A stretch of DNA of 64,000 nt. It comes from Sphingobacterium sp. lm-10 (GTDB lineage Bacteria > Bacteroidota > Bacteroidia > Sphingobacteriales > Sphingobacteriaceae). A program made the translations under genes and the position numbers. The notes below the pieces were generated by a model. The model saw nothing but the letters and a program-made list of their open reading frames with translations. It searched no databases and was not told where the DNA came from. Where the stretch lies: positions 1,302,001-1,366,000 of the forward strand of contig NZ_JAMJWC010000001.1 of the NCBI RefSeq assembly GCF_023554555.1. The letters run 5' to 3'. Positions 1-64,000 of the stretch are shown piece by piece; the stretch's first letter is position 1; each line of letters opens with the position of its first letter.

Positions 1-1231
1 CAGCTTCTGTCATAGCATCTTTCCAAGCGCCACCCACAGACATCTCGGCAACCTCACCAGACCAACGTCCACGACTAGCGGCACCTTGGTATCCAAATCC
101 ACGTACATAATCACGCTTTTTATCATCACCTGGTATATTCTGGAATCGAGGCACGTATAAACCTGTAGGACGACGGCCATAGAAATATTTGTCATCGTAT
201 CCTTCCATACGACCGCTGGCTCCTAAGCGGAAATGATGATCCATAGCATTGTGACCTAATTCGCCACTGCTACTTCCTAAACCACCATCCCAAACATCGG
301 TAGCAGAGTTCATCAATACCCAAGTAGAATTGAACGCTGAAGCACATACAAATACAACTTTTGCATAGTATTCATACGTTTTTCCTGTTTCTGCATCCAC
401 GATTTCAACGCCCGTTGCTTTCTGCGTGTCCTTATCGTATAAAATACGTGTCACGATCGAAAACGGACGTAAGGTTAGATTTCCTGTTTTCACAGCCGCC
501 GGTAGTGTAGATGATTGTGTACTAAAGTATGCACCAAAGTTACAGCCTAACCAACATTGATTTTGATACTGACAGTTCACCCGGCCGTGGTGTGGAACCG
601 TAATATTTGCGGTACGCCCCATAATGAAGTGGCGCTTGCTACCATAGTTTTTCTTGATACGTTCTACCAAGTCTTTTTCTACTACGTTGAACGGCATAGC
701 TGGCATGAAATCCCCATCTGGCAACACATCCAACCCATCTCTATTTCCAGAGATTCCGGCCCACTTCTCTGCGTAGCTATACCACGACGCGATATCTTTA
801 TAGCGAATTGGCCAGTCGGTACCGTGTCCATCTTTCGCATTAGCTTCAAAATCCAGGTCTGAGAAACGGTAACTCTGTCTTCCCCACATCAAAGAACGAC
901 CACCAACGTGGTATCCTCTGTACCAATCAAAGCGCTTCTCTTCGGTATACGGACTTTCTTTTTCGTTTACCCAAAAGTCCAGATTTCTTTCATTTAGTGC
1001 GTAGTCCCGACGTAAAACTGGATAGTCTTCTTCCATCTGCGTAGTCCTACCTCCGCGATGTGGATACTCCCAGGTATCTTTGTTTGCGTGATAGTCTTTT
1101 ACGTGTTCTACATTACGTCCACGTTCCAGCATGATAGTTTTTAGGCCTTTTTCCGTCAGCTCTTTAGCAGCCCACCCACCGCTGATTCCGGAACCTATAA
1201 CAATTGCGTCATACGTATTACTTTGTACCAT
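1..1231 (-). CDS. GMC-family FAD-dependent oxidoreductase (3' end outside window)
   Basis: The reading frame starts at ATG 1229-1231 and is still open at base 1, so about 410 N-terminal residues are seen. An N-terminal Rossmann dinucleotide motif (GSGISGG, residues 13-19) followed by LERG marks a GMC-type flavoprotein. Residues C220, C226 and C230 form CX5CX3C, the spacing described for the 3Fe-4S ligands of the FAD-glucose dehydrogenase catalytic subunit of Burkholderia; this suggests electrons go to a cytochrome or other carrier and not to O2. The likely reaction is oxidation of a sugar or glycoside hydroxyl. It is the third gene of a minus-strand operon after a TIM-barrel isomerase and an MFS permease. 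The substrate cannot be read from the sequence. A small gluconate-dehydrogenase-type subunit might follow outside the window. Confidence 0.9.
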   Translation of the reverse strand, partial: MVQSNTYDAIVIGSGISGGWAAKELTEKGLKTIMLERGRNVEHVKDYHANKDTWEYPHRGGRTTQMEEDYPVLRRDYALNERNLDFWVNEKESPYTEEKRFDWYRGYHVGGRSLMWGRQSYRFSDLDFEANAKDGHGTDWPIRYKDIASWYSYAEKWAGISGNRDGLDVLPDGDFMPAMPFNVVEKDLVERIKKNYGSKRHFIMGRTANITVPHHGRVNCQYQNQCWLGCNFGAYFSTQSSTLPAAVKTGNLTLRPFSIVTRILYDKDTQKATGVEIVDAETGKTYEYYAKVVFVCASAFNSTWVLMNSATDVWDGGLGSSSGELGHNAMDHHFRLGASGRMEGYDDKYFYGRRPTGLYVPRFQNIPGDDKKRDYVRGFGYQGAASRGRWSGEVAEMSVGGAWKDAMTEA

Positions 1232-1265
1232 TATCTCGTGTTTTATAATTTCCCAAAAATTTAAT

Positions 1266-2489
1266 TTATGCGTTTACTTCAGCCGTAGCTTTCTTCGAAA
1301 TGTTGTCTTTAAACAACAATAGGAAAATCACTAATACTACAAAGGCAATTCCGGCAGGAATCAACCAGATTGTTTTCCAATCGTGACCTCCATCAGTCGT
1401 TACATAACTTTCTACAATCTTACCCGACAATAAAGATCCGATTAGCATACCTACACCATAAGTAGCTAATGAGATGAACCCTTGTGCAGCACTTTTAATT
1501 TTCGGCCCTGCAAGCTTATCCGTATATATCTGGCCCGTTACGAAGAAAAAGTCGTAACAGATACCATGCAATACAATACCCATCACCAGCATCCAATATC
1601 CTTGGCCAGCATCTCCAAAGGCAAAAAACACATACCGCAATACCCAAGCTAACATGCCAATACCCAACATTTTTTTAACCCCTAAACGCACAAACAGGAA
1701 GGGCATCACTAATAAAAATAAGGTTTCGGATACCTGTCCTAATGACTGCACGGCAGCGGCCGATTGCATTCCAATCTCGTTTAAGTAGATATTAGTAAAG
1801 TTGTAATAAAAGGTTAGTGGAACACAGATGGCGATAGAAGATAAGAAAAACAATAAGAATGACCTGTTTTTCAATAATGCGAAGGCTTCTAGTCCCAAAA
1901 TCTCTCCAACAGTGGTTTTTTCATTTTTCTTAGTTGGGGGGGTATCTGGTAAGAATAAGCTAAAAACCGCTAATATACCCGAAGCTACCGCCGCCAAGAT
2001 GAATGTGAGTTGTAGTGAATTAGTTTTTTCCCAAGACAACCAACCTATCAATAGACCCGCGATAATCCAACCTATAGTACCAAAAACACGTATACCGGGA
2101 AACTGTCTTTCTGTATCTGTTAATTGACGAAAGGAAACTGAATTTGCCAATGCCAACGTAGGCATAAAACAAACCATATAAGCCATTACTATGGGCAAAA
2201 AGTCATTAAATGACGTTAGTGTCGAGGCGTAATAGAGCAGGCCGGCACCAATGAGGTGCAAAAGACCTAAAATACGCTGTGCAGCAAAGTATTTATCGGC
2301 GATCATACCGATAATAAAAGGTGCAATGATAGCGCCAATGGACTGCGAAAGAAATGCAAGACCCACATCGCTATCTGAAGCGAGTAAATTATTTTTGACA
2401 AAAGTGCCTAAAGTAACGAACCATGCTCCCCAAATAAAAAATTCGAGAAACATCATGAAAGACAACTTAAATCTTATAGCAAAGGACAT
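1266..2489 (-). CDS. MFS transporter, nucleoside-permease (NupG)-like
   Basis: A 407-residue polytopic inner membrane protein with about twelve hydrophobic segments. The opening (FKLSFMMFLEFFIWGAWFVT) resembles the NupG/XapB nucleoside:H+ symporter branch of the major facilitator superfamily, which in Bacteroidota often sits in sugar catabolic operons. It lies 34 bp upstream of the GMC oxidoreductase and 92 bp downstream of the TIM-barrel gene on the same strand, so it probably imports the substrate or product handled by those two enzymes. Family assignment is fairly safe; substrate is unknown. The ATG at 2489 begins a normal N-terminus with a short charged region before the first helix. Confidence 0.88.
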   Translation of the reverse strand: MSFAIRFKLSFMMFLEFFIWGAWFVTLGTFVKNNLLASDSDVGLAFLSQSIGAIIAPFIIGMIADKYFAAQRILGLLHLIGAGLLYYASTLTSFNDFLPIVMAYMVCFMPTLALANSVSFRQLTDTERQFPGIRVFGTIGWIIAGLLIGWLSWEKTNSLQLTFILAAVASGILAVFSLFLPDTPPTKKNEKTTVGEILGLEAFALLKNRSFLLFFLSSIAICVPLTFYYNFTNIYLNEIGMQSAAAVQSLGQVSETLFLLVMPFLFVRLGVKKMLGIGMLAWVLRYVFFAFGDAGQGYWMLVMGIVLHGICYDFFFVTGQIYTDKLAGPKIKSAAQGFISLATYGVGMLIGSLLSGKIVESYVTTDGGHDWKTIWLIPAGIAFVVLVIFLLLFKDNISKKATAEVNA

Positions 2490-2581
2490 ACAAATGGTTT
2501 ATAATATTGATTTTTAAAAATAGTTAAAAAAATGAGATTCTTAAGATCTATAACAAAGTATTAACATTTCAGTAATACGAT

Positions 2582-3496
2582 TTAGTTGAATGAATCTACT
2601 GCTCTATAAGCTTTTAGAAGACGTTCCTCTCCTGCTTTGCCGGATTCTGAAATTCCATGTTCCATACCTACAATATCCTGATACCCCTTTGTATTCAACC
2701 ATTTAAATATGTTGAGGTAGTTTATTTCTCCAGTAGTAGGCTCATTTCGGCCAGGGTTATCACCTACTTGAATGTAGGCAATCTCACTCCAACATAGTTC
2801 CATCAAGTGAATGAGGTTGCCCTCATTTTTTTGTTGGTGGTAGATGTCGTAAAGAATTTTACAGGAAGGACTATCAACAGATTTACAAATATCGTAAGCC
2901 TGATCACTATAGCGAAGAAATAGATCTGGGGTATCACTAAGTGGTTCTAAAACCATACTGATTCCATGTGGTTCGAAGATGGCTGCACCACGCTTTAGGC
3001 TCTCGATGACATTGGCGGTCTGCACTCCTATTGGCAGCTTTCGCTCATAATCACCGGGTACCACGGTTACCCATTTTGCGTTAACACGTTTGGCGACTTC
3101 AAGAGATTCCTTGCATCCTTTTAAGAAGATGTCTTCATGCGCTTGTTTGCCCGCTGCCAGCGTATTTTGTCCATTACCACCTTTTGGCACTACGAAAACG
3201 CCCATACGCATATCCAGCTTGGTCAGTAGCTCGCCTATTTCCGTTTGTTCGCGCTGCGACCGGGATGGCATATTATTGTCTTCAATACTGCGAAACCCTA
3301 GATCGTGCATATAGCGAATTTCATCAAGAAAATTTTTACCTGCCGTAGCTGAAAACATCCCTTGATGGGGGGCATAATCGAGATTAAAAGTAGCATTGGA
3401 TTTTAGCGATTCGGCCGCCCATACGTCCGACTTCGGCAACGCCGCTGAGGCACCCACAACAAGCGCACTTTTTTTAAGAAAATCCATTCTATTCAT
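2582..3496 (-). CDS. Hydroxypyruvate isomerase-like TIM-barrel protein, exported
   Basis: A 304-residue protein of the xylose-isomerase-like TIM-barrel fold. Residues E184 (in LEPLSD), D217 (in LYDIYH), Q243 and E279 are placed like the metal ligands of hydroxypyruvate isomerase Hyi. The N-terminus (KKSALVVGASAALPKS) looks like an export signal without a twin arginine; this is common for Bacteroidota members of the family. First gene of the operon with the MFS permease and GMC oxidoreductase, which suggests isomerisation or epimerisation of an oxidised sugar. True substrate unknown; the hyi name is not certain because many paralogues of this fold act on keto-sugars. Confidence 0.85.
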   Translation of the reverse strand: MNRMDFLKKSALVVGASAALPKSDVWAAESLKSNATFNLDYAPHQGMFSATAGKNFLDEIRYMHDLGFRSIEDNNMPSRSQREQTEIGELLTKLDMRMGVFVVPKGGNGQNTLAAGKQAHEDIFLKGCKESLEVAKRVNAKWVTVVPGDYERKLPIGVQTANVIESLKRGAAIFEPHGISMVLEPLSDTPDLFLRYSDQAYDICKSVDSPSCKILYDIYHQQKNEGNLIHLMELCWSEIAYIQVGDNPGRNEPTTGEINYLNIFKWLNTKGYQDIVGMEHGISESGKAGEERLLKAYRAVDSFN

Positions 3497-3648
3497 AACA
3501 CAGCCTCATAAATTTTGATCTGCTAGGGGCAGATAAGATAATGGATAGTAAGTATTTACTCATGAGTCGATTTATATTGGTAAATGATTCGAAAGATAGG
3601 GAATTCGAGGCAATCAGATATATAACAAATCCGTTACAAAAAGAAAAA

Positions 3649-3711
3649 TCACCTTCTAGTTAGCGTCCGAATGGAGGTATTACTCACCAGTCTAAGCCTC
3701 ACGAAGGTGAC
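3649..3711 (-). terminator. Possible terminator after the sigma-54 response regulator
   Basis: TCACCTTC at 3649-3656 and GAAGGTGA at 3703-3710 form an inverted repeat with a long loop. On the minus strand the stem is followed by TTTTTCTTTTTG. It lies just past the stop of the regulator gene (3737). The long loop makes the call moderate. Confidence 0.4.
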
Positions 3712-3736
3712 TTTTGGATTAAGATACTCGCTAATG

Positions 3737-5092
3737 CTAATGCTCGAGATTATATTGCCTAAGTTTTGAATCTAATTCGGAAGCCGACAAGCCAACAGCT
3801 TGTGCAACAAGATCCTTACGTCCGTTGTATTTCGCCAATTGAAAATCCAAATATAACGACTCCGCGTGTTGCTGATATGCTGTAATGGATTCAAAAGCAT
3901 CCAGATCCAACATCTTGCGGCTTTTAGAGTTGGGCTGTGAAGGATTTGCGAAGGACTCGACCTCCTTGGCAGTAATATTTTTACCGCTTAGGATGATTAA
4001 GCGCTCTACCATGTTACGTAGCTCACGTATGTTGCCCGTCCATGGTAATGCTTGCAGTGCCTTCATGGCATCGTTCGTAAACTCTTTAACCGGCATGCTA
4101 TATTCACCACAAATCTCCTCGCAAAAAGAGCGAGCAATAATAGGAATATCGCCTTTACGCTCGTTCAACGGTGGTACGTGAATCAGAATTACACTTAATC
4201 GGTGATACAAGTCCATCCGAAAATTGCCTTCTTCAATTTCACGAAGCAAATCTTTATTCGTGGCAGCGATCACACGTACATTTACCGAAATCTCTTTATC
4301 GCCACCAACTCGGGTGATTTTATGTTCCTGTAAAGCGCGTAATACTTTTGCTTGAGCAGAAAGGCTCATGTCTCCTATCTCATCTAGAAAAAGTGTTCCA
4401 CCGGTGGCTTGCTCAAACTTACCAATCCGCTGTTTTACTGCCGACGTAAAAGATCCCTTTTCATGTCCGAATAGTTCGGACTCAATAAGCTCGGAAGGAA
4501 TCGCGGCACAGTTCACTTCAATCAGAGGTGCCGATGAGCGTTCTGATTTTTCGTGCAGCCAGCGCGCCACCAATTCTTTACCAGCTCCATTTGCTCCGGT
4601 AACCAATACCCGAGCATCTGTTGGCGCCACCTTATCTATGGTGTCTTTTATGACAGAGATGCCACTGGATTCACCCAGTATTTCTTTGGTTTTGGAAACT
4701 TTCTTCTTTAAAACTTTGGTTTCCTTCACCAAAGACCCTTTTTCCAGCGCATTACGTACTGTAATTAGGAGTCGATTGAGGTCTAGTGGTTTTTCTAAAA
4801 AGTCGAATGCACCTTTTCTGGCCGCTTCTACAGCAGTCTCGATAGTACCATGCCCAGAGATCATGATGAATGGCGTGTCGGTAAAGGTTTTAGAAGTACT
4901 GAGTACTTCCATACCGTCCATCTTATTCATCTTGATATCGCATAACACCAAATCAATTTTTTCTTTTTTTAGAATTTCCAGTGCATCGGTGCCATTATCC
5001 ACATCGAGGACTTTGTAGTCTTCATATTCTAAAATATCTCGAAGTGAACTCCGGATTGGTCTTTCATCATCAATAATCAGTACTGTAGTCAT
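3737..5092 (-). CDS. NtrC-family sigma-54-dependent response regulator
   Basis: 451 residues with three domains in order: receiver (1-115; acidic pocket DD8-9, phospho-acceptor D52, K101), AAA+ sigma-54 activator domain (about 140-370; Walker A GANGAGKE at 166-173, Walker B GGTLFLDEIG at 231-240) and a short Fis-type helix-turn-helix at the C-terminus (about 415-448). The sigma-54 contact loop reads GSFTSA (213-218) where the classical family has GAFTGA. It would activate RpoN promoters when phosphorylated. No histidine kinase gene is adjacent, so its partner is elsewhere. Next gene upstream is the RNase P RNA on the same strand. Confidence 0.93.
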   Translation of the reverse strand: MTTVLIIDDERPIRSSLRDILEYEDYKVLDVDNGTDALEILKKEKIDLVLCDIKMNKMDGMEVLSTSKTFTDTPFIMISGHGTIETAVEAARKGAFDFLEKPLDLNRLLITVRNALEKGSLVKETKVLKKKVSKTKEILGESSGISVIKDTIDKVAPTDARVLVTGANGAGKELVARWLHEKSERSSAPLIEVNCAAIPSELIESELFGHEKGSFTSAVKQRIGKFEQATGGTLFLDEIGDMSLSAQAKVLRALQEHKITRVGGDKEISVNVRVIAATNKDLLREIEEGNFRMDLYHRLSVILIHVPPLNERKGDIPIIARSFCEEICGEYSMPVKEFTNDAMKALQALPWTGNIRELRNMVERLIILSGKNITAKEVESFANPSQPNSKSRKMLDLDAFESITAYQQHAESLYLDFQLAKYNGRKDLVAQAVGLSASELDSKLRQYNLEH

Positions 5093-5164
5093 CTATGACA
5101 AATATTTAAAGTATCGTTGATATGTAGGAAGTATTCTTACATATCATGCAAAATTCAAGAAAAA

Positions 5165-5547
5165 GAAGCAAACCTTGTAAGCCGGGTTCTGTGCCCAACC
5201 TAAGTTGAACCTCTATCATTTATCTACGCCTGCATTCGCATACAGACTGTATCAACCTACCCATTGCAGATGTCCGAAGACAAAAGACGAGCCGCCTTTT
5301 CCGAAGTCTGCAACCTATTTGGTTTTTCAACACACGAGGTTTACCGCGATGCATATCACTATACAAAGCCGTGAGCTCTTACCTCACATTTTCACCCTTA
5401 CCTTTTTACAAAGGCGGTATATTTTCTGTGGCACTTTCTATCGCATTCCGTAAAATGCGCCTTCCCGTTAGGAAGCGTGTTGCTCTGCGTTGCCCGGACT
5501 TTCCTCTTCCCTATTACTAGAGCAGCGATAGAACCAGTTTGCTTCAG
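5165..5547 (-). ncRNA. rnpB: RNase P RNA, class A
   Basis: The minus strand carries the universally conserved 5' block GAGGAAAGTCCGGGC (around 5493-5507) and the 3' block ACAGAACCCGGCTTA (around 5177-5191), the two halves of the P4 region. The ends pair perfectly as helix P1: GAAGCAAAC (5537-5545) with GTTTGCTTC (5165-5173), giving about 381 nt. A T-rich stretch follows the 3' end. This is the catalytic RNA that trims tRNA 5' leaders. The exact 5' nucleotide is uncertain by a few bases. Confidence 0.95.
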
Positions 5548-5551
5548 CAGG

Positions 5552-5587
5552 CAAAACTACGTAATAATTCATAAACGTTTACGGGCA
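5552..5587 (-). promoter_or_regulatory. Putative Bacteroidota-type promoter of rnpB
   Basis: On the minus strand TAGTTTTG (5552-5559) matches the -7 element TAnnTTTG and sits at the right distance from the P1-defined 5' end of the RNA near 5546. A TTG lies about 25 bp further upstream, a less perfect -33 element. Confidence 0.5.
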
Positions 5588-5631
5588 ATCCGCACAAAGC
5601 GTAAAAATTGGTTTACCTTTATCTCCAATTT

Positions 5632-6561
5632 ATGAAATCCTATATATCGTACTTCTTATTCTATCTTTTTTTATTGGCTGGATCCTGTAAAAATCTCGTT
5701 CATATAAGCGACTCTTCGGATACCAGAACGGCTTCGAGTTCAACAGCTGGCAACATGGGTAAGATCAATGTACAAATTGCTACAGACGTACCACCATCGG
5801 TGGGCGAAAACAGTAACATGTACTTAGGAAACCCGTCGAATGCTCAACCATCCTTTATCTTCAAAAACAACTACTTGATTAATCTGGAGTACTATATCAT
5901 GTCTTATGATGCTGATCGTGGAATCCCAAATTGGGTAAGCTGGCATTTAAATAGCGATCGTTTAATCAATAACACCAAGCGTAGCAATAAGTTTGTCGAA
6001 TACACAGGCCTTCCTGAAAGTTGGTATCAGGTACAGCATAGAAGCTATACCGCCTCTGGCTTTGACCGCGGGCATCATTGCCCTTCAGCAGATAGGTTAA
6101 CTTCTGAGCAAGCTAATGCATCAACCTTTCTCATGATCAATATGCTACCACAAGCACCAAATAACAATCAACGGGTATGGAACAATTTTGAAATGTACCT
6201 GAGGAAACGGGTAAATGAAGGTAATGAAATCTACATTATCATGGGTTCTTATGGTCAAGGTGGCGTAGGAAATGAAGGCTACGCCTTGAGCATAGATGAT
6301 GGTCGTGTGGCTGTACCTTCGCATATCTGGAAGATTGCGATTATTCTGCCTGAAGGCACGAACGATCTAGATCGAATTGAAGCGGGCGAAGCAGAGATTA
6401 TTGCCATCACTACACCCAATGAAAATAGTGTACGCTCTTCCTGGAAAAACTATATAGTAAGTATCCGTGCTATTGAAGACGCTACGGGTTACAACTTTCT
6501 TTCGGAACTAAGCATTCCTATGCAGAATGAATTGGAATTGCAATCGGATCAGGCCGCTTAA
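5632..6561 (+). CDS. DNA/RNA non-specific endonuclease, lipoprotein
   Basis: About 309 residues from the ATG at 5632; an in-frame TTG at 5608 exists but the ATG gives a proper signal peptide (MKSYISYFLFYLFLLAGSC) ending in an LAGSC lipobox, so it is likely a surface or periplasmic lipoprotein. The catalytic DRGH motif of the His-Me (beta-beta-alpha) finger nucleases is present (FDRGHHCPSADR), followed by the conserved N-rich segment MLPQAPNNNQ that provides the Mg2+-binding Asn. It would cleave DNA and RNA outside the cytoplasm, for nutrient scavenging or defence. No immunity gene is next to it, which agrees with export. Its end overlaps the convergent gene by four bases. Confidence 0.92.
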   Translation: MKSYISYFLFYLFLLAGSCKNLVHISDSSDTRTASSSTAGNMGKINVQIATDVPPSVGENSNMYLGNPSNAQPSFIFKNNYLINLEYYIMSYDADRGIPNWVSWHLNSDRLINNTKRSNKFVEYTGLPESWYQVQHRSYTASGFDRGHHCPSADRLTSEQANASTFLMINMLPQAPNNNQRVWNNFEMYLRKRVNEGNEIYIIMGSYGQGGVGNEGYALSIDDGRVAVPSHIWKIAIILPEGTNDLDRIEAGEAEIIAITTPNENSVRSSWKNYIVSIRAIEDATGYNFLSELSIPMQNELELQSDQAA

Positions 6562-6842
6562 TGCTGTTTATGAAATCCAAACTGTAGCTGCTGCAGCAAA
6601 ATCAGATCGAATGTGCGGTTACTGAATCTAGCCAAATCTTTCGTAAAGCTCTTTCTGCCTCTAAACACTTTCGTACAGTAAGATAGGATTTGATTTAGTG
6701 TAGATTTATCCGGCTTAAAAGAAATAGCTTTATATAACAATTTGCGAAGAAGTTCCATTTCTCCCAAATCTAACGTCTGAATTATCTTATTCGAAACCAT
6801 GTATTGATCCACCAACCTTACCATTTTAATATCCATATCCAA
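6558..6842 (-). CDS. Small protein of unknown function
   Basis: A 94-residue open frame, convergent with the nuclease and overlapping its stop by four bases. It is rich in Lys, Leu and Phe, has no signal peptide or membrane segment, and appears largely helical. I do not recognise the family. Support is an uninterrupted frame with ordinary codon use and a plausible ATG; it could still be spurious. Confidence 0.5.
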   Translation of the reverse strand: MDMDIKMVRLVDQYMVSNKIIQTLDLGEMELLRKLLYKAISFKPDKSTLNQILSYCTKVFRGRKSFTKDLARFSNRTFDLILLQQLQFGFHKQH

Positions 6843-6988
6843 TCAATATTAGTAATCACTATTGTTAACTGACTTGATAATAAAACGTTAGATCGGCGAG
6901 TTTGTTACCCTAAGAAGTACCTGAATTAAACGGGTATAAATAGCCACAACACCTGCTATAAATGCATCTGATTGCTAAAAGTAATTAC

Positions 6989-7011
6989 TAACCCGTAATA
7001 AATACGGGTTA
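6989..7011. terminator. Hairpin 3' of the PhnA-type gene
   Basis: TAACCCGTA (6989-6997) and TACGGGTTA (7003-7011) form a perfect 9-bp stem with a 5-nt loop ten bases past the stop of the PhnA-type gene. There is no strong U-tract, so terminator function is only probable. Confidence 0.4.
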
Positions 7012-7020
7012 AAATGGCAT

Positions 7021-7359
7021 TTAAGACTTCTTGACAAATTCCGATTTCAAAGCCATAGCACCAAAGCCTTCAATCTTGCAATCTATATTGTGATCCCCAT
7101 CAACGAGCTTTATGTTTCTAACCTTAGTTCCTGATTTAATACCCTTTGGAGAACCTTTAACGGGCAAATTTTTAATGACAATTACACTATCGCCGTTTTG
7201 TAGAATATTTCCGTTGCTATCTTTTACTACGATTGCAAGAGTCTCTTCTTCGATCTCTTCCTGGTTCCATTCATGGCCGCATTCTGGACAAACCAATAAA
7301 GCGTCCATTTCATAGGCATAAACAGATTCACATCGTGGACAAGGAGGTATAGTATTCAA
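7021..7359 (-). CDS. yjdM: PhnA/YjdM-type zinc-ribbon protein
   Basis: 112 residues. An N-terminal zinc ribbon (C7-X2-C10 and C24-X2-C27) precedes a small beta domain with the family signature GDSVIVIKNLPVKGS and a C-terminal FGAMALKSEFVKK segment. This is the full length of the PhnA (YjdM) family. The family was named after a phosphonate operon but its biochemical role is not settled. It stands alone on the minus strand between an unknown gene and the divergent catalase, so context does not help. Confidence 0.9.
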   Translation of the reverse strand: MNTIPPCPRCESVYAYEMDALLVCPECGHEWNQEEIEEETLAIVVKDSNGNILQNGDSVIVIKNLPVKGSPKGIKSGTKVRNIKLVDGDHNIDCKIEGFGAMALKSEFVKKS

Positions 7360-7561
7360 TTTTGATGTTTTTATGATAAGCTGTAAAGTTACAACAATTA
7401 GATGATATCACTTTAGCCGCGTATTTCCTTTGTTTAGTTACTACTGGTCTCAGCTAGTAGCCAACATTTTAAGTACAGCAACAGATCCTAAAAATTATTA
7501 TTATAAACTTCCTCGATACAATCATAAATAATATCAATGTTCATATTTAATTCATTCGATT

Positions 7562-7590
7562 TATTTTTGTTCAAAATGAAAAAACAATGA
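7562..7590 (+). promoter_or_regulatory. Leader of the catalase gene with a four-codon upstream ORF
   Basis: TATTTTTG (7562-7569) resembles a -7 promoter element. ATG AAA AAA CAA TGA at 7576-7590 is a four-codon reading frame whose TGA overlaps the catalase ATG (7587) as ATGA. It may couple translation, or be chance in an A-rich leader. Confidence 0.3.
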
Positions 7591-9113
7591 TAAATAGAAA
7601 GAATATTGTATCTGCTGCTACAGCTGTTTTATTGGCAAGCTGCCTGTCGGCACAAGTAATTACTACGAATACAGGCACTCCTGTGGGCGACAATCAAAGT
7701 TCCAAAACTGCAGGAGTCAATGGACCAACATTATTGGAAGATATACACCTCATCGAAAAATTGGCTGCTTTCGATAGAGAACGTATTCCAGAACGCGTTG
7801 TGCATGCCCGAGGAGCGGGCGCATTTGGAGAGTTTATCGCTGCTAATGACTTTTCCGACATCACTAGCGCTGAGTTTCTTTCCAAAGGAGGAAAAGCAAC
7901 TCCGGTGATGGTGCGGTTTTCTACCGTAATTCACCAACAAGGCTCGCCCGAAACCTACCGTGATCCTCGTGGCTTTTCTGTTAAATTTTACACAGAACAG
8001 GGCAACTATGACTTGGTAGGCAATAATCTTCCTGTTTTTTTTATTCGTGATGCCATGAAGTTCCCAGACATGGTAAATGCTTTCAAGCCATCCCCCGTAA
8101 CGAATAAGGCCTCCGATCCAAATAGAGTATTCGACTTTTTTGCACAAATTCCAGAAGGAACACATATGCTCACATGGGTGTTTTCTAACTATGGGATCCC
8201 AGCCAATTACCGCGAAATGCAAGGAAATGGTGTACATGCCTTCAAATGGGTTAATGAAAAGAAAGAAGTTACGTATGTTAAATACAAATGGGTAAGCAAG
8301 CAAGGCGAGCGCAATCTCACGCAAGATCAAGCAGACAGCATACAGTCTAAAAATATAGAACATGCTACTGCGGATCTGTACACCGCCATCGAAGAGGGTA
8401 ATTATCCTAAATGGGATCTCTACGTACAAATGCTAAAAGAGAATGAATTCGAACAACTGAATTTTAATCCTTTGGATGCTACTAAGATCTGGCCAGAAGA
8501 TAAAATACCTCCTGTACTAGTTGGTACGATGACACTAAATGCCAATCCTACTAATTACTTTCAACAGGTGGAACAATCCGCGTTTTCTCCTGGCACTTTA
8601 GTTCCTGGAATTGAACCTTCTGAAGACAAACTATTGCAAGGCCGTTTATTTTCTTATTTCGACACACAAAGGCACCGCATTGGGGGAAATTTCCAGCAAT
8701 TACCGGTAAATGCTTCAAAAGCCCCTGTGAAAACTTACAATCAAAATGGTTACATGTCGACTCGTGAGCAGGAAGGTGAAGTAAATTACCAACCCGCAAA
8801 CAGCCAACCTTCAGTGGCCGATAACAGCAAATTCAAATACTCGCAAAAGCCCCTAGGTAACGCTAGTACGACTCAGCAAAAGATTCCAGTAACTGATGAT
8901 TTCACACAGGCAGGAGCACTTTATCGTTCCTTTTCTTCAGAGGATCAAGATCACCTGATCAAAAATCTATCAGACGCTTTGCGCGATGTGAAAGACCCGA
9001 AAGTGGTTGCTATTATGATTTCCTACTTCTACCGCGCAGACCGCGATTACGGAATGAGGCTCGCTCAAGCACTAAATCTGAGCAGGGAGAGTTTGGAAAA
9101 ACACCTACAATAA
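7587..9113 (+). CDS. katA: Exported monofunctional haem catalase
   Basis: 508 residues. Active-site residues are all present: distal H73 (RVVHARGAGAFG), N146 (DLVGNN), and the proximal haem ligand Y357 with R353 (RLFSYFDTQRHR). It splits H2O2 to water and oxygen. The first 22 residues (MINRKNIVSAATAVLLASCLSAQ) are a signal peptide, with LASC possibly a lipobox, so the enzyme acts in the periplasm, unlike most catalases. The segment after the catalase core is short, as in small-subunit clades. It is followed 63 bp later by an exported ankyrin protein, an arrangement like katB-ankB of Pseudomonas, where the ankyrin protein supports periplasmic catalase activity. Confidence 0.95.
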   Translation: MINRKNIVSAATAVLLASCLSAQVITTNTGTPVGDNQSSKTAGVNGPTLLEDIHLIEKLAAFDRERIPERVVHARGAGAFGEFIAANDFSDITSAEFLSKGGKATPVMVRFSTVIHQQGSPETYRDPRGFSVKFYTEQGNYDLVGNNLPVFFIRDAMKFPDMVNAFKPSPVTNKASDPNRVFDFFAQIPEGTHMLTWVFSNYGIPANYREMQGNGVHAFKWVNEKKEVTYVKYKWVSKQGERNLTQDQADSIQSKNIEHATADLYTAIEEGNYPKWDLYVQMLKENEFEQLNFNPLDATKIWPEDKIPPVLVGTMTLNANPTNYFQQVEQSAFSPGTLVPGIEPSEDKLLQGRLFSYFDTQRHRIGGNFQQLPVNASKAPVKTYNQNGYMSTREQEGEVNYQPANSQPSVADNSKFKYSQKPLGNASTTQQKIPVTDDFTQAGALYRSFSSEDQDHLIKNLSDALRDVKDPKVVAIMISYFYRADRDYGMRLAQALNLSRESLEKHLQ

Positions 9114-9139
9114 CAACAAGTTTATTTATCACACATCAT

Positions 9140-9162
9140 AAAGGGCAGTATATCTGCCCTTT
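9140..9162 (+). terminator. Hairpin between catalase and ankyrin genes
   Basis: AAAGGGCAG (9140-9148) and CTGCCCTTT (9154-9162) form a 9-bp stem with loop TATAT. No U-tract follows, so it is more likely a partial terminator or an mRNA-stabilising stem than a full stop. Confidence 0.5.
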
Positions 9163-9176
9163 ACACCCTTAAAAAT

Positions 9177-9746
9177 ATGACAAAATACATATGGCTCATC
9201 GTTGTTTTGTTTGCTTTGGCAAAACAGACTTCGGCTCAGCAAGAGATATTATTTCAAGCCATCCAAAACAATGATACGACAAAGGTGAAAGAGTACGTTA
9301 CATCGGGAAGTAGTGTAGATATTGTGGATGCACGCGGGTATACCCCCACTATTCTAGCTGCTTACCATGGCAATCTGCGTATGTTGAAATTATTACTTGA
9401 TCACGGAGCAAATGCCAATCGTTTAGATAAAATGGGCAACACCGCACTCATGGGTGCCGCTTTTAAAGGCTATGTAGACATTGCAGCCTTATTGTTAGCG
9501 CAGGGTGCAGATGTAAATCAGCAAAACCAGAATGATGCCACCGCATTGATTTTCGCTGCGACATTCGGTCAACAGAAAATGGTGAAAGTATTGTTGGATG
9601 CCGGTGCTGACCCCCTTATTAATGATCGATTCGGTAAAACAGCTCTTGATCATGCACTCCTACAACAAAATAATGAAATATATCAACTACTAAAGACAGT
9701 TGGTACTCCGAAAAAGAAGGAGAATAATGGTCTAGTGATCAATTAA
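9177..9746 (+). CDS. Exported ankyrin-repeat protein (AnkB-like)
   Basis: 189 residues with a cleavable signal peptide (ending ...AKQTSAQ) and about four to five ankyrin repeats, seen as recurring GxTxxxxAAxxGxxxxxxLLLxxGADxN patterns from residue 25 to 170. No enzyme motif. Directly downstream of the exported catalase and on the same strand, so it probably binds the catalase or helps it fold or load haem in the periplasm, as proposed for ankB in Pseudomonas. That role is inferred from gene order only. Confidence 0.85.
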   Translation: MTKYIWLIVVLFALAKQTSAQQEILFQAIQNNDTTKVKEYVTSGSSVDIVDARGYTPTILAAYHGNLRMLKLLLDHGANANRLDKMGNTALMGAAFKGYVDIAALLLAQGADVNQQNQNDATALIFAATFGQQKMVKVLLDAGADPLINDRFGKTALDHALLQQNNEIYQLLKTVGTPKKKENNGLVIN

Positions 9747-9790
9747 TTTATACATCCTACGTGTATGTGATTCTTCGCTTTAATTATAGC

Positions 9791-9820
9791 AGATCAAATT
9801 TTTTGAAGGTAATTTGATCT
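9791..9820. terminator. Possible bidirectional terminator between convergent genes
   Basis: AGATCAAATT (9791-9800) and AATTTGATCT (9811-9820) are perfect inverted repeats with a 10-nt loop between the convergent ankyrin and LuxR-type genes. U-tracts are weak on both sides. Confidence 0.4.
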
Positions 9821-9868
9821 AATCATTCGCGTATCTCAAAATTGGAATTAGCTATTCGAACATCCAAA

Positions 9869-12766
9869 TTATAAGGTATTAAGATACGAACTGAGAGAAA
9901 TCTGCGTATCTACTGACAGCTTTTTACGAATACGGTATCGGTGTACCTCCACACCTCGGACCGATATATTTTGAAGTTGAGCGATTTGTTTGGTCGTAAA
10001 ATGCAGCCGTAAATACGCACATACTTTTAAGTCATTGCGAGAAAGGGAAGGATGTAGACTGGTCAATCGCTGTAAAAATCCATCATTCAACTCATCGAAA
10101 TGTACCGCAAACTGATCCCAGTGTGTGGTGTTTTTGTCCACATCCTTTAGCAAAGCGGTCACCCGTTTGAGGTCAGCTTCATCGGCTTCGCCCGATTCCA
10201 TTTTTGCTAATTCCATTCTGAGTTTATGCAGTGCGCCTGTATTTTCCATTAGTTGCATACTTGTGCTGGCTAATTCTTTTGTTTTAATTAGCACTTCATC
10301 TTCCAGGTGCTCCTTTTGTAGCTTGATGATTTCGCGTTCGTTTTTTTCTAACTCCAACTGGTAGATATAGCGTAAGCGGGCGAGTTCTTCCTCATGCTTC
10401 TCCTGTCTGCTTATCCATGCGGAACGCTGCCATCTCACTGCGAGAAAGAAAAAAGATAAAAGCAAAAGCGTATAGATTACCCACGCGATTTGCGTAGCAT
10501 ACCAAGGAGCCAGAATCGTAAATTTACAGGTCAGTTCGTCCGATTCGAGTCCCAAACTATTTTTTGCTTTTACCCGAAAAACATAGCTCCCACTCGGCAG
10601 ATTGGTATACGCTTTTGCCTGCTCGTTGGACCAGGTGGACCATCGGCTATCATATCCTTCTAATTGGTAACTATACAACAAGTTGGCGGAGGCTCCATAC
10701 CTGGGAGAAGCATACTGAAAATGAAATTCGTCGTAATGTGCATCTAAACTTGGGGTGGGGTACTTTTTAGAAAATTGATAAGCTCCAAACCCAGCGTATA
10801 ACAGCGTATCACGTTCACCTTTACTCTGCACTTGAGAAAACACGAGGGTTGGCTTTTCTATATTATCGACATATTTATCCAAGTTGATGTGTAGCATACC
10901 CCGTTCAGCTCCCAAATATGTATTCTTTTCATTGTAAGGATAAATATTTTCAAAACCTGTGGTATATAAACCATCTATTTCCGGGAAATAGATTAACTGA
11001 TAGCGATGATGGCGAGCGCGGTATTTTGCAACACCTACCTTTTTTGCACTGGAAAACCATATATTTCCGGCTTGGTCTTGTTTAAAGTAACGTATTGGCA
11101 TGCCAGCAAAAATCTTCAACGGCTCAAAAGGCCTAAATGTTTTGCTAGGGCGATCAAAATAATACACTCCGTTCTCGGTTGCAAAAACAGCCTTATTATT
11201 CCAGCTAAATACGTAATTCTGATAGGAAGATGGTAAGCCGTCTCGTTCTGTAAACAGTTGGTGGCTATATTTTTTACGATCAACATCAATACTAATGCGA
11301 TAGATACCTCTATAAGGATGAGATGCCCAGATATAATGCAGTGTATCACGCACCATAAATCGGTACGAATCGCGATGTCCCTCTAAAGCGCCATGGTAGC
11401 TAGTTGCTCCCTCCGGTTGAGCAATTAAGTCCAAGCCTTGGTAAGTTCCCAACAAGGTATTTGTCACCTCTTTTGAGGCTTTATTATTACCAAGCCATGG
11501 TAGAAACAACCAAGTGCCTGTTTCAGACGCTATTGGAGTTACCTTCGTATCATCTACGTCAAAAACCCCGCGATTATGTCCTAACCACAAATGATTATTT
11601 ACCTCATCTAGTTTCCAAGCCTCTCCTCCATCGGTACCTTCCATCAACGTAAATCTTCCCCAAGCTTCGCTATGGTCTATCTTATTTCTATCTAATGGTG
11701 CGCTAAACAAACCATTTGAAGATGCAATATATAACCTTTCTTTGCGAACGTAGGCGGAGTAGCCCGTGACGTCCACTTCTGTGCTAGGTCTTATATAATG
11801 GATTGCACTTCCATAGCTGATTAATGCAATCGCATTGTCTAATCCAGCCCATATGTTCTGTTGCTTATCCACAAAAACTGTCGACACGTTATTATTTGGT
11901 AACCCCTGTGTGGTACCTATTCGTTGCAACGTGTTGCCCTCCGCATCCCGAATCAGGCAACCCTCTAGTGCAGTGGCAAACACATAGGCACTGTCTGTGA
12001 TCTTCGCGACAGAGGGGGTATATAAATTTTTAGTATAGCCTGATTGGGTTTTGGATCTCTGGTATGCATTCTCGGTCAGCACGTAGCGTTTATCCGTAGA
12101 GGTAACAACCAATATTCGGTTGTTATCCTTCGGGATCACTGCCGTAATAAGCTCACTTTTTAATTCGGGGGAGCCGGATAGCGCATGCCATTTCCCGTTT
12201 CTAAACTCGAGCAATCCCATTTGAGTGTCTTGCGCGAATAATCGACCACCGGCGCTACCCATAAATTCCCAGCGATTAGTAGCAGGATAGATCGTTATCT
12301 TGCCATCTAAGAGCCGAAAGATAGCTTCGTGAGATCGAAAAAAAATAGCGTTCTTAAATCCTACCGTATTCCAAACGTCGGCAAATCCTGCATATTTATC
12401 ATCAATACGCTCACTAACAGAGGTGTACACTAAATATCCAGAGATATTTGCCTGAAAATAACCAAACTCCCCCTGGCCACCTACATACACACGATCCTCT
12501 CCATCAATAAATAGGGAGCGCACAATGGTTTGATTAGAAATACTATGCTTACCCCAACGGTTCCCGTCGTAGGTAATTAGACCTTCATTGTTAGCAAAAT
12601 ACATTAAGCCGCGGCTATCTTGTCCAATTTGCCAAGTCCTGCTTCCACCTTGAAATTCCGCTTTAGAATAAGAATATAGTAAAGGCGTACCCAAAGTATT
12701 TTGAGCAGATGCTGGATAGATACAGCAACATAAGACATAGAGTAAAAACCAAAAATTAAATTTCAT
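9869..12766 (-). CDS. Membrane sensor-regulator: beta-propeller, Y_Y_Y and LuxR HTH
   Basis: 965 residues. Order: signal peptide (1-21), a long seven-bladed-type propeller region like that of Bacteroidota hybrid two-component sensors (about 30-680), a Y_Y_Y domain (about 690-755), one transmembrane helix (about 760-782), a cytoplasmic coiled coil (about 790-870) and a LuxR-type helix-turn-helix (about 905-960, LSRNDLKVCAYLRL...TTKQIAQL). There is no histidine kinase or receiver domain, so it is a one-component transmembrane regulator. It is divergent from susC of the glucan locus with a 177-bp shared promoter region; it most likely senses a glucan fragment in the periplasm and activates that operon. 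Truncation is not evident. Confidence 0.9.
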   Translation of the reverse strand: MKFNFWFLLYVLCCCIYPASAQNTLGTPLLYSYSKAEFQGGSRTWQIGQDSRGLMYFANNEGLITYDGNRWGKHSISNQTIVRSLFIDGEDRVYVGGQGEFGYFQANISGYLVYTSVSERIDDKYAGFADVWNTVGFKNAIFFRSHEAIFRLLDGKITIYPATNRWEFMGSAGGRLFAQDTQMGLLEFRNGKWHALSGSPELKSELITAVIPKDNNRILVVTSTDKRYVLTENAYQRSKTQSGYTKNLYTPSVAKITDSAYVFATALEGCLIRDAEGNTLQRIGTTQGLPNNNVSTVFVDKQQNIWAGLDNAIALISYGSAIHYIRPSTEVDVTGYSAYVRKERLYIASSNGLFSAPLDRNKIDHSEAWGRFTLMEGTDGGEAWKLDEVNNHLWLGHNRGVFDVDDTKVTPIASETGTWLFLPWLGNNKASKEVTNTLLGTYQGLDLIAQPEGATSYHGALEGHRDSYRFMVRDTLHYIWASHPYRGIYRISIDVDRKKYSHQLFTERDGLPSSYQNYVFSWNNKAVFATENGVYYFDRPSKTFRPFEPLKIFAGMPIRYFKQDQAGNIWFSSAKKVGVAKYRARHHRYQLIYFPEIDGLYTTGFENIYPYNEKNTYLGAERGMLHINLDKYVDNIEKPTLVFSQVQSKGERDTLLYAGFGAYQFSKKYPTPSLDAHYDEFHFQYASPRYGASANLLYSYQLEGYDSRWSTWSNEQAKAYTNLPSGSYVFRVKAKNSLGLESDELTCKFTILAPWYATQIAWVIYTLLLLSFFFLAVRWQRSAWISRQEKHEEELARLRYIYQLELEKNEREIIKLQKEHLEDEVLIKTKELASTSMQLMENTGALHKLRMELAKMESGEADEADLKRVTALLKDVDKNTTHWDQFAVHFDELNDGFLQRLTSLHPSLSRNDLKVCAYLRLHFTTKQIAQLQNISVRGVEVHRYRIRKKLSVDTQISLSSYLNTL

Positions 12767-12863
12767 GAAAATTTATAATGGTACGTCCGCAGACGTTGGT
12801 AGCGGGACAAATATAGCAATAAAGCCCGTTATGCCTACATGACGTAGTAATGAAGTAGTGTGG

Positions 12864-12898
12864 TTTTTAGCAGTTTTAGCAGGCCTTTCCTACATTTG
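12864..12898 (+). promoter_or_regulatory. Putative promoter of the glucan-utilisation operon
   Basis: TACATTTG at 12891-12898 matches the Bacteroidota -7 consensus TAnnTTTG, and a T-rich TTTTAG at 12865-12870 lies about 20 bp upstream at the -33 position. Transcription would start near 12905, about 40 bp before the susC ATG. Confidence 0.55.
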
Positions 12899-12943
12899 GG
12901 ACATCTAAATTATAAACTACAACCAAAAACTAAATCTTAACAC

Positions 12944-15900
12944 ATGACACATCGTGTACTCATTTTTGTTATGGTTACCTTTTCCTGTTTGCTGTCGTCA
13001 GCGGCGTTCGCACAAAGTCGGGAGGTGACCGGAAGAATTACGGATCCAAATGGACATCCGCTAATTGCTTCCATCATGATTAAAGGAGCATCTGGCAGCG
13101 GCACCAGCTCTACTGCCAACGGGTCTTATCGTTTACAAGTACCCGAAGCAGCCGATTCTTTGATCATCACTTCCGTGGGCTATATGCGACAGGCGGTAGC
13201 TGTAAAAACCAATACAGTTAACGTACAAATGATTGCTGACGCAGGCTTCAACGTAGAAGAAGTAGTGGTTATCGGTTACGGTACACAACGAAAGGGCGAT
13301 TTAACCGCTCCGGTTGCGACCGTAGATATGGAAGAAGCCATTAAACGAACAGTGGCTACCCCTATGGATGCGATTCAGGGCGCTGTACCTGGCGTTCAGG
13401 TGGTGAGCAGTGGCGCTCCAGGATCTACACCTTCTGTCAGAATCCGCGGTGTAGGCTCGTTTAACAACGAAAGTCCGCTTTACGTAGTAGACGGGATGTT
13501 TATGGACAATATTGACTTCCTAAATCCCAACGATATAGAAGATATGTCGGTTCTAAAAGATGCATCTGGAGCTGCTATATATGGTGTACGTGCAGCAAAT
13601 GGTGTGGTCATCGTGACCACCAAACGCGGAAAGCTAAATACGAAAGCGCGTGTTACCTATAACGGCTATGCAGGTATCCAAACACCTACCAACATGCTCA
13701 AAATGGCAAATGGACAACAGTATGCCGATTATGCTAACGCGATCGGTAACTCGGCCATTGTAGCAAGTTCGGCAGAACGTTTTGGTGGCACCGCCACTAA
13801 TCCAACACAGAACACAGATTGGTACAGCGAATTACTTCGTTCTCAAGCCTTGATACACAATCATAACATCGATGTACAGGGAGGTAGCGATAAAATCACA
13901 TACTCCTTTGGTTTAAACTACATCGACCAGGATGGTATTATGGATGCGAAAAACTTTCACCGTAAGTACAACATACGCACGCAAACCGAAGCCCGCGTAA
14001 CCGATTGGTTAAAAGTAGGTTTTACAGCACATGTAAATAATTTCAATAATTTCCACCCAAACAATGCGGCATTTAGACAGGCATATTTTGCTTCGCCTTT
14101 ATACCCCGCATATGACCCGAACAACGAATTGGCAGACCCGGTTAAGTTTGGTTCCAGCCTACCAATAGGCATTAATACTGGTTTCTGGTTCAACAATCCA
14201 GTAGCCACTGGATTTTACAATCACAATGAGAGTAAAGGCTTTCAAATACTGCCGAGCGCATATGTCGAAGCCAATTTTTGGGAAAATAAGTTGACATTCC
14301 GTTCTCAGCTAAGCCAACGGTATCAATCTGCTCATAACATCCAGTACAACCCAATCTTCTACATAGATAATGCGCAACGTACCGATCGCTCTTACTTACG
14401 TTCGGCACAAGGCCGCGATTCCAATTATATTCTGGACAACCTCCTTACCTATCGGGATGCCGCTAAAAACCATCACTGGAGCGTGCTCTTAGGGCAATCC
14501 ACCCGTGAGGAACGTTGGCGAGAAACCTGGGTATCGGCAAACGATGTACCGGCATCTCCAGAGTTCTGGTATGCGGGTCAGGGTGCTCAGGGTCTAGGCT
14601 CTGCCACCGGATACGGCGAAAATGGCTTCCGCAATGCGGGTGTATCCGTGTTTGCGCGTGGTACTTACGACTACGACAACAAGTACTTATTAACCGCCAC
14701 TTTCCGGGCCGATGGAAGCTCTAAATACCAGACAAAATGGGGCTATTTTCCTTCCTTAGGATTAGGCTGGGTGTTGAGTCGTGAAGGCTTCATGCAAGAC
14801 CAAAATCTATTTAATTTATTGAAGGTTCGTGGTAGCTGGGGTCTATTAGGTAATGATGGTATACAGCCTAATGCTGGCTATGCCATTGTGAATTCAGGCA
14901 ATAACTTTTCCGGAATTTTTGGTAGTATCGGCGAAAACTATGGAAGTCGCGTACCAGGGTACCGAGTAGGTCGTTTCTTTACGCAAGTACGTTGGGAAAT
15001 TGTAGAAGAGTGGGATGCAGGTATTGACTTTGCTATGTTCAACAATAGATTGAATGGTACAATAGATTATTACCACCGTGCAACGAAAGACTTGGCTTTC
15101 GAACGTCCTATTCCATTTATGTGGGATCGCGTTTACGGCAACTGGGGTACTGTTGCCAATAGTGGCTGGGAATTTGGCTTGAACTGGGCCGACAAGCGTG
15201 GTGACTGGGGTTACCGCATCGGTGCCAACGCTACTACATTGAAAAATCGTGTCACCGATCTTGGTGGTTTAGCAAATATTATGAATGGCTTCCCTGAATG
15301 GGCAGCGGAATTCCCTTCTCGGATCGAAGTGGGCCAACCGATCAATTATTTCTATGGTTACGAAGTGCAAGGTGTATACCAAAACCAAGCGGAGATCAAT
15401 GCCGACCCTATCGCCAGTCGTTACAATGAGCTGAATCCGGGTTCCCCTATCCTACCGGGCTATTTACGTTATAGAGATCAAAATGGTAATGGTGAACTAG
15501 ACGAGGCTGATCGTGTAAACCTGGGCAGCTACCTCCCTACATTGACCTATGGCTTTAATATCGGTATCGACTACAAAGGGTTTGACCTAAGCGTCGCACT
15601 TCAAGGTGTTGCGGGCAACAAAATTCACAACTTAAATAGAGCCATGCGCCGGAAATACCCACAAATGAATGCCGATCAAGCGTTTATGGAAGGCTTGTGG
15701 ACTGGCGAAGGCAGTAGTAACACGTATCCGTCTGCGGCCGGAAGTGTCGCTTCATGGAATTTGCAAGCGAGCTCCTTCTTCGTGGAGAGTGGTGCGTATC
15801 TGCGGGTACAAAATGTGCAATTGGGCTATAGCTTTAATCTAACGCCATCTATCCCGTTCCGCGTGTTTGCTACAGCCGACAGACCATTAATCTTTACGAA

Positions 15901-16000
15901 CTACAATGGATTCACGCCAGAGGTAACAGGTATGGGCTTTGACTCAAATGTATACCCCGTAGCGGCGACCTACAGTTTAGGATTAAGAGCTAGTTTTTAA
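12944..16000 (+). CDS. susC: SusC/RagA-type TonB-dependent outer membrane transporter
   Basis: 1018 residues. Signal peptide (1-24), carboxypeptidase-D-regulatory-like N-terminal domain (about 27-105), the conserved SusC hinge EEVVVIGYGTQRKGD, a TonB plug (about 115-230 with PSVRIRGVGSFNNESPLYVVDG), and a 22-strand barrel ending in an aromatic residue (RASF). It imports oligosaccharides across the outer membrane with energy from TonB. The stop overlaps a possible SusD ATG as TAATG, typical of a SusC-SusD pair. The downstream glycosidases indicate beta-1,3-glucan oligosaccharides as cargo. Confidence 0.96.
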   Translation: MTHRVLIFVMVTFSCLLSSAAFAQSREVTGRITDPNGHPLIASIMIKGASGSGTSSTANGSYRLQVPEAADSLIITSVGYMRQAVAVKTNTVNVQMIADAGFNVEEVVVIGYGTQRKGDLTAPVATVDMEEAIKRTVATPMDAIQGAVPGVQVVSSGAPGSTPSVRIRGVGSFNNESPLYVVDGMFMDNIDFLNPNDIEDMSVLKDASGAAIYGVRAANGVVIVTTKRGKLNTKARVTYNGYAGIQTPTNMLKMANGQQYADYANAIGNSAIVASSAERFGGTATNPTQNTDWYSELLRSQALIHNHNIDVQGGSDKITYSFGLNYIDQDGIMDAKNFHRKYNIRTQTEARVTDWLKVGFTAHVNNFNNFHPNNAAFRQAYFASPLYPAYDPNNELADPVKFGSSLPIGINTGFWFNNPVATGFYNHNESKGFQILPSAYVEANFWENKLTFRSQLSQRYQSAHNIQYNPIFYIDNAQRTDRSYLRSAQGRDSNYILDNLLTYRDAAKNHHWSVLLGQSTREERWRETWVSANDVPASPEFWYAGQGAQGLGSATGYGENGFRNAGVSVFARGTYDYDNKYLLTATFRADGSSKYQTKWGYFPSLGLGWVLSREGFMQDQNLFNLLKVRGSWGLLGNDGIQPNAGYAIVNSGNNFSGIFGSIGENYGSRVPGYRVGRFFTQVRWEIVEEWDAGIDFAMFNNRLNGTIDYYHRATKDLAFERPIPFMWDRVYGNWGTVANSGWEFGLNWADKRGDWGYRIGANATTLKNRVTDLGGLANIMNGFPEWAAEFPSRIEVGQPINYFYGYEVQGVYQNQAEINADPIASRYNELNPGSPILPGYLRYRDQNGNGELDEADRVNLGSYLPTLTYGFNIGIDYKGFDLSVALQGVAGNKIHNLNRAMRRKYPQMNADQAFMEGLWTGEGSSNTYPSAAGSVASWNLQASSFFVESGAYLRVQNVQLGYSFNLTPSIPFRVFATADRPLIFTNYNGFTPEVTGMGFDSNVYPVAATYSLGLRASF

Positions 16001-16026
16001 TGACAACATTTTTTAGTAAAACAACC

Positions 16027-17577
16027 ATGAAAAAATATAATCATATTCTCATAGCAGGCTGCTTAAGCAGCGCCATCCTCTTCGGCGGTTGCGAGAAATT
16101 CCTGGATAAACCATTGGAGAACCAGCAGCGATCAGAAGAAATTAATTATGGTGATCTTCGTCGGATGTATGAACCGGTTTCGGGTGTTTACCGCGCCGCT
16201 TCGGACGATAATTTAGTGCATTGGATTGATCTTTCTATTCGCGTTATCCGTGATGATGACTATCAACAAGCAGCACCAAATCCGAATGACAACCCAGAGC
16301 TAATGGCCATCAAAAACTTCCAAAATGATGTGACTATTCAATCCTATTGGGGGCTTAACCAATCTTGGATCAGCTATTACAGCTTAGCTATTAGTGCGAA
16401 CAATGCCTTGATGGAATTAGCCAATTTCGCCGAGCGCATTGATCCCAATAACGCAGAACAATTGGCTCTTAATCTTCAATATCAAGGCGAGGTACGCTTT
16501 CTAAGAGCATACGCGCACTTGATGGCTTCCCGAATCTTTGGGGATGTGCCTATCTTATCGGATAGCGAAGACATTGCACGCCTTACCACGATCGGAAAAA
16601 GTACTCGTGCGGAGGTTAGACAATGGATTATTGAGGAGATGGACTTTTGCGCCGCAAATCTAAAAAAAGAACGTCCGAACCAATCCAGTCATGTTGGAGC
16701 AGTAACTGCCTATTCCGCTCTTTTGTTGAAAGCTAAAGCAGCAGCTGATCTTGCTGGAAATGATAACGGTAGTGCCCAATGGGATGTGGTATTAGATGCG
16801 ACAAATGAAATTATTGGTAGTAACCGCTTTTCATTATTTGGTGATTACTACCAAATGTGGAAGGTGCCAGGCAAATTAAGTAACGAGTCGCTTTTCGAAT
16901 TGCAATATTCTGATTTTGGACTCCCAGCTGGAGATATCGTGCGTCCTGGTATCGACTGGGGAACTTTCTTTCGCTGGCAGGGACCGGAAGGTGACCAGCG
17001 CGGCAGTGCTATTTCAGGTGCAGGTTGGATTCCGCCATCACAAAATATTGTTGATTTCTTAACGGCTCGTGGTGATGCCACCCGTTTGCGGACAACGATT
17101 TTATACTGCGGAGTAGATGGGCAACCCAATGTACCAGCGGAGACACCAAGTGGAGACTTAGTATATCGGGGTACATTTGGTACTAAATACTTTAATGGAA
17201 AGGCCTATTTACCAGTATCTCAGATGACCGCGGGCCGTTTGGAATATGGAGCCAATAACAATGTGCGTATCCTGCGTTATGCAGACGTGCTACTATTGAA
17301 CGCCGAGGCCAAAGTACGCAAAGGACAAAACGGGGATGAGCCATTCCGATTGGTTCGCGAACGCGTGAATATGCCTGCCATTACCGGTGTATCACTAGAT
17401 CAGATCTTAGATGAACGTCGTGCTGAATTTGCTTGTGAATGGTGGGGCGAACGCTTCAATGACTTAGTGCGTACCGGCCGTGCTCAACAAGTTTTTGGTT
17501 CACGGTTTGTACCAGGTGTAAGCGAGTCTGTGCCGATCCCGCAAACACAAATAGACGCTAATCCAAATTTTAGATAG
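16027..17577 (+). CDS. susD: SusD/RagB-type surface glycan-binding lipoprotein
   Basis: About 516 residues from the ATG at 16027, which gives a proper lipoprotein signal (MKKYNHILIAGCLSSAILFGGC). An ATG at 16000 overlapping the susC stop would add nine residues and is an alternative start. SusD_RagB features: N-terminal helices with FLDKPLENQ, TPR-like core with FLRAYAHLMASRIFGDVP, and the C-terminal RYADVLLLNAEA...ERRAEFACEWWGERFNDLVRTG block. It caps the SusC barrel and captures oligosaccharide at the surface. Confidence 0.95.
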   Translation: MKKYNHILIAGCLSSAILFGGCEKFLDKPLENQQRSEEINYGDLRRMYEPVSGVYRAASDDNLVHWIDLSIRVIRDDDYQQAAPNPNDNPELMAIKNFQNDVTIQSYWGLNQSWISYYSLAISANNALMELANFAERIDPNNAEQLALNLQYQGEVRFLRAYAHLMASRIFGDVPILSDSEDIARLTTIGKSTRAEVRQWIIEEMDFCAANLKKERPNQSSHVGAVTAYSALLLKAKAAADLAGNDNGSAQWDVVLDATNEIIGSNRFSLFGDYYQMWKVPGKLSNESLFELQYSDFGLPAGDIVRPGIDWGTFFRWQGPEGDQRGSAISGAGWIPPSQNIVDFLTARGDATRLRTTILYCGVDGQPNVPAETPSGDLVYRGTFGTKYFNGKAYLPVSQMTAGRLEYGANNNVRILRYADVLLLNAEAKVRKGQNGDEPFRLVRERVNMPAITGVSLDQILDERRAEFACEWWGERFNDLVRTGRAQQVFGSRFVPGVSESVPIPQTQIDANPNFR

Positions 17578-17588
17578 ATCCCAGATAC

Positions 17589-17645
17589 ATCAGCCTATGG
17601 TAAACAGACAACCTATTCGTCTATTTACCATAGGCTGATTTTTTA
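17589..17645 (+). terminator. Terminator-like hairpin after susD
   Basis: ATCAGCCTATGGTAAA (17589-17604) and its exact complement TTTACCATAGGCTGAT (17624-17639) form a 16-bp stem followed by TTTTTT. It lies between susD and the GH gene, so it probably lowers expression of the downstream glycosidases relative to susCD or separates two transcripts. Confidence 0.8.
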
Positions 17646-17699
17646 AGCTGTATTATCAAAAAAGCCTTGTGCTAATCGCGCATTTTAAAACTGAACAAT

Positions 17700-18980
17700 A
17701 TGAACATATGCAAAATACTCTCCATGCTGTGCCTGGGTATCACTACCGCAAGTCAAGCAGCACAGGCTCAAGCTCCTATCCCTGTTAAGATTGTGGAAGA
17801 TGAGGGACGGTTTGAGATACTACGTGAAGACAAACCTTACTTTATTCTTGGTGCAGGCGGTACCGGAAAGCTGGAACAAATAAAGTCGACTGGTGGCAAC
17901 TCCATTCGGACTTGGAGCACCGATGGAGCGCAGCAAATTCTTGACGAAGCACAAAAACTGGGTTTAACGGTTACACTTGGTCTACGTGTAGGCACCGAGA
18001 GACATGGCTTCGATTATAATGATCCGGTAAAAACCCGCCAACAACTGGAAAGAATACGTGGAGAAATCAATACTTTTAAAAAACACCCTGCACTATTAGC
18101 TTGGGGTATTGGTAATGAGCTAAACCTACATTATAGCAATGAAAAAGTGTGGGATGCTGTCAATGAAATTGCTACTATGATTCATCAAGAAGATCCGCAT
18201 CATCTCGTAACCACTATGTTGGCCGGCGTGAATAAAAAGGAAATTGATCTAATCAACAGCAAATGTCCTTCGTTAGATTTAATAGCTGTACAAGTGTATG
18301 GCACTTTAGCCTCCGTGCCACAACAACTTGAGGATGCAGGCTGGCATAAGGCCTATATGGTAACTGAGTGGGGACCAACCGGACATTGGGAGGGTTTGCA
18401 AACTCCTTGGGGAGCTTCTATCGAAGAAACAAGCAGTGAAAAAGCAACTGTATACAAAAGTCGATACGAAGCGTCTATCGCAAAAGACCCACGTTGTGTA
18501 GGTTCGTACGTGTTTTTGTGGGGACAAAAACAGGAACGCACACCAACCTGGTATGGCTTATTCACCGAAAATGGGGAACAATCTGAGGTGATCGACGTCA
18601 TGCAATACTTGTGGACAGGTAAATGGCCAGCAAAGCGCGCTCCGCATATCACCTCATTTACTATCAATAACAAAAAAGCGGCTGATCATATCTATCTGAA
18701 ACCAGGTACCAAATACCCAGTAAATGCACGCGTCACAGACCCTGCCGGAAAGCCACTAACAGCTCGCTGGGAATTGCTGGCCGAAAGTACTGACCTGAAA
18801 GAAGGTGGTGATAGAGAAGATCGCCCTACTGCTGTTGATGGCTTAGTACAGCAAAATTCGTTTGACGAAGCCGTACTTACTGCACCAAAGAAAGAGGGAG
18901 CGTATCGTTTGTTTTATTATTCTTCAGACGGAAATAATAAGGTTGCCACAGCTAACATCCCATTTTTCGTTAAGAAATAA
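17700..18980 (+). CDS. Clan GH-A glycosidase, GH158-like (putative endo-beta-1,3-glucanase)
   Basis: 426 residues: signal peptide (1-23), (beta/alpha)8 domain (about 25-310) and a C-terminal Ig-like domain (about 315-424). GIGNEL places the acid/base at E140 and MVTEWG the nucleophile at E223, the clan GH-A arrangement. A two-domain TIM barrel plus Ig-like protein next to susCD and a GH16 laminarinase is the layout known for GH158 endo-beta-1,3-glucanases of Bacteroides; that is why GH158 is favoured, but GH2-type or GH5-type relatives cannot be excluded by eye. No lipobox is seen, so it may be periplasmic. Confidence 0.75.
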   Translation: MNICKILSMLCLGITTASQAAQAQAPIPVKIVEDEGRFEILREDKPYFILGAGGTGKLEQIKSTGGNSIRTWSTDGAQQILDEAQKLGLTVTLGLRVGTERHGFDYNDPVKTRQQLERIRGEINTFKKHPALLAWGIGNELNLHYSNEKVWDAVNEIATMIHQEDPHHLVTTMLAGVNKKEIDLINSKCPSLDLIAVQVYGTLASVPQQLEDAGWHKAYMVTEWGPTGHWEGLQTPWGASIEETSSEKATVYKSRYEASIAKDPRCVGSYVFLWGQKQERTPTWYGLFTENGEQSEVIDVMQYLWTGKWPAKRAPHITSFTINNKKAADHIYLKPGTKYPVNARVTDPAGKPLTARWELLAESTDLKEGGDREDRPTAVDGLVQQNSFDEAVLTAPKKEGAYRLFYYSSDGNNKVATANIPFFVKK

Positions 18981-19021
18981 GGGGTTTCACCACACGATTT
19001 AAATATCAAGAAACTAAATAT

Positions 19022-19879
19022 ATGCTGAATTCATTACATCCAACCTGGTTGCTTATTGCTACGTCGTTCACGCTTGTGTCTTGCGGATCGGGATCCAAAC
19101 AAGATTCAGCAGCAAAAGACTCCGTAGACACGGTGGGCTACACCTTTACTTCAGAGCCTACATGGGCCGATGAATTTGATAAAGATGGTTTGCCAGATAC
19201 AAACAAATGGTCTTACGATGTGGGTTCGTTACATAATGGTTGGGGAAATCAAGAGTTACAATATTACACCGATGCGGATTCAAAAAATGTAGCGGTAAAA
19301 GATGGGCATCTCTACATTCATGCGCTTCCTGAGCAAAAAGAAGGGCTAGACTATACATCTGCTCGATTGGTTAGCAAAGGAAAAGGTGATTTTCTGTATG
19401 GAAGGTTTGAAGTTCGTGCAAAAGTGCCGGAAGGAAAAGGCACTTGGCCAGCTGTTTGGATGTTGCCGACCGACTGGAAATATGGAGCTTGGCCAAACTC
19501 TGGAGAAATTGATATCTTGGAGCATGTTGGTTATGATCCTGATGTGGTGCACATCAGTGTGCATACCAAAGCATACCACCATTCTATTGGCACACAGAAA
19601 ACAGCCTTTCGGAAGATCGAGAATGCGCGTGATGACTTTCATGTGTATCGCGTGGATTGGACGCCGGATTACATCAAAGGTTTTGTGGATGGCCAGGAAT
19701 TATTCTCTTTTGCTAATGAAAGATCCGGTTTTAAAGCATGGCCTTTTGACCAAAAGTTCCACTGGTTAATTAACCTAGCTGTCGGTGGCTTTTGGGGTGG
19801 TGCAAAGGGCGTCGATCGGGAAGCATTTCCGGCCGCATTCGTTGTAGATTATGTGCGGGTATACGATTTAGTCAAGTAA
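19022..19879 (+). CDS. GH16 endo-beta-1,3-glucanase (laminarinase) lipoprotein
   Basis: 285 residues. Lipoprotein signal with LVSC (C21), then one GH16 jelly-roll domain. The catalytic motif GEIDILEHVG holds nucleophile E162, D164 and acid/base E167. Conserved surrounds WNQELQYYT-like (WGNQELQYYTD) and GTWPAVWMLP are typical of bacterial laminarinases. As a surface lipoprotein it would cut long beta-1,3-glucan chains to oligosaccharides for SusC/SusD uptake. It follows the GH-A enzyme by 41 bp in one operon and is followed by a strong terminator. Confidence 0.93.
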   Translation: MLNSLHPTWLLIATSFTLVSCGSGSKQDSAAKDSVDTVGYTFTSEPTWADEFDKDGLPDTNKWSYDVGSLHNGWGNQELQYYTDADSKNVAVKDGHLYIHALPEQKEGLDYTSARLVSKGKGDFLYGRFEVRAKVPEGKGTWPAVWMLPTDWKYGAWPNSGEIDILEHVGYDPDVVHISVHTKAYHHSIGTQKTAFRKIENARDDFHVYRVDWTPDYIKGFVDGQELFSFANERSGFKAWPFDQKFHWLINLAVGGFWGGAKGVDREAFPAAFVVDYVRVYDLVK

Positions 19880-19890
19880 ATACAATCAAG

Positions 19891-19935
19891 AGAGAATAGG
19901 CTGTTTCGTAACCTGAAACAGCCTATTCTCTTTTC
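19891..19935 (+). terminator. Rho-independent terminator of the glucan operon
   Basis: AGAGAATAGGCTGTTTC (19891-19907) pairs perfectly with 19915-19931 across a 7-nt loop, followed by TTT. It closes the susC-susD-GH-GH16 transcript. Confidence 0.85.
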
Positions 19936-20049
19936 TCGATTCACCTTTTCAAATATTGAATCCATCTGTCCTTTTAAGATACAAAATCGGCCACACTACA
20001 TAAGAAGGCACCTGATCCTGCTTGGTGGCGCATGATCACCATGTGCCGA

Positions 20050-22989
20050 CTAATAGCCGAATATCTCTTTTAAGGACAGCTTTTTCACCTTCCCTATTTC
20101 TTCTAGTTGATGCTCGGCTAAAGCCTCTTCGTCTCCTACTACGCAATACACATACGGCTTCTTACTAAATTCTTCCCCGTGGAAATTTCGCAGGTCTTGA
20201 TACCCTAATGCAGGTACTCGCTCGTATATCGCTTTTCGAACGTCGCTGGTATTGCCCAGTCGTTCTGCTGCTATGTAGCTGTTCAGGATGGCTGCATTGG
20301 TGATGCGCTCGCTAGCGATAGACTTCAATAAACTGGCTTTTGCTGTTTCTAAAGTTGTTTCTGATTCCGGCAGTTCGTCCAGTAGGTCATTCATTCCCGT
20401 TATCGCTTCGGCGAATTTATCACTTTGCGTACCAATATAGGCGCTAACCGTGTAGTCGTTTTGCTTCTTCTGTGGTTCAAAGAAATAGGCGTAGGTAGAG
20501 TACGCGAGAGCCTTTGATTCACGAATAGTCTGAAAAACAATACTCGACATTCCTGCCCCAAAATAATTATTAAACAGAGAGATTACTGGTGTATTCGCTA
20601 CATCGTACTCCCCGGAATTTCGAAACCAGTGTACTTCGGCCTGTTTCATATCATAATGAGCAAAAAGCACCTGATTCTCAGTCGTCGGTAATTCTTTAAA
20701 TATGGTTCCTTTTGTTACTTCTACATAGGGTTTACCGCCGTTATTTAAAGCTGGTAACCGAGGTATTAGCTGGCTAACCAGCTGAGGTCCATAATACAAT
20801 GCCCTGTGCTTGGTATGTGGTAGATCGTGTAGAATTTCGACCAAGTCCTTAGCGGTCAACCCGTCCAATTCGGCATCACTAAGCGTATAATTAAATGGAT
20901 TTTCCGCACCAAACTTTGCATGAGCACGCAGCCCTTCCATGATAGCCTGTTTATTTTCTTTAGCATTCGAACGAGATTTTTTCAACCGCGAAATATAGGC
21001 ATCAAAAGCCTCTTCATCTGCTATACAATTTCTCAAAAGATCCTGAATCAAAGAAACTGTTTCATCGAAATTGTCATTTAAGCCTGAGATACTGATTCGC
21101 GTTTCCTCATTACCTGCTGATACCGAAAAATTCGAGGCCAGTTGATAAAATGCCTGACTAAACGATTCGCTATCTCTGTCTTTCGTACCCAAGTATTTTA
21201 GATAATCCAATGCCAGAGGCAGCAATTTATTATCCCATTTCCCAAAAGCATATTGGTAGGATAGATTGAATAATGCATTGTCTTTATTTTCTACCGCTAA
21301 AATCTCTATATCATCCTGTTTACCCTTGGTCACGTCCTTCTCGTAATCCAGCCACACAGGTTCTATACTCGCTTCAGGTAAAGCATTAATATTTTTAGAA
21401 AAGGCAGATTCGCTATCCCTATTCAGCACAATGGGTGTTATTTCTGGCTTCTGTACTTTAACTACCTGATCATCTGTTCCCTGGCGCTTGTATACTACTA
21501 CATAATTATCATTGTTCAAATATTTGTTGGCAAATGCGACTACATCATCTTTGGTCAACGAGGCCAATCGATCTGTATACCCTACATTTTTCGCCCAGTC
21601 TACCTCCGAGGTGAATGCCTCCATAAGCTCACGTGCCCTACCTTTATAGCTTTCATTTAATGAAATCTCCGCTTTTCTCTCATTATTAATAATAGCGGTG
21701 ATTAGATCGTCCGAAAAATTCCCATCGCGCAACTTTTTAAGCTCCGCAAGCAGTAGGTCCCGTACTTCTTCCAAAGATTGCCCTTGTGAAGGATTCCCCT
21801 GAAGCATAAGTATCGAATAATCCTTTAATGTGTAAGCAAATGCCGCAGCTCCAAGTAGTTTTTGCTTTTTTACCAGATTGAGATCAATAAGCCCTGCAGC
21901 TCCATTGGTCAAGACATTAGATATTAAATCCAGCATTTGCGCATCATCAGTTGCGGCGCCTGGAAAGCGAAAACCAAGATACACGAACTCTGTACTTGGT
22001 CCTTTCACTTCTCGACTAACTGGTTGCGTAATTTCCGGTTCCGGGGCGAAGGTATATTCCGGAATATCTTTGGGTTTCATGTAAGAAAATGCTCGATCTA
22101 TCTTCTGTACCATTTCAGTCGGGTCAAAATCGCCAGACATAATTATACCCATATTATTAGGCACATAGTAGGTAGAATAATATTCACGAATGGCATTGAG
22201 TGAAGGGTTTTTAAGATGTTCTACCGTACCAATCACCGTTTGTCTGCCATAATTATTGTTAGGGAACATGGCTTCAAACATCGCTTCAAAGGTTTTCCTG
22301 CTATCATTATCTAGTCCTATATTTTTCTCTTCGTAAACAGTCTCCAGTTCAGTATGAAATAATCGAAGCACGGGTGCGCGGAAACGCTCGGCTTGCACAG
22401 CAAGGTATTTTTCTACCACATTATTAGGAATGTCTTCTACATACACCGTTTGTTCAAAGGAGGTAAAAGCATTGGTTCCTTCTGAACCCATATTGCCCAT
22501 GATTTTATCGTATTCATTGGGAATTGCGAACCTCGCCGCCTCGCCCGAAACCGAATCAATTCGACGATAGATACTTTTTCTTTCCTCTTCATCCGTGGTG
22601 GAATTGTAAGCTTCATAGAGCACATCAATCTGATCAAGTAGCGGCTTCTCCTTAGACCAATCCAGTGAGCCAAACGTATCCGTACCTTTAAATAGCATAT
22701 GCTCTAGATAATGTGCTAGTCCGGTATGATTTTGTGGATCGGTTTTACTTCCTGCCTTTGTCGCGATATAGGCTTGAATGCGTGGTTGCTTTTTGTTGGC
22801 ACTTAATATAACCGTTAGCCCATTACTAAGTTTATAAAACCGGGATTCTGTCGGATCGTTATTTACATAACGGTATGAATATCCACCATCTTCTGCCTCG
22901 GCCCAAGCATATTCTTTCTGTTGAGCATATGCGCCAACGGAAAGAAAAAACAATAGCGTGAATAAAGTTTCTCTGGAAATTACTTTCAT
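20050..22989 (-). CDS. M16 family zinc metallopeptidase (two-lobed)
   Basis: 979 residues, signal peptide to about residue 22. The inverted zinc motif HYLEH (H93, E96, H97) lies in the first M16 repeat, with the distal glutamate in ETVYEEKNIGLDND. The second half holds the inactive M16C-type repeats; the length is that of the pitrilysin/insulinase type in which two homologous halves form a chamber. It probably degrades peptides in the periplasm. Stands alone on the minus strand, convergent with the glucan locus. Full-length, no defects seen. Confidence 0.92.
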   Translation of the reverse strand: MKVISRETLFTLLFFLSVGAYAQQKEYAWAEAEDGGYSYRYVNNDPTESRFYKLSNGLTVILSANKKQPRIQAYIATKAGSKTDPQNHTGLAHYLEHMLFKGTDTFGSLDWSKEKPLLDQIDVLYEAYNSTTDEEERKSIYRRIDSVSGEAARFAIPNEYDKIMGNMGSEGTNAFTSFEQTVYVEDIPNNVVEKYLAVQAERFRAPVLRLFHTELETVYEEKNIGLDNDSRKTFEAMFEAMFPNNNYGRQTVIGTVEHLKNPSLNAIREYYSTYYVPNNMGIIMSGDFDPTEMVQKIDRAFSYMKPKDIPEYTFAPEPEITQPVSREVKGPSTEFVYLGFRFPGAATDDAQMLDLISNVLTNGAAGLIDLNLVKKQKLLGAAAFAYTLKDYSILMLQGNPSQGQSLEEVRDLLLAELKKLRDGNFSDDLITAIINNERKAEISLNESYKGRARELMEAFTSEVDWAKNVGYTDRLASLTKDDVVAFANKYLNNDNYVVVYKRQGTDDQVVKVQKPEITPIVLNRDSESAFSKNINALPEASIEPVWLDYEKDVTKGKQDDIEILAVENKDNALFNLSYQYAFGKWDNKLLPLALDYLKYLGTKDRDSESFSQAFYQLASNFSVSAGNEETRISISGLNDNFDETVSLIQDLLRNCIADEEAFDAYISRLKKSRSNAKENKQAIMEGLRAHAKFGAENPFNYTLSDAELDGLTAKDLVEILHDLPHTKHRALYYGPQLVSQLIPRLPALNNGGKPYVEVTKGTIFKELPTTENQVLFAHYDMKQAEVHWFRNSGEYDVANTPVISLFNNYFGAGMSSIVFQTIRESKALAYSTYAYFFEPQKKQNDYTVSAYIGTQSDKFAEAITGMNDLLDELPESETTLETAKASLLKSIASERITNAAILNSYIAAERLGNTSDVRKAIYERVPALGYQDLRNFHGEEFSKKPYVYCVVGDEEALAEHQLEEIGKVKKLSLKEIFGY

Positions 22990-23582
22990 ATTATTGATTT
23001 TGGTTAAATAGTATGGTTTCGAAGGAAAAACAAGTCGTGCCTAGAAGTTTCGATCGTTCCATTATGCCGAATTGCAAACAATTTCGTCGACATACACACA
23101 ATTATACAAACAAACTACAACTATACCAACTTAGGTTAAAATATTATTATTTTCTCTTTAAGATAATTTTGAAACACAAAATATTAATTCACGTGGAAAA
23201 GATATTCTTCACTACGTTGAAATCTCTATTATTTTAAAACCAGTGTAGTCCTTTATGAAGACACCAGATATTGAATCGCGAATGAAACAAAACACCTTTT
23301 AATATCAATTACGCCTTTCATACCAACTTCAGAGAATGGGTATAAGAAAATAAAGTTGTTAAAAAGTGTAAAAAATACACTGTAGTATATTTTTGGCATA
23401 AGTATTGATTATGTACAAGTATTCATAATTTAGGTTAATAATTGGTTAGTTAGTGAAACACCTGAAGTTCCCCGCTTCAGGTGTTTCTTTTTTATAATGC
23501 GCATCTGTCCTTTATAATATAGTCGTAAACAGCTATCTTTAAGACCATAATTAACCATATCACCCACTTTTGATTGACCAGG
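22990..23582. other. Long AT-rich intergenic region with an orphan terminator
   Basis: 593 bp without a convincing protein gene (a 74-codon frame at 23013-23237 has low-complexity codon use and is not supported). It holds the upstream regions of the divergent M16 and cyclase genes, a TAATTTTG -7-like box at 23164-23171, a TAATTTAG box at 23426-23433, and a strong hairpin at 23455-23487 described separately. Confidence 0.5.
23455..23493 (+). terminator. Strong orphan Rho-independent terminator
   Basis: GAAACACCTGAAG (23455-23467) and CTTCAGGTGTTTC (23475-23487) form a perfect 13-bp stem with loop TTCCCCG, followed by six T residues. No protein gene precedes it on the plus strand since 19879, so it may end a small RNA or guard the cyclase gene from readthrough. 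Confidence 0.7.
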
Positions 23583-25649
23583 ATGCCGACTTTCATGAAT
23601 GCTGACAAGAAGTTTTGCTACGTACGAATTTCAATCCTTATTTGCTTTCTTTTCTCTTTCCTAACTAGCCATGCACAAGATAGCTTACGTGAACCTCGCG
23701 TTCTTCTGCTGGAGATATTGACAGAAAAAGACGACATAAAGTACGATTCGCTATGGAGGACAATTGGCGAGGATGATCCCCAATTTAAATTACCGACATA
23801 CGATGACAGCGGCTGGGCGCTACGGGGTACCGAAGTGGATAAGCGTAATGCGCATTATATAGCATGGCGTAGGCTATCATTTCGAGTAGCGCCAGAATTA
23901 TTAAGAACGCCACTTTGTTTGGATATTTCGCAAAACGGAGCGTCGGAGATTTATTTAGATGGCATATTATTGGACTCCGTTGGCATTATAGGCCAGGACG
24001 AACCCAAATTAAACGAATTAAGCAAGCGCTTTCCCACTACTTTTTCCGTAGCAGACACCGGTGTGCATGTCATTGCCGTACGCTATCAAAACCATCCCAA
24101 GGTGAATGCCATGAATGATTTAGACGGCAGCTTTCGTGCAGGATTGTTGAATTCTTATAAAGACTTTAACATCTCCTTTCGCGATGCCAATACCTATTAC
24201 GAGAAAAGCATTGCTAAAAACCTAAAAATCACCACCGTATCGATGGTGTTAAGCGGGGTTTTCTGCGCATTAGCAGCGGTACACTTCCTACTTTTTTGCT
24301 TTTATTATAAAGGGTGGTATAATTTATATTTTGGAGCGTACAATCTGGCTATTGGCATCTTCTGTATACTGATATTTAAGATACAATCTACGTATGAAAT
24401 AGATCTCTATCTATTCTATGTTAAAGCCTCGGTGTATACGTCCATATTATTTTCTGTCGCATTGACCGGATTTACGAATACATTGTTCGGCCGCAGCCGT
24501 ATTCGACGAATTATCATGTTAGGTATTGGTGCGCTTTGTTTTTTCTCTACACTGGTGTCGCCACTCATCATGGTCTTACTATTTCCATTCTACCTATTCG
24601 CGGTGTTAATAGAATCATTTTACATCATACTCCGCGCGATGCTTCGTCGGGAGCGTGCGGCATTTATCGTGGGTGGTGGCATTTTGGCATGCTTTGCTTA
24701 TATCCTCTTGTTGTTTTTAGTCTCCTTCTTAGGGAAGGCCAATCCCATCAACAACTTTATGGACAGCAACAGCCGAAATGCGTTACTACTCATCCTAATT
24801 AGCTTTCCGCTGTCCATATCAGCCTATCTGGCCTATCAATTCGGCAAGACAAATACCAGTTTACAGCAACAACTAGCAGAAGTAAAGCGCCTCTCCACCC
24901 GAACATTGGAGCAGGAACACGAAAAGCAGCAAATTCTGCAAAATCAGAATATCCATCTGGAAGAAGAAGTGCGTATACGTACCGAAGATTTGCAGTTAGA
25001 AAAGCAAAAATCGGACGAATTGCTACTCAACATTCTACCGCAGGAAATCGCCGAAGAACTGAAGGAACGCGGTGCGACGCAAACGCGCTATCATGAGGAA
25101 GTAACCGTTATTTTCACCGACTTCGTCAATTTCACGGAGAATTCGGAGCGTTGGGGTGCCGAGCGTATGATTGCCGAACTGCACGAGGATTTCACCGCTT
25201 TTGATAGAATTATGGAGAAACACGGGCTCGAGAAGATCAAAACAATTGGCGATGCTTACCTGGCGGTATGTGGTATCCCCATCAAAACGTCCAATCATGC
25301 ACACCAAACGGTCTTGGCTGCGCTCGATATCTTGGACTATGTACGGGAAAAGGCGCTTAGAAATGAGGGCAATGCCTTAAATATTCGCATTGGGATTCAC
25401 TCCGGATCTTTGGTAGCCGGTATTGTGGGCGTTAAAAAGTTTGCTTATGATATTTGGGGAGACACGGTAAACACCGCCGCACGCCTGGAGCAACATAGTT
25501 TGCCCGGCAAAATCAATATCTCCGAATCCACTTATCAACTAGTGAAAGATTATTATATATTTGAAAACCGTGGACTGGTAGAGGCCAAAGGTAAGGGCGA
25601 GATACCCATGTATTTTGTGAACTCCACCATAGATGAATACCAAGCATAA
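23583..25649 (+). CDS. Membrane class III adenylate cyclase with 7TMR-DISM sensor
   Basis: About 688 residues from ATG 23583 (other starts: TTG 23574, ATG 23595). Signal peptide, an extracytoplasmic jelly-roll-like sensor (about 35-200), seven transmembrane helices (about 215-410, 7TMR-DISM type), a coiled coil (about 415-480) and a cyclase homology domain (about 505-680). Metal-binding aspartates are in FTDFVNFT (about D513) and IGDAYLAV (about D557). Purine-specifying K (in EKIKTIGD) and D (in YDIWGDTVN) indicate ATP, and VNTAAR supplies the transition-state Asn and Arg. It should make cAMP in response to an outside ligand. The stop lies inside the next gene if that starts at 25633. Confidence 0.92.
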   Translation: MPTFMNADKKFCYVRISILICFLFSFLTSHAQDSLREPRVLLLEILTEKDDIKYDSLWRTIGEDDPQFKLPTYDDSGWALRGTEVDKRNAHYIAWRRLSFRVAPELLRTPLCLDISQNGASEIYLDGILLDSVGIIGQDEPKLNELSKRFPTTFSVADTGVHVIAVRYQNHPKVNAMNDLDGSFRAGLLNSYKDFNISFRDANTYYEKSIAKNLKITTVSMVLSGVFCALAAVHFLLFCFYYKGWYNLYFGAYNLAIGIFCILIFKIQSTYEIDLYLFYVKASVYTSILFSVALTGFTNTLFGRSRIRRIIMLGIGALCFFSTLVSPLIMVLLFPFYLFAVLIESFYIILRAMLRRERAAFIVGGGILACFAYILLLFLVSFLGKANPINNFMDSNSRNALLLILISFPLSISAYLAYQFGKTNTSLQQQLAEVKRLSTRTLEQEHEKQQILQNQNIHLEEEVRIRTEDLQLEKQKSDELLLNILPQEIAEELKERGATQTRYHEEVTVIFTDFVNFTENSERWGAERMIAELHEDFTAFDRIMEKHGLEKIKTIGDAYLAVCGIPIKTSNHAHQTVLAALDILDYVREKALRNEGNALNIRIGIHSGSLVAGIVGVKKFAYDIWGDTVNTAARLEQHSLPGKINISESTYQLVKDYYIFENRGLVEAKGKGEIPMYFVNSTIDEYQA

Positions 25650-26241
25650 GATTACGAGGATGGAATACCATAAATTGCATGATATAATTATACAGAAATT
25701 GCGTGACGAACTTCCTGGTCACCTTTCTTACCATAGCGTCACCCATGTAAAAGATGTGATTCATGCGGCAGAAAATATAGCAAGAAGCGAAGGCATCACC
25801 GGAGACACGCTCACCTTAATAGTAACTGCTGCGTTATTTCATGATACAGGTTTTATCTATGGCTCCAAAAACCATGAGGAACGCTCCTGCGAGATTGCCG
25901 CTTCGTACCTGCCAGAATATGGCTACGCAGAACACGATATCGCGCTTATCAAAGGCATGATTATGGCGACCAAAATCCCACAATCTCCCCAAAATCACCT
26001 GGAAGAAATACTAGCAGACGCCGATTTGGATTACCTCGGTCGGGACGACTTCTTCGTCATTGGCGACAAACTCTACGAAGAGTTAGCCATGTTTGGCATT
26101 GTACAGACAGAAAACGACTGGAATAGCTTGCAGGAAAAATTCTTAGAAAATCACCACTATTTCACCCCAACAGCTATTAGCACGCGACAACAAAAAAAGG
26201 ATGAAAATCTAGCGATTATCAAGCAGAAGCTATCACAATAG
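25633..26241 (+). CDS. HD-domain metal-dependent phosphohydrolase
   Basis: 202 residues from ATG 25633, overlapping the cyclase stop by 17 bp; an ATG at 25660 gives a non-overlapping alternative of 193 residues. The HD signature is complete: YHSVTHVKDV (first H), ALFHDTGF (HD), HEERSCEIA, and DADLDYLG (final D). Such domains hydrolyse phosphodiester or phosphate bonds with a metal pair. Soluble, no signal. The overlap suggests translational coupling to the cyclase, so the enzyme might act on cAMP or a related nucleotide; that substrate is inferred only from position. Confidence 0.88.
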   Translation: MNTKHKITRMEYHKLHDIIIQKLRDELPGHLSYHSVTHVKDVIHAAENIARSEGITGDTLTLIVTAALFHDTGFIYGSKNHEERSCEIAASYLPEYGYAEHDIALIKGMIMATKIPQSPQNHLEEILADADLDYLGRDDFFVIGDKLYEELAMFGIVQTENDWNSLQEKFLENHHYFTPTAISTRQQKKDENLAIIKQKLSQ

Positions 26242-26346
26242 TTGCATTAAGTTACATTCTACCTTCTTTTTGTAGAAATTTCCTTCCTTAGCGCCCTCGT
26301 ATTTCCGAAAGGCGATTGAGACTATATCGCTATATTTTGATACAAT

Positions 26347-26475
26347 ATGGCAACCCCTGCCCTATTTGAATCCCTACTTTTGATGAACAACTTTTGGCTA
26401 TCTGATGACCAAAAGGAAAATCCAGTCGTTTTGGGAGAATTAGCTTCTTCCATTAGGATTGTTCAGTCACACTAA
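26347..26475 (+). CDS. Possible 42-residue leader ORF upstream of the second susC
   Basis: ATG at 26347 to TAA at 26473-26475, directly before the second susC (30 bp gap). Soluble, mixed composition, unrecognised. It may be a leader peptide or chance. Confidence 0.22.
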   Translation: MATPALFESLLLMNNFWLSDDQKENPVVLGELASSIRIVQSH

Positions 26476-26504
26476 CTGAATTATAAACATAAAATAATAC
26501 CCAT

Positions 26505-29500
26505 ATGATGATGTTATCTAGGCGGCCCCCTTGTCGGGTGTCTGTCATCTGTAAACTATTACTGCTGTATATTTCCTTTTCTATGATGCCCACACATCTA
26601 CATGCCCAAGATCCGATACAAGTTCGGGGATTCGTGCGGGAGGCAGAGACGAACAATCCATTGGAAAATGTCACGGTAGAAGTAAAGGGAACCAACACAG
26701 GAACCAGCACAGACAGCGAAGGAAGGTATACGCTGGAAAACGTGGCTCCAGATGCGATCTTGGTTTTTTCGCTCATCGGCTATCCTAATGTAGAACGAAG
26801 TGTTCAAAGCCAAACCAACATCGATATTACCATGGGTGCCGTCGCGGCAGATCTCGATGAAGTGGTGGTCGTGGGTTATGGCACGATGCGAAAGCGAGAT
26901 GTGACGGGTGCTGTTTCCTCGCTCAATGCGAAAAAAATCGAAAATGAAGCGCCCACGCAATTGACCGATGCACTACGGGGAAATGTCGCCGGATTGAATG
27001 TTGGTTTTAGTTCACGTGCCAAGGGTGGTGGTTCTCTGCAAATTCGAGGACGAACGTCCCTAAATGCTGGCACGAGTCCACTCATCGTCCTAGACGGAGC
27101 CATTTACTACGGTGCTTGGGAAGATATTAACCCGGCAGATATAGAAACGGTCGATGTACTGAAAGATGCCAGCGCCGCCGCCGTATTCGGTGCGAAATCA
27201 GCTTCCGGCGTGATCTTGGTAACCACTAAAAAAGGTACTGAAGGTAAGCCACTCATTAACTACAATACCACAATTGGCCTGGCCACCATGGCCATCAACC
27301 AGCCGGTACATCAGGGACAAGATTTCGTCAACTGGCGATCCGACGTATTCAAAAGCATCAATGAAAATGCACAACCTTTCCAGTTTGATGATCCACGAAA
27401 TTTACCTAGCGACATCAGTACAGATACCTGGTTGGGTTACGATCAGTCATCTGGCGACCCGGTTCGGGTCTGGCTGAGACGCCTAAACCTGCAACCCAAC
27501 GAAGTAGACAATTATATGAATGGGAACGTGACGGACTGGTATAGTCAGGTTTTTCAACAAGGTTTGCGACAGGATCACAATCTGAGCGTATCAGGTAAAA
27601 ACAAAGACATATCCTATTATGTAGGTGCAGGCTACTTGGATAATGAAGGAATCATCGTAGGAGACCGCTTCAAGACCTTGCGTACCCGCGTCAATCTCGA
27701 GGCGAATGTAACGAGCTTTCTGTCTTTCGGAATGAATCTTCAGGCGGTTTCCCGAGATGACAGCGCCATACCACATGCCTGGGGGGAGATCACCGCCCTA
27801 TCACCTTACGGCGATCAATTCGATGCAGAAGGCAACTTAACTTGGCGACCTAACAACGAAGTTTCTGGCGGTGTGAGCCCTGGCTACGACGCTTTTCATA
27901 CGGATCGCATCGATCGTACCAATTCTCTAAACAGTACGATCTTCGCCAAGTTAAAACTCCCACTCGGATTTACCTTCACGACGAACTTCACTCCACGGCT
28001 GGAACTGTACGAGCGCTATAACCATGAGCGGTCTACACATGAAAGCTGGGCCACTTTTGGTGGTCGAGCATCTCGTCAGCAGCGGACTACCTACTTCTGG
28101 CAGGTCGATAATATCCTAAACTGGAACAAGGAATTTGCGGGTATGCATCGCTTTGATGTCACCTTACTCGCCAATGCAGAGAAGCTACAACGTTGGGACA
28201 ACAATATGTCGAACGATAATTTTGATCCGAACGACGATTTGGGTTTTCACGGTATTGGCAACGGGATCAACCCCATTATCGGCAGCTATGATAGCTACAG
28301 CACGGGCGATGCCTTGATGGCGCGCATGGTGTATACTTTGAAAGATCGCTATACCATCACCGGAACGTACCGTCGCGATGGCTATTCGGCCTTTGGACAG
28401 CGGCATCCGCGCGCTGGCTTCGGTTCCATTGCAGGAGCATGGACTTTCTCTGAAGAGTCCTTTTTTGATGTGGACTGGTTCAATTACGGAAAGCTACGGG
28501 CTTCTTGGGGTAGCAACGGAAACCGCGATGTGGGTGCAGGCAGAGATATGTATGTTGCGTTGGCCGACCTCACGACAGGTAAGTACCTCTATGTACGACC
28601 AGACGGATCTGTTATTCAAGCCAATCAGCTCTGGGTGAACCGCATGCAAAACCCCAACTTCCGCTGGGAAAGAAATACCTCGTACAACTTTGGACTAGAC
28701 TTTTCCCTGTTTAATGACCGCCTATCAGGTAATCTGGAATATTATCAGATGAATTCTACGGATCTATTGGTCTTACGCAGCCTGCCAAATGTTATCGGTT
28801 TTGATAATGTGATGGACAATTTAGGGGAAGTGCGGAATCGGGGTTTTGAGGTTACTTTGAACTCTTTAAATATTTCCCGAGAGAATTTTAGCTGGCGCTC
28901 CACCGCTTTGTTTCAACTGAATCGTAATGCGATTAAGCATATCTACCGCGATTATGGTCCCGATGGCCAAGAGCTCAACGATATCCAAAACCGCTGGTTC
29001 ATCGGGCAACCGATTGATGCCATCTGGGATTGGAAAGCCCAAGGGATTTATCAATTGGGGCAAGAAGAAGAAGCCGCCCGTTATGGTCTTCAACCGGGAG
29101 ATTATCGATTAGAGGATGTGAACGGCGATGGCCGGTTCAGCAATGCAGACCGCCAGTTTTTAGGCTTTACAGAACCTAGATACCGTTGGTCTTTCCGAAA
29201 TGATTTTCAATTCCTAAAGAACTTCTCGGCTTCGATCTCTATGTATGCATTATGGGGGCATCAATCTCCTTTCAATTCCTTGAAAAGTCGGGATGGATTT
29301 CCGGATCGCAGAAATAGCTATGCTTTTCCGTACTGGACACCAGAGAATCCTTCCAATGAATGGGCACGCATTAATTCCAACGAAGGCAGTGCGACCGGTT
29401 TCAACGTATACCGCAAGCGTTCCTTTGTGCGGATAGATAATATTTCCTTGGCTTACAATGTCAACACCGAATGGTTGGAGCGCTACCGTCTACGTGGGCT

Positions 29501-29636
29501 GCGTGTATTTGCCAATGTGCGAAATGCCGGCATGTGGGCACCAGAATGGTCTTTCTGGGATCCAGAATGGGATCCGAGTAATGGCCCTGGCCCCACACCC
29601 AGATTTTACACCATCGGATTGGACATCACTCTATAA
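26505..29636 (+). CDS. susC: SusC/RagA-type TonB-dependent transporter (second pair)
   Basis: 1043 residues. Signal peptide (to about residue 34, ...THLHAQ), carboxypeptidase-regulatory-like domain (about 37-118), SusC hinge DEVVVVGYGTMRKRDVTGA, plug domain (GSLQIRGRTSLNAGTSPLIVLDG) and barrel ending in TIGLDITL. Imports a large ligand across the outer membrane with TonB. Unlike the glucan locus, no glycosidase or sensor lies beside it. Upstream neighbours are the cyclase and HD genes, downstream a SusD partner 18 bp away. Cargo unknown. Confidence 0.95.
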   Translation: MMMLSRRPPCRVSVICKLLLLYISFSMMPTHLHAQDPIQVRGFVREAETNNPLENVTVEVKGTNTGTSTDSEGRYTLENVAPDAILVFSLIGYPNVERSVQSQTNIDITMGAVAADLDEVVVVGYGTMRKRDVTGAVSSLNAKKIENEAPTQLTDALRGNVAGLNVGFSSRAKGGGSLQIRGRTSLNAGTSPLIVLDGAIYYGAWEDINPADIETVDVLKDASAAAVFGAKSASGVILVTTKKGTEGKPLINYNTTIGLATMAINQPVHQGQDFVNWRSDVFKSINENAQPFQFDDPRNLPSDISTDTWLGYDQSSGDPVRVWLRRLNLQPNEVDNYMNGNVTDWYSQVFQQGLRQDHNLSVSGKNKDISYYVGAGYLDNEGIIVGDRFKTLRTRVNLEANVTSFLSFGMNLQAVSRDDSAIPHAWGEITALSPYGDQFDAEGNLTWRPNNEVSGGVSPGYDAFHTDRIDRTNSLNSTIFAKLKLPLGFTFTTNFTPRLELYERYNHERSTHESWATFGGRASRQQRTTYFWQVDNILNWNKEFAGMHRFDVTLLANAEKLQRWDNNMSNDNFDPNDDLGFHGIGNGINPIIGSYDSYSTGDALMARMVYTLKDRYTITGTYRRDGYSAFGQRHPRAGFGSIAGAWTFSEESFFDVDWFNYGKLRASWGSNGNRDVGAGRDMYVALADLTTGKYLYVRPDGSVIQANQLWVNRMQNPNFRWERNTSYNFGLDFSLFNDRLSGNLEYYQMNSTDLLVLRSLPNVIGFDNVMDNLGEVRNRGFEVTLNSLNISRENFSWRSTALFQLNRNAIKHIYRDYGPDGQELNDIQNRWFIGQPIDAIWDWKAQGIYQLGQEEEAARYGLQPGDYRLEDVNGDGRFSNADRQFLGFTEPRYRWSFRNDFQFLKNFSASISMYALWGHQSPFNSLKSRDGFPDRRNSYAFPYWTPENPSNEWARINSNEGSATGFNVYRKRSFVRIDNISLAYNVNTEWLERYRLRGLRVFANVRNAGMWAPEWSFWDPEWDPSNGPGPTPRFYTIGLDITL

Positions 29637-29654
29637 TTTAAAGCTACCCATCGT

Positions 29655-31508
29655 ATGAAAACGTTTTCAAAATACTCCATATATTCTTTCCTCCTACTGG
29701 CCATGGTAACACAAGGTTGTAAGCGCTCTTTTTTAGAGCCAAATCCGCTTTCCATCTACACGCCCGATGAAACTTTTCAAAGTTCTGCCGCCCTATGGGC
29801 CACCCTAGTCGCCTGCGAGCGTAACGCCCGGATTGAATTTATGGGCGACGGCGCTCCCATTGTGACGGAAATGATTTATTCGGATATCGCCGTGTCGGGT
29901 AGTACCGACAAGCCCGGTCCGGCCATTGATCTTAATCAAGCCATCACACCAGATGGTGACCTGGACAATATTGAATACGAAAATCGTATTGAATGGTATT
30001 GGAAAGAAGGCTATCGCGGCATTCGCTACGCGAACACGGCCATCCATTATATCGATGTTCCGCAGGATTATGCTAGCGAAGACGAACGAAATCATCTCTT
30101 GGGTGCCGCTTACTTTCACCGGGCGCTGCGCTACTATCGCCTGGTACACCAATTTGGGGATGTGCCTGCGGTATTCTTTATGGCCACCGAACCGAAATTG
30201 GATTTCTACAGTACCAAGCGGGAAGTCATCCTCGAACAACTCAAAGAAGATTTGGAATTTGCCCAGGAATGGGTTCCCGATAATGTCAATAAAGGGCAGG
30301 TAACTAAAGGTGCCGTCAGTCATTTGCTCACCAAAGTCAATCTAGCTTTAGGTTACTTTGACGACGCGATACAATCTGCAAACAACGTCATCAACGGCGG
30401 TACATATAGCTTAATGACCACGCGCTTTGGCTCCGCGCAAACCAATGCGAGTCGGAATGTCATTTGGGATCTGCATCGTCCGGAAAATAAATCGCTGTCG
30501 AACAACCGCGAAGCCTTATTCCTGGTGATCGACCGTATCAACCTGGATGGCAATCAATCCGGTGGCGTGCAGTCCATGCGAAATGGTCTGCCGTTCTGGA
30601 GCAATGCCGGCATTGTGACGCCGGCCGGAAATCGCGCCATGTCGGATCTGCATACCATCGAGCTACCGCAGGTATTGCAATATGGCCGTGGAATCGGTCG
30701 TGTGCGACCAACCTGGTATAGCCAACATAGCTTGTGGACGGATGACACCGACTTACGCCATGCACCGGGGAATTGGATGCGTATGGAGGATTTGGTGTAC
30801 AATGCGCCAGGCTTAAAAGGTAGTGATCCAAGTTACGGACAACCACTACAGAAGCGTAATGCGCAAGGCGGACTATTGACCACCGATAGCATACGGTTTT
30901 GGTTTGATTGGCCACATTACAAGCTGTATGTAGAAGATCCACAGCGCGTGCAGCCTGCGGGTGGTAACTCCGATTGGTACGTTTTCCGCCTGGCAGAAAC
31001 GCTGCTACTTCGTGCCGAAGCCTACGTATGGAAGGGCGATTTAGCTAGTGCCGCGACAGATATTAACGCCGTAAGAACGCGCGCTAATGCACTGCCTATT
31101 GCGGCAGCAGATGTGAATATCGGCATCGTGCTAGACGAAAGGGCTAGGGAATTATATTACGAAGAACCACGAAAAACAGAGATCACCCGCGTCGCTTATA
31201 TCTTTGCTAAAACCGGGGCTACCTCCGAAGAAGGTAAAACGTATAGCTTGGTCAACTTTTCCGAAAACAATTACTTCTACGATCGGGTGATGGCTAAAAG
31301 CGACTTTTATAATAAAGGGGTGCGGACAAACTTTGGGATTAACTACCGCATGAGTCCGTATCACGTGCTGTGGCCGGTACCCATTAGTGCCATCAACGGA
31401 AATCCGCAGGGAAACATTAACCAGAATAACGGCTACGTGGGTGCGGAGACCAATATAGAACCATTAGATTACGTGATTGATCAGATCGGTGATGCAGGCG
31501 ATGAATAG
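29655..31508 (+). CDS. susD: SusD/RagB-type surface lipoprotein (second pair)
   Basis: 617 residues, longer than usual for SusD. Lipoprotein signal with VTQGC (C22), SusD opening RSFLEPNPLSIYTPDETF, central HRALRYYRLVHQFGDVP and C-terminal RLAETLLLRAEAYVWKGD plus LDERARELYYEEPRKTEITRVAYIF. Binds the SusC cargo at the cell surface. Separated from susC by 18 bp, with no obvious terminator after it. Ends 68 bp before the convergent apbE gene. Confidence 0.94.
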   Translation: MKTFSKYSIYSFLLLAMVTQGCKRSFLEPNPLSIYTPDETFQSSAALWATLVACERNARIEFMGDGAPIVTEMIYSDIAVSGSTDKPGPAIDLNQAITPDGDLDNIEYENRIEWYWKEGYRGIRYANTAIHYIDVPQDYASEDERNHLLGAAYFHRALRYYRLVHQFGDVPAVFFMATEPKLDFYSTKREVILEQLKEDLEFAQEWVPDNVNKGQVTKGAVSHLLTKVNLALGYFDDAIQSANNVINGGTYSLMTTRFGSAQTNASRNVIWDLHRPENKSLSNNREALFLVIDRINLDGNQSGGVQSMRNGLPFWSNAGIVTPAGNRAMSDLHTIELPQVLQYGRGIGRVRPTWYSQHSLWTDDTDLRHAPGNWMRMEDLVYNAPGLKGSDPSYGQPLQKRNAQGGLLTTDSIRFWFDWPHYKLYVEDPQRVQPAGGNSDWYVFRLAETLLLRAEAYVWKGDLASAATDINAVRTRANALPIAAADVNIGIVLDERARELYYEEPRKTEITRVAYIFAKTGATSEEGKTYSLVNFSENNYFYDRVMAKSDFYNKGVRTNFGINYRMSPYHVLWPVPISAINGNPQGNINQNNGYVGAETNIEPLDYVIDQIGDAGDE

Positions 31509-31575
31509 TTTGGTAGTCGTTTTTGATCCGATATCCGGCAAATTGCTGGCAAGAAAGCCACTTAATGGTACGTTT

Positions 31576-32571
31576 CTAGTGCTTTCTACTCTTTAAGATG
31601 CGACCTGCATCTGTCACAAAAATATAATGGTAACCGGGGAAAGCTTTCATCAAAGCTTTCCCTTTTTCACGCCCCAATACCATGATGGATGTGCTCAGCG
31701 CATTGGCCATTTCGCACGACGGTCCGTATATACTGACACTGGTAAGGCCAGTAGATGGGTATCCAGTCTTGGGGTTAATAATGTGCGCATACCGAGTACC
31801 CGCTATTTCGGCGTATTTCTGATAACTGCCTGAGGTAGCCACCGCCTCCTCCTCCAGCTTCAAAACCTGTATCATTTTATGTGGACGAAACGGATGATTC
31901 AGCCCGATCTTCCAATACTGCTTTTGTGGAGGTGCTCCCCAAGTCGCCAAGTCGCCAGAAGCATTAACGATCCCACCTTTTACCCCCAGCTTTTGCATCA
32001 ATTCTCGTCCCTTGTCGGCTGCATAACCTTTCCCAATGGATCCAAAGCCAATCTTCATGCCTTTCTTGCTCAGGTAAATGCTCGAGGCGGCACTGTCCAA
32101 TACGATGTATTGATATCCTACGTGCGCTATACTTCGTTGTACCATTTCCTCCGTTGGCAATTCATTCATGCTGCCATCAAATCGCCACACCTGATCCAGT
32201 CCGGCCACGCTAATATCAAAAGCGCCATCCGATAGTTGAGAATACATCAGTGCCCGCTTTGTCAGTTCAAATACTTCTCGATCTACCACGACAGGACGAG
32301 CTCCTGCCTGCTGATTCACTCGCGATATGGGGGTGTGCGGTTGCCATTCCGAGATCAGGTTTTCGATACGGATTACTTCTGCAATGACCTGATCAATATG
32401 TTGATTCGCCTGTGCAGAATCCACGTCAACGATACTGATATCGAAAACCGATCCCATCAAAGTGGCCTGTCGGGTAAGCAGGATCTCCTGCCCCATCAGT
32501 GCATGGCTAGTGATGACTAAAGCACCAAACACCAACGCCTTCCGGCATGTATGCAGCCATCCAGCATTCAT
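31576..32571 (-). CDS. apbE: FAD:protein FMN transferase, exported
   Basis: 331 residues with an N-terminal signal peptide (about 1-27). ApbE features are clear: GSVFDISIVD near the start, the FAD-binding stretch GSIGKGYAADKGRELM with GGIVNASGDLATWG, and HIINPKTGYPSTG with the metal-binding region after it. It transfers FMN from FAD onto a Thr or Ser of partner proteins in the periplasm. Its ATG overlaps the stop of the upstream PepSY-flavoprotein gene by one base. The likely client in this operon is the DUF2271 protein two genes upstream. Confidence 0.94.
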   Translation of the reverse strand: MNAGWLHTCRKALVFGALVITSHALMGQEILLTRQATLMGSVFDISIVDVDSAQANQHIDQVIAEVIRIENLISEWQPHTPISRVNQQAGARPVVVDREVFELTKRALMYSQLSDGAFDISVAGLDQVWRFDGSMNELPTEEMVQRSIAHVGYQYIVLDSAASSIYLSKKGMKIGFGSIGKGYAADKGRELMQKLGVKGGIVNASGDLATWGAPPQKQYWKIGLNHPFRPHKMIQVLKLEEEAVATSGSYQKYAEIAGTRYAHIINPKTGYPSTGLTSVSIYGPSCEMANALSTSIMVLGREKGKALMKAFPGYHYIFVTDAGRILKSRKH

Positions 32572-34787
32572 TAGTAGCAGTCTGTTAAAAGTTGCCCTTT
32601 GCTTCGGTAATGTTCTAGGTTCGCTAGGCCGGCATAGTGCAAAATAGCTTCCAAAATTACTTCTACATCACGTTGCATTTGCAGCGCGCCACAGATCATG
32701 ATCACGCCGCCATCTCGTAGCAGTTGTTCAAAGTAGTTCGAATCCTGTCGAATTAGATCCAGTACGTACTGACTACTCTTCTCCCGGGAATAGGCGACAT
32801 GATAGGATGACAGTTGTCGCTTCGCTATCTGCTGATTAGCAAATGCGGCATATTCCTCATTAGAGGGCGTCTTGTACCGAAATCCGGCATACAAACGGAT
32901 AGATCTTTTCTTTTTATTAGCGTCTACCATTCCCAGAAAAGGTGCTATGCCTGTTCCATTAGCCACCATGGCTATTGGTTTCGACTTCTTCGGCAGGTGG
33001 AAGTTGGGATTCGGCAGCAAACGAGCCGATAAACGATCACCTGCTGCCAGGCAGTGTAAGTAGCCGGAGCCTAACCCTTCTGGATGAAGTTTGACGATGA
33101 GTTGGATCTTTCCGCCCGTTAAACCGATCGAATAAAACCGTTCCTTCGCATCATTGTCCGGATAGATGGCCAACAGATCCCCAGAAGCAATACGGAGGCG
33201 CTTTTTGGGTTTTAGAATAACCTTAAACACGGGATCGTGATCGCTGATTACGGCGGTTTTGGAGATTACGGTCAGTTGGTGTAACGGTGGTTGCGCCGAA
33301 GCATATACGGTTTCGGCTGTCGCTAAGGTCATCAGCGTTTCCTTACTCCATTCCTGCGCCCAAGCCACCACATCTGCGGTTGATTTTTCGTTAACGGTGT
33401 GCAAAGGTAGTGTACGCTTCGCCCAAGCCTGCGATTCTAATACCGTATCGATATGATATGCAAATGCGCAAAAATCCGGATAGGATCGAGATCCAAATCC
33501 CAAAACGGAAAAACCGATCGGTTGCTGCTGGAGAGAGGCAGACAAGAGCTGCTCGAATTTCTTTCCGTTGCTCGGCGCTTCGCCCAATCCGTAGGTACAG
33601 GTGAAGATCACCATTTCCCGCGCTTTGGGATAAACGGTATATTGATCCATATTGGTGAGCAAAACACGTTCGCCCTGATCCAGTAATTGCTTAAATACCC
33701 GGTTGGCCATGGCCAAGGTACTGCCATTTTCCGAGCCATACAGTAAGATGATCTCGGCATTATGAGCGCGATATTTATTTTTGATCTTTGTGCCGGTTCT
33801 GCGAAATGTAATAACAAACCCCGAATAGATAAAGAAGAGAATATTTAATGCCCCTAAGCCTAAAATAACAGCCCATACCCGATTAGTTTGTCCGGTATGT
33901 AAATCCAAACTCAGTTTTTCCCAAACAGCAGCGTAGGCATAGCGTGTTTCTTCCACAACCTCACCACTTATTTGATGCACCGTAACTTGCCGATCCGTTA
34001 AAGTAAGTACAAAGTATTCCTCTGGATCGTCTTCCATAAAAGGAAATTCCAGCCGTTCGACCTCGTCCAGCATAATTTCTTGAAAAATCGGAAAATCTGC
34101 CGGCATCAATTGCTTCTCACCCCACTCTTCTGCTGTACGCTCCTCCAAGTTATATTCTTGTCGCAGCTCTGGCTTAGTCAAGATACCTGTCCTCACAAGA
34201 AAAAGATAGGTCCCTGTTAGGGAAATCATCAGGACAGGAATGAGCATAAACCTGCCACTTACAATATGGAAATATTGTGCGAAGAAGTCCCGATGTACTT
34301 TTCCAAAGAAATGTCGCCAGCCTTGTTGTCTTTTAACGATCAGAAGGATACCGGTAAGGGTAATCAGCAAGAGTAGGAAAGAAACCACGCCGACTACAAT
34401 ACGCCCTGTTTCATGCAGAAACAACGACCGGTGTAAGGTGGTCGTCCATTGGATGAAGTCGCTCTTCTTTGCCACAGGCCCCAACAGTAATCCGGTATGA
34501 GGATCAATGTATCCTTTTACTGTCTCACTCTCCTCGTCCAGCGCATCTATGTATACCCGGGATTGCTTATCCACCGACAGCTCGATAATCTCCGGGTATA
34601 GATTCTTAACAACCTGCACAGTTTGGGCGACGGAGAGACTGTCTAAACTCGTGGATCGATACGAGCTACTATTATCCTCCACCGCATCATAAGCAAGTAT
34701 AACACCGGTAAGCGATAGTATGAGTAAGAACAAGGAGGATATCAACGCTAACAAAAGGTGCGCGTACCTCCAAACCGATAACGTCAT
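32571..34787 (-). CDS. PepSY-membrane flavodoxin/NAD(P)H reductase fusion
   Basis: 738 residues. N-terminal PepSY-TM part with four or so transmembrane helices (first at about 10-33, others about 138-160, 185-210 and 305-330) and a periplasmic PepSY domain; cytoplasmic flavodoxin domain (LLYGSENGSTLAMANR, about 350-490); then a ferredoxin-reductase-type FAD/NAD(P)H module with RFYSIG, GTGIAPF and the NADPH-site MICGALQMQRDVE. It resembles a cytochrome P450 reductase joined to a membrane electron conduit. It should take electrons from NAD(P)H in the cytoplasm across the inner membrane, probably to a flavinylated periplasmic carrier or ferric siderophore. Second-last gene of a four-gene operon. 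Confidence 0.92.
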   Translation of the reverse strand: MTLSVWRYAHLLLALISSLFLLILSLTGVILAYDAVEDNSSSYRSTSLDSLSVAQTVQVVKNLYPEIIELSVDKQSRVYIDALDEESETVKGYIDPHTGLLLGPVAKKSDFIQWTTTLHRSLFLHETGRIVVGVVSFLLLLITLTGILLIVKRQQGWRHFFGKVHRDFFAQYFHIVSGRFMLIPVLMISLTGTYLFLVRTGILTKPELRQEYNLEERTAEEWGEKQLMPADFPIFQEIMLDEVERLEFPFMEDDPEEYFVLTLTDRQVTVHQISGEVVEETRYAYAAVWEKLSLDLHTGQTNRVWAVILGLGALNILFFIYSGFVITFRRTGTKIKNKYRAHNAEIILLYGSENGSTLAMANRVFKQLLDQGERVLLTNMDQYTVYPKAREMVIFTCTYGLGEAPSNGKKFEQLLSASLQQQPIGFSVLGFGSRSYPDFCAFAYHIDTVLESQAWAKRTLPLHTVNEKSTADVVAWAQEWSKETLMTLATAETVYASAQPPLHQLTVISKTAVISDHDPVFKVILKPKKRLRIASGDLLAIYPDNDAKERFYSIGLTGGKIQLIVKLHPEGLGSGYLHCLAAGDRLSARLLPNPNFHLPKKSKPIAMVANGTGIAPFLGMVDANKKKRSIRLYAGFRYKTPSNEEYAAFANQQIAKRQLSSYHVAYSREKSSQYVLDLIRQDSNYFEQLLRDGGVIMICGALQMQRDVEVILEAILHYAGLANLEHYRSKGQLLTDCY

Positions 34788-34797
34788 TGTTGGCGAA

Positions 34798-35283
34798 CTA
34801 TTGGGCTTTCGTCAGTTTTACAAACCGAATGTAACCCTTTCCATTTGTTCGTGCGGTAATACCGTCTGTCGTTAGTGATACTTCCGCATCTGCCGTGTGG
34901 TACTTCTGCTCTTCTACAGCCGACTCGAAACGTAATTTATAACCTTTGTTCAATTTATCGTTATCTATTTCCAGCACTTTTACCGCGCGATCACCACCAC
35001 CGACAGAAGCTCCAGTTACTGCGTGTAGCTTTTCCTTGGTTTTGTTTTGGAATTTGTCCCACTCTTTCAAAGTATTGTACCATTGTTTGTCTGGCCCCAG
35101 TACAGACAAGGTCTTTTCATAGCCACCTTGGGGGTTTATCAAAGAAATGATTACGTAGGCCGCTTCGCCTTCGTACGCATTCATTTGAATCATGCATTTA
35201 TATTTGCTGGACTGAGCAGCAACGGAAGACATAAAACCTAATCCTAAGGCCAAAGCCAACAGTATTTTCACAGTTGTATTCAT
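34798..35283 (-). CDS. DUF2271 periplasmic protein, putative flavinylated carrier
   Basis: 161 residues with a cleavable signal peptide (to about residue 23, SSVAAQ). The rest is a small beta-rich domain of the DUF2271 family, often coded with PepSY proteins and ApbE. The segment HAVTGAS has T90 followed by GAS, resembling the (S/T)GA(T/S) sequon to which ApbE attaches FMN. It would then be a soluble electron carrier between the PepSY reductase and an outside acceptor. Spaced 10 bp from the reductase and 4 bp from the ankyrin gene. FMN attachment is inferred, not shown. Confidence 0.82.
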   Translation of the reverse strand: MNTTVKILLALALGLGFMSSVAAQSSKYKCMIQMNAYEGEAAYVIISLINPQGGYEKTLSVLGPDKQWYNTLKEWDKFQNKTKEKLHAVTGASVGGGDRAVKVLEIDNDKLNKGYKLRFESAVEEQKYHTADAEVSLTTDGITARTNGKGYIRFVKLTKAQ

Positions 35284-35287
35284 TTGC

Positions 35288-36802
35288 TTATTTTAAGAAG
35301 TCTGTAGAAACTTCATTATTGGATAAAAAGTCATTTTCCTGCGCCAGATCGAACGCCGTTTCATCAAATTCGGTCTTCAACGACTTATCTGCTCCAAGCG
35401 CAACTAATGCTTTAAGCATTTTGTCATCTTTCGCAATCAAGGCTGCTTTGTGCAATGCCGTCACCCCTTCTTTATCCTGCGCATTGATATTAGCACCCAA
35501 CTTTGCAGCCTGCTGTACTAAATCTATATTTTCTTTCGCTACCGCTAAGTGGAAAAGGGAGCTGCCATCTGCTTGTGGCGCAGCAACATCAATTCCCTTG
35601 CTTTGCAGAAGCGCTAGCTTTTGTTCGAACGGGTTAGCGGATGTAGTCGCTGCACCTTCCCGACCGGCACCACGACCTGTAGCAGCACGATGGGAGTTGA
35701 ACCAATAATAGGCCAGATTGTGTCCATCTTTGTTTAACAAACCTGTCTCTGCGCCTTGTGCCAGCAATAGTTTTACATTTTCTGGCGAACCGTTGCCTAC
35801 TGCTAACGTCAGCGCTGATTCTCCTTTTTCGTTGATGGCATTTACCTCGCTACCAGCGCTTAATAATGCGGCTACAACCTCCTCATTTTGTCCAGCCGAT
35901 GCTAGCATCAATGCCGTAGTACCATCATTATTCGCTTTGGTTACCGGAACATTTTTAGCCAGGAAATAATTGATAATTTCCATATTACCTCCACGTACTA
36001 ATCCGTGCAACACGGTAGCACCATCGTGGCTGATCGCTTGTGGATTTAACCCCTTTTTCTCGACTAGATACTGGTAGGTATCCAAACCGTTGGATTCTCT
36101 ACGATATCCTTGGCTGGCAAAAAACAGTGCATTGTCAGTTAACTTTGATCCGCGTTGAATTAATTTTTCGATTAACTCAGGCTTGCCGGACTTCGCCGCA
36201 TAATCGGCTACAGTACGGCCGTGTGCATCTTTATCTTTGATGGAAAGACCTTTAGCTTCGAAGTATTCCACCAAAGCTAGATCTTCGTCACCCGGGGCAA
36301 CTAACATCAAAAGTGTGGCACCATCGGCATAGGTCTTTTTCGGGTCGACACCTTTCTCAAATAATGCATCGTATATTGCCGTATTGGTATTCCCATTGCC
36401 CGCCGCATACGCTGCAATAGGTACGCCATAACTGTCAGCATAGTTCACGTCAGCACCTTTCTTTAACAGGTAGTCTACGACTTCTTTATTGCCAGACGCG
36501 GCAGCCCAGTGTAAGTAATGGCGACTATGGTGTGTTTTCTTATCTACTGGGTTTCCCTCTTGGTCCAGCAAGTAGAATATAATATCGTTGGAAGCACCGC
36601 TATTGATTGCCATGGTGGGCACATCGAAAGACGCTGCATTGGATTCGGCAGGATTATTTCCTTCGGCTGTTAATGTTTTTACTTTATTCAGGTCTGGGTT
36701 CGTTCCCCAAAAATCGCGGCTCAAAAATACATTCTGGCTTTGTGCGGAGGCAGCACCTGTACTAAGACCAAAAAGTAGTAGGGCTAGTTGATAAGTCTTC
36801 AT
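35288..36802 (-). CDS. Exported ankyrin-repeat protein heading the redox operon
   Basis: About 504 residues from ATG 36802, chosen because it gives a clean signal peptide (MKTYQLALLLFGLSTGAASAQ); an upstream start at 36862 adds 20 unlikely residues. The mature part carries about ten to twelve ankyrin repeats (repeated GxTxLxxAxxxGxxxxxxxLLxxGAxxNxxN), with a spacer rich in Ala, Gly and Arg near residue 375-400. No catalytic motif. It starts a minus-strand operon with DUF2271, PepSY reductase and ApbE genes, 4 bp before the next. Possible scaffold for periplasmic redox proteins, like the ankyrin partner of the catalase. Confidence 0.87.
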   Translation of the reverse strand: MKTYQLALLLFGLSTGAASAQSQNVFLSRDFWGTNPDLNKVKTLTAEGNNPAESNAASFDVPTMAINSGASNDIIFYLLDQEGNPVDKKTHHSRHYLHWAAASGNKEVVDYLLKKGADVNYADSYGVPIAAYAAGNGNTNTAIYDALFEKGVDPKKTYADGATLLMLVAPGDEDLALVEYFEAKGLSIKDKDAHGRTVADYAAKSGKPELIEKLIQRGSKLTDNALFFASQGYRRESNGLDTYQYLVEKKGLNPQAISHDGATVLHGLVRGGNMEIINYFLAKNVPVTKANNDGTTALMLASAGQNEEVVAALLSAGSEVNAINEKGESALTLAVGNGSPENVKLLLAQGAETGLLNKDGHNLAYYWFNSHRAATGRGAGREGAATTSANPFEQKLALLQSKGIDVAAPQADGSSLFHLAVAKENIDLVQQAAKLGANINAQDKEGVTALHKAALIAKDDKMLKALVALGADKSLKTEFDETAFDLAQENDFLSNNEVSTDFLK

Positions 36803-37114
36803 ATATGATCTGGCTTTATTTATTATAAGTCTAATTAAAGCCAAACTTAACCAAATTATCAATAAATAGTGCTTTTAAATACGAAATAGTTACATAATGT
36901 CTTTAGTGTACAGTTAGATTGTCCGATTTCAATAAGAATATCGTTGAAAAAAATGTGGTGTTTACCACGCGAGAACGGGTATTTGGCGATACCATCATCC
37001 ATATCCTTCTGATCTTTATCCCAAAATTGCAGTGCGATCTCCCGGCTCTCCAGGAAGTCAATAGTTAGCGTCTACTCTATCGAAACTGATCTCCGAATTG
37101 ATTATAGACTCAGA
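36803..37114. other. Intergenic region with a possible coding fragment
   Basis: 312 bp between the ankyrin operon and the esterase. On the minus strand 36857-37063 is open for about 69 codons after a TAG, without a good start, and reads like real protein (ESREIALQFWDKDQKDMDDG, then YPFSRGKHHIFF). I do not recognise it. It may be the remnant of a gene or an upstream leader; the first part of the region also holds the ankyrin operon promoter. Confidence 0.35.
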
Positions 37115-37990
37115 TTATCGCTGAAAACTCTGTGAAACAAATGGCAGACAATCCAACAATGCCGATTGCCAATAGAGCCAATCATGTGCTCCATCTCTTA
37201 TTCTAAATTCAAGCGGAATTTTGGCGTTGCGCATGGCGCGAAAAAAATCGATATTGGAATCTAATAGGAAATCGTCATCGCCGCAATCTACAAACCAACG
37301 AATACTCCGCAAGGCCTCCTTCTGCTCTTCTGTGGCATTAATCACATAATCTACACAGCTATTTTCGATTACTGATTTAGTGAGCAACGCGCGCTTGGTC
37401 TGGCTGTTTTGATCCGTCTGATTGTTACGATTTTCAGGAAGGTCCATCAGTGCACTCATGGCGTACACCGATCCAAATAACTCTGGGTGACGTTGCCCAT
37501 AGGCTGTGCTTCCTCCTCCGCCCATAGATAGACCTGCTACGGCTCTATTCTGCTTATTGCCAATCACCCGGTACATACTTTCAATATGTGGTAAAAATTC
37601 TTTGTAAAAGAATTGCTCATAATTCCAACCGGGCATATCAAAATAACCGTTCCATTCCGTGTCTGGATTACCTCCAGCATTGGGGCTTACAATAATCATA
37701 TCCACGGATTCGCCACTTGCGGCCAATTGATCTTGCACCTGCTTTACGCTGGCACTTTCGAACCAGCTGCTGTTAATGCCAGACAAACCATGCAACAAAT
37801 ATAAAATAGGATATTTCTTGTCTGTGTTACTTTCGTAACCCTTCGGCAAGTAGATGGTATACGCCCGATCCGCATTTAGGATCTCGCTATGAATAGTATC
37901 CGTTTTTACTTGGCTTTTAAGGTTGGCCGTTTGGGCATGTGAGTTGAGGCCAAGCAGCAGAAATGTGTATAGGAATAGGAAGTTCTTCAT
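37115..37990 (-). CDS. Exported alpha/beta-hydrolase esterase (EstD/tributyrin type)
   Basis: 291 residues with a signal peptide (to about residue 20). The hydrolase core has the oxyanion sequence LLHGLSG (66-71), nucleophile elbow GLSMGG (S155), an acid in CGDDDFL (about D239-240) and H269 in GAHDW. This pattern fits the esterase/S-formylglutathione hydrolase-like putative esterase family, used for acyl esters on sugars or other small esters. The gene is alone on its transcript, with no glycan genes next to it. The substrate is unknown. Confidence 0.87.
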   Translation of the reverse strand: MKNFLFLYTFLLLGLNSHAQTANLKSQVKTDTIHSEILNADRAYTIYLPKGYESNTDKKYPILYLLHGLSGINSSWFESASVKQVQDQLAASGESVDMIIVSPNAGGNPDTEWNGYFDMPGWNYEQFFYKEFLPHIESMYRVIGNKQNRAVAGLSMGGGGSTAYGQRHPELFGSVYAMSALMDLPENRNNQTDQNSQTKRALLTKSVIENSCVDYVINATEEQKEALRSIRWFVDCGDDDFLLDSNIDFFRAMRNAKIPLEFRIRDGAHDWLYWQSALLDCLPFVSQSFQR

Positions 37991-38088
37991 AATTGGATTG
38001 TTACAAGTAGTAAATATAGTGACTATTCCGTGTAATTTTAATTGATGTAATGCTTACGACAACTTATAATTTTGCTCATGAAGCCATC

Positions 38089-38370
38089 TTACAACAAATC
38101 TAAATCCTGAAGTTTACGTCCAAAGACATCATCTGCTGCTAATTTTAAGAAATCATCTTGAAGACGTAAAACGCGTAGTACATTAAAATAGGCGCCCATC
38201 GCCACACTAGGCTCTCCCTTTTCGATTAGATACAAAGTCGATCGAGCGATTCCGGCGCGCTCCGCCACTTGAACCGTAGTTAACTTCCTTCGCTTACGTG
38301 CAAGTTTAATATTCTCGCCCATTTGTTGCAATGCAGCTTGAAAATTAGGTAGCACAGATTGCTTTCTCAC
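38089..38370 (-). CDS. XRE-family transcriptional regulator, HipB-like
   Basis: 93 residues with one helix-turn-helix of the lambda-Cro type (about 17-72; IKLARKRRKLTTVQVAERAGIARSTLYLIEKGEPS) and a tail GRKLQDLDLL seen in HipB-like antitoxins that pair with HipA kinases. No hipA gene follows: only about 100 bp separate it from the esterase. An 11-bp inverted repeat just upstream is likely its own operator. Solitary antitoxin-like regulator, or a regulator of the small membrane genes upstream. Confidence 0.88.
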   Translation of the reverse strand: MRKQSVLPNFQAALQQMGENIKLARKRRKLTTVQVAERAGIARSTLYLIEKGEPSVAMGAYFNVLRVLRLQDDFLKLAADDVFGRKLQDLDLL

Positions 38371-38380
38371 AATTAATGAT

Positions 38381-38421
38381 TGTTATTTCAAACAAAAATA
38401 GATAAAACGATTGAAATAACA
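38381..38421 (-). promoter_or_regulatory. Inverted-repeat operator candidate for the XRE regulator
   Basis: TGTTATTTCAA (38381-38391) and TTGAAATAACA (38411-38421) are perfect 11-bp inverted repeats with a 19-bp spacer, ten bases upstream of the XRE start. The centre-to-centre distance is 30 bp, close to three helical turns, which suits two repressor dimers or an autoregulatory operator. Confidence 0.55.
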
Positions 38422-38480
38422 AACAAAAAAATTATCATTCGTTTTGTAGTAAAAATGACTAATAAAATATTTTATGACAA

Positions 38481-38729
38481 TTAACTTCTTCTTCCGATTT
38501 CGTCGTTAATGTTCTTCAAGTATATCAGACTCGGTGTTAGAGTCAGTGGAAGAATTGTAGCCACTATTAGTAGTGCGAATTTATCCTTACTTATGGCTAA
38601 GTATATCAGTATGCTTATTAATAATGTCGTAGATAAAGTAGTACCTATGATTACACCCCGAACAGAAGCCTTTTTTTTCAAAAGCTCTTCCATAGATATT
38701 GTATTTAGGCTATTGCTTTGGTTTTTCAT
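38481..38729 (-). CDS. Small two-helix membrane protein
   Basis: 82 residues. A soluble N-terminal stretch (SMEELLKKKASVRG) precedes two hydrophobic helices (about 24-46 and 51-72) and a short charged tail. The pattern resembles a Bacteroidota small membrane family sometimes called redox-active disulfide protein 2, but no cysteine is present here, so that name would be misleading. It shares layout with the 83-residue protein at 38820-39071. Confidence 0.65.
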   Translation of the reverse strand: MKNQSNSLNTISMEELLKKKASVRGVIIGTTLSTTLLISILIYLAISKDKFALLIVATILPLTLTPSLIYLKNINDEIGRRS

Positions 38730-38819
38730 TGAATTAAATGCTATTAAGTAGTGATATATGATCAGTGAAAAGAGCGCTTACACTCGTCCTAACTAAGTAA
38801 GTAAATACATGATCTTTCA

Positions 38820-39071
38820 TCAAGCAGTTTTGCGCTGTTCCAGCTCGTTTAAGATAGATTTGCGCTGTCGACGGTTAGCGATCAGCAGTAAAAGCAAAGG
38901 AATAAACAAAAATGTATACACTTTGGCATTACCATCAATAATCGAGACAATCGATGCGATTGACAATACGATCGCAGATGTTAAAGATATTTTGTAATGT
39001 CTTTGCATCTTTTTTGATTTACGTATTAAATCATCATCCGATGTGCTCTTGAAGTCAATTTTACTTAACAT
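38820..39071 (-). CDS. Small two-helix membrane protein, related layout
   Basis: 83 residues: N-terminal soluble helix (DDDLIRKSKKMQRHYK), two hydrophobic helices (about 29-47 and 51-66) and a basic C-terminal tail (RRQRKSILNELEQRK). Lies 90 bp upstream of the similar 82-residue gene on the same strand and 33 bp downstream of a 39-residue one-helix gene; the three look like one cassette. Function unknown. Membrane topology would place both termini inside. Confidence 0.65.
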   Translation of the reverse strand: MLSKIDFKSTSDDDLIRKSKKMQRHYKISLTSAIVLSIASIVSIIDGNAKVYTFLFIPLLLLLIANRRQRKSILNELEQRKTA

Positions 39072-39104
39072 AAGTTTGTAAGGTTAGATTTATGAATTTT
39101 AGGG

Positions 39105-39224
39105 TTAAGAAAACAGGGGAAAAGCGAAGTCAACAATAATTTTGTATAAGATTACACCTAAAGCGAAGAACATGACGTCTCTCCAATACGTCCTTTTGGA
39201 ATGTCTGGTTTTCATAGATTTCAT
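39105..39224 (-). CDS. 39-residue single-helix membrane peptide
   Basis: ATG at 39224 (alternative ATG 39215) to TAA at 39105-39107. The N-terminus is basic (MKSMKTRHSKRTYWRD) and the C-terminal half is one hydrophobic segment (VMFFALGVILYKIIVDFAF). It lies 33 bp before the 83-residue membrane gene on the same strand. Coding character is good for such a short frame: a basic head next to a clear membrane span, and tight spacing. Function unknown. Confidence 0.5.
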   Translation of the reverse strand: MKSMKTRHSKRTYWRDVMFFALGVILYKIIVDFAFPLFS

Positions 39225-39239
39225 AATTTACCAAATATA

Positions 39240-39470
39240 TCAAAATTTTAGTTTCTGCTCGCTTTTTCGGCGAAACCACCGCGATATAAGGCGATTGGTC
39301 GACGAGGAATCTGCTGCGCCTCGGGTAATGTTGTTCAACTGTTGGCGAATCTGTCTGGACATACTTGCGGCAGATCCAAATTCGCTCATGTTCTGCCAGG
39401 TACGCTGGAAACTTGGATCGTCCATGATGCGTTGCTTGTCTACACCGCCCTTGGTACGGACTTCATAACC
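39240..39470 (-). pseudogene. Fragment of a conserved Bacteroidota protein
   Basis: Open frame of about 77 codons with no good start upstream: after an in-frame TAA at 39471-39473 it reads VRTKGGVDKQRIMDDPSFQR, then WQNMSEFGSAASMSRQIRQQ and ends KSEQKLKF. The GGVDKxRI..DPxFxRTxxNxxEFG pattern is one I associate with a longer (about 200 residue) family of unknown function in Sphingobacteriaceae. Both ends are missing, so this is a remnant. Confidence 0.5.
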
Positions 39471-39488
39471 TTAGTGCGGTGCTTGTTA

Positions 39489-39575
39489 GTTCGCGATTAG
39501 CTGGCCATAGGTTCACTGTTAGTTGGCTATGAGTTCACGTTTATTCGCCTTTAGTTCAGGTTGCCCTTTGCCCTG
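39489..39575. repeat. Degenerate tandem repeat, period about 22 bp
   Basis: GTTC recurs at 39489, 39511, 39533 and 39554 (spacing 22, 22, 21). Units agree on GTTCRC..TTAGYTGGCYAT in the first two copies and decay after. It lies in the gene-poor stretch 39471-39643, which holds no other feature. Confidence 0.55.
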
Positions 39576-39643
39576 TGTCTGAAGAGGACCAATTATTTCG
39601 AGGCGTCCATATTTTGTTGGAAGACTACGCAACCAGGGAATTA

Positions 39644-40105
39644 TTATAAGTCTCCGTTATCCAGAAACGAATAGTGATCTTCTGAAGTAAGTATGATATG
39701 ATCTAGCATCTTAATTGATAGTATTTTTCCTGCGCGTGTTATGCACTTAGTGAAAGCTATATCCGCATCACTTGGCCGTAGAGATCCGGGTGGTTATGCG
39801 CGATCACGATGGATGAGGCCCGGCACAGCAATGCAGCAGTAAATAACAATCTGTCATCAACTGCTATACAATCAAATCCTCCATCACAAACTTCGTAAAA
39901 CCCAATAAGATCCATCCTTTGTGAAAAGCAAAGTAAGTAGAAACTTTCTCGTACAATAAGATCATCTGTGTTCCAAATATTTTTAAGTAATTCCGCGAGC
40001 TTCTTGGAACTATTTAATGATTTATATGTTGGCTGCTTTAATTGTCTGAAGCATTTGTAAGAAATGAAAAGCTCATTTACGTCGATCGTCTTGGTAATAC
40101 TACCG
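39644..40105 (-). pseudogene. radC: RadC/JAB-domain protein pseudogene
   Basis: The minus strand from about 40105 reads TIDVNELFISYKCFRQLKQP, later FYLLCFSQRMDLIGFYEV, then IVIAHNHP near 39790; the frame then shifts, and SDADIAFTKCITRAGKIL..MLDHIILTSEDHYSFLDNGDL follows to a stop at 39644. Compared with an intact HNHPSGNLRPSDAD the shift is a loss of four bases near 39785. These are RadC-type (JAB/MPN-like) sequences, often carried by mobile elements. The start is also frame-broken (40105-40190). Confidence 0.75.
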
Positions 40106-40193
40106 CCTTTTCAGCAGATCTTTTTTCTTTCTTGTTAGCGAGTAAATTAGCTCCTTTCGATTCTGCATGGTGAGTAAACATAAAGAGTCCATA

Positions 40194-40248
40194 TTTATAC
40201 CCCTTCGGGTATAAAAAAATAAAATGATTTTATACTTTATTGGGTATA
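40194..40248. promoter_or_regulatory. Two palindromic TTTATACCC/GGGTATAAA sites
   Basis: TTTATACCC (40194-40202) and GGGTATAAA (40207-40215) form a perfect 9-bp inverted repeat with a 4-bp spacer. A second weaker copy, TTTATAC..GGGTATA, lies at 40228-40248. The pair sits upstream of the decayed RadC frame, as an operator or promoter for an element-borne HTH regulator would. Confidence 0.45.
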
Positions 40249-40279
40249 CATCAAAAATATTAGCAGTAGCGCGCTAGTA

Positions 40280-41695
40280 CTACTTCCCAATACAGAACTT
40301 CCCGAAAATCGTTCCCAGGATATCCCGATCTACGTCGATCTGCCCAGTGATGGTACCGATATGACGAAGGGCATCTCGAAGGTGTGATGCCAGCAAATCG
40401 CCGGAGAGGCCGATTTGAAAGCCGTGATCTACATCCTCCATCGACTGGAAAGCTAATTTGAGTGCTTCTACATGCCGAATATTGGTAATCACCTGCTGAT
40501 TATCGGAAACCATTCCTCGTATTCTGTCTACTAAAGATGCCGTTAAGCGAGCGACAGACGCCGGATCTTTGGCTGAGATCGCAACAATCTCATCCGCATA
40601 CCCATCTGGGAACAGTGCGGCTTTAATTTGATCATCAAATTCATTAGCAGAATAACCTCCCTCCAGATCAATCTTATTGCGCACCAGAATAGTGATCAAA
40701 CCTTCCCGATGGAAGGCTTTGATCTGTGTAATCACTTCTTCCGCTGTGTTGCTTTCGGAATCGTACAAGTACAGCAATATCTTAGCGGCAGCCACCTTTT
40801 CCTTGGCACGCGCTACACCAATGGCTTCGATCGTATCCAACGTGTCACGCAACCCCGCCGTGTCTATAAAACGGAACGTGACGCCATCGATGGTCATCAT
40901 CTCCTCAATAGTATCGCGCGTCGTGCCGGCGATATCGCTCACAATAGCACGTTCTTCGTTCAGCAAGGTATTCAGCAAAGTAGATTTGCCAGCGTTCGGC
41001 TTACCAATAATCGCTACCGGTACCCCATTCTTAATTGCATTGCCATACTCGAAAGAATTAATCAGTTGCGTCACATGAGATTTCAGCGTAGCGATCAGCG
41101 ATAGGAATTCCGAACGATCCGCAAATTCGACATCTTCTTCGCCAAAGTCCAATTCTAGCTCCAGCAATGCAGTAAAATTGATCAGCTGCTCCCGCATACG
41201 TTGCAATTCGCTGCTGATACCGCCACGCATTTGATTCATAGCGATCTCATGCGATGCTCTATTTTCAGAAGCAATGAGATCGGCTACCGCCTCGGCCTGC
41301 GATAGATCCAAGCCACCATTGAGATACGCTCGCAAGGTGAATTCTCCGGGCTTAGCGGCGCGCGCACCATGGCGGATCAACAGGCTGAGCACCCGCTCAA
41401 TAATATAAGTAGAGTTATGCGTTGATATTTCAACTACATGCTCCTTGGTATAGGAGTTCGGACCTTTGAATAGCGAGATGACGACCTCATCGACAATATC
41501 TTCCCCATCTCTTATAGTGCCAAAGTGCAGCGTATGCGTGGCTTGCTGAGATAAATCCTTTCCTTTAAAAACGGTATTGGCAATGTTGATGGCTTCCGCA
41601 CCCGATAGCCGGATCACAGCGATCGCACCGTTCGCGCCAGGAGATGTGGCTAATGCCACAATGGTATCAGAAGAAATAATATCGGAGGTAATCAT
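40280..41695 (-). CDS. mnmE: tRNA uridine-5-carboxymethylaminomethyl modification GTPase
   Basis: 471 residues, full-length MnmE (TrmE). N-terminal folate-binding domain (1-120), helical domain, then an inserted G domain with G1 GKPNAGKS (231-238), G2 GTTRDT (257-262), G3 DTAG (278-281) and NKID; the C-terminus ends in the invariant CIGK with catalytic Cys468. With MnmG it modifies the wobble uridine of several tRNAs. Its 3' side borders the decayed island. Confidence 0.97.
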   Translation of the reverse strand: MITSDIISSDTIVALATSPGANGAIAVIRLSGAEAINIANTVFKGKDLSQQATHTLHFGTIRDGEDIVDEVVISLFKGPNSYTKEHVVEISTHNSTYIIERVLSLLIRHGARAAKPGEFTLRAYLNGGLDLSQAEAVADLIASENRASHEIAMNQMRGGISSELQRMREQLINFTALLELELDFGEEDVEFADRSEFLSLIATLKSHVTQLINSFEYGNAIKNGVPVAIIGKPNAGKSTLLNTLLNEERAIVSDIAGTTRDTIEEMMTIDGVTFRFIDTAGLRDTLDTIEAIGVARAKEKVAAAKILLYLYDSESNTAEEVITQIKAFHREGLITILVRNKIDLEGGYSANEFDDQIKAALFPDGYADEIVAISAKDPASVARLTASLVDRIRGMVSDNQQVITNIRHVEALKLAFQSMEDVDHGFQIGLSGDLLASHLRDALRHIGTITGQIDVDRDILGTIFGKFCIGK

Positions 41696-41750
41696 GCCGC
41701 AAAATTAAGGAATAAATGTGAATGCAAAGACGGCATATACTGGGCAAAAA

Positions 41751-41780
41751 GAAAGCGTGCAGGATTTCCTGCACGCTTCA
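41751..41780 (-). terminator. Terminator of the pyrE-SRPBCC transcript
   Basis: AAGCGTGCAGGA (41753-41764) and TCCTGCACGCTT (41767-41778) are perfectly complementary; on the minus strand the stem is followed by TCTTTTTGC. It lies just past the stop of the SRPBCC gene and before mnmE. Confidence 0.75.
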
Positions 41781-41805
41781 TTCAATAAGTTATATAAAAG
41801 CTCGC

Positions 41806-42204
41806 TTAGCCTAATACTTCTTTTAGGCGAGCTACCTGATGGTCTACTAGTTTTTGCAAGGGACCGGAAGCCATCATTTTCATCATCATGTTCAATTGTG
41901 CTTCAATGACAAAGCTTGCTTTTGTCTGCCCTTCTCCCGCCTCTTCTACCTTCCAGTGGAGCGATATCTCAAAAGGCACATCGTTAGACGGTACACAAAC
42001 TAATTCTTTGTTTTCCACGCGCTGACTGATGCGCAAGGCCAGCTTCGTCATGTTTTTGATCGTAAACTGTGCCTCATCTGTGGTCGACGACCAGTTATAG
42101 ATATTGTCTGGCATCAATTGCTCATGATTGTTTAGATCTGACAAGAATGTATAGACATCGCCTATCGGCTTATGGATAACGGTGGAATTTTGAATAATAG
42201 TCAT
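41806..42204 (-). CDS. SRPBCC-family (START-like) protein
   Basis: 132 residues of the polyketide-cyclase/dehydrase-like fold: N-terminal STVIHKPIGDVYTFLSDLNNHEQLMP, a beta-rich core with ISLHWKVEEAGEGQTKASFVIEAQL, and a long C-terminal helix ending PLQKLVDHQVARLKEVL. These proteins bind hydrophobic ligands; this one has no identified ligand. It is encoded 45 bp after pyrE on the same strand, so probably co-transcribed, which is common in Sphingobacteriaceae. Confidence 0.85.
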   Translation of the reverse strand: MTIIQNSTVIHKPIGDVYTFLSDLNNHEQLMPDNIYNWSSTTDEAQFTIKNMTKLALRISQRVENKELVCVPSNDVPFEISLHWKVEEAGEGQTKASFVIEAQLNMMMKMMASGPLQKLVDHQVARLKEVLG

Positions 42205-42249
42205 ATCGAGTGTGTTTTTTAAAGAACCAGAACAACTAACAGGCCAAAT

Positions 42250-42891
42250 CTACTGACCCCAGGTCGATGGGTTTTTGCGCCAGTCTTGCAGCACCTCCAT
42301 ATCCGACTCCATGATGTAGCCATTTTGCAAAGCCACGTGGATCAATGCATCATAGTTACACAAGCTATGCAACTTACACTTAGCATCTTTAAAGTTCTTT
42401 TCAGCAGCATCCAGACCATAGGTAAAGATGGAAACTAAGCCAACGACATTACATTCCGCTTCGCGCAATGCCTGTACAGCTGCCAAACTACTCTTTCCTG
42501 TAGACACTAAATCTTCGATAACCACCACACGTTGACCACCACTTACTTCACCTTCAATCAGATTTTGGCGACCATGTTCTTTCGCGCTACTGCGAACATA
42601 GGTAAAAGGAAGACCTAAATCCTGCGCTACCAGAGCTCCCTGAGGGATTCCTGCTGTGGCAACACCTGATATCATATCTACCGTACCGTACTCTTCCTGA
42701 ATAAGTTGCGATAAATTTTGTCTGATATAGGTTCTTATGGATGGATGAGATAGTGTGATGCGATTGTCACAATAAATAGGCGATTTCCAACCCGATGCCC
42801 AAGTAAAAGGGTTTTTAGGTTGCAATTTAATTGCTTTAATTTGCAGAAGCGATTCAGCAATTTTTTGTTCAACCTCATTGTAGTTATTCAT
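42250..42891 (-). CDS. pyrE: Orotate phosphoribosyltransferase
   Basis: 213 residues. The PRPP-binding loop RVVVIEDLVSTGKSS and the KNPFTWASGWKSPIYCDNR segment with the flexible-loop KEHGRQN identify OPRT, which joins orotate to PRPP to give OMP in pyrimidine synthesis. Divergent from the NUDIX gene: its ATG lies on the opposite strand within bases 42889-42891, and the two starts share a 20-40 bp region. Confidence 0.96.
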   Translation of the reverse strand: MNNYNEVEQKIAESLLQIKAIKLQPKNPFTWASGWKSPIYCDNRITLSHPSIRTYIRQNLSQLIQEEYGTVDMISGVATAGIPQGALVAQDLGLPFTYVRSSAKEHGRQNLIEGEVSGGQRVVVIEDLVSTGKSSLAAVQALREAECNVVGLVSIFTYGLDAAEKNFKDAKCKLHSLCNYDALIHVALQNGYIMESDMEVLQDWRKNPSTWGQ

Positions 42892-42913
42892 GCCACAAAT
42901 TTATAAAATTTAT

Positions 42914-43519
42914 ATGAACCAGAACCTGCTAATTTTAGCAGATTTCGTACCGCAGCACTTAGTCAATCCTCAAACGATTGGTTTACAAGAAATTGATATA
43001 GAAAAACTTTTTAAAGCCAGCACCAGTTTATCCGATCCGATTACCTACTTGTTGATCCTACCTGATCCGACATCCTTCTTTAAAAGCCTTTTAGAGAACA
43101 TCAAGGTTATCAAGGCAGCAGGTGGCGTTGTAAAGAATGGCCATGGAGAATATCTTTTCATCCATCGGCTTGGTAAATGGGATCTGCCAAAAGGGAAACT
43201 GGAAGAAGACGAGAAAGTGCGTTCGGCAGCCAAGCGAGAAGTAGAGGAAGAGTGCGGCGTGAAGGTGGATTATCTCGGAGCCAAGTTTTGTACTACCTAC
43301 CATACCTACACCATGCGCGGGAAAGTCGTACTCAAGCAAACAAACTGGTACGAGATGGGAGTCAATAAATCTCCAGAGCTAATCCCGCAGTTGGAAGAAG
43401 ATATTGATGAGGCAGCATGGGTGGATATAGAAGATTTTGACACGATATTAGACGACACCTATCCATTGATAGCCGATATTGCCAAAAGCATCCTATACCA
43501 GAGTAGCGACCCGCAGTAA
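42914..43519 (+). CDS. NUDIX hydrolase
   Basis: About 201 residues from ATG 42914; an ATG at 42890 inside the pyrE start is less likely. The Nudix box GX5EX7REUXEEXGU is complete (GKLEEDEKVRSAAKREVEEECGV, residues about 98-120). It removes a nucleoside diphosphate-linked moiety with Mg2+. The N-terminal 75 residues are an extra domain with no motif I recognise. Divergent to pyrE, a linkage common in Bacteroidota, so it may clean up nucleotide by-products. Confidence 0.92.
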   Translation: MNQNLLILADFVPQHLVNPQTIGLQEIDIEKLFKASTSLSDPITYLLILPDPTSFFKSLLENIKVIKAAGGVVKNGHGEYLFIHRLGKWDLPKGKLEEDEKVRSAAKREVEEECGVKVDYLGAKFCTTYHTYTMRGKVVLKQTNWYEMGVNKSPELIPQLEEDIDEAAWVDIEDFDTILDDTYPLIADIAKSILYQSSDPQ

Positions 43520-43543
43520 TTAGATAGAAATGGGCCTTTAATC

Positions 43544-43597
43544 AATCAGGCGCGTTTTTAGGAGATGAATATCACCCCTAAAAACACGCCTGATTTA
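43544..43597. terminator. Bidirectional terminator between NUDIX and lysA
   Basis: AATCAGGCGCGTTTTTAGG (43545-43563) pairs with CCTAAAAACACGCCTGATT (43577-43595), one mismatch, 13-nt loop. It separates two convergent genes. Confidence 0.7.
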
Positions 43598-43618
43598 CTA
43601 TATAGCAGTAACTAAACC

Positions 43619-44803
43619 TTACATAGAGACTGATTCCAGTTGATCTCCGCTGGCGTAACAGTAACGCACTTCATCGCGTAGATTATACCGGGAGGCCATC
43701 ACTTCCGCGTAAGCACCGGCGGTACGAATGGCAATCAAATCTCCTCGCTCGCTGATTGGCAATGGAACCTCCTTGCCGAAAGCATCTGTACTTTCACAGA
43801 TCGGTCCGACGACGTCGTAATTCATCGTATCCTCTCCTGCCGCGCCTACTTTTTCTATTTTGTGGTACGCCTGGTAAAGCATTGGGCGCATCAACTCGGT
43901 CATACCTGCATCCAGAATAAGGAAATGCTTTTTTACCCCATTCTTCGTATAAAGCACTTTGCTTATTAGTGAGCCGCATTGTGCTACCAAAGCACGCCCG
44001 AGTTCGAAATGCACTTCTTGGTTGGATGTACGCTCCAAGAACCGATCGAAAATATCAAAATAGGTTTCGAAATCCGCAATCGGACGTTCGTCTGGCCCGT
44101 AATAATCTACGCCCAGTCCGCCGCCTACATTGAGCACGCGAATCGTAGTGCCACGCTCCTCAAACCAATTCTTCCACTCATTGACCTTCACGCAAAGACT
44201 CTTGAATACATTCATATCGGTAATCTGTGATCCGATGTGAAAGTGCAGTCCTACCAGATCGATATGGGTGCAGTTACGCAAAACGCTGGCAGCGCGTTCC
44301 AATTCAGAATTAGGTAAGCCAAATTTATTTTCGTCTAGTCCTGTCGTGATGTACTGATGGGTTTTGGCATCTACATTCGGATTGATACGCAGGGACACAT
44401 TGGCACGTACGCCCATCTCTGCGGCTAATCCATCGATAATCTCCATCTCCTGAATGGATTCTACATTGAACGCAAAGATGCCATGCTGCAAAGCAGTACG
44501 AATCTCTTTGTCCGACTTGCCTACCCCGGCAAAAGTAATTTTCGAAGCCGGAAAGCCGACTTCAATCGCTTTCTGCACCTCATTACCACTCACACAGTCG
44601 GCACCAAACCCCTGCGCTTGCACCGTAGAAAGTACGCGCGGATTGAAGTTGGCCTTCAGCGCGTAATGCACATGAAAACCACGCTTATCTGCTGCTGCTT
44701 TGGCTTCCGACAAGGTTTGTTGCAGGAGATCTAAATTATAATAATAGAAGGGCGTTTCCATCCCTTCGAATTTTGCTAATAGCTTGGAATCAAAATAAGA
44801 CAT
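43619..44803 (-). CDS. lysA: Diaminopimelate decarboxylase
   Basis: 394 residues from ATG 44803, chosen because the longer frame from 44905 overlaps lysC and adds 34 residues without homology. PLP-binding K50 lies in HYALKAN; later motifs include the glycine-rich GGGLGVDY and the CESTDAF/GAYAEVMAS end. It removes CO2 from meso-diaminopimelate to make L-lysine, the last step. Lies 17 bp after lysC on the same strand. Confidence 0.95.
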   Translation of the reverse strand: MSYFDSKLLAKFEGMETPFYYYNLDLLQQTLSEAKAAADKRGFHVHYALKANFNPRVLSTVQAQGFGADCVSGNEVQKAIEVGFPASKITFAGVGKSDKEIRTALQHGIFAFNVESIQEMEIIDGLAAEMGVRANVSLRINPNVDAKTHQYITTGLDENKFGLPNSELERAASVLRNCTHIDLVGLHFHIGSQITDMNVFKSLCVKVNEWKNWFEERGTTIRVLNVGGGLGVDYYGPDERPIADFETYFDIFDRFLERTSNQEVHFELGRALVAQCGSLISKVLYTKNGVKKHFLILDAGMTELMRPMLYQAYHKIEKVGAAGEDTMNYDVVGPICESTDAFGKEVPLPISERGDLIAIRTAGAYAEVMASRYNLRDEVRYCYASGDQLESVSM

Positions 44804-44819
44804 CAAACGGGTTGTATTG

Positions 44820-46133
44820 TTAAAATAAACGGTGATGTAAAGAACGTAATGCTTCGGTTTTATGTTCGGTATCCAGCAAGACAGATACGTTGAAATCGGA
44901 TCCACCGTAAGATACCATACGAACAGGGAGGTGTTTTACGGCTTCCAGTACCCTACCTACGTAGCCATGGGCGTTGGAACTGAAATCTCCGACAACACAG
45001 ACAATGGTTTGTTCGCGATCTACCGCTACGGTACCAAAATCTTCTACCTCTTTAATAATATCCTCGAGATTCGTCGTATCATCAATCGTGAGTGAAACAG
45101 CGACCTCGGATGTCGTAATCATATCGATCGGGGTTTTGTACCGCTCGAAGATTTCGAAGATGCGGCGCAAGAAACCATAGGCGAGCAGCATGCGCGACGA
45201 ATGAATATGAATGGCCGTAATGCCATCTTTGGCTGCTACAGCGCGGATGACACCTTTTTGTGCCCCTTCCTTGCTAATCAAGGTGCCGGGTGCTTGCGGA
45301 TCCATCGTATTTAATAAACGTACAGGCACATTGTAACGCTGCGCTGGAAATACGCTCTGCGGATGCAAGATCTTTGCGCCGAAATAGGCTAACTCCGCGG
45401 CTTCGTCAAAGCTCAGGTGACGAATCGGCGTGGTACCATGCACCACACGCGGATCATTGTTATGCATGCCATCGATATCCGTCCAGATCTGTACTTCTTC
45501 TGCCCGGATGGCAGAGCCAATCAGTGAAGCGGTATAATCCGACCCACCTCGGCGTAGGTTATCGATCTCGCCAAATACATTACGACAGATAAAGCCCTGC
45601 GTAATAAAAAGTGTATTATCCGGATGCTGACTCAAAATTGCGCCCAATTTTTCGGACGTAAATTCGATCATGGGCTCGTTATCTTCATCAATTTTCATGA
45701 AGTCCAACGCAGGAAGCAATACCGAGCGAATGCCCAATTCTTCCAGATAATAGTGCCATAAGGTAGTCGATAACAATTCCCCCTGGGCTAAGATAATCTT
45801 CTCCTCCGACGGGGTGAATAGGTCACTGGCGAATGAAGAAATGCTTTCGAAATGATGATCGATCAGATCCTTACCCTTTTTATAACCTTCCTCGGTAGCG
45901 AAAAGCTCGGTAATTAGTTCCTCGTACTTATCCTTATGTTTCTTAATCAGCTGTTTGGCTTCCTCCGTCTTGGCACCAGCAAAAGCCTGTGCAATTTCCA
46001 CCAATGCGTTGGTCGTGCCAGATACAGCCGACAACACTACAATCTGCCGTTCCTCGGGTGCTACAATCTCGAGCAACCCTTGAATACGCGCTGCACTCCC
46101 TACCGAAGTGCCACCGAATTTTAGAATTTTCAT
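44820..46133 (-). CDS. lysC: Aspartate kinase (monofunctional)
   Basis: 437 residues. N-terminal KFGGTSVG phosphate-binding motif (4-11), catalytic region with LRRGGSDYTASLI, and two C-terminal ACT domains (about 300-437) for feedback by end products. It phosphorylates aspartate, first step to Lys, Thr and Met. Unlike thrA-type enzymes there is no fused homoserine dehydrogenase. First gene of the lysC-lysA operon. Confidence 0.95.
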   Translation of the reverse strand: MKILKFGGTSVGSAARIQGLLEIVAPEERQIVVLSAVSGTTNALVEIAQAFAGAKTEEAKQLIKKHKDKYEELITELFATEEGYKKGKDLIDHHFESISSFASDLFTPSEEKIILAQGELLSTTLWHYYLEELGIRSVLLPALDFMKIDEDNEPMIEFTSEKLGAILSQHPDNTLFITQGFICRNVFGEIDNLRRGGSDYTASLIGSAIRAEEVQIWTDIDGMHNNDPRVVHGTTPIRHLSFDEAAELAYFGAKILHPQSVFPAQRYNVPVRLLNTMDPQAPGTLISKEGAQKGVIRAVAAKDGITAIHIHSSRMLLAYGFLRRIFEIFERYKTPIDMITTSEVAVSLTIDDTTNLEDIIKEVEDFGTVAVDREQTIVCVVGDFSSNAHGYVGRVLEAVKHLPVRMVSYGGSDFNVSVLLDTEHKTEALRSLHHRLF

Positions 46134-46170
46134 TAGAATATTACGTTATTATAGATACTGATTAACCTCC

Positions 46171-46201
46171 GTTTGCGTGACGCATCGCTGCGCACGCAAA
46201 C
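46171..46201. other. Hairpin in the lysC leader
   Basis: GTTTGCGTG (46171-46179) and CACGCAAAC (46193-46201) form a 9-bp stem between serA and lysC. No U-tract follows on either strand, and no lysine riboswitch (L-box) consensus is visible, so its role is open. Confidence 0.4.
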
Positions 46202-46252
46202 AGAAAAACGCGTGAATATAGCACATTACAGGCTATTTCAAGAGCAATATGA

Positions 46253-47206
46253 TTAATTCTTAAGATTTAAGATGAGTAAGTTGGCCAATTCTTCGCCAAT
46301 ACGTTCTTGTGCTTCATTGGTGGCTGCGCCAATATGTGGCGTAAGGGATACCTTTGGATGCTGTAGCAACTCCGCGCGTGGCGTGGGCTCGCTATCGAAT
46401 ACATCTAGTCCTACAAATGAAACTTTACCCGCGTCGAGTGCCTCGATTAAAGCCAACTCATCGATCACACCTCCGCGAGAGGCGTTGACGATGCCGACAC
46501 CATCCTTCACTTTCGCAAACTCTTCCGCGCCTAACACCGCTTTATCGGTGAATGGCACGTGTAGAGAAATGAAATCTGCTACAGCCAACAACTCCTCAAA
46601 AGGAAGCTGCTTCACGGGTACTTCTACTTCAATATTGCCAGAGAAAGCCAGGGGCAAAGATAAGGGGCCTTCAAAAAGGTCAGAATACACGACATCCATT
46701 CCCAGACCCAAAGCAACCTTCGCCGTCTCGCGGCCGATACGACCAAAACCTACTACACCAAGTGTCTTACCTTTTAACTCCACTCCTTTTGCGTATGCTT
46801 TCTTCAGCGCCCCAAATTGCGTATTCCCTTCTAATGGCATTTTGCGATTGGCATCGTATAAAAAGCGCACACCATTCAAGAAATGAGCAAACACCAATTC
46901 TGCCACAGAATGTGAGGAAGCAGCAGGTGTATTGACCACCACAACACCTTTGGATTGTGCATAGTCTACATCAATATTATCCATACCTACACCACCACGA
47001 CCAATCACTTTAAGATTTGGGCAAGCATCGATGAGATCCTGGCGCACCAAGGTAGCGCTGCGTACCGTAATGGCATCGTATGCGGGTAACTTCTCTGCTA
47101 ATTCTGCTTGTGGTATATGTACTGTATCTATGGTAAAACCCGCTTCTTCCAACAAACGTTGTCCGATTGGATCTATACCATCATTTGCTAATATTCTCAT
47201 GTTCAA
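46253..47206 (-). CDS. serA: D-3-phosphoglycerate dehydrogenase (short form)
   Basis: 317 residues of the 2-hydroxyacid dehydrogenase family. NAD-binding GFGRIG (153-158) and catalytic R244, E273, H291 (NASRGG, DSEP, TPHIG) are present. It oxidises 3-phosphoglycerate in serine synthesis. The C-terminal ACT and ASB domains are absent, so serine feedback through those would not occur. Follows serC by 20 bp on the same strand; the pair supplies phosphoserine. Confidence 0.93.
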   Translation of the reverse strand: MNMRILANDGIDPIGQRLLEEAGFTIDTVHIPQAELAEKLPAYDAITVRSATLVRQDLIDACPNLKVIGRGGVGMDNIDVDYAQSKGVVVVNTPAASSHSVAELVFAHFLNGVRFLYDANRKMPLEGNTQFGALKKAYAKGVELKGKTLGVVGFGRIGRETAKVALGLGMDVVYSDLFEGPLSLPLAFSGNIEVEVPVKQLPFEELLAVADFISLHVPFTDKAVLGAEEFAKVKDGVGIVNASRGGVIDELALIEALDAGKVSFVGLDVFDSEPTPRAELLQHPKVSLTPHIGAATNEAQERIGEELANLLILNLKN

Positions 47207-47226
47207 AAAATCCTTAAAAATGTAAC

Positions 47227-48294
47227 TTAACTATGTGTCTCTTCAAACTCCCGCATCGCATCGATCAAGGCATTGATCGAAGAAATGCCCAGTGCGTTGT
47301 AGATCGAAGCCCGGAAGCCACCCACAGAGCGATGTCCTTTTAATCCAACCATGCCACGCTCCTTAGCCAAAGCTAGGAACTCTTCTTCCAAAGCAGGGTT
47401 GTTCATGACAAAGGTGACATTCATACGGGAACGATCTTCCACTTCTGCCGTACCACGGAAGAATGGATTGCGATCAATTTCCTCATACAATTTGCGCGCT
47501 TTAATAATATTTTCCTGCTCCATTACACTTACGCCACCCTTAGCTTTCAACCAACGCAGGTTGAGCATCGATACATAAATAGCAAACACTGGCGGTGTAT
47601 TATATAAGGAATCCGCTTTAGCATGTTGTTGATAGTCGAATATAGCTGGAATAGTACGCCCGGTTTTGCCAAGCAGTTCATCTTTAACAACGACCAAAGT
47701 TACGCCGGCTGGGCCCATATTTTTTTGTGCTCCAGCATAAATCAATCCGTGATCGGCAACGGATACTACGCGACTAAAAATATCAGAAGACATATCCGTC
47801 ACCAAGGGCACATCAGCCTTTGGCAATTCAAAGATTTCTGTACCAAAGATGGTATTGTTAGACGTATAATGCAGGTACGCCGCATCGGCAGGTACCGTGT
47901 ATGATTTGGGTATATAACTATAATTGCGATCCGAGGATGAAGCCACCACATCGATCGGGCCAAAGTTTTTAGCCTCTTTAATCGCTTTAGACGACCAAGT
48001 ACCCGTATCCAGGTAAGCCGCACGCCCATATGCAGGAAGCAAATTAAATGGCACCATAGCAAACTGTTGACTCGCACCTCCTTGCAGGAAAAGAATAGAA
48101 TAACCTTCTGGCACCTCTAAAAGCTCGCGAACCAAATTTTCTGCTTCAGCGATCACAGCCTCAAATTCCTTCGAACGGTGCGAAATCTCTAAAATAGACA
48201 AACCTGATCCATTAAAATCTAAAACTGCCTGCGAGGCTTCTGCAAAGACATCCTTTGGTAAAATACAAGGTCCGGCACCGAAATTATGTTTCAT
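47227..48294 (-). CDS. serC: Phosphoserine aminotransferase
   Basis: 355 residues, class V aminotransferase. N-terminal FGAGPCILP, substrate region QGGASQQFAM, and PLP lysine K191 in GAQKNMGPAG. It moves amino groups from glutamate to 3-phosphohydroxypyruvate, and also serves pyridoxal synthesis. First gene of serC-serA. Divergent from gyrA across a 325-bp AT-rich gap. Confidence 0.97.
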   Translation of the reverse strand: MKHNFGAGPCILPKDVFAEASQAVLDFNGSGLSILEISHRSKEFEAVIAEAENLVRELLEVPEGYSILFLQGGASQQFAMVPFNLLPAYGRAAYLDTGTWSSKAIKEAKNFGPIDVVASSSDRNYSYIPKSYTVPADAAYLHYTSNNTIFGTEIFELPKADVPLVTDMSSDIFSRVVSVADHGLIYAGAQKNMGPAGVTLVVVKDELLGKTGRTIPAIFDYQQHAKADSLYNTPPVFAIYVSMLNLRWLKAKGGVSVMEQENIIKARKLYEEIDRNPFFRGTAEVEDRSRMNVTFVMNNPALEEEFLALAKERGMVGLKGHRSVGGFRASIYNALGISSINALIDAMREFEETHS

Positions 48295-48619
48295 ATGCGT
48301 AAAATGCTAAAATGAATGAATAACGTGAATGAAAAAATTATGCGACAAATGTACTAGATTTTTAACTGAGTTCATAACAGAAAATTGATTACAGTTTCTT
48401 TTTAACAAAAAATACATAGATTCATTGAAAACAAATCAATCAATACATTTATTTATTATCAATAATACATTTTCAAGCCATCTAATGCAATAGGATTTTG
48501 CAAACCTGCTTATTTGAGGGGGCATTTATTCAAATGGTAGCAAAAAAATCCGTATCTTCGCACGATTGCGCCTACAATATTCCAAGGTGTTAATATTAGT
48601 TAGTATGTAACCCAATAAT
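48295..48619. promoter_or_regulatory. Divergent serC/gyrA promoter region
   Basis: 325 bp, AT-rich, no gene. For gyrA, TATCTTCG (48553-48560) approximates the -7 box TAnnTTTG with a T-rich block around 48525-48531 upstream. The serC side shows no convincing element. Confidence 0.4.
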
Positions 48620-51211
48620 ATGGCTGAAGAAACAGAAAACGAAAACAATTTAGTACCTGCTAACGACAGGATCATCCCCATAAATATTGAGGATCAGATG
48701 AAATCAGCGTACATCGATTATTCGATGTCGGTGATTGTATCCCGTGCACTACCTGATGCCAGAGACGGGCTAAAACCCGTTCACCGTCGTGTGCTGTATG
48801 GCATGCTCGACTTGGGCGTTACCAGCAGCAAGCCATACAAGAAATCGGCACGTATCGTAGGTGATGTATTGGGTAAATACCACCCGCATGGCGATACATC
48901 CGTGTACGATGCGATGGTGCGTATGGCTCAGTTTTGGTCGTTGCGCTATCCGATGGTCGACGGACAAGGTAACTATGGCTCGATTGATGGTGATCCGCCA
49001 GCGGCCATGCGTTATACAGAAGCACGACTGCGGAAGATTGCAGAAGAAATGCTTTCTGATATCAATAAAGACACCGTTGATTTTCAACTAAACTTTGACG
49101 ACTCCTTGCAGGAGCCAACCGTATTGCCTACCCGAATTCCTAACCTTTTGGTCAACGGTGCTTCGGGTATTGCTGTTGGTATGGCGACTAATATGGCGCC
49201 ACATAACCTAACGGAGGTGTTAAACGGCACCGTCGCTTATATCGACAATCGCGAGATTGAGGTAAGTGAATTGATGCAACACATCAAAGCACCCGACTTC
49301 CCTACTGGCGGATTGATTTATGGATATAGTGGTGTAAAAGATGCCTTCGAAACAGGACGTGGACGTATCGTAATGCGTGCCGTAGCGGAGATTGAAGCGA
49401 CTAAAACCGGCAAAGAGATTATTGTTGTTACAGAAATTCCTTATCAGGTCAACAAAGCAGACATGATCAAGCGGACGGTAGACCTCATCAACGAAAAGAA
49501 GATTGAGGGAATCTCCGAAATCCGTGACGAATCGACTAAAGATATCCGTATCGTCTATGAGATAAAACGTGATGCTAACGCAAACGTAGTGCTCAACAAT
49601 TTGTTTAAGTATACTTCCCTACAAACTTCTTTTTCTGTCAATAACATCGCCCTAGTAAAAGGACGTCCGGTATTGATGAATCTGAAGGATATGATTCATG
49701 AATTTGTAGAGCACAGACACGATGTAGTGGTGCGCCGTACCAAATTCGAATTAGCAGAAGCAGAGAAGCGGGCGCACATCTTAGAAGGATACCTGATCGC
49801 TTTAGATCACTTGGATGAGGTGATCAAATTGATTCGTGCGTCGGACACACCAGAAGATGCTCGCGTAGGTTTGATGGAGCAATTTGGCCTATCCGATCTT
49901 CAAGCGAGAGCTATCCTAGATATGACGTTACGCCGTCTTACTGGACTAGAGCGCGACAAGATCAAGGAAGAATATGCCGAATTGATGAAAACCATCGAAT
50001 ATTTGAAGAGTGTATTGGCAGATGAAGGTTTGCGGATGCAGATCATCAAGGATGAGATCATAGAAATTCGCGAAAAATTCGGTGACGAGCGTCGTTCTGT
50101 TATCGTGCATTCTGCGGAAGATATGCGCATGGAAGACTTCATTGATGATGAAGAGATTGTGATCACGATCTCCCATAATAGCTACGTGAAACGTACGCCA
50201 TTGTCGGAATACCGCCGTCAGAGTCGTGGTGGCCGGGGTTCTAAAGGGTCCAGCACACGAGAGGAAGACTTCACAGAGCACATTATTACCGCTTCGGCAC
50301 ACAACTATTTGTTGCTATTTACGGAAGCCGGACGCTGTTTCTGGCTACGGGCATTCGAGATTCCAGAAGGATCGAGAACGTCGAAAGGTAGAGCATTACA
50401 AAACATTATCAACGTACCAAAAGACGAGAAGATTAAAGCATTCATCAAGGTTAAAAACCTGAAAGATCAGGATTACTTGGAAAACAACTTCATCATCATG
50501 TGTACGAAGAAAGGTACGATCAAGAAAACTTCTCTGGAAGCTTATTCCCGCCCTCGTGCAAATGGTATCAACGCCATCAACATCAACGAAGGCGATCAAT
50601 TGATCGAAGCAAACTTAACGAGTGGCACCAGCGAAATCGTGATGGCGCTCCGTTCAGGTCGTGCCATCCGCTTCAACGAATCTACCGTAAGACCAATGGG
50701 CAGAACGGCCACAGGAGTGCGTGGAGTACGTTTAGCGCATGACAATGACGAGGTTGTTGGCATGATTAGTGTTAATAATAATGAGGAAGCTACCATCTTG
50801 GTGGTCTCCGAAAAAGGATATGGAAAACGTACCGATGTGGAGGATTACCGTGTCACAAACCGGGGTGGTAAAGGGGTAAAAACCTTGAACGTAACGGAGA
50901 AAACAGGTGAACTGGTCGCGATTAAAGATGTCAATGATCAGGATGATCTGATGATTATCAATAAATCCGGTATCGTAATCCGCATCGGAGTAGAAACGCT
51001 TCGTGTAATGGGTAGAGCTACGCAAGGTGTGAAGCTAATCCGACTGAATGATAATGACGAGATTGCATCGATCACAAAAGTAGCCCGCGAAGACGAATTG
51101 GAAGAGGGCGAAGAGCAGGGTGAAGGTTATGTAGCTAATGAAGAAGGAGCTGCAACACCGGGAAGTGACGAGGGTGCTGTATCAGATAACAACGATGAAG
51201 AAAGCGAGTAA
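48620..51211 (+). CDS. gyrA: DNA gyrase subunit A
   Basis: 863 residues. Catalytic Y132 (AAMRYTEAR), quinolone-determining region [17 protein letters not shown] with T93 and D97 aligned to E. coli S83 and D87, and a C-terminal wrapping domain with the GyrA-box-like QSRGGRG near residue 535. The acidic tail after residue 825 ([13 protein letters not shown]...) is long and low in complexity. It cuts and rejoins DNA to introduce negative supercoils with GyrB. Thr at the S83 position is the natural residue in many Bacteroidota, so it is not evidence of resistance. Confidence 0.97.
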
Positions 51212-52310
51212 TATTACAAGGTATGTTTTAACTTTTGGTTTAGCCATTGGTAGCTTGTCTGCTTTTGCTCAGTCTGCCGTGAAAGAAGCGACCAATAACT
51301 TTGCTTTATACACGCAGACAGGCGAGTTGAAGCATCTAGAAAATGCCAAAAAATTCATCGATGGTGTTTATAAGACTAGACGTGACTCTGCCAATGTGCG
51401 CATTAATATTACACGTGCTATGATCTATAGCTCTATTGCTTATGCAGATTCTACGCGCAAGATCAAGACAGATAAAGATCCGATTGATCTCACTTTGTCG
51501 ACCCTAGCACGTTTGAAAGAGCGCGACAGGAATACGCATGAAAGTGAAATGGCTTACGTTACGCAAAATCTTGCTGCGGCCTACACATATAAGGCAAATG
51601 AAGCGTTGCAAGATCAGAAATACGATTTAGCTTACACACAATTTCTTCGGGTCAAAGACCTGCAACCTGAGAATGAAGATATCATTTACAATCTCGGGTT
51701 GTTGGCTAACCAGACCAACCGTACGAAGGAAGCTATCGATTATTATCAGCAGGCTATTAAACTAAAATCTCGCCAGCCTATCCAATATCTGGAGCTGGCA
51801 CAGATTTTTAATAAAAATAACCAGATTACCGAGCGGCGTAAAACTCTGGAAGAAGGAAGAGCTGCCTATCCTGATAATAAAGAGATTCTGTTTAAATTGA
51901 TTGAGACCTATTCGCAGCAGGGAAATTACAACGCCATCGTACCAATTGCTGAACAGGCCGTGAAGATGGAGCCGGAGAATGTGGATCTCAATTACCTCGC
52001 TGGATTTTCTTTCGAAAATGTAGGTAATATTGAAAAAGCCAAGCAGTTTTATGAGCGTACCGTGCAGTTAAACGATAATAATTATGAGGCAAATCTAGCC
52101 TTGGGATTATTGTATTTACAACAGTTCATGGAAAACGTAGACGATCAGGAAGCACAGTACAATGCACAAAATTACTTACTGAAAGCCAACGAAATACGTC
52201 CGCACGAGGTCAATGCATTACGCTCATTAGCGATGTATTATGAAAATGCTGAAGATGATATGCAATTGGATCGCGTAAACCTTCTTCTTAACCGACTGCA
52301 AAACTACTAG
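51195..52310 (+). CDS. Exported TPR-repeat protein
   Basis: About 371 residues from ATG 51195, overlapping gyrA by 17 bp in another frame. The start is chosen for the signal peptide ([26 protein letters not shown]). The mature part has TPR repeats (about 125-370; e.g. [20 protein letters not shown]). Unknown role; overlapping gyrA implies translational coupling, and a related 390-residue protein follows. Confidence 0.85.
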
Positions 52311-52379
52311 GCATATTCTTTGTTATATTTTGGTAAACAGAGTTAAGAACAACAAGAATATTAAACAAACAAACGTAAT

Positions 52380-53552
52380 ATGAATACCAAGAAATGTCTT
52401 TTTATAACCGGAGTCTTAGCGATTTCGATGAGTACGGTCTTCGGACAGAGTGGTAACCTCAGAAAAGCTAAATCTGCGTATACCAAATACGAAGAGTTAG
52501 GTGGGCCAGAGGCGGGTGAGCTGTCTGCAAAAATGTTGAAGGATGGTGTTGAGCCTATCGAGGCAGCAATTGAGCACGAGAAAACAAAAGATAATCCAGA
52601 AACCTGGACCGTTTATTCTTTAATTTATTCAAACCTAGCTTTTGCAGAGAAAAATGGCGAGTATGCTGAAAAAGCAATCACGGGTTTAGCTAAAGCAAAT
52701 GAACTAGATACCGATAAGAAAAACGAAACGAATATCAACGCGGCAAAAGTCAACCTACGCAACTTCTACCAAACTACTGGATATGAAGAGTGGAAAAACG
52801 AAAACTTCAAAGGCGCTGCCGAAGAGTTTGACAAGGGTTTGGCATTGATGCCAGGCGATACGACTTTGACGTACTTTGGAGCATTGGCTGCAATCCAAAC
52901 ACAAGACTACCCCACTGCGATCAAAAAATACGAGGCCTTACTTCCTCACGAAGACCATTCGGAATATCGAATGATCAGAGCGGATTTGCCGAAGTTATAT
53001 CTATCTACGGGTGATACCACCAAAGCCTTAGAATATGCTGCTGCAGCTGCGGAAGCATTTCCTGATGACAATGATATCGTAATGCAAAACATCGAGTTGA
53101 ACCTGATCACAGGTAACGAAGAGAAAATCATCAGCGGTATCGAAAGTCAACTAGAGCGTGACGCAAGCAACAAAACGTTGCATTATTATTTGGGTACTGC
53201 TTATGCGTCCAATGATAATGACGAAAAAGCATTGGCTTCTTACAAAAAAGCCTTGGAAATCGATCCTGATTATGTAGAGGCAAATTTAAACTCTGCTGCA
53301 ATCATCATGAATATGGCAAATCAAGCCTTAATGGATCTTAATGGCGACAAGTCTGTTTCTGATGGCGATTACAATACACGTGTAGAGAAAATAAAAGCAG
53401 AAATGGGACAAGCGGTTCCTTACTTGGAAAAAGCGTTAAACAAAGATCCAAAAAACACGAATGCATTGAGTAACTTAAAAAGTTATTACAACTTCATTCA
53501 AGATGAAGATAAAGCGAATGAAGTACAAGCTAGATTAGAGGCTGCTCGCTAG
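52380..53552 (+). CDS. Exported TPR-repeat protein (second)
   Basis: 390 residues with a signal peptide (MNTKKCLFITGVLAISMSTVFGQ) and TPR repeats (about 150-390; e.g. LHYYLGTAYASNDNDEKALASYKKALEIDPDYVEANLNSAAI). Similar in size, signal and repeat type to the protein 69 bp upstream, so the two may form a pair in the periplasm. No enzyme motif. Followed by a strong terminator. Confidence 0.87.
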   Translation: MNTKKCLFITGVLAISMSTVFGQSGNLRKAKSAYTKYEELGGPEAGELSAKMLKDGVEPIEAAIEHEKTKDNPETWTVYSLIYSNLAFAEKNGEYAEKAITGLAKANELDTDKKNETNINAAKVNLRNFYQTTGYEEWKNENFKGAAEEFDKGLALMPGDTTLTYFGALAAIQTQDYPTAIKKYEALLPHEDHSEYRMIRADLPKLYLSTGDTTKALEYAAAAAEAFPDDNDIVMQNIELNLITGNEEKIISGIESQLERDASNKTLHYYLGTAYASNDNDEKALASYKKALEIDPDYVEANLNSAAIIMNMANQALMDLNGDKSVSDGDYNTRVEKIKAEMGQAVPYLEKALNKDPKNTNALSNLKSYYNFIQDEDKANEVQARLEAAR

Positions 53553-53603
53553 TTTTACTAATAACATCGCGTTGTTTATTTTGTAACGACGCTAATCAAA
53601 CAA

Positions 53604-53640
53604 GAGTCGTATTTACAACGTAAATACGGCTCCTTTTTTT
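53604..53640 (+). terminator. Terminator of the gyrA-TPR transcript
   Basis: GAGTCGTATTTAC (53604-53616) pairs with GTAAATACGGCTC (53620-53632), one G-U pair, followed by CTTTTTTT. Confidence 0.85.
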
Positions 53641-53719
53641 GCAATTAGAATTTGATATCTATCTAGTAACTCGATAAGACTCAAAAGTCTTAAATCCTTT
53701 CTCGTATTGCTGACCTTAA

Positions 53720-53755
53720 AAATAAAAAACCACTTGCGTCAAAGCAAGTGGTTTC
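53720..53755 (-). terminator. Terminator of the glutamine synthetase gene
   Basis: On the minus strand AAACCACTTGC (53744-53754) and GCAAGTGGTTT (53727-53737) pair with a 6-nt loop, followed by TTTATTTTT. Confidence 0.8.
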
Positions 53756-53787
53756 CGGATAATAGCAGGTTAGTTAGTTATGCTATA

Positions 53788-55977
53788 TTAGTGAATGAAC
53801 AATAGCTCACGCAACTTCGGCAATGGCCATTTGTTATCATCTACTATCTTCTCTAGTTTATTAACGTGGTAACGAATCTCGTCAAAGTATGGCTTAACAG
53901 ACTCATCGTAGGCAATAGCACGTTCACGGATATCTTCAATTTCGTTCGCTTTTTTACGTTCCTGACGCATTGCTTCCGACTTCTCTAAAGCAATATTGAT
54001 ATGGGAAGAAATACGCTCGATAAAGTTTTTCTGTGAGCTAAATGCTTCTGCCGGCAAACCAAGATCTTTCAGTCCTTTCACATTTTCGATCAATTGATTC
54101 TGATATGCAAAACAAGCTGGTGCAATTAAACTGTTAGTCAACTCGGTAATCACACGTGCTTCGATTTGCAATTTCTTATAGAAGTTCTCCAACAAAATTT
54201 CGTGTCTCGCTTCCGATTCCCGTTTGGAGTAAATACCCAATTTTTCGAATAAAGCTAAAGACTCTTCTGCTACGTATACATCCAATGCTTTAGGTGTAGA
54301 TTTGATATTAGAAAGACCACGAGCTTCAGCTTCCTGTGCCCATTCGTCGCTATATCCATTGCCTTCGAATCGGATCGCTTTAGATTCCTTAATATATCTA
54401 CGCACTACGTTTAGTAATGCCAAATCTTTCTTAGTACCTTTTTTGATCTGCTTATCTACTTCGATTTTGAACTCGATCAACTGGTTTGCTACAATCGCAT
54501 TCAAGATCGTCATTGGTAAAGCAGAATTGGCCGAAGAACCCACTGCGCGGAATTCAAATTTATTACCTGTAAATGCAAATGGTGATGTACGGTTACGATC
54601 GGTATTATCCATTTTCAAATCAGGAATCTTCGGAATGCCATGCCATAGGTTAGCTTCATTCCGTACCTTTTTCGCTATGCGAGCCGATTCTACCTCGTCT
54701 AAAATCTCATCTAGCTGAGAGCCCAGGAAGATAGAAATAATCGCAGGAGGAGCCTCATTTGCCCCTAAGCGATGGTCATTAGAGTGACTGGCAATAGACG
54801 CACGCAACAGATCAGCATACGAAGAAACCGCTTTAATGGTATTGACAAAGAATGTCAAAAACATCAAGTTGTTTTTAGGTGTTTTGCCAGGAGCAAGTAA
54901 ATTGACACCTGTATTGGTAATCAATGACCAGTTGTTATGCTTACCAGATCCATTGATTCCGCTGTATGGTTTTTCGTGCAAAAGGACTTTGAAGTGATGA
55001 CGTTTAGCAACTTGCTCCATCAAATTCATCAACAATTGATTGTGATCGATCGCCAAGTTAATCTCTTCAAACATAGGTGCACACTCGAACTGTGTTGGCG
55101 CAACCTCGTTATGACGCGTTTTCAAAGGAATACCTAATTTCAATGCCTCGTTCTCTAAGTCGACCATAAACGCTAAAACACGCTCAGGAATAGCTCCGAA
55201 ATAGTGGTCATCCAACTGTTGACCCTTAGCAGCCATATGACCGAACAAAGTACGACCGGTTAACTGCAAGTCAGGGCGTGCATTGTACATCGATAAATCG
55301 ACTAAAAAGTATTCTTGCTCAATACCCAATGAAGCAGTTACTTTATTAACAGATTTGTCGAAAAGCTGCGCCACCTCCGTAGCTGCTTTATCAACAGCAG
55401 ATACCGCTTTCAACAAAGGTGCTTTATAATCTAACGACTCGCCTGTGTACGATACAAAAACGGTAGGAATGCACAACGTTTTGCCACCGCCTGTTTCAAA
55501 TAAGAAGGCTGGTGAAGAAGGATCCCAAGCCGTGTATCCGCGCGCTTCAAACGTATTACGAATACCACCATTTGGAAAGGAGGAAGCATCAGGTTCTTGC
55601 TGAACCAGCGCATCTGCTGTAAATTTCTCTATTGCTAATCCGTTGCTATCCGGCTCAAAGAATGCATCGTGTTTCTCGGCAGTGGATCCGGTAAGTGGCT
55701 GAAACCAGTGTGTGTAGTGAGAAGCACCATTGGCCAAAGCCCATGATTTCATGGCTTGCGCAATATCTTCTGCTAATTCGCGAGAAATGCGTTTACCGCC
55801 TTCTATAGAATCTTTAAGTTCTACAAAGGTAGGCTTAGGCAGGTAGTCCCGCATTTTATCTACTGTAAACACACTTTTACCATAAATCGCTATGGCTTTT
55901 TTTGACTCTGCATATCCTTCGTGGTTAATTTCTCTTGAACCAGCTGAATTTACAGATTGAAACCGTAAGAATGACAT
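53788..55977 (-). CDS. glnN: Type III glutamine synthetase (GSIII)
   Basis: 729 residues, the length of the large GSIII type and far longer than GSI (about 470). Typical GSIII blocks include GIEQEYFLVD, KHNNWSL, ATGNKFEFRAVGSSAN-like (FTGNKFEFRAVGSSAN) and NRTSPFAFTG. It makes glutamine from glutamate, ammonia and ATP, as a hexamer or dodecamer. No nitrogen regulator is adjacent. GSIII is the usual enzyme in many Bacteroidota. The long C-terminal helical region (about 590-729) is present and intact. Confidence 0.96.
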   Translation of the reverse strand: MSFLRFQSVNSAGSREINHEGYAESKKAIAIYGKSVFTVDKMRDYLPKPTFVELKDSIEGGKRISRELAEDIAQAMKSWALANGASHYTHWFQPLTGSTAEKHDAFFEPDSNGLAIEKFTADALVQQEPDASSFPNGGIRNTFEARGYTAWDPSSPAFLFETGGGKTLCIPTVFVSYTGESLDYKAPLLKAVSAVDKAATEVAQLFDKSVNKVTASLGIEQEYFLVDLSMYNARPDLQLTGRTLFGHMAAKGQQLDDHYFGAIPERVLAFMVDLENEALKLGIPLKTRHNEVAPTQFECAPMFEEINLAIDHNQLLMNLMEQVAKRHHFKVLLHEKPYSGINGSGKHNNWSLITNTGVNLLAPGKTPKNNLMFLTFFVNTIKAVSSYADLLRASIASHSNDHRLGANEAPPAIISIFLGSQLDEILDEVESARIAKKVRNEANLWHGIPKIPDLKMDNTDRNRTSPFAFTGNKFEFRAVGSSANSALPMTILNAIVANQLIEFKIEVDKQIKKGTKKDLALLNVVRRYIKESKAIRFEGNGYSDEWAQEAEARGLSNIKSTPKALDVYVAEESLALFEKLGIYSKRESEARHEILLENFYKKLQIEARVITELTNSLIAPACFAYQNQLIENVKGLKDLGLPAEAFSSQKNFIERISSHINIALEKSEAMRQERKKANEIEDIRERAIAYDESVKPYFDEIRYHVNKLEKIVDDNKWPLPKLRELLFIH

Positions 55978-56105
55978 ATATTTTGAAAGTTAATTTTGCA
56001 ATAAATTGCCAGGTTACATTAAAAAATCACCTGCACATCATATTTTCTGTTGTAAATATGGCTCTTTTTGCCAATAAATGCAAAAATTAAAATTTATTTC
56101 AGACA

Positions 56106-56137
56106 AAAATAGGGGAAAGTTGCCTTTCCCCTATTCT
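56106..56137 (-). terminator. Terminator of the S9 peptidase gene
   Basis: AATAGGGGAAAG (56108-56119) and CTTTCCCCTATT (56124-56135) pair perfectly with a 4-nt loop; the minus strand continues TTTGTC. Confidence 0.8.
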
Positions 56138-56159
56138 ACTTATACGCTAACATCAAATT

Positions 56160-59006
56160 TTATATATCTAACCCCCACTCTATGCCTTTATGGATTGCTG
56201 GCACGCCAGACGAGATCCACGCAGGAGCAGGCTTCCCTTTCAAGAAGTGATCAAAAAATTGCACTTCGCGTTGTTGAATATCTTTTCTGTTTTGTCTCTG
56301 AATAAGGTTATGATCATCACCATTATAGTTCAACAACCAAACAGGCTTCTGCAAACGGCGCAATGCAGTAAACATTTCGATACCCTGGTACCATGGCACA
56401 GCGCCATCCTGATCGTTATGCATGATTACTACCGGTGTGTTTACACGATCCATAAAGAATAACGGAGAGTTTTCGATATACAGATCACGCGCTTCCCAAA
56501 GCGTCTGTCCGATCCGGCTTTGTGTATTCTCATACTGAAACTGGCGCGACATGCCCGATCCCCACCGAATACCACCATAGGCGGACGTCATGTTCACCAC
56601 AGGTGCACCAGTCCAAGCAGCGGCATACATATTGGTGCGCGTAATTAAGTGCGCCACTTGATAGCCGCCCCAGCTCTGTCCTTGAATACCCATCTTGGTA
56701 GAATCGACCCAGCTATTACTACGTGCTAGATTTTGCATGCCCGAATTGATATATTCTTCTGCTGCTTGCCCCGGATAACCGGTTTCGTAAGCAATATCTG
56801 GAGCGAAAACCAAGTAGCCGTTGCTCACAAAATAAGGAATATTCAGTCGTGACGGTGTAGGTGCTGGCGCTTGGTATGCATAGAGACCATTCGATAATTT
56901 TTCGTAGAAATAGGCAATGATTGGATACTTTTTATTAGGATCAAAATCTTCCGGCTTATACAAAATGCCAGAAGCAGCATGTCCATGTGGTGTTTCCCAA
57001 CGTACCAACTCAGCCGTCCCCCAATTATAGCTGTCTTGCTGTGTGTTGATCTCCGTTAGTCGACGCTCTTGATCCATCTTCGCATTGTTAATATAAAGAT
57101 CTGGCGAATTTTGATAATCCTCCTTGGTATAGATCACCTGCGATAAATCGGCATTAGCCATTAGTCGACGATAGGTTTTAGGTTGCATCAGGATTTTCTT
57201 AGGATCGGAGCTCCGCTTAGTGCTATTTATGCTGTAAAAGCCATTCTCCTTTGTCGTCTCATCAAAAGCGGTTAGGAACTGATCTTTGTCCGATAAATAA
57301 GACGTGCGCCATCTCGGATTATCTTCCCGAGCCAGTCGTAAAGTACGTAGTTCAATTTTGTTGGCTCGGCCATAGCCATTGGTGATCATGTATGGCTTCT
57401 TGCCCGATAAGTCGAAGGCCCAAATATCATAGCGATCATAAATATAAACTGTTTGCCCATCTTTAGACCATCCCGCCAGACCGTAAGATCCTGGAAGTGC
57501 CGGAACGTCATTTTCTTCGTCAACAAAATCTACGTATAAGCCTTCGTGCAGGGATTTTCTCACATTTTTCCCGATATCATAACTATGCCAGCTACCCGTT
57601 TCACGATCGAAGAAAACAGCATATTCCGCTTTTGGCGATAGATATGCTTGTCCACTTAAGTTAGGTAAAATCAATTCATTCTTCCCTGTTTTTGTAGACA
57701 CCTTGTAAATATTAGAACGCGTACCAAGATCCCATTGAGATTGAATACGGTTTCCATAGTCGGAGGTGACCAACACCCATTCTTCATTACCAGAATCCGT
57801 AGTGATCACACGGTTAAATGTTTCATCACTTAGAGGAATGATGCTTCCAGATGATTGCGGATACACAACCGCAGCAAAACTTCTAGCCTGGTCACGCTTC
57901 AGATTGACCAATTGCTGGGGCTGCAAGTAGTCATCTTTCCAATGCCAAATATCCAACTTAGCGTGTTCAAATTCAACCAAAGTGGTATCCTTTACCAATG
58001 GAATGGGTGCCAGACCGAGATACAATTTCTGGCCATCTGCACTGAAGTTCAGCGAAGCATCGCCACTAACCCACCAGTTTTTGGGTACGCCAGCAGAGGA
58101 TTGCTGACCTATCACTTTGGCCGAATCTTGCTGTGCCGTATAATAATACAATTTATATTCCTTGGACAAGGTTTTGTCATCTCCTTTAAAGGCTACGAAG
58201 GAAAGCTGGGATTGATCGTCAGAGAAGCTAAATTGTTTATACGTGCCTTTACCGTGACTGATTTTCTTTAAGGATTTGTCTGCTATCGTGTACAGGTACA
58301 GTCCAGCGTTTTGTGCTAGGGTGCTGTCCTTATCATCCCCTTTTTTGGTAATCAAAAGTTGCTTTTCATCGGCACTCCACTCGTATTGATCTACTCCTTC
58401 AAAGTTGGTAGTATCCCCGGTAGGCAGGTGCAAAAGGTGCAAAATTGTTTTAGCTTTAGCCTTGTTTCTGGCTGGAGCATTTTTGCTTACCGTCGTACTA
58501 TCCTTGAGTGCTACGGTGTCGCTCGCTACGATAGCTGGCTTACTTTCCGCCAGAAATGCCACATACTCCCGGCTATTGCGCGCCAGCTTATACGATTTTA
58601 CATCGGCATATTTCGAAGGCGCCGTTTTGGCATTGACATTAAAGATCAGCAACGAATCTTTCGGCATGTCTTCAGACTTCTTTTTCTTGATCTTAGCTTC
58701 TCTTACGGCACTAAAAAAGGGTTTAATTCCAGTAATAAAAAAAGCGTCATTTTCTGTCAAGCTGGCGTTATCTCCCCGCGGCACGCGCAGTAATAAGGTA
58801 TTTCTTTGGTCTTTTAGCTCTACCAGAGCATCCCCTTCTTGCGGCGTGATTGTGTAGTGCAGAAAGTTACCCGATTTGCTCAGGTTTGCTGTACCGATAT
58901 TTTTCCAATCATCGTATACACCATGGTTTAAAGGTGGTTTTTGTGCTATGGCTTGCACGCTAACAAAGGTGCTCAGTGCAAGACATAATTTGCTCCAATT
59001 ATTCAT
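56160..59006 (-). CDS. S9-family prolyl oligopeptidase-like peptidase, exported
   Basis: About 948 residues from ATG 59006 (the longer frame from 59096 adds an unlikely Cys-rich 30 residues). Signal peptide, a long beta-propeller (about 40-640), then an alpha/beta-hydrolase domain with the nucleophile in GQSWGGYQ, an acid in HNDQDGAVPW and the His in GDDHNL. It cleaves peptides, probably after Pro or Ala, in the periplasm. No partner gene on the same strand; stands alone. Confidence 0.92.
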   Translation of the reverse strand: MNNWSKLCLALSTFVSVQAIAQKPPLNHGVYDDWKNIGTANLSKSGNFLHYTITPQEGDALVELKDQRNTLLLRVPRGDNASLTENDAFFITGIKPFFSAVREAKIKKKKSEDMPKDSLLIFNVNAKTAPSKYADVKSYKLARNSREYVAFLAESKPAIVASDTVALKDSTTVSKNAPARNKAKAKTILHLLHLPTGDTTNFEGVDQYEWSADEKQLLITKKGDDKDSTLAQNAGLYLYTIADKSLKKISHGKGTYKQFSFSDDQSQLSFVAFKGDDKTLSKEYKLYYYTAQQDSAKVIGQQSSAGVPKNWWVSGDASLNFSADGQKLYLGLAPIPLVKDTTLVEFEHAKLDIWHWKDDYLQPQQLVNLKRDQARSFAAVVYPQSSGSIIPLSDETFNRVITTDSGNEEWVLVTSDYGNRIQSQWDLGTRSNIYKVSTKTGKNELILPNLSGQAYLSPKAEYAVFFDRETGSWHSYDIGKNVRKSLHEGLYVDFVDEENDVPALPGSYGLAGWSKDGQTVYIYDRYDIWAFDLSGKKPYMITNGYGRANKIELRTLRLAREDNPRWRTSYLSDKDQFLTAFDETTKENGFYSINSTKRSSDPKKILMQPKTYRRLMANADLSQVIYTKEDYQNSPDLYINNAKMDQERRLTEINTQQDSYNWGTAELVRWETPHGHAASGILYKPEDFDPNKKYPIIAYFYEKLSNGLYAYQAPAPTPSRLNIPYFVSNGYLVFAPDIAYETGYPGQAAEEYINSGMQNLARSNSWVDSTKMGIQGQSWGGYQVAHLITRTNMYAAAWTGAPVVNMTSAYGGIRWGSGMSRQFQYENTQSRIGQTLWEARDLYIENSPLFFMDRVNTPVVIMHNDQDGAVPWYQGIEMFTALRRLQKPVWLLNYNGDDHNLIQRQNRKDIQQREVQFFDHFLKGKPAPAWISSGVPAIHKGIEWGLDI

Positions 59007-59110
59007 ATTAAATGTTAAGTTGACAGTTTGTGAAGCCCAATAATAGCATTTTTTGTTTATCTTGCCTATGCTTGTTTTGCAACAAGTTTGGCACAATCAA
59101 AATCACCGCG

Positions 59111-59845
59111 ATGAAAAACACCTCCATTATTATCAGCATTATTGGCGCCATTGCCCTTATCGTAGTGGCCTGGATTTTCAGTTCGGCATACCGGTATAAA
59201 TACAATAATAGCAACACCATCAATGTAACGGGTAACGCAAAGATGGACTTTGAATCGGATATTGTAAAATGGTCCGCGTCATACAGTCGCAAATCTGCCG
59301 ACCTGAGTGGAGCCTCTGAACAATTGGGTAGAGACCGGGATTTGGTCAAGAATTTTTTGGTACAGCGCGGCATCCAGGAAAAGGAAATCCGTTTTAATGC
59401 TGTTAATATCAGTCGCGAATTCAGCTATCATACCGATAGCCAAGGCAATAGTTCCAATACTTTTACCGGATACAACCTTTCTCAACAAGTTAGTATAGAA
59501 TCTAAAGATTTAGAAAAGGTAGATAATGCTTCCCGTGAAATTTCTAGTTTAATTTCTCAAGGAGTTGAACTAAGCTCTAACGCTCCCAATTATTATTTCT
59601 CTGGCCTGGAGGATCTAAAGTTGCAATTGATCTCTCAAGCGTCTGAAAATGCAAAATTACGCGCTCAGAATATCGCTACCGAGTCGGCTACGTCTCTAGG
59701 ACAGCTGGTAAAAGCAGATCTAGGAATTTTCCAAATTACCGGGCAGAATGATAATGAGGAATACTCTTACGGGGGTGCATTCAACACCAGTTCTAGAAGC
59801 AAAACAGCAAACATCACCGTCAAAGCCAGCTATTTGGCACGTTAG
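59111..59845 (+). CDS. SIMPL-domain (DUF541) protein
   Basis: About 244 residues from ATG 59111 (MKNTSIIISIIGAIALIVVAWIFSSAYRY), which starts a membrane anchor; the longer frame from 59030 is less likely. The remainder is the SIMPL domain (VTGNAKMDFESDIVKWSASYSRK at the start, ANITVKASYLAR at the end). Outside the membrane, of unknown function. It starts divergent from the S9 peptidase and lies 28 bp before the MBL gene. Confidence 0.87.
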   Translation: MKNTSIIISIIGAIALIVVAWIFSSAYRYKYNNSNTINVTGNAKMDFESDIVKWSASYSRKSADLSGASEQLGRDRDLVKNFLVQRGIQEKEIRFNAVNISREFSYHTDSQGNSSNTFTGYNLSQQVSIESKDLEKVDNASREISSLISQGVELSSNAPNYYFSGLEDLKLQLISQASENAKLRAQNIATESATSLGQLVKADLGIFQITGQNDNEEYSYGGAFNTSSRSKTANITVKASYLAR

Positions 59846-59873
59846 TAGCGACGTACTACTTAAAAATATTGTC

Positions 59874-60710
59874 ATGAAGCTACACACAATAGATACCGGA
59901 TTTTTTAAACTGGATGGCGGCGCCATGTTTGGCGTTGTCCCCAAATCCTTGTGGTCGCGCACGAATCCTCCCGATAGTAAAAACTTATGTACTTGGGCCA
60001 CGCGCTTGTTGCTAATCGAAGATGGGAACCAACTCACACTAGTAGATACCGGACTGGGCGACAAACAAGATGCTAAATTTTTCGGTCATTACGATTTACA
60101 TGGTGACGATACCTTGGATTCTTCGCTGGCTAAACACGGATTTCACCGGGATGATATTACAGATATCATCCTCACTCATCTGCATTTTGACCATTGTGGC
60201 GGCGCCATAAAACGTGAAAATGATCAATTGATTCCTGCATTTAAAAATGCCCAATATTGGTCTAATGAGAAGCATTGGAACTGGGCTACAATAGATCCGA
60301 ATCCGAGGGAGAAAGCTTCCTTTTTAAAAGAGAACATCCTGCCCATTCAGGAATCTGGTCAGCTGAATTTTATCGCCGAAGGTCAGCCTTTCAATGAACA
60401 GATCAACATTCGCTATGCACACGGGCATACCGAAGCCATGATGTTGCCCGAAATTCAATATAAGGGTAAGACTATACTGTATATGGCAGATTTATTGCCT
60501 TCTGTCGGGCATATTCCTATCCCCTACGTTATGAGTTATGATGTGAGGCCATTGGTCACCATGGATGAACGAAAAGAGTATTGGCAAGAGATCGTGGACA
60601 AAGAATATATACTGTACTTAGAGCATGATCCAATTAATGAGTGTTGCACACTGCAGCAGACTGAAAAAGGTATCCGTGTAAAGGACACTTTCAAACTCAG
60701 CGATTTGTAA
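59874..60710 (+). CDS. MBL-fold metallo-hydrolase
   Basis: About 278 residues from ATG 59874. Metal motif HLHFDHCGG (HxHxDH), a further metal site in GHTEAMM and a distal His in LEHDP, the arrangement of the metallo-beta-lactamase fold. The nature of the substrate is not apparent: related proteins are lactonases or hydrolases. No signal peptide, so cytoplasmic. Follows the SIMPL gene by 28 bp, presumably in one transcript. A convergent gene and strong terminator follow. Confidence 0.9.
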   Translation: MKLHTIDTGFFKLDGGAMFGVVPKSLWSRTNPPDSKNLCTWATRLLLIEDGNQLTLVDTGLGDKQDAKFFGHYDLHGDDTLDSSLAKHGFHRDDITDIILTHLHFDHCGGAIKRENDQLIPAFKNAQYWSNEKHWNWATIDPNPREKASFLKENILPIQESGQLNFIAEGQPFNEQINIRYAHGHTEAMMLPEIQYKGKTILYMADLLPSVGHIPIPYVMSYDVRPLVTMDERKEYWQEIVDKEYILYLEHDPINECCTLQQTEKGIRVKDTFKLSDL

Positions 60711-60762
60711 CGTCGGCCAATTTCGTCATCGCGATAAGTCAGGAAGAAGCGATCTTAACAAC

Positions 60763-60795
60763 GTAAAAAGGCGAGCCTATTGCTCGCCTTTTTAC
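60763..60795. terminator. Bidirectional terminator
   Basis: GTAAAAAGGCGAGC (60763-60776) pairs perfectly with GCTCGCCTTTTTAC (60782-60795), 5-nt loop, with T-runs in both directions, between the convergent MBL and outer membrane protein genes. Confidence 0.85.
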
Positions 60796-60833
60796 TGCAT
60801 AATTAAATTTTATTAAAAGATCTTTTGGCATTT

Positions 60834-61469
60834 CTAGAATTGGAAACCAACTCCGAATGACCATACGCGGTTAGCGTAAGTGGTATTATTGTTTGCTGGT
60901 ATCATGTTTGTTAAACCTAATCCATAACCAGCATTCAATAACAACCCTCCATTAAATCGATAGCCAGCTAAAAAGTTCACACCGGCATCAATCACATTCA
61001 TATCTCTGTCGTCTCCGCTAAAGCTTAAGCTGCGTTCAGTTTCTCCAGTTATACCAGCAACATCACCTCTAAATCTATCGCGGCCACTTAAATTGAAACC
61101 TACATAGGGTCCAGCACCTAAGAAGATACTTCCGCTATAACCTGTTGGGATATAATAAACAGCATTAACCGGAATCTCTAAAGACATCGTATTACGACTC
61201 CAATTGCCTGATGCAAATCCTTCTCGGTTTCCAGAATCAAATCTCGTTCCTTTACCCTGCAAAGACAATCCTGGTTGGATGGAGAAGTTGGGTGCTACAG
61301 GAAGATCTGCGTAACCTGTTACATGGAAAGAGGTGTTATTGGATTGATTGTCTCCCAAATTACTAATCTTGCCTAAGTTAACGCCACCACGTAATCCGTA
61401 AGAAACCTGAGCTTGTGCAGCACCTGCTAATAGCATCGCTACGCCTAATGTTAGTAAAACTTTTTTCAT
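60834..61469 (-). CDS. Outer membrane beta-barrel (PorT-family-like) protein
   Basis: 211 residues with a signal peptide (MKKVLLTLGVAMLLAGAAQAQ). The mature part alternates polar and hydrophobic residues in beta strands, starting VSYGLRGGVNLGKISN and ending WSFGVGFQF, a C-terminal Phe typical of barrels. It resembles the outer membrane beta-barrel (porin-like) family common in this phylum. Function unknown. Alone on the minus strand, upstream gap to the tRNA gene. Confidence 0.88.
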   Translation of the reverse strand: MKKVLLTLGVAMLLAGAAQAQVSYGLRGGVNLGKISNLGDNQSNNTSFHVTGYADLPVAPNFSIQPGLSLQGKGTRFDSGNREGFASGNWSRNTMSLEIPVNAVYYIPTGYSGSIFLGAGPYVGFNLSGRDRFRGDVAGITGETERSLSFSGDDRDMNVIDAGVNFLAGYRFNGGLLLNAGYGLGLTNMIPANNNTTYANRVWSFGVGFQF

Positions 61470-61814
61470 GATTTTAATCTTTAAGTTTCGGACGGCAGCT
61501 TAGTACTGCACGCCACATTTGACTCATACTTATCAAAGTTCAGACCAAAAAAATAAAACGTCATTAACTTGAAAGCAACGTACAGACAACCAGAAGTTTA
61601 AGATGTAAACAAAACGGATAAAACTGCTTACCACGGCTTAATTACTGAATGCACAGCTCTAGTACACGTTATTATATATCCAGCTAATTCACATGCAGAT
61701 CATCGCTAGCTACCCAAAGTTAAACAGGTATTAAATTCATTTAATCATATTCCAGCGCAAAAAAACTTTATTATATCAAACTAAAATTATATTTTTGCAA
61801 GCCGAAAGGGCAAT
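61470..61814. other. Intergenic region with tRNA-Cys promoter
   Basis: 345 bp without a gene. TATTTTTG (61790-61797) matches the -7 consensus and TTTAT at 61767-61771 is a possible -33 element, about 18-20 bp apart, for the tRNA-Cys transcript. Confidence 0.45.
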
Positions 61815-61885
61815 GGTCGGATGGCCGAGTGGCTAGGCTGAGGTCTGCAAAACCTCCTACAGCGGTTCGAATCCGCTTCCGACCT
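61815..61885 (+). tRNA. tRNA-Cys (anticodon GCA)
   Basis: 71 nt. Acceptor GGTCGGA (61815-61821) pairs with TCCGACC (61878-61884), the anticodon loop reads CTGCAAA and the T loop is GGTTCGAATCC. Discriminator base T at 61885 fits U73, the identity element for cysteinyl-tRNA synthetase. CCA is not encoded. Confidence 0.96.
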
Positions 61886-61926
61886 CGTACTTAAATAATA
61901 AAAGGTAAAACATTAAATTTAGCACA

Positions 61927-62106
61927 ATGGGAGTTAGTCGTTTAAAAAGAAAAGATAGAAGAAACAAAACTGTTTCTCGCGTTCAAGTTCAATTTTTGAA
62001 ATTAGGCCGTAACATCGAGTTGGGATCGAAAAGTAGAATGTCTGATAAAGATCAAATCGCGTTAAACAACGCGGTTTTAGATTCACTATCTAGCAACGCA
62101 AACTAA
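61927..62106 (+). CDS. 59-residue basic protein of unknown function
   Basis: ATG 61927 to TAA 62106, directly after tRNA-Cys (41 bp). The first half is strongly basic (MGVSRLKRKDRRNKTVSRVQ), the second half mixed; no membrane segment. Smaller than most gene calls, but the frame ends just before a strong terminator palindrome, which supports expression with the tRNA. The basic head suggests binding to nucleic acid or ribosomes; I do not recognise the family with certainty. Confidence 0.7.
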   Translation: MGVSRLKRKDRRNKTVSRVQVQFLKLGRNIELGSKSRMSDKDQIALNNAVLDSLSSNAN

Positions 62107-62132
62107 TTTTTAGGGCTAAGCAGCCTTAATTA

Positions 62133-62180
62133 CATTATAAAAAAGGGAAGGATTATATAATCCTTCCCTTTTTTATAATG
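62133..62180. terminator. Perfect 48-bp palindrome, bidirectional terminator
   Basis: Bases 62133-62180 equal their own reverse complement (CATTATAAAAAAGGGAAGGA followed by TTATATAA and the complement). The T6 tracts on both sides make it a terminator for the small gene on plus and the M16 gene on minus. Confidence 0.85.
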
Positions 62181-62200
62181 TATTCTTTTTGACAGAGGAT

Positions 62201-63493
62201 TTACATCTTCCCTACCACGATCTTCACCATATCTTCGTATTTCAAATAACGCTGCGCCATCGTACGTACCTTTTCAGCATTCATGCTATGCAACACCTCG
62301 GCATAACGGTCGTAGTAGCTTAAATCCAAACCCGACATATGCACTGCTTTAAATTTATCTGCATGCGAAAAGATAGATTCCAAACTGCCTAACATGGCTC
62401 CAAGCATATAATTTCGCACTAAATTAATCTCCGTCTCCTCTGCCAAATCATGCTGTAGTGCATTCATTTCTTTTTGAATCTCCTGCATGGCTGCTGCAGT
62501 GACCTCCGTACCTACTTGTGTGGAGATGACTAACATACCCGTATGTTCTAAACTTACCAAGGATGAACCAATACCGTAAGTGTACCCTTTATCTTCCCGG
62601 ATATTTCGCATCAACCTGGATCCGAAATAACCTCCAAACAACGTATTGGCAAATTGCAGTGCTGGAAAGTCGGGATCTGTGCGACGAAGACTTTGCCTAC
62701 CCAATCTAATGGCAGATTGTACCGCATCTGGTCGATGTTCGTATAGTACCTCTTTATTATACTGATTACTGAGCTGATACTGATCAGCTATTGAACTTTG
62801 CTTAAGATCACCGGTATTTCCCCACTTACTGCCACAAAATTCAGACACATCGGCTAACACCTCGGCTGTGATATTTCCGGATAGGAATAGGGTACAATTC
62901 GCAGGTTGTATCTGTTGCGTATACAGTGCTAATAAGTCTAGCCGATCTAATTCCTGCAAACTCTCGTCTGTAATCATGGCACCATACCGATTATCACCAA
63001 ATAAAGTTTGATAAAACAACCGCTTTGCAATAAATTCATTCTTCTCTAAAGAGATCTGTAAATTCTGGCGATTAGTACGTTTGAAATTATCTAGTTCCTG
63101 TTGCGGAAGCTGCGCATCGACCAATATATCGTACATCAGCGGCAGTACCTGAGATACATATTTATTGAGTGTATACAACGTATATGAGGTGTAATCAAAG
63201 CTAAACTCTGGCATCAGGAAGGCACCGTAATAATCTACGGCTTCTGCAATTTGAGCGCTGGATAGCGTGCTGGTACCTTCTTTCATCAGCGCACTTAGCG
63301 CCGTATTGCGCAGTGGGTTTTCTGAAAGCGTATCAAACCTATTTTTGAATACAAATTCGGCCTTCACCAATGGTTGATCTTTGGATTGGAAGATCCAGAC
63401 ATTCAAGCCATTTTCCAGCACCTTGTGATCTGGACTTACTAATGACATTCCCTGAATGTTGTGCGATTGGGGTGCTTGTGCTCTATTCAACAT
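62201..63493 (-). CDS. M16-family peptidase-like subunit without the zinc motif
   Basis: 430 residues with the M16 fold (GLNVWIFQSKDQPLVKAEFVF, RNTALSALMKEGTSTLSSAQIAE, YGIGSSLVSLEHTG), but where HxxEH is expected no zinc motif is found. It is thus the non-catalytic half of a two-subunit protease, like the alpha subunit of mitochondrial processing peptidase. It overlaps the catalytic partner gene upstream by 11 bp. No signal peptide is visible; location uncertain. Confidence 0.88.
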   Translation of the reverse strand: MLNRAQAPQSHNIQGMSLVSPDHKVLENGLNVWIFQSKDQPLVKAEFVFKNRFDTLSENPLRNTALSALMKEGTSTLSSAQIAEAVDYYGAFLMPEFSFDYTSYTLYTLNKYVSQVLPLMYDILVDAQLPQQELDNFKRTNRQNLQISLEKNEFIAKRLFYQTLFGDNRYGAMITDESLQELDRLDLLALYTQQIQPANCTLFLSGNITAEVLADVSEFCGSKWGNTGDLKQSSIADQYQLSNQYNKEVLYEHRPDAVQSAIRLGRQSLRRTDPDFPALQFANTLFGGYFGSRLMRNIREDKGYTYGIGSSLVSLEHTGMLVISTQVGTEVTAAAMQEIQKEMNALQHDLAEETEINLVRNYMLGAMLGSLESIFSHADKFKAVHMSGLDLSYYDRYAEVLHSMNAEKVRTMAQRYLKYEDMVKIVVGKM

Positions 63494-64000
63494 GTGCTTC
63501 CTGTTGTTTTGCTTTATATAATAGTGTAGAAGAATTTTCTGCCCGGAATATTTCGGAAGAAACCCGCTGAATATCTGCTACGTTGATTCTCGTGTATTTA
63601 GCTACCTCTTTATTATAATCATTAGCATCTCCCAACAGTTCAAAGTAGGCCAAATTCATGGCTTTATCCAAAACAGAAAGTTCGGAAAATACCATCGTAG
63701 ATTCTACTTTGTTCTTTACTTTCTGCAATTCTGTTTCCGAGACCATCTCCGATTTTAAATGCTCCAGTTGCTCCCATAAGGCTTGCTCCGCTTGTTCCAG
63801 AGAAACACCATCGGATGGCTTTCCTTCTACCACAAAAAGATTGCTATCCACACTTCCCATCAAATAGGCATTTACATCGACAAATAATTGCTCTTCCTTA
63901 ACCAATGTGCGGTATAACCGGGAAGAGCTTCCACGAGAAAGCAAATCGGAAACGAGGTCTAACGTATAATAATCCGTGTGATGGCGATCTGGCCCATGAA
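63483..64000 (-). CDS. M16-family peptidase, C-terminal part (5' end outside window)
   Basis: The frame is open past base 64000 (HGPDRHHTDYYTLDLVSDLL ... SRLYRTLVKEEQLF). Only the last 172 residues or so are seen; the HxxEH site would lie outside the window. C-terminal M16 elements (SSRLYR, EGKPSDG, LSVLDKAMNLAYFELLGDAN) are normal. Expected to form a pair with the zinc-less subunit downstream. Confidence 0.85.
   Translation of the reverse strand, partial: HGPDRHHTDYYTLDLVSDLLSRGSSSRLYRTLVKEEQLFVDVNAYLMGSVDSNLFVVEGKPSDGVSLEQAEQALWEQLEHLKSEMVSETELQKVKNKVESTMVFSELSVLDKAMNLAYFELLGDANDYNKEVAKYTRINVADIQRVSSEIFRAENSSTLLYKAKQQEAHVE

Follow-up and report, generated by a model that had tools for sequence, protein, structure and literature searches.

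Flavinylation of DUF2271 proteins by ApbE has been shown, and a link between the accompanying PepSY proteins and iron argued, for the PepSY-like flavinylation systems (Meheust et al. 2021, PMC8238504); the first residue of the flavinylation target motif is usually Asp (PMC12052999). PepSY proteins are also part of two types of siderophore system, namely the XusABC xenosiderophore system of Bacteroides, which comprises a TonB receptor, a surface lipoprotein and a PepSY inner-membrane reductase (PMC13142918), and the HiuABC and FoxB siderophore reductases, in which a PepSY protein with two His-ligated heme sites is encoded next to a Fur-regulated TonB receptor (PMC13001220). In Riemerella anatipestifer the genes B739_0173-0177 were up-regulated under iron limitation (log2 values of 3.3, 3.6, 2.4, 3.1 and 1.0; PMC5429918), and Fur was found to repress B739_0173 and to bind its promoter (PMC7976709).

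The window analysed here (a stretch of 64,000 nucleotides from Sphingobacterium sp. lm-10) carries a four-gene operon, three genes of which are known from the PepSY/DUF2271/ApbE flavinylation systems already published; the fourth, an ankyrin gene (ank), is the new point. A preliminary description had placed ank, DUF2271, PepSY-flavodoxin-FNR and apbE in this order on one strand with gaps of 4, 10 and -1 bp, which was found to be correct (all four are on the minus strand). The features are as follows:

37115-37990: gene for a secreted esterase, upstream of ank, that weakly matches an enterochelin esterase model
36816..36836, minus strand: operator palindrome, putative Fur box before ank, AATTAGACTTATAATAAATAA (consensus ATTTAGANTNANTNTAAATAA)
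35288..36802, minus strand: ank, 504 aa, N-terminal signal peptide MKTYQLALLLFGLSTGAASAQ, no lipobox
34798..35283, minus strand: DUF2271 periplasmic protein, predicted flavinylation substrate, 161 aa (PF10029, E 1.5e-37), signal peptide, no lipobox
35005..35016, minus strand: TGAS flavinylation motif of DUF2271 (T90-S93), from a motif comparison among 93 homologues
32571..34787, minus strand: PepSY_TM, flavodoxin and NAD-binding protein, 738 aa (PF03929, 5e-34; PF00258, 8e-16; PF00175, 3e-8)
31576..32571, minus strand: ApbE, predicted FMN transferase, 331 aa (PF02424, 2e-81), N-terminus hydrophobic

The esterase was considered as a part of the system and rejected, as its match to the enterochelin esterase model is weak, it is not a recurrent neighbour and the operator separates it from ank. 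Between the two (approximately 36885-37060, minus strand) lies an open stretch without a start codon (LTIDFLESREIALQFWDKDQKDMDDGIAKYPFSRGKHHIFFNDI...), possibly a gene remnant.

The explanation we favour, and regard as reasonably probable, is that this is an iron-repressed (Fur) operon for reductive periplasmic iron release, with the ankyrin protein as a dedicated subunit and most likely a docking scaffold. Ferric siderophore would be imported by a TonB-dependent receptor, whose gene adjoins the operon in relatives and is located elsewhere in the genome of this strain. NADPH would supply electrons to the FNR and flavodoxin domains on the cytosolic side of the PepSY protein; the electrons would then traverse the inner membrane via its two bis-His hemes and pass to FMN attached by ApbE to the serine of the TGAS motif of DUF2271. 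The FMN-bearing DUF2271 protein would reduce siderophore-bound Fe(III), the resulting Fe(II) would enter by FeoB, and the ankyrin solenoid would hold the small flavinylated DUF2271 protein near the PepSY domain and/or the acceptor. We infer the electron path, the acceptor and the role of ank alike. The electron-transfer module and its link to iron, both put forward in the preliminary description, are well supported by synteny, the common operator palindrome, the conserved heme-ligand His residues, the flavinylation motif and the Riemerella data; the outside acceptor proposed there, with ferric iron as an example, is now likely to be siderophore-bound ferric iron.

Homologues were surveyed in 201 genomes of the family (cut-offs of E<=1e-20 for ank and E<=1e-60 for PepSY-flavodoxin). 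DUF2271 was above the cut-off in 75 of these, as a stand-alone protein in 55 and in a fused form only (approximately 510 aa) in 20, and the genomes with an ank homologue (55/201), with PepSY-flavodoxin (55/201) and with stand-alone DUF2271 (55/201) proved to be identical sets. Among the same 201 genomes, ank was not found in those with fused ApbE-DUF2271 only or in those without DUF2271. All three proteins were missing from 11 Sphingobacterium genomes, so that the module is either there or missing as one whole. In one genome (G037) the ank-DUF2271 pair and the PepSY gene are on separate contigs, and another (G120) has a second ank-DUF2271 pair without PepSY.

In a survey of 395 genomes across the phylum a strong ank homologue was identified in 28, all of which have DUF2271 (28/28), while the five DUF2271 genomes without ank comprised four fused forms and one divergent copy. 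A second family (that of genome G304, probably Flavobacteriaceae) was sampled with 140 genomes, approximately one per genus; ank was present in 43 and DUF2271 in 42 of these 43, nearly always adjacent, the exception being truncated at a contig end, and of the five DUF2271 genomes without ank one has a fused form and one is just 88% complete. The co-occurrence counts are not independent, as the genome samples overlap slightly and the genomes are related; a hitch-hiking ank gene is nevertheless unlikely in view of the many genera concerned. The preliminary description had proposed a search for co-occurrence across Bacteroidota, with absence of the ankyrin gene from nearly all homologous clusters as the outcome that would speak against it; the opposite was observed, with ank accompanying practically every cluster of stand-alone DUF2271 and PepSY-flavodoxin-FNR and missing elsewhere. 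The periplasmic ankyrin-repeat protein is a near-constant fourth part of the PepSY-flavodoxin/DUF2271/ApbE system.

The order ank-DUF2271-PepSY-ApbE was kept in most of approximately 98 loci (including Sphingobacterium, Dyadobacter, Runella, Niabella and Chitinophagaceae), and ank and DUF2271 adjoin in some 40 further genera of the second family, which places the four-gene arrangement far beyond chance. Certain other genera of the family have ApbE inverted at the cluster end, and in a divergent group (L185-L190) it is located elsewhere in the genome with ank still in the cluster. Fused ApbE-DUF2271 proteins (L095-L114, ORFs of approximately 505 aa) are followed by a membrane protein of approximately 230 aa in 16/18 loci and have no ank, so that ank is tied to the variant with stand-alone DUF2271 and PepSY-flavodoxin-FNR and not to flavinylation generally. 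Several of these fusion proteins have no clean [S/T]GA[S/T] motif (TSSAT, TSAT). Two tandem ank genes were also seen in a distant Bacteroidota genome (G448, L193:86-3048), on a contig apart from that of the DUF2271-PepSY pair, with both at contig ends.

The position of ank directly before DUF2271 in nearly all loci would also suit a different role beside the same electron module, in which ank assists the flavinylation of DUF2271 by ApbE as a chaperone or presentation factor and stands outside the working chain. Where ApbE and DUF2271 are fused no helper would be needed, which matches the missing ank, and there are ankyrin proteins that act as helpers of catalases, e.g. AnkB of Pseudomonas and Cj1386 of Campylobacter. 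We nevertheless consider such a cofactor-loading role fairly unlikely, given that ank is kept in the clusters without adjacent ApbE (L185-L190) and that DUF2271 of A. ursilacus was flavinylated in E. coli by its own ApbE alone (PMC8238504).

The predicted substrate and its enzyme were compared across these loci. TGAS was present in 80/93 DUF2271 homologues, in agreement with the [S/T]GA[S/T] motif expected of a substrate in a PepSY-like flavinylation system, and the DUF2271 protein was modelled by AF2 with a pLDDT of 89, while a fold search with it gave no convincing PDB match. In the operon ApbE, His263 and Thr294 are kept and position 290 is Asn where Asp is usual; the activity of this enzyme is a prediction from sequence, and the departure at N290 counts against the explanation we favour. 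Asn was found at this position in 78/78 operon ApbEs and likewise in L256 and L257, two displaced copies of this type, whereas Asp was found in 15/15 other ApbEs that were examined in the same genomes; at the matching position T. pallidum-type Ftp and Thermotoga TM1553 have Asp as well. The Asp at this position binds Mg. For N290 of the window ApbE (31576-32571) the comparison loci were L241-L257. The first motif residue of DUF2271 was Ser in 67/93 homologues and Asp in 11/93, seven of the latter being at loci without adjacent ApbE (L185, L186, L188, L189, L190, L192 and L111). As the remaining four (L140, L142, L143 and L184) have an Asn-type ApbE, the covariation of ApbE Asn with DUF2271 Ser is no stronger than suggestive. 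At L189:7938-8441 and L111:7588-8076 the flavinylation motif of DUF2271 is replaced by VGET, and flavinylation may have been lost.

The 738-aa protein combines a PepSY_TM membrane part of the heme-b type with flavodoxin and NADPH-type FNR domains in the cytosol, and a PepSY-like protein (PF03929) is therewith encoded inside a flavinylation-associated cluster. Four His residues of the membrane domain (H10, H119, H174 and H297) are invariant, as expected of heme ligands. No solved PepSY chain was matched in the sequence search, so that equivalence to FoxB rests on the His pattern. The preliminary description had named NAD(P)H as the electron donor; the nearest solved relatives of the protein are P450 reductase and CysJ, which makes NADPH the more likely of the two.

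The ankyrin protein has approximately 13 ankyrin repeats and an N-terminal cap, and was modelled by AF2 as a single solenoid (pLDDT 93.2) with a floppy loop at 376-387. Conservation is concentrated at the ends, in W32 of the cap, in H91, R94 and W99 of repeat 2, and in TEFDE...EN and a C-terminal FLK in 78/93 sequences. Such a pattern would suit a bridge that makes contact at both of its ends. The concave face was not better conserved than the convex face on average (0.59 vs 0.63), which counts against the explanation we favour, and the concave surface was discarded as a conserved sign of ligand binding. Two further candidate roles were rejected: a second flavinylation target (SGAS at 68-71 in the window protein is not conserved) and a redox protein (87/93 mature sequences are cysteine-free). 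It is improbable that ank is itself a periplasmic binding protein that passes a ferric siderophore or other acceptor to the reductase; in repeat 2, H91 is invariant and R94 and W99 are conserved, at positions in the finger and the inner helix, and relatives have a TonB receptor and a lipoprotein adjacent, but these residues form just one conserved patch in a sequence that otherwise varies and is almost cysteine-free, and fold searches matched generic, protein-binding ankyrin solenoids only. Among several possible roles, that of a dedicated periplasmic scaffold or docking subunit is the most likely.

Upstream of ank, the 7-mers ATTTAGA/TCTAAAT were counted far above their frequency in resampled sequence. 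The 21-bp palindrome (<=3 mismatches) was found in 74/98 ank upstream regions compared to 31/980 shuffled ones, and usually precedes ank by 20-130 bp; where it is missing, a receptor and lipoprotein are in many cases located in front, so that the promoter of those loci would be further up. In the genome of this strain (G000) there were 34 matches to the palindrome compared to 3 for the reversed pattern, mostly before iron genes, and the operon and the iron genes of the same genome have the operator in common, as would be the case in a Fur regulon. The genes behind the sites include approximately a dozen for receptors of the TonB-dependent or outer-membrane kind (with PepSY genes after two of these) as well as those for two FecI-type sigma factors, glutamyl-tRNA reductase (hemA) and CcmE, while a FecCD permease and a siderophore-interacting protein are located between two palindrome sites. 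A FUR-family gene and a 719-aa FeoB frame are present in the same genome. The palindrome sites are likely to represent an iron regulon, with Fur as the putative regulator; the Fur box named for R. anatipestifer is a different, classical one (PMC7976709). Approximately 20 putative Fur-box sites (e.g. L227, L229, L232 and L236), which precede genes for TonB receptors and sigma factors as well as hemA and ccmE, form a candidate Sphingobacterium iron regulon.

As the operator also precedes hemA and ccmE-type genes, and is hence not limited to uptake genes, iron control could alternatively reflect the need of the module for heme and flavin, with another periplasmic acceptor (e.g. an oxidised protein or copper) being served. 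This is decidedly unlikely in view of the frequency of TonB receptors as neighbours and of the reduced EDTA fitness caused by transposon insertions in the Caulobacter PepSY/DUF2271/DUF4198 operon (PMC12004947). TonB-dependent receptors were the commonest recurrent neighbours (23 loci of one family and 11 of another), in raw counts that include some loci duplicated from two collections and for a class of protein that is numerous in Bacteroidota anyway. A lipoprotein of approximately 446 aa neighbours the operon in 21 loci; 14 of these have its gene immediately upstream of ank and in the same orientation. An AraC-type regulator was also recurrent in relatives. The lipoprotein is weakly DUF4374-like (1/16, E 9e-4); its assignment as XusB was rejected on this one weak match and the lack of any among PDB sequences. 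Neither a TonB receptor nor a DUF4374 lipoprotein, as would be expected of a Xus-type system, was found beside the operon in the window; the missing TonB receptor counts against the explanation we favour.

In a wider form of the proposal, which we advance tentatively as possible, ank would be an obligatory structural subunit of widespread Bacteroidota flavin-based periplasmic ferric-siderophore reductases with a private pair of ApbE (Asp->Asn) and DUF2271 (motif Asp mostly ->Ser). The results extend a recently recognised class of electron-transfer systems by a periplasmic component that is conserved but unexplained, and point to a testable function in iron acquisition across soil, aquatic and host-associated Bacteroidota, while the variant enzyme-substrate pair is of interest for flavin tagging. 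The literature search found no paper joining ankyrin with ApbE, DUF2271, PepSY or flavinylation; most subscription papers and supplements were outside its scope and an earlier mention is possible.

Compared to the PepSY-like flavinylation systems (PMC8238504), for which iron reduction has been proposed, the operon likewise has PepSY_TM, a TGAS-bearing DUF2271, ApbE and an NAD-binding domain in one cluster. It differs in that those systems often include DUF4198, whereas here an ankyrin gene is at the head with no adjacent DUF4198, and a flavodoxin domain is added to the FNR; the word 'ankyrin' was not found in the main text of that paper. Several relatives of the operon have a receptor and a lipoprotein directly upstream, as in XusABC, although neither flavinylation genes nor an ankyrin protein are described there (PMC13142918). 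The PepSY protein resembles those of HiuABC and FoxB in its two predicted His-ligated heme sites and in its association with TonB receptors under putative Fur control, while no fused flavodoxin-FNR, DUF2271, ApbE or ankyrin partner is described for these (PMC13001220). The R. anatipestifer cluster B739_0173-0177 is not described as a flavinylation module (PMC5429918, PMC7976709), but its genes are annotated as a TonB receptor, a hypothetical protein, an ankyrin protein, a predicted periplasmic protein and a 'nitric oxide synthase', a name that a flavodoxin-FNR protein can attract. By annotation and order this cluster matches the operon, which offers an explanation for a cluster known from the Riemerella iron studies.
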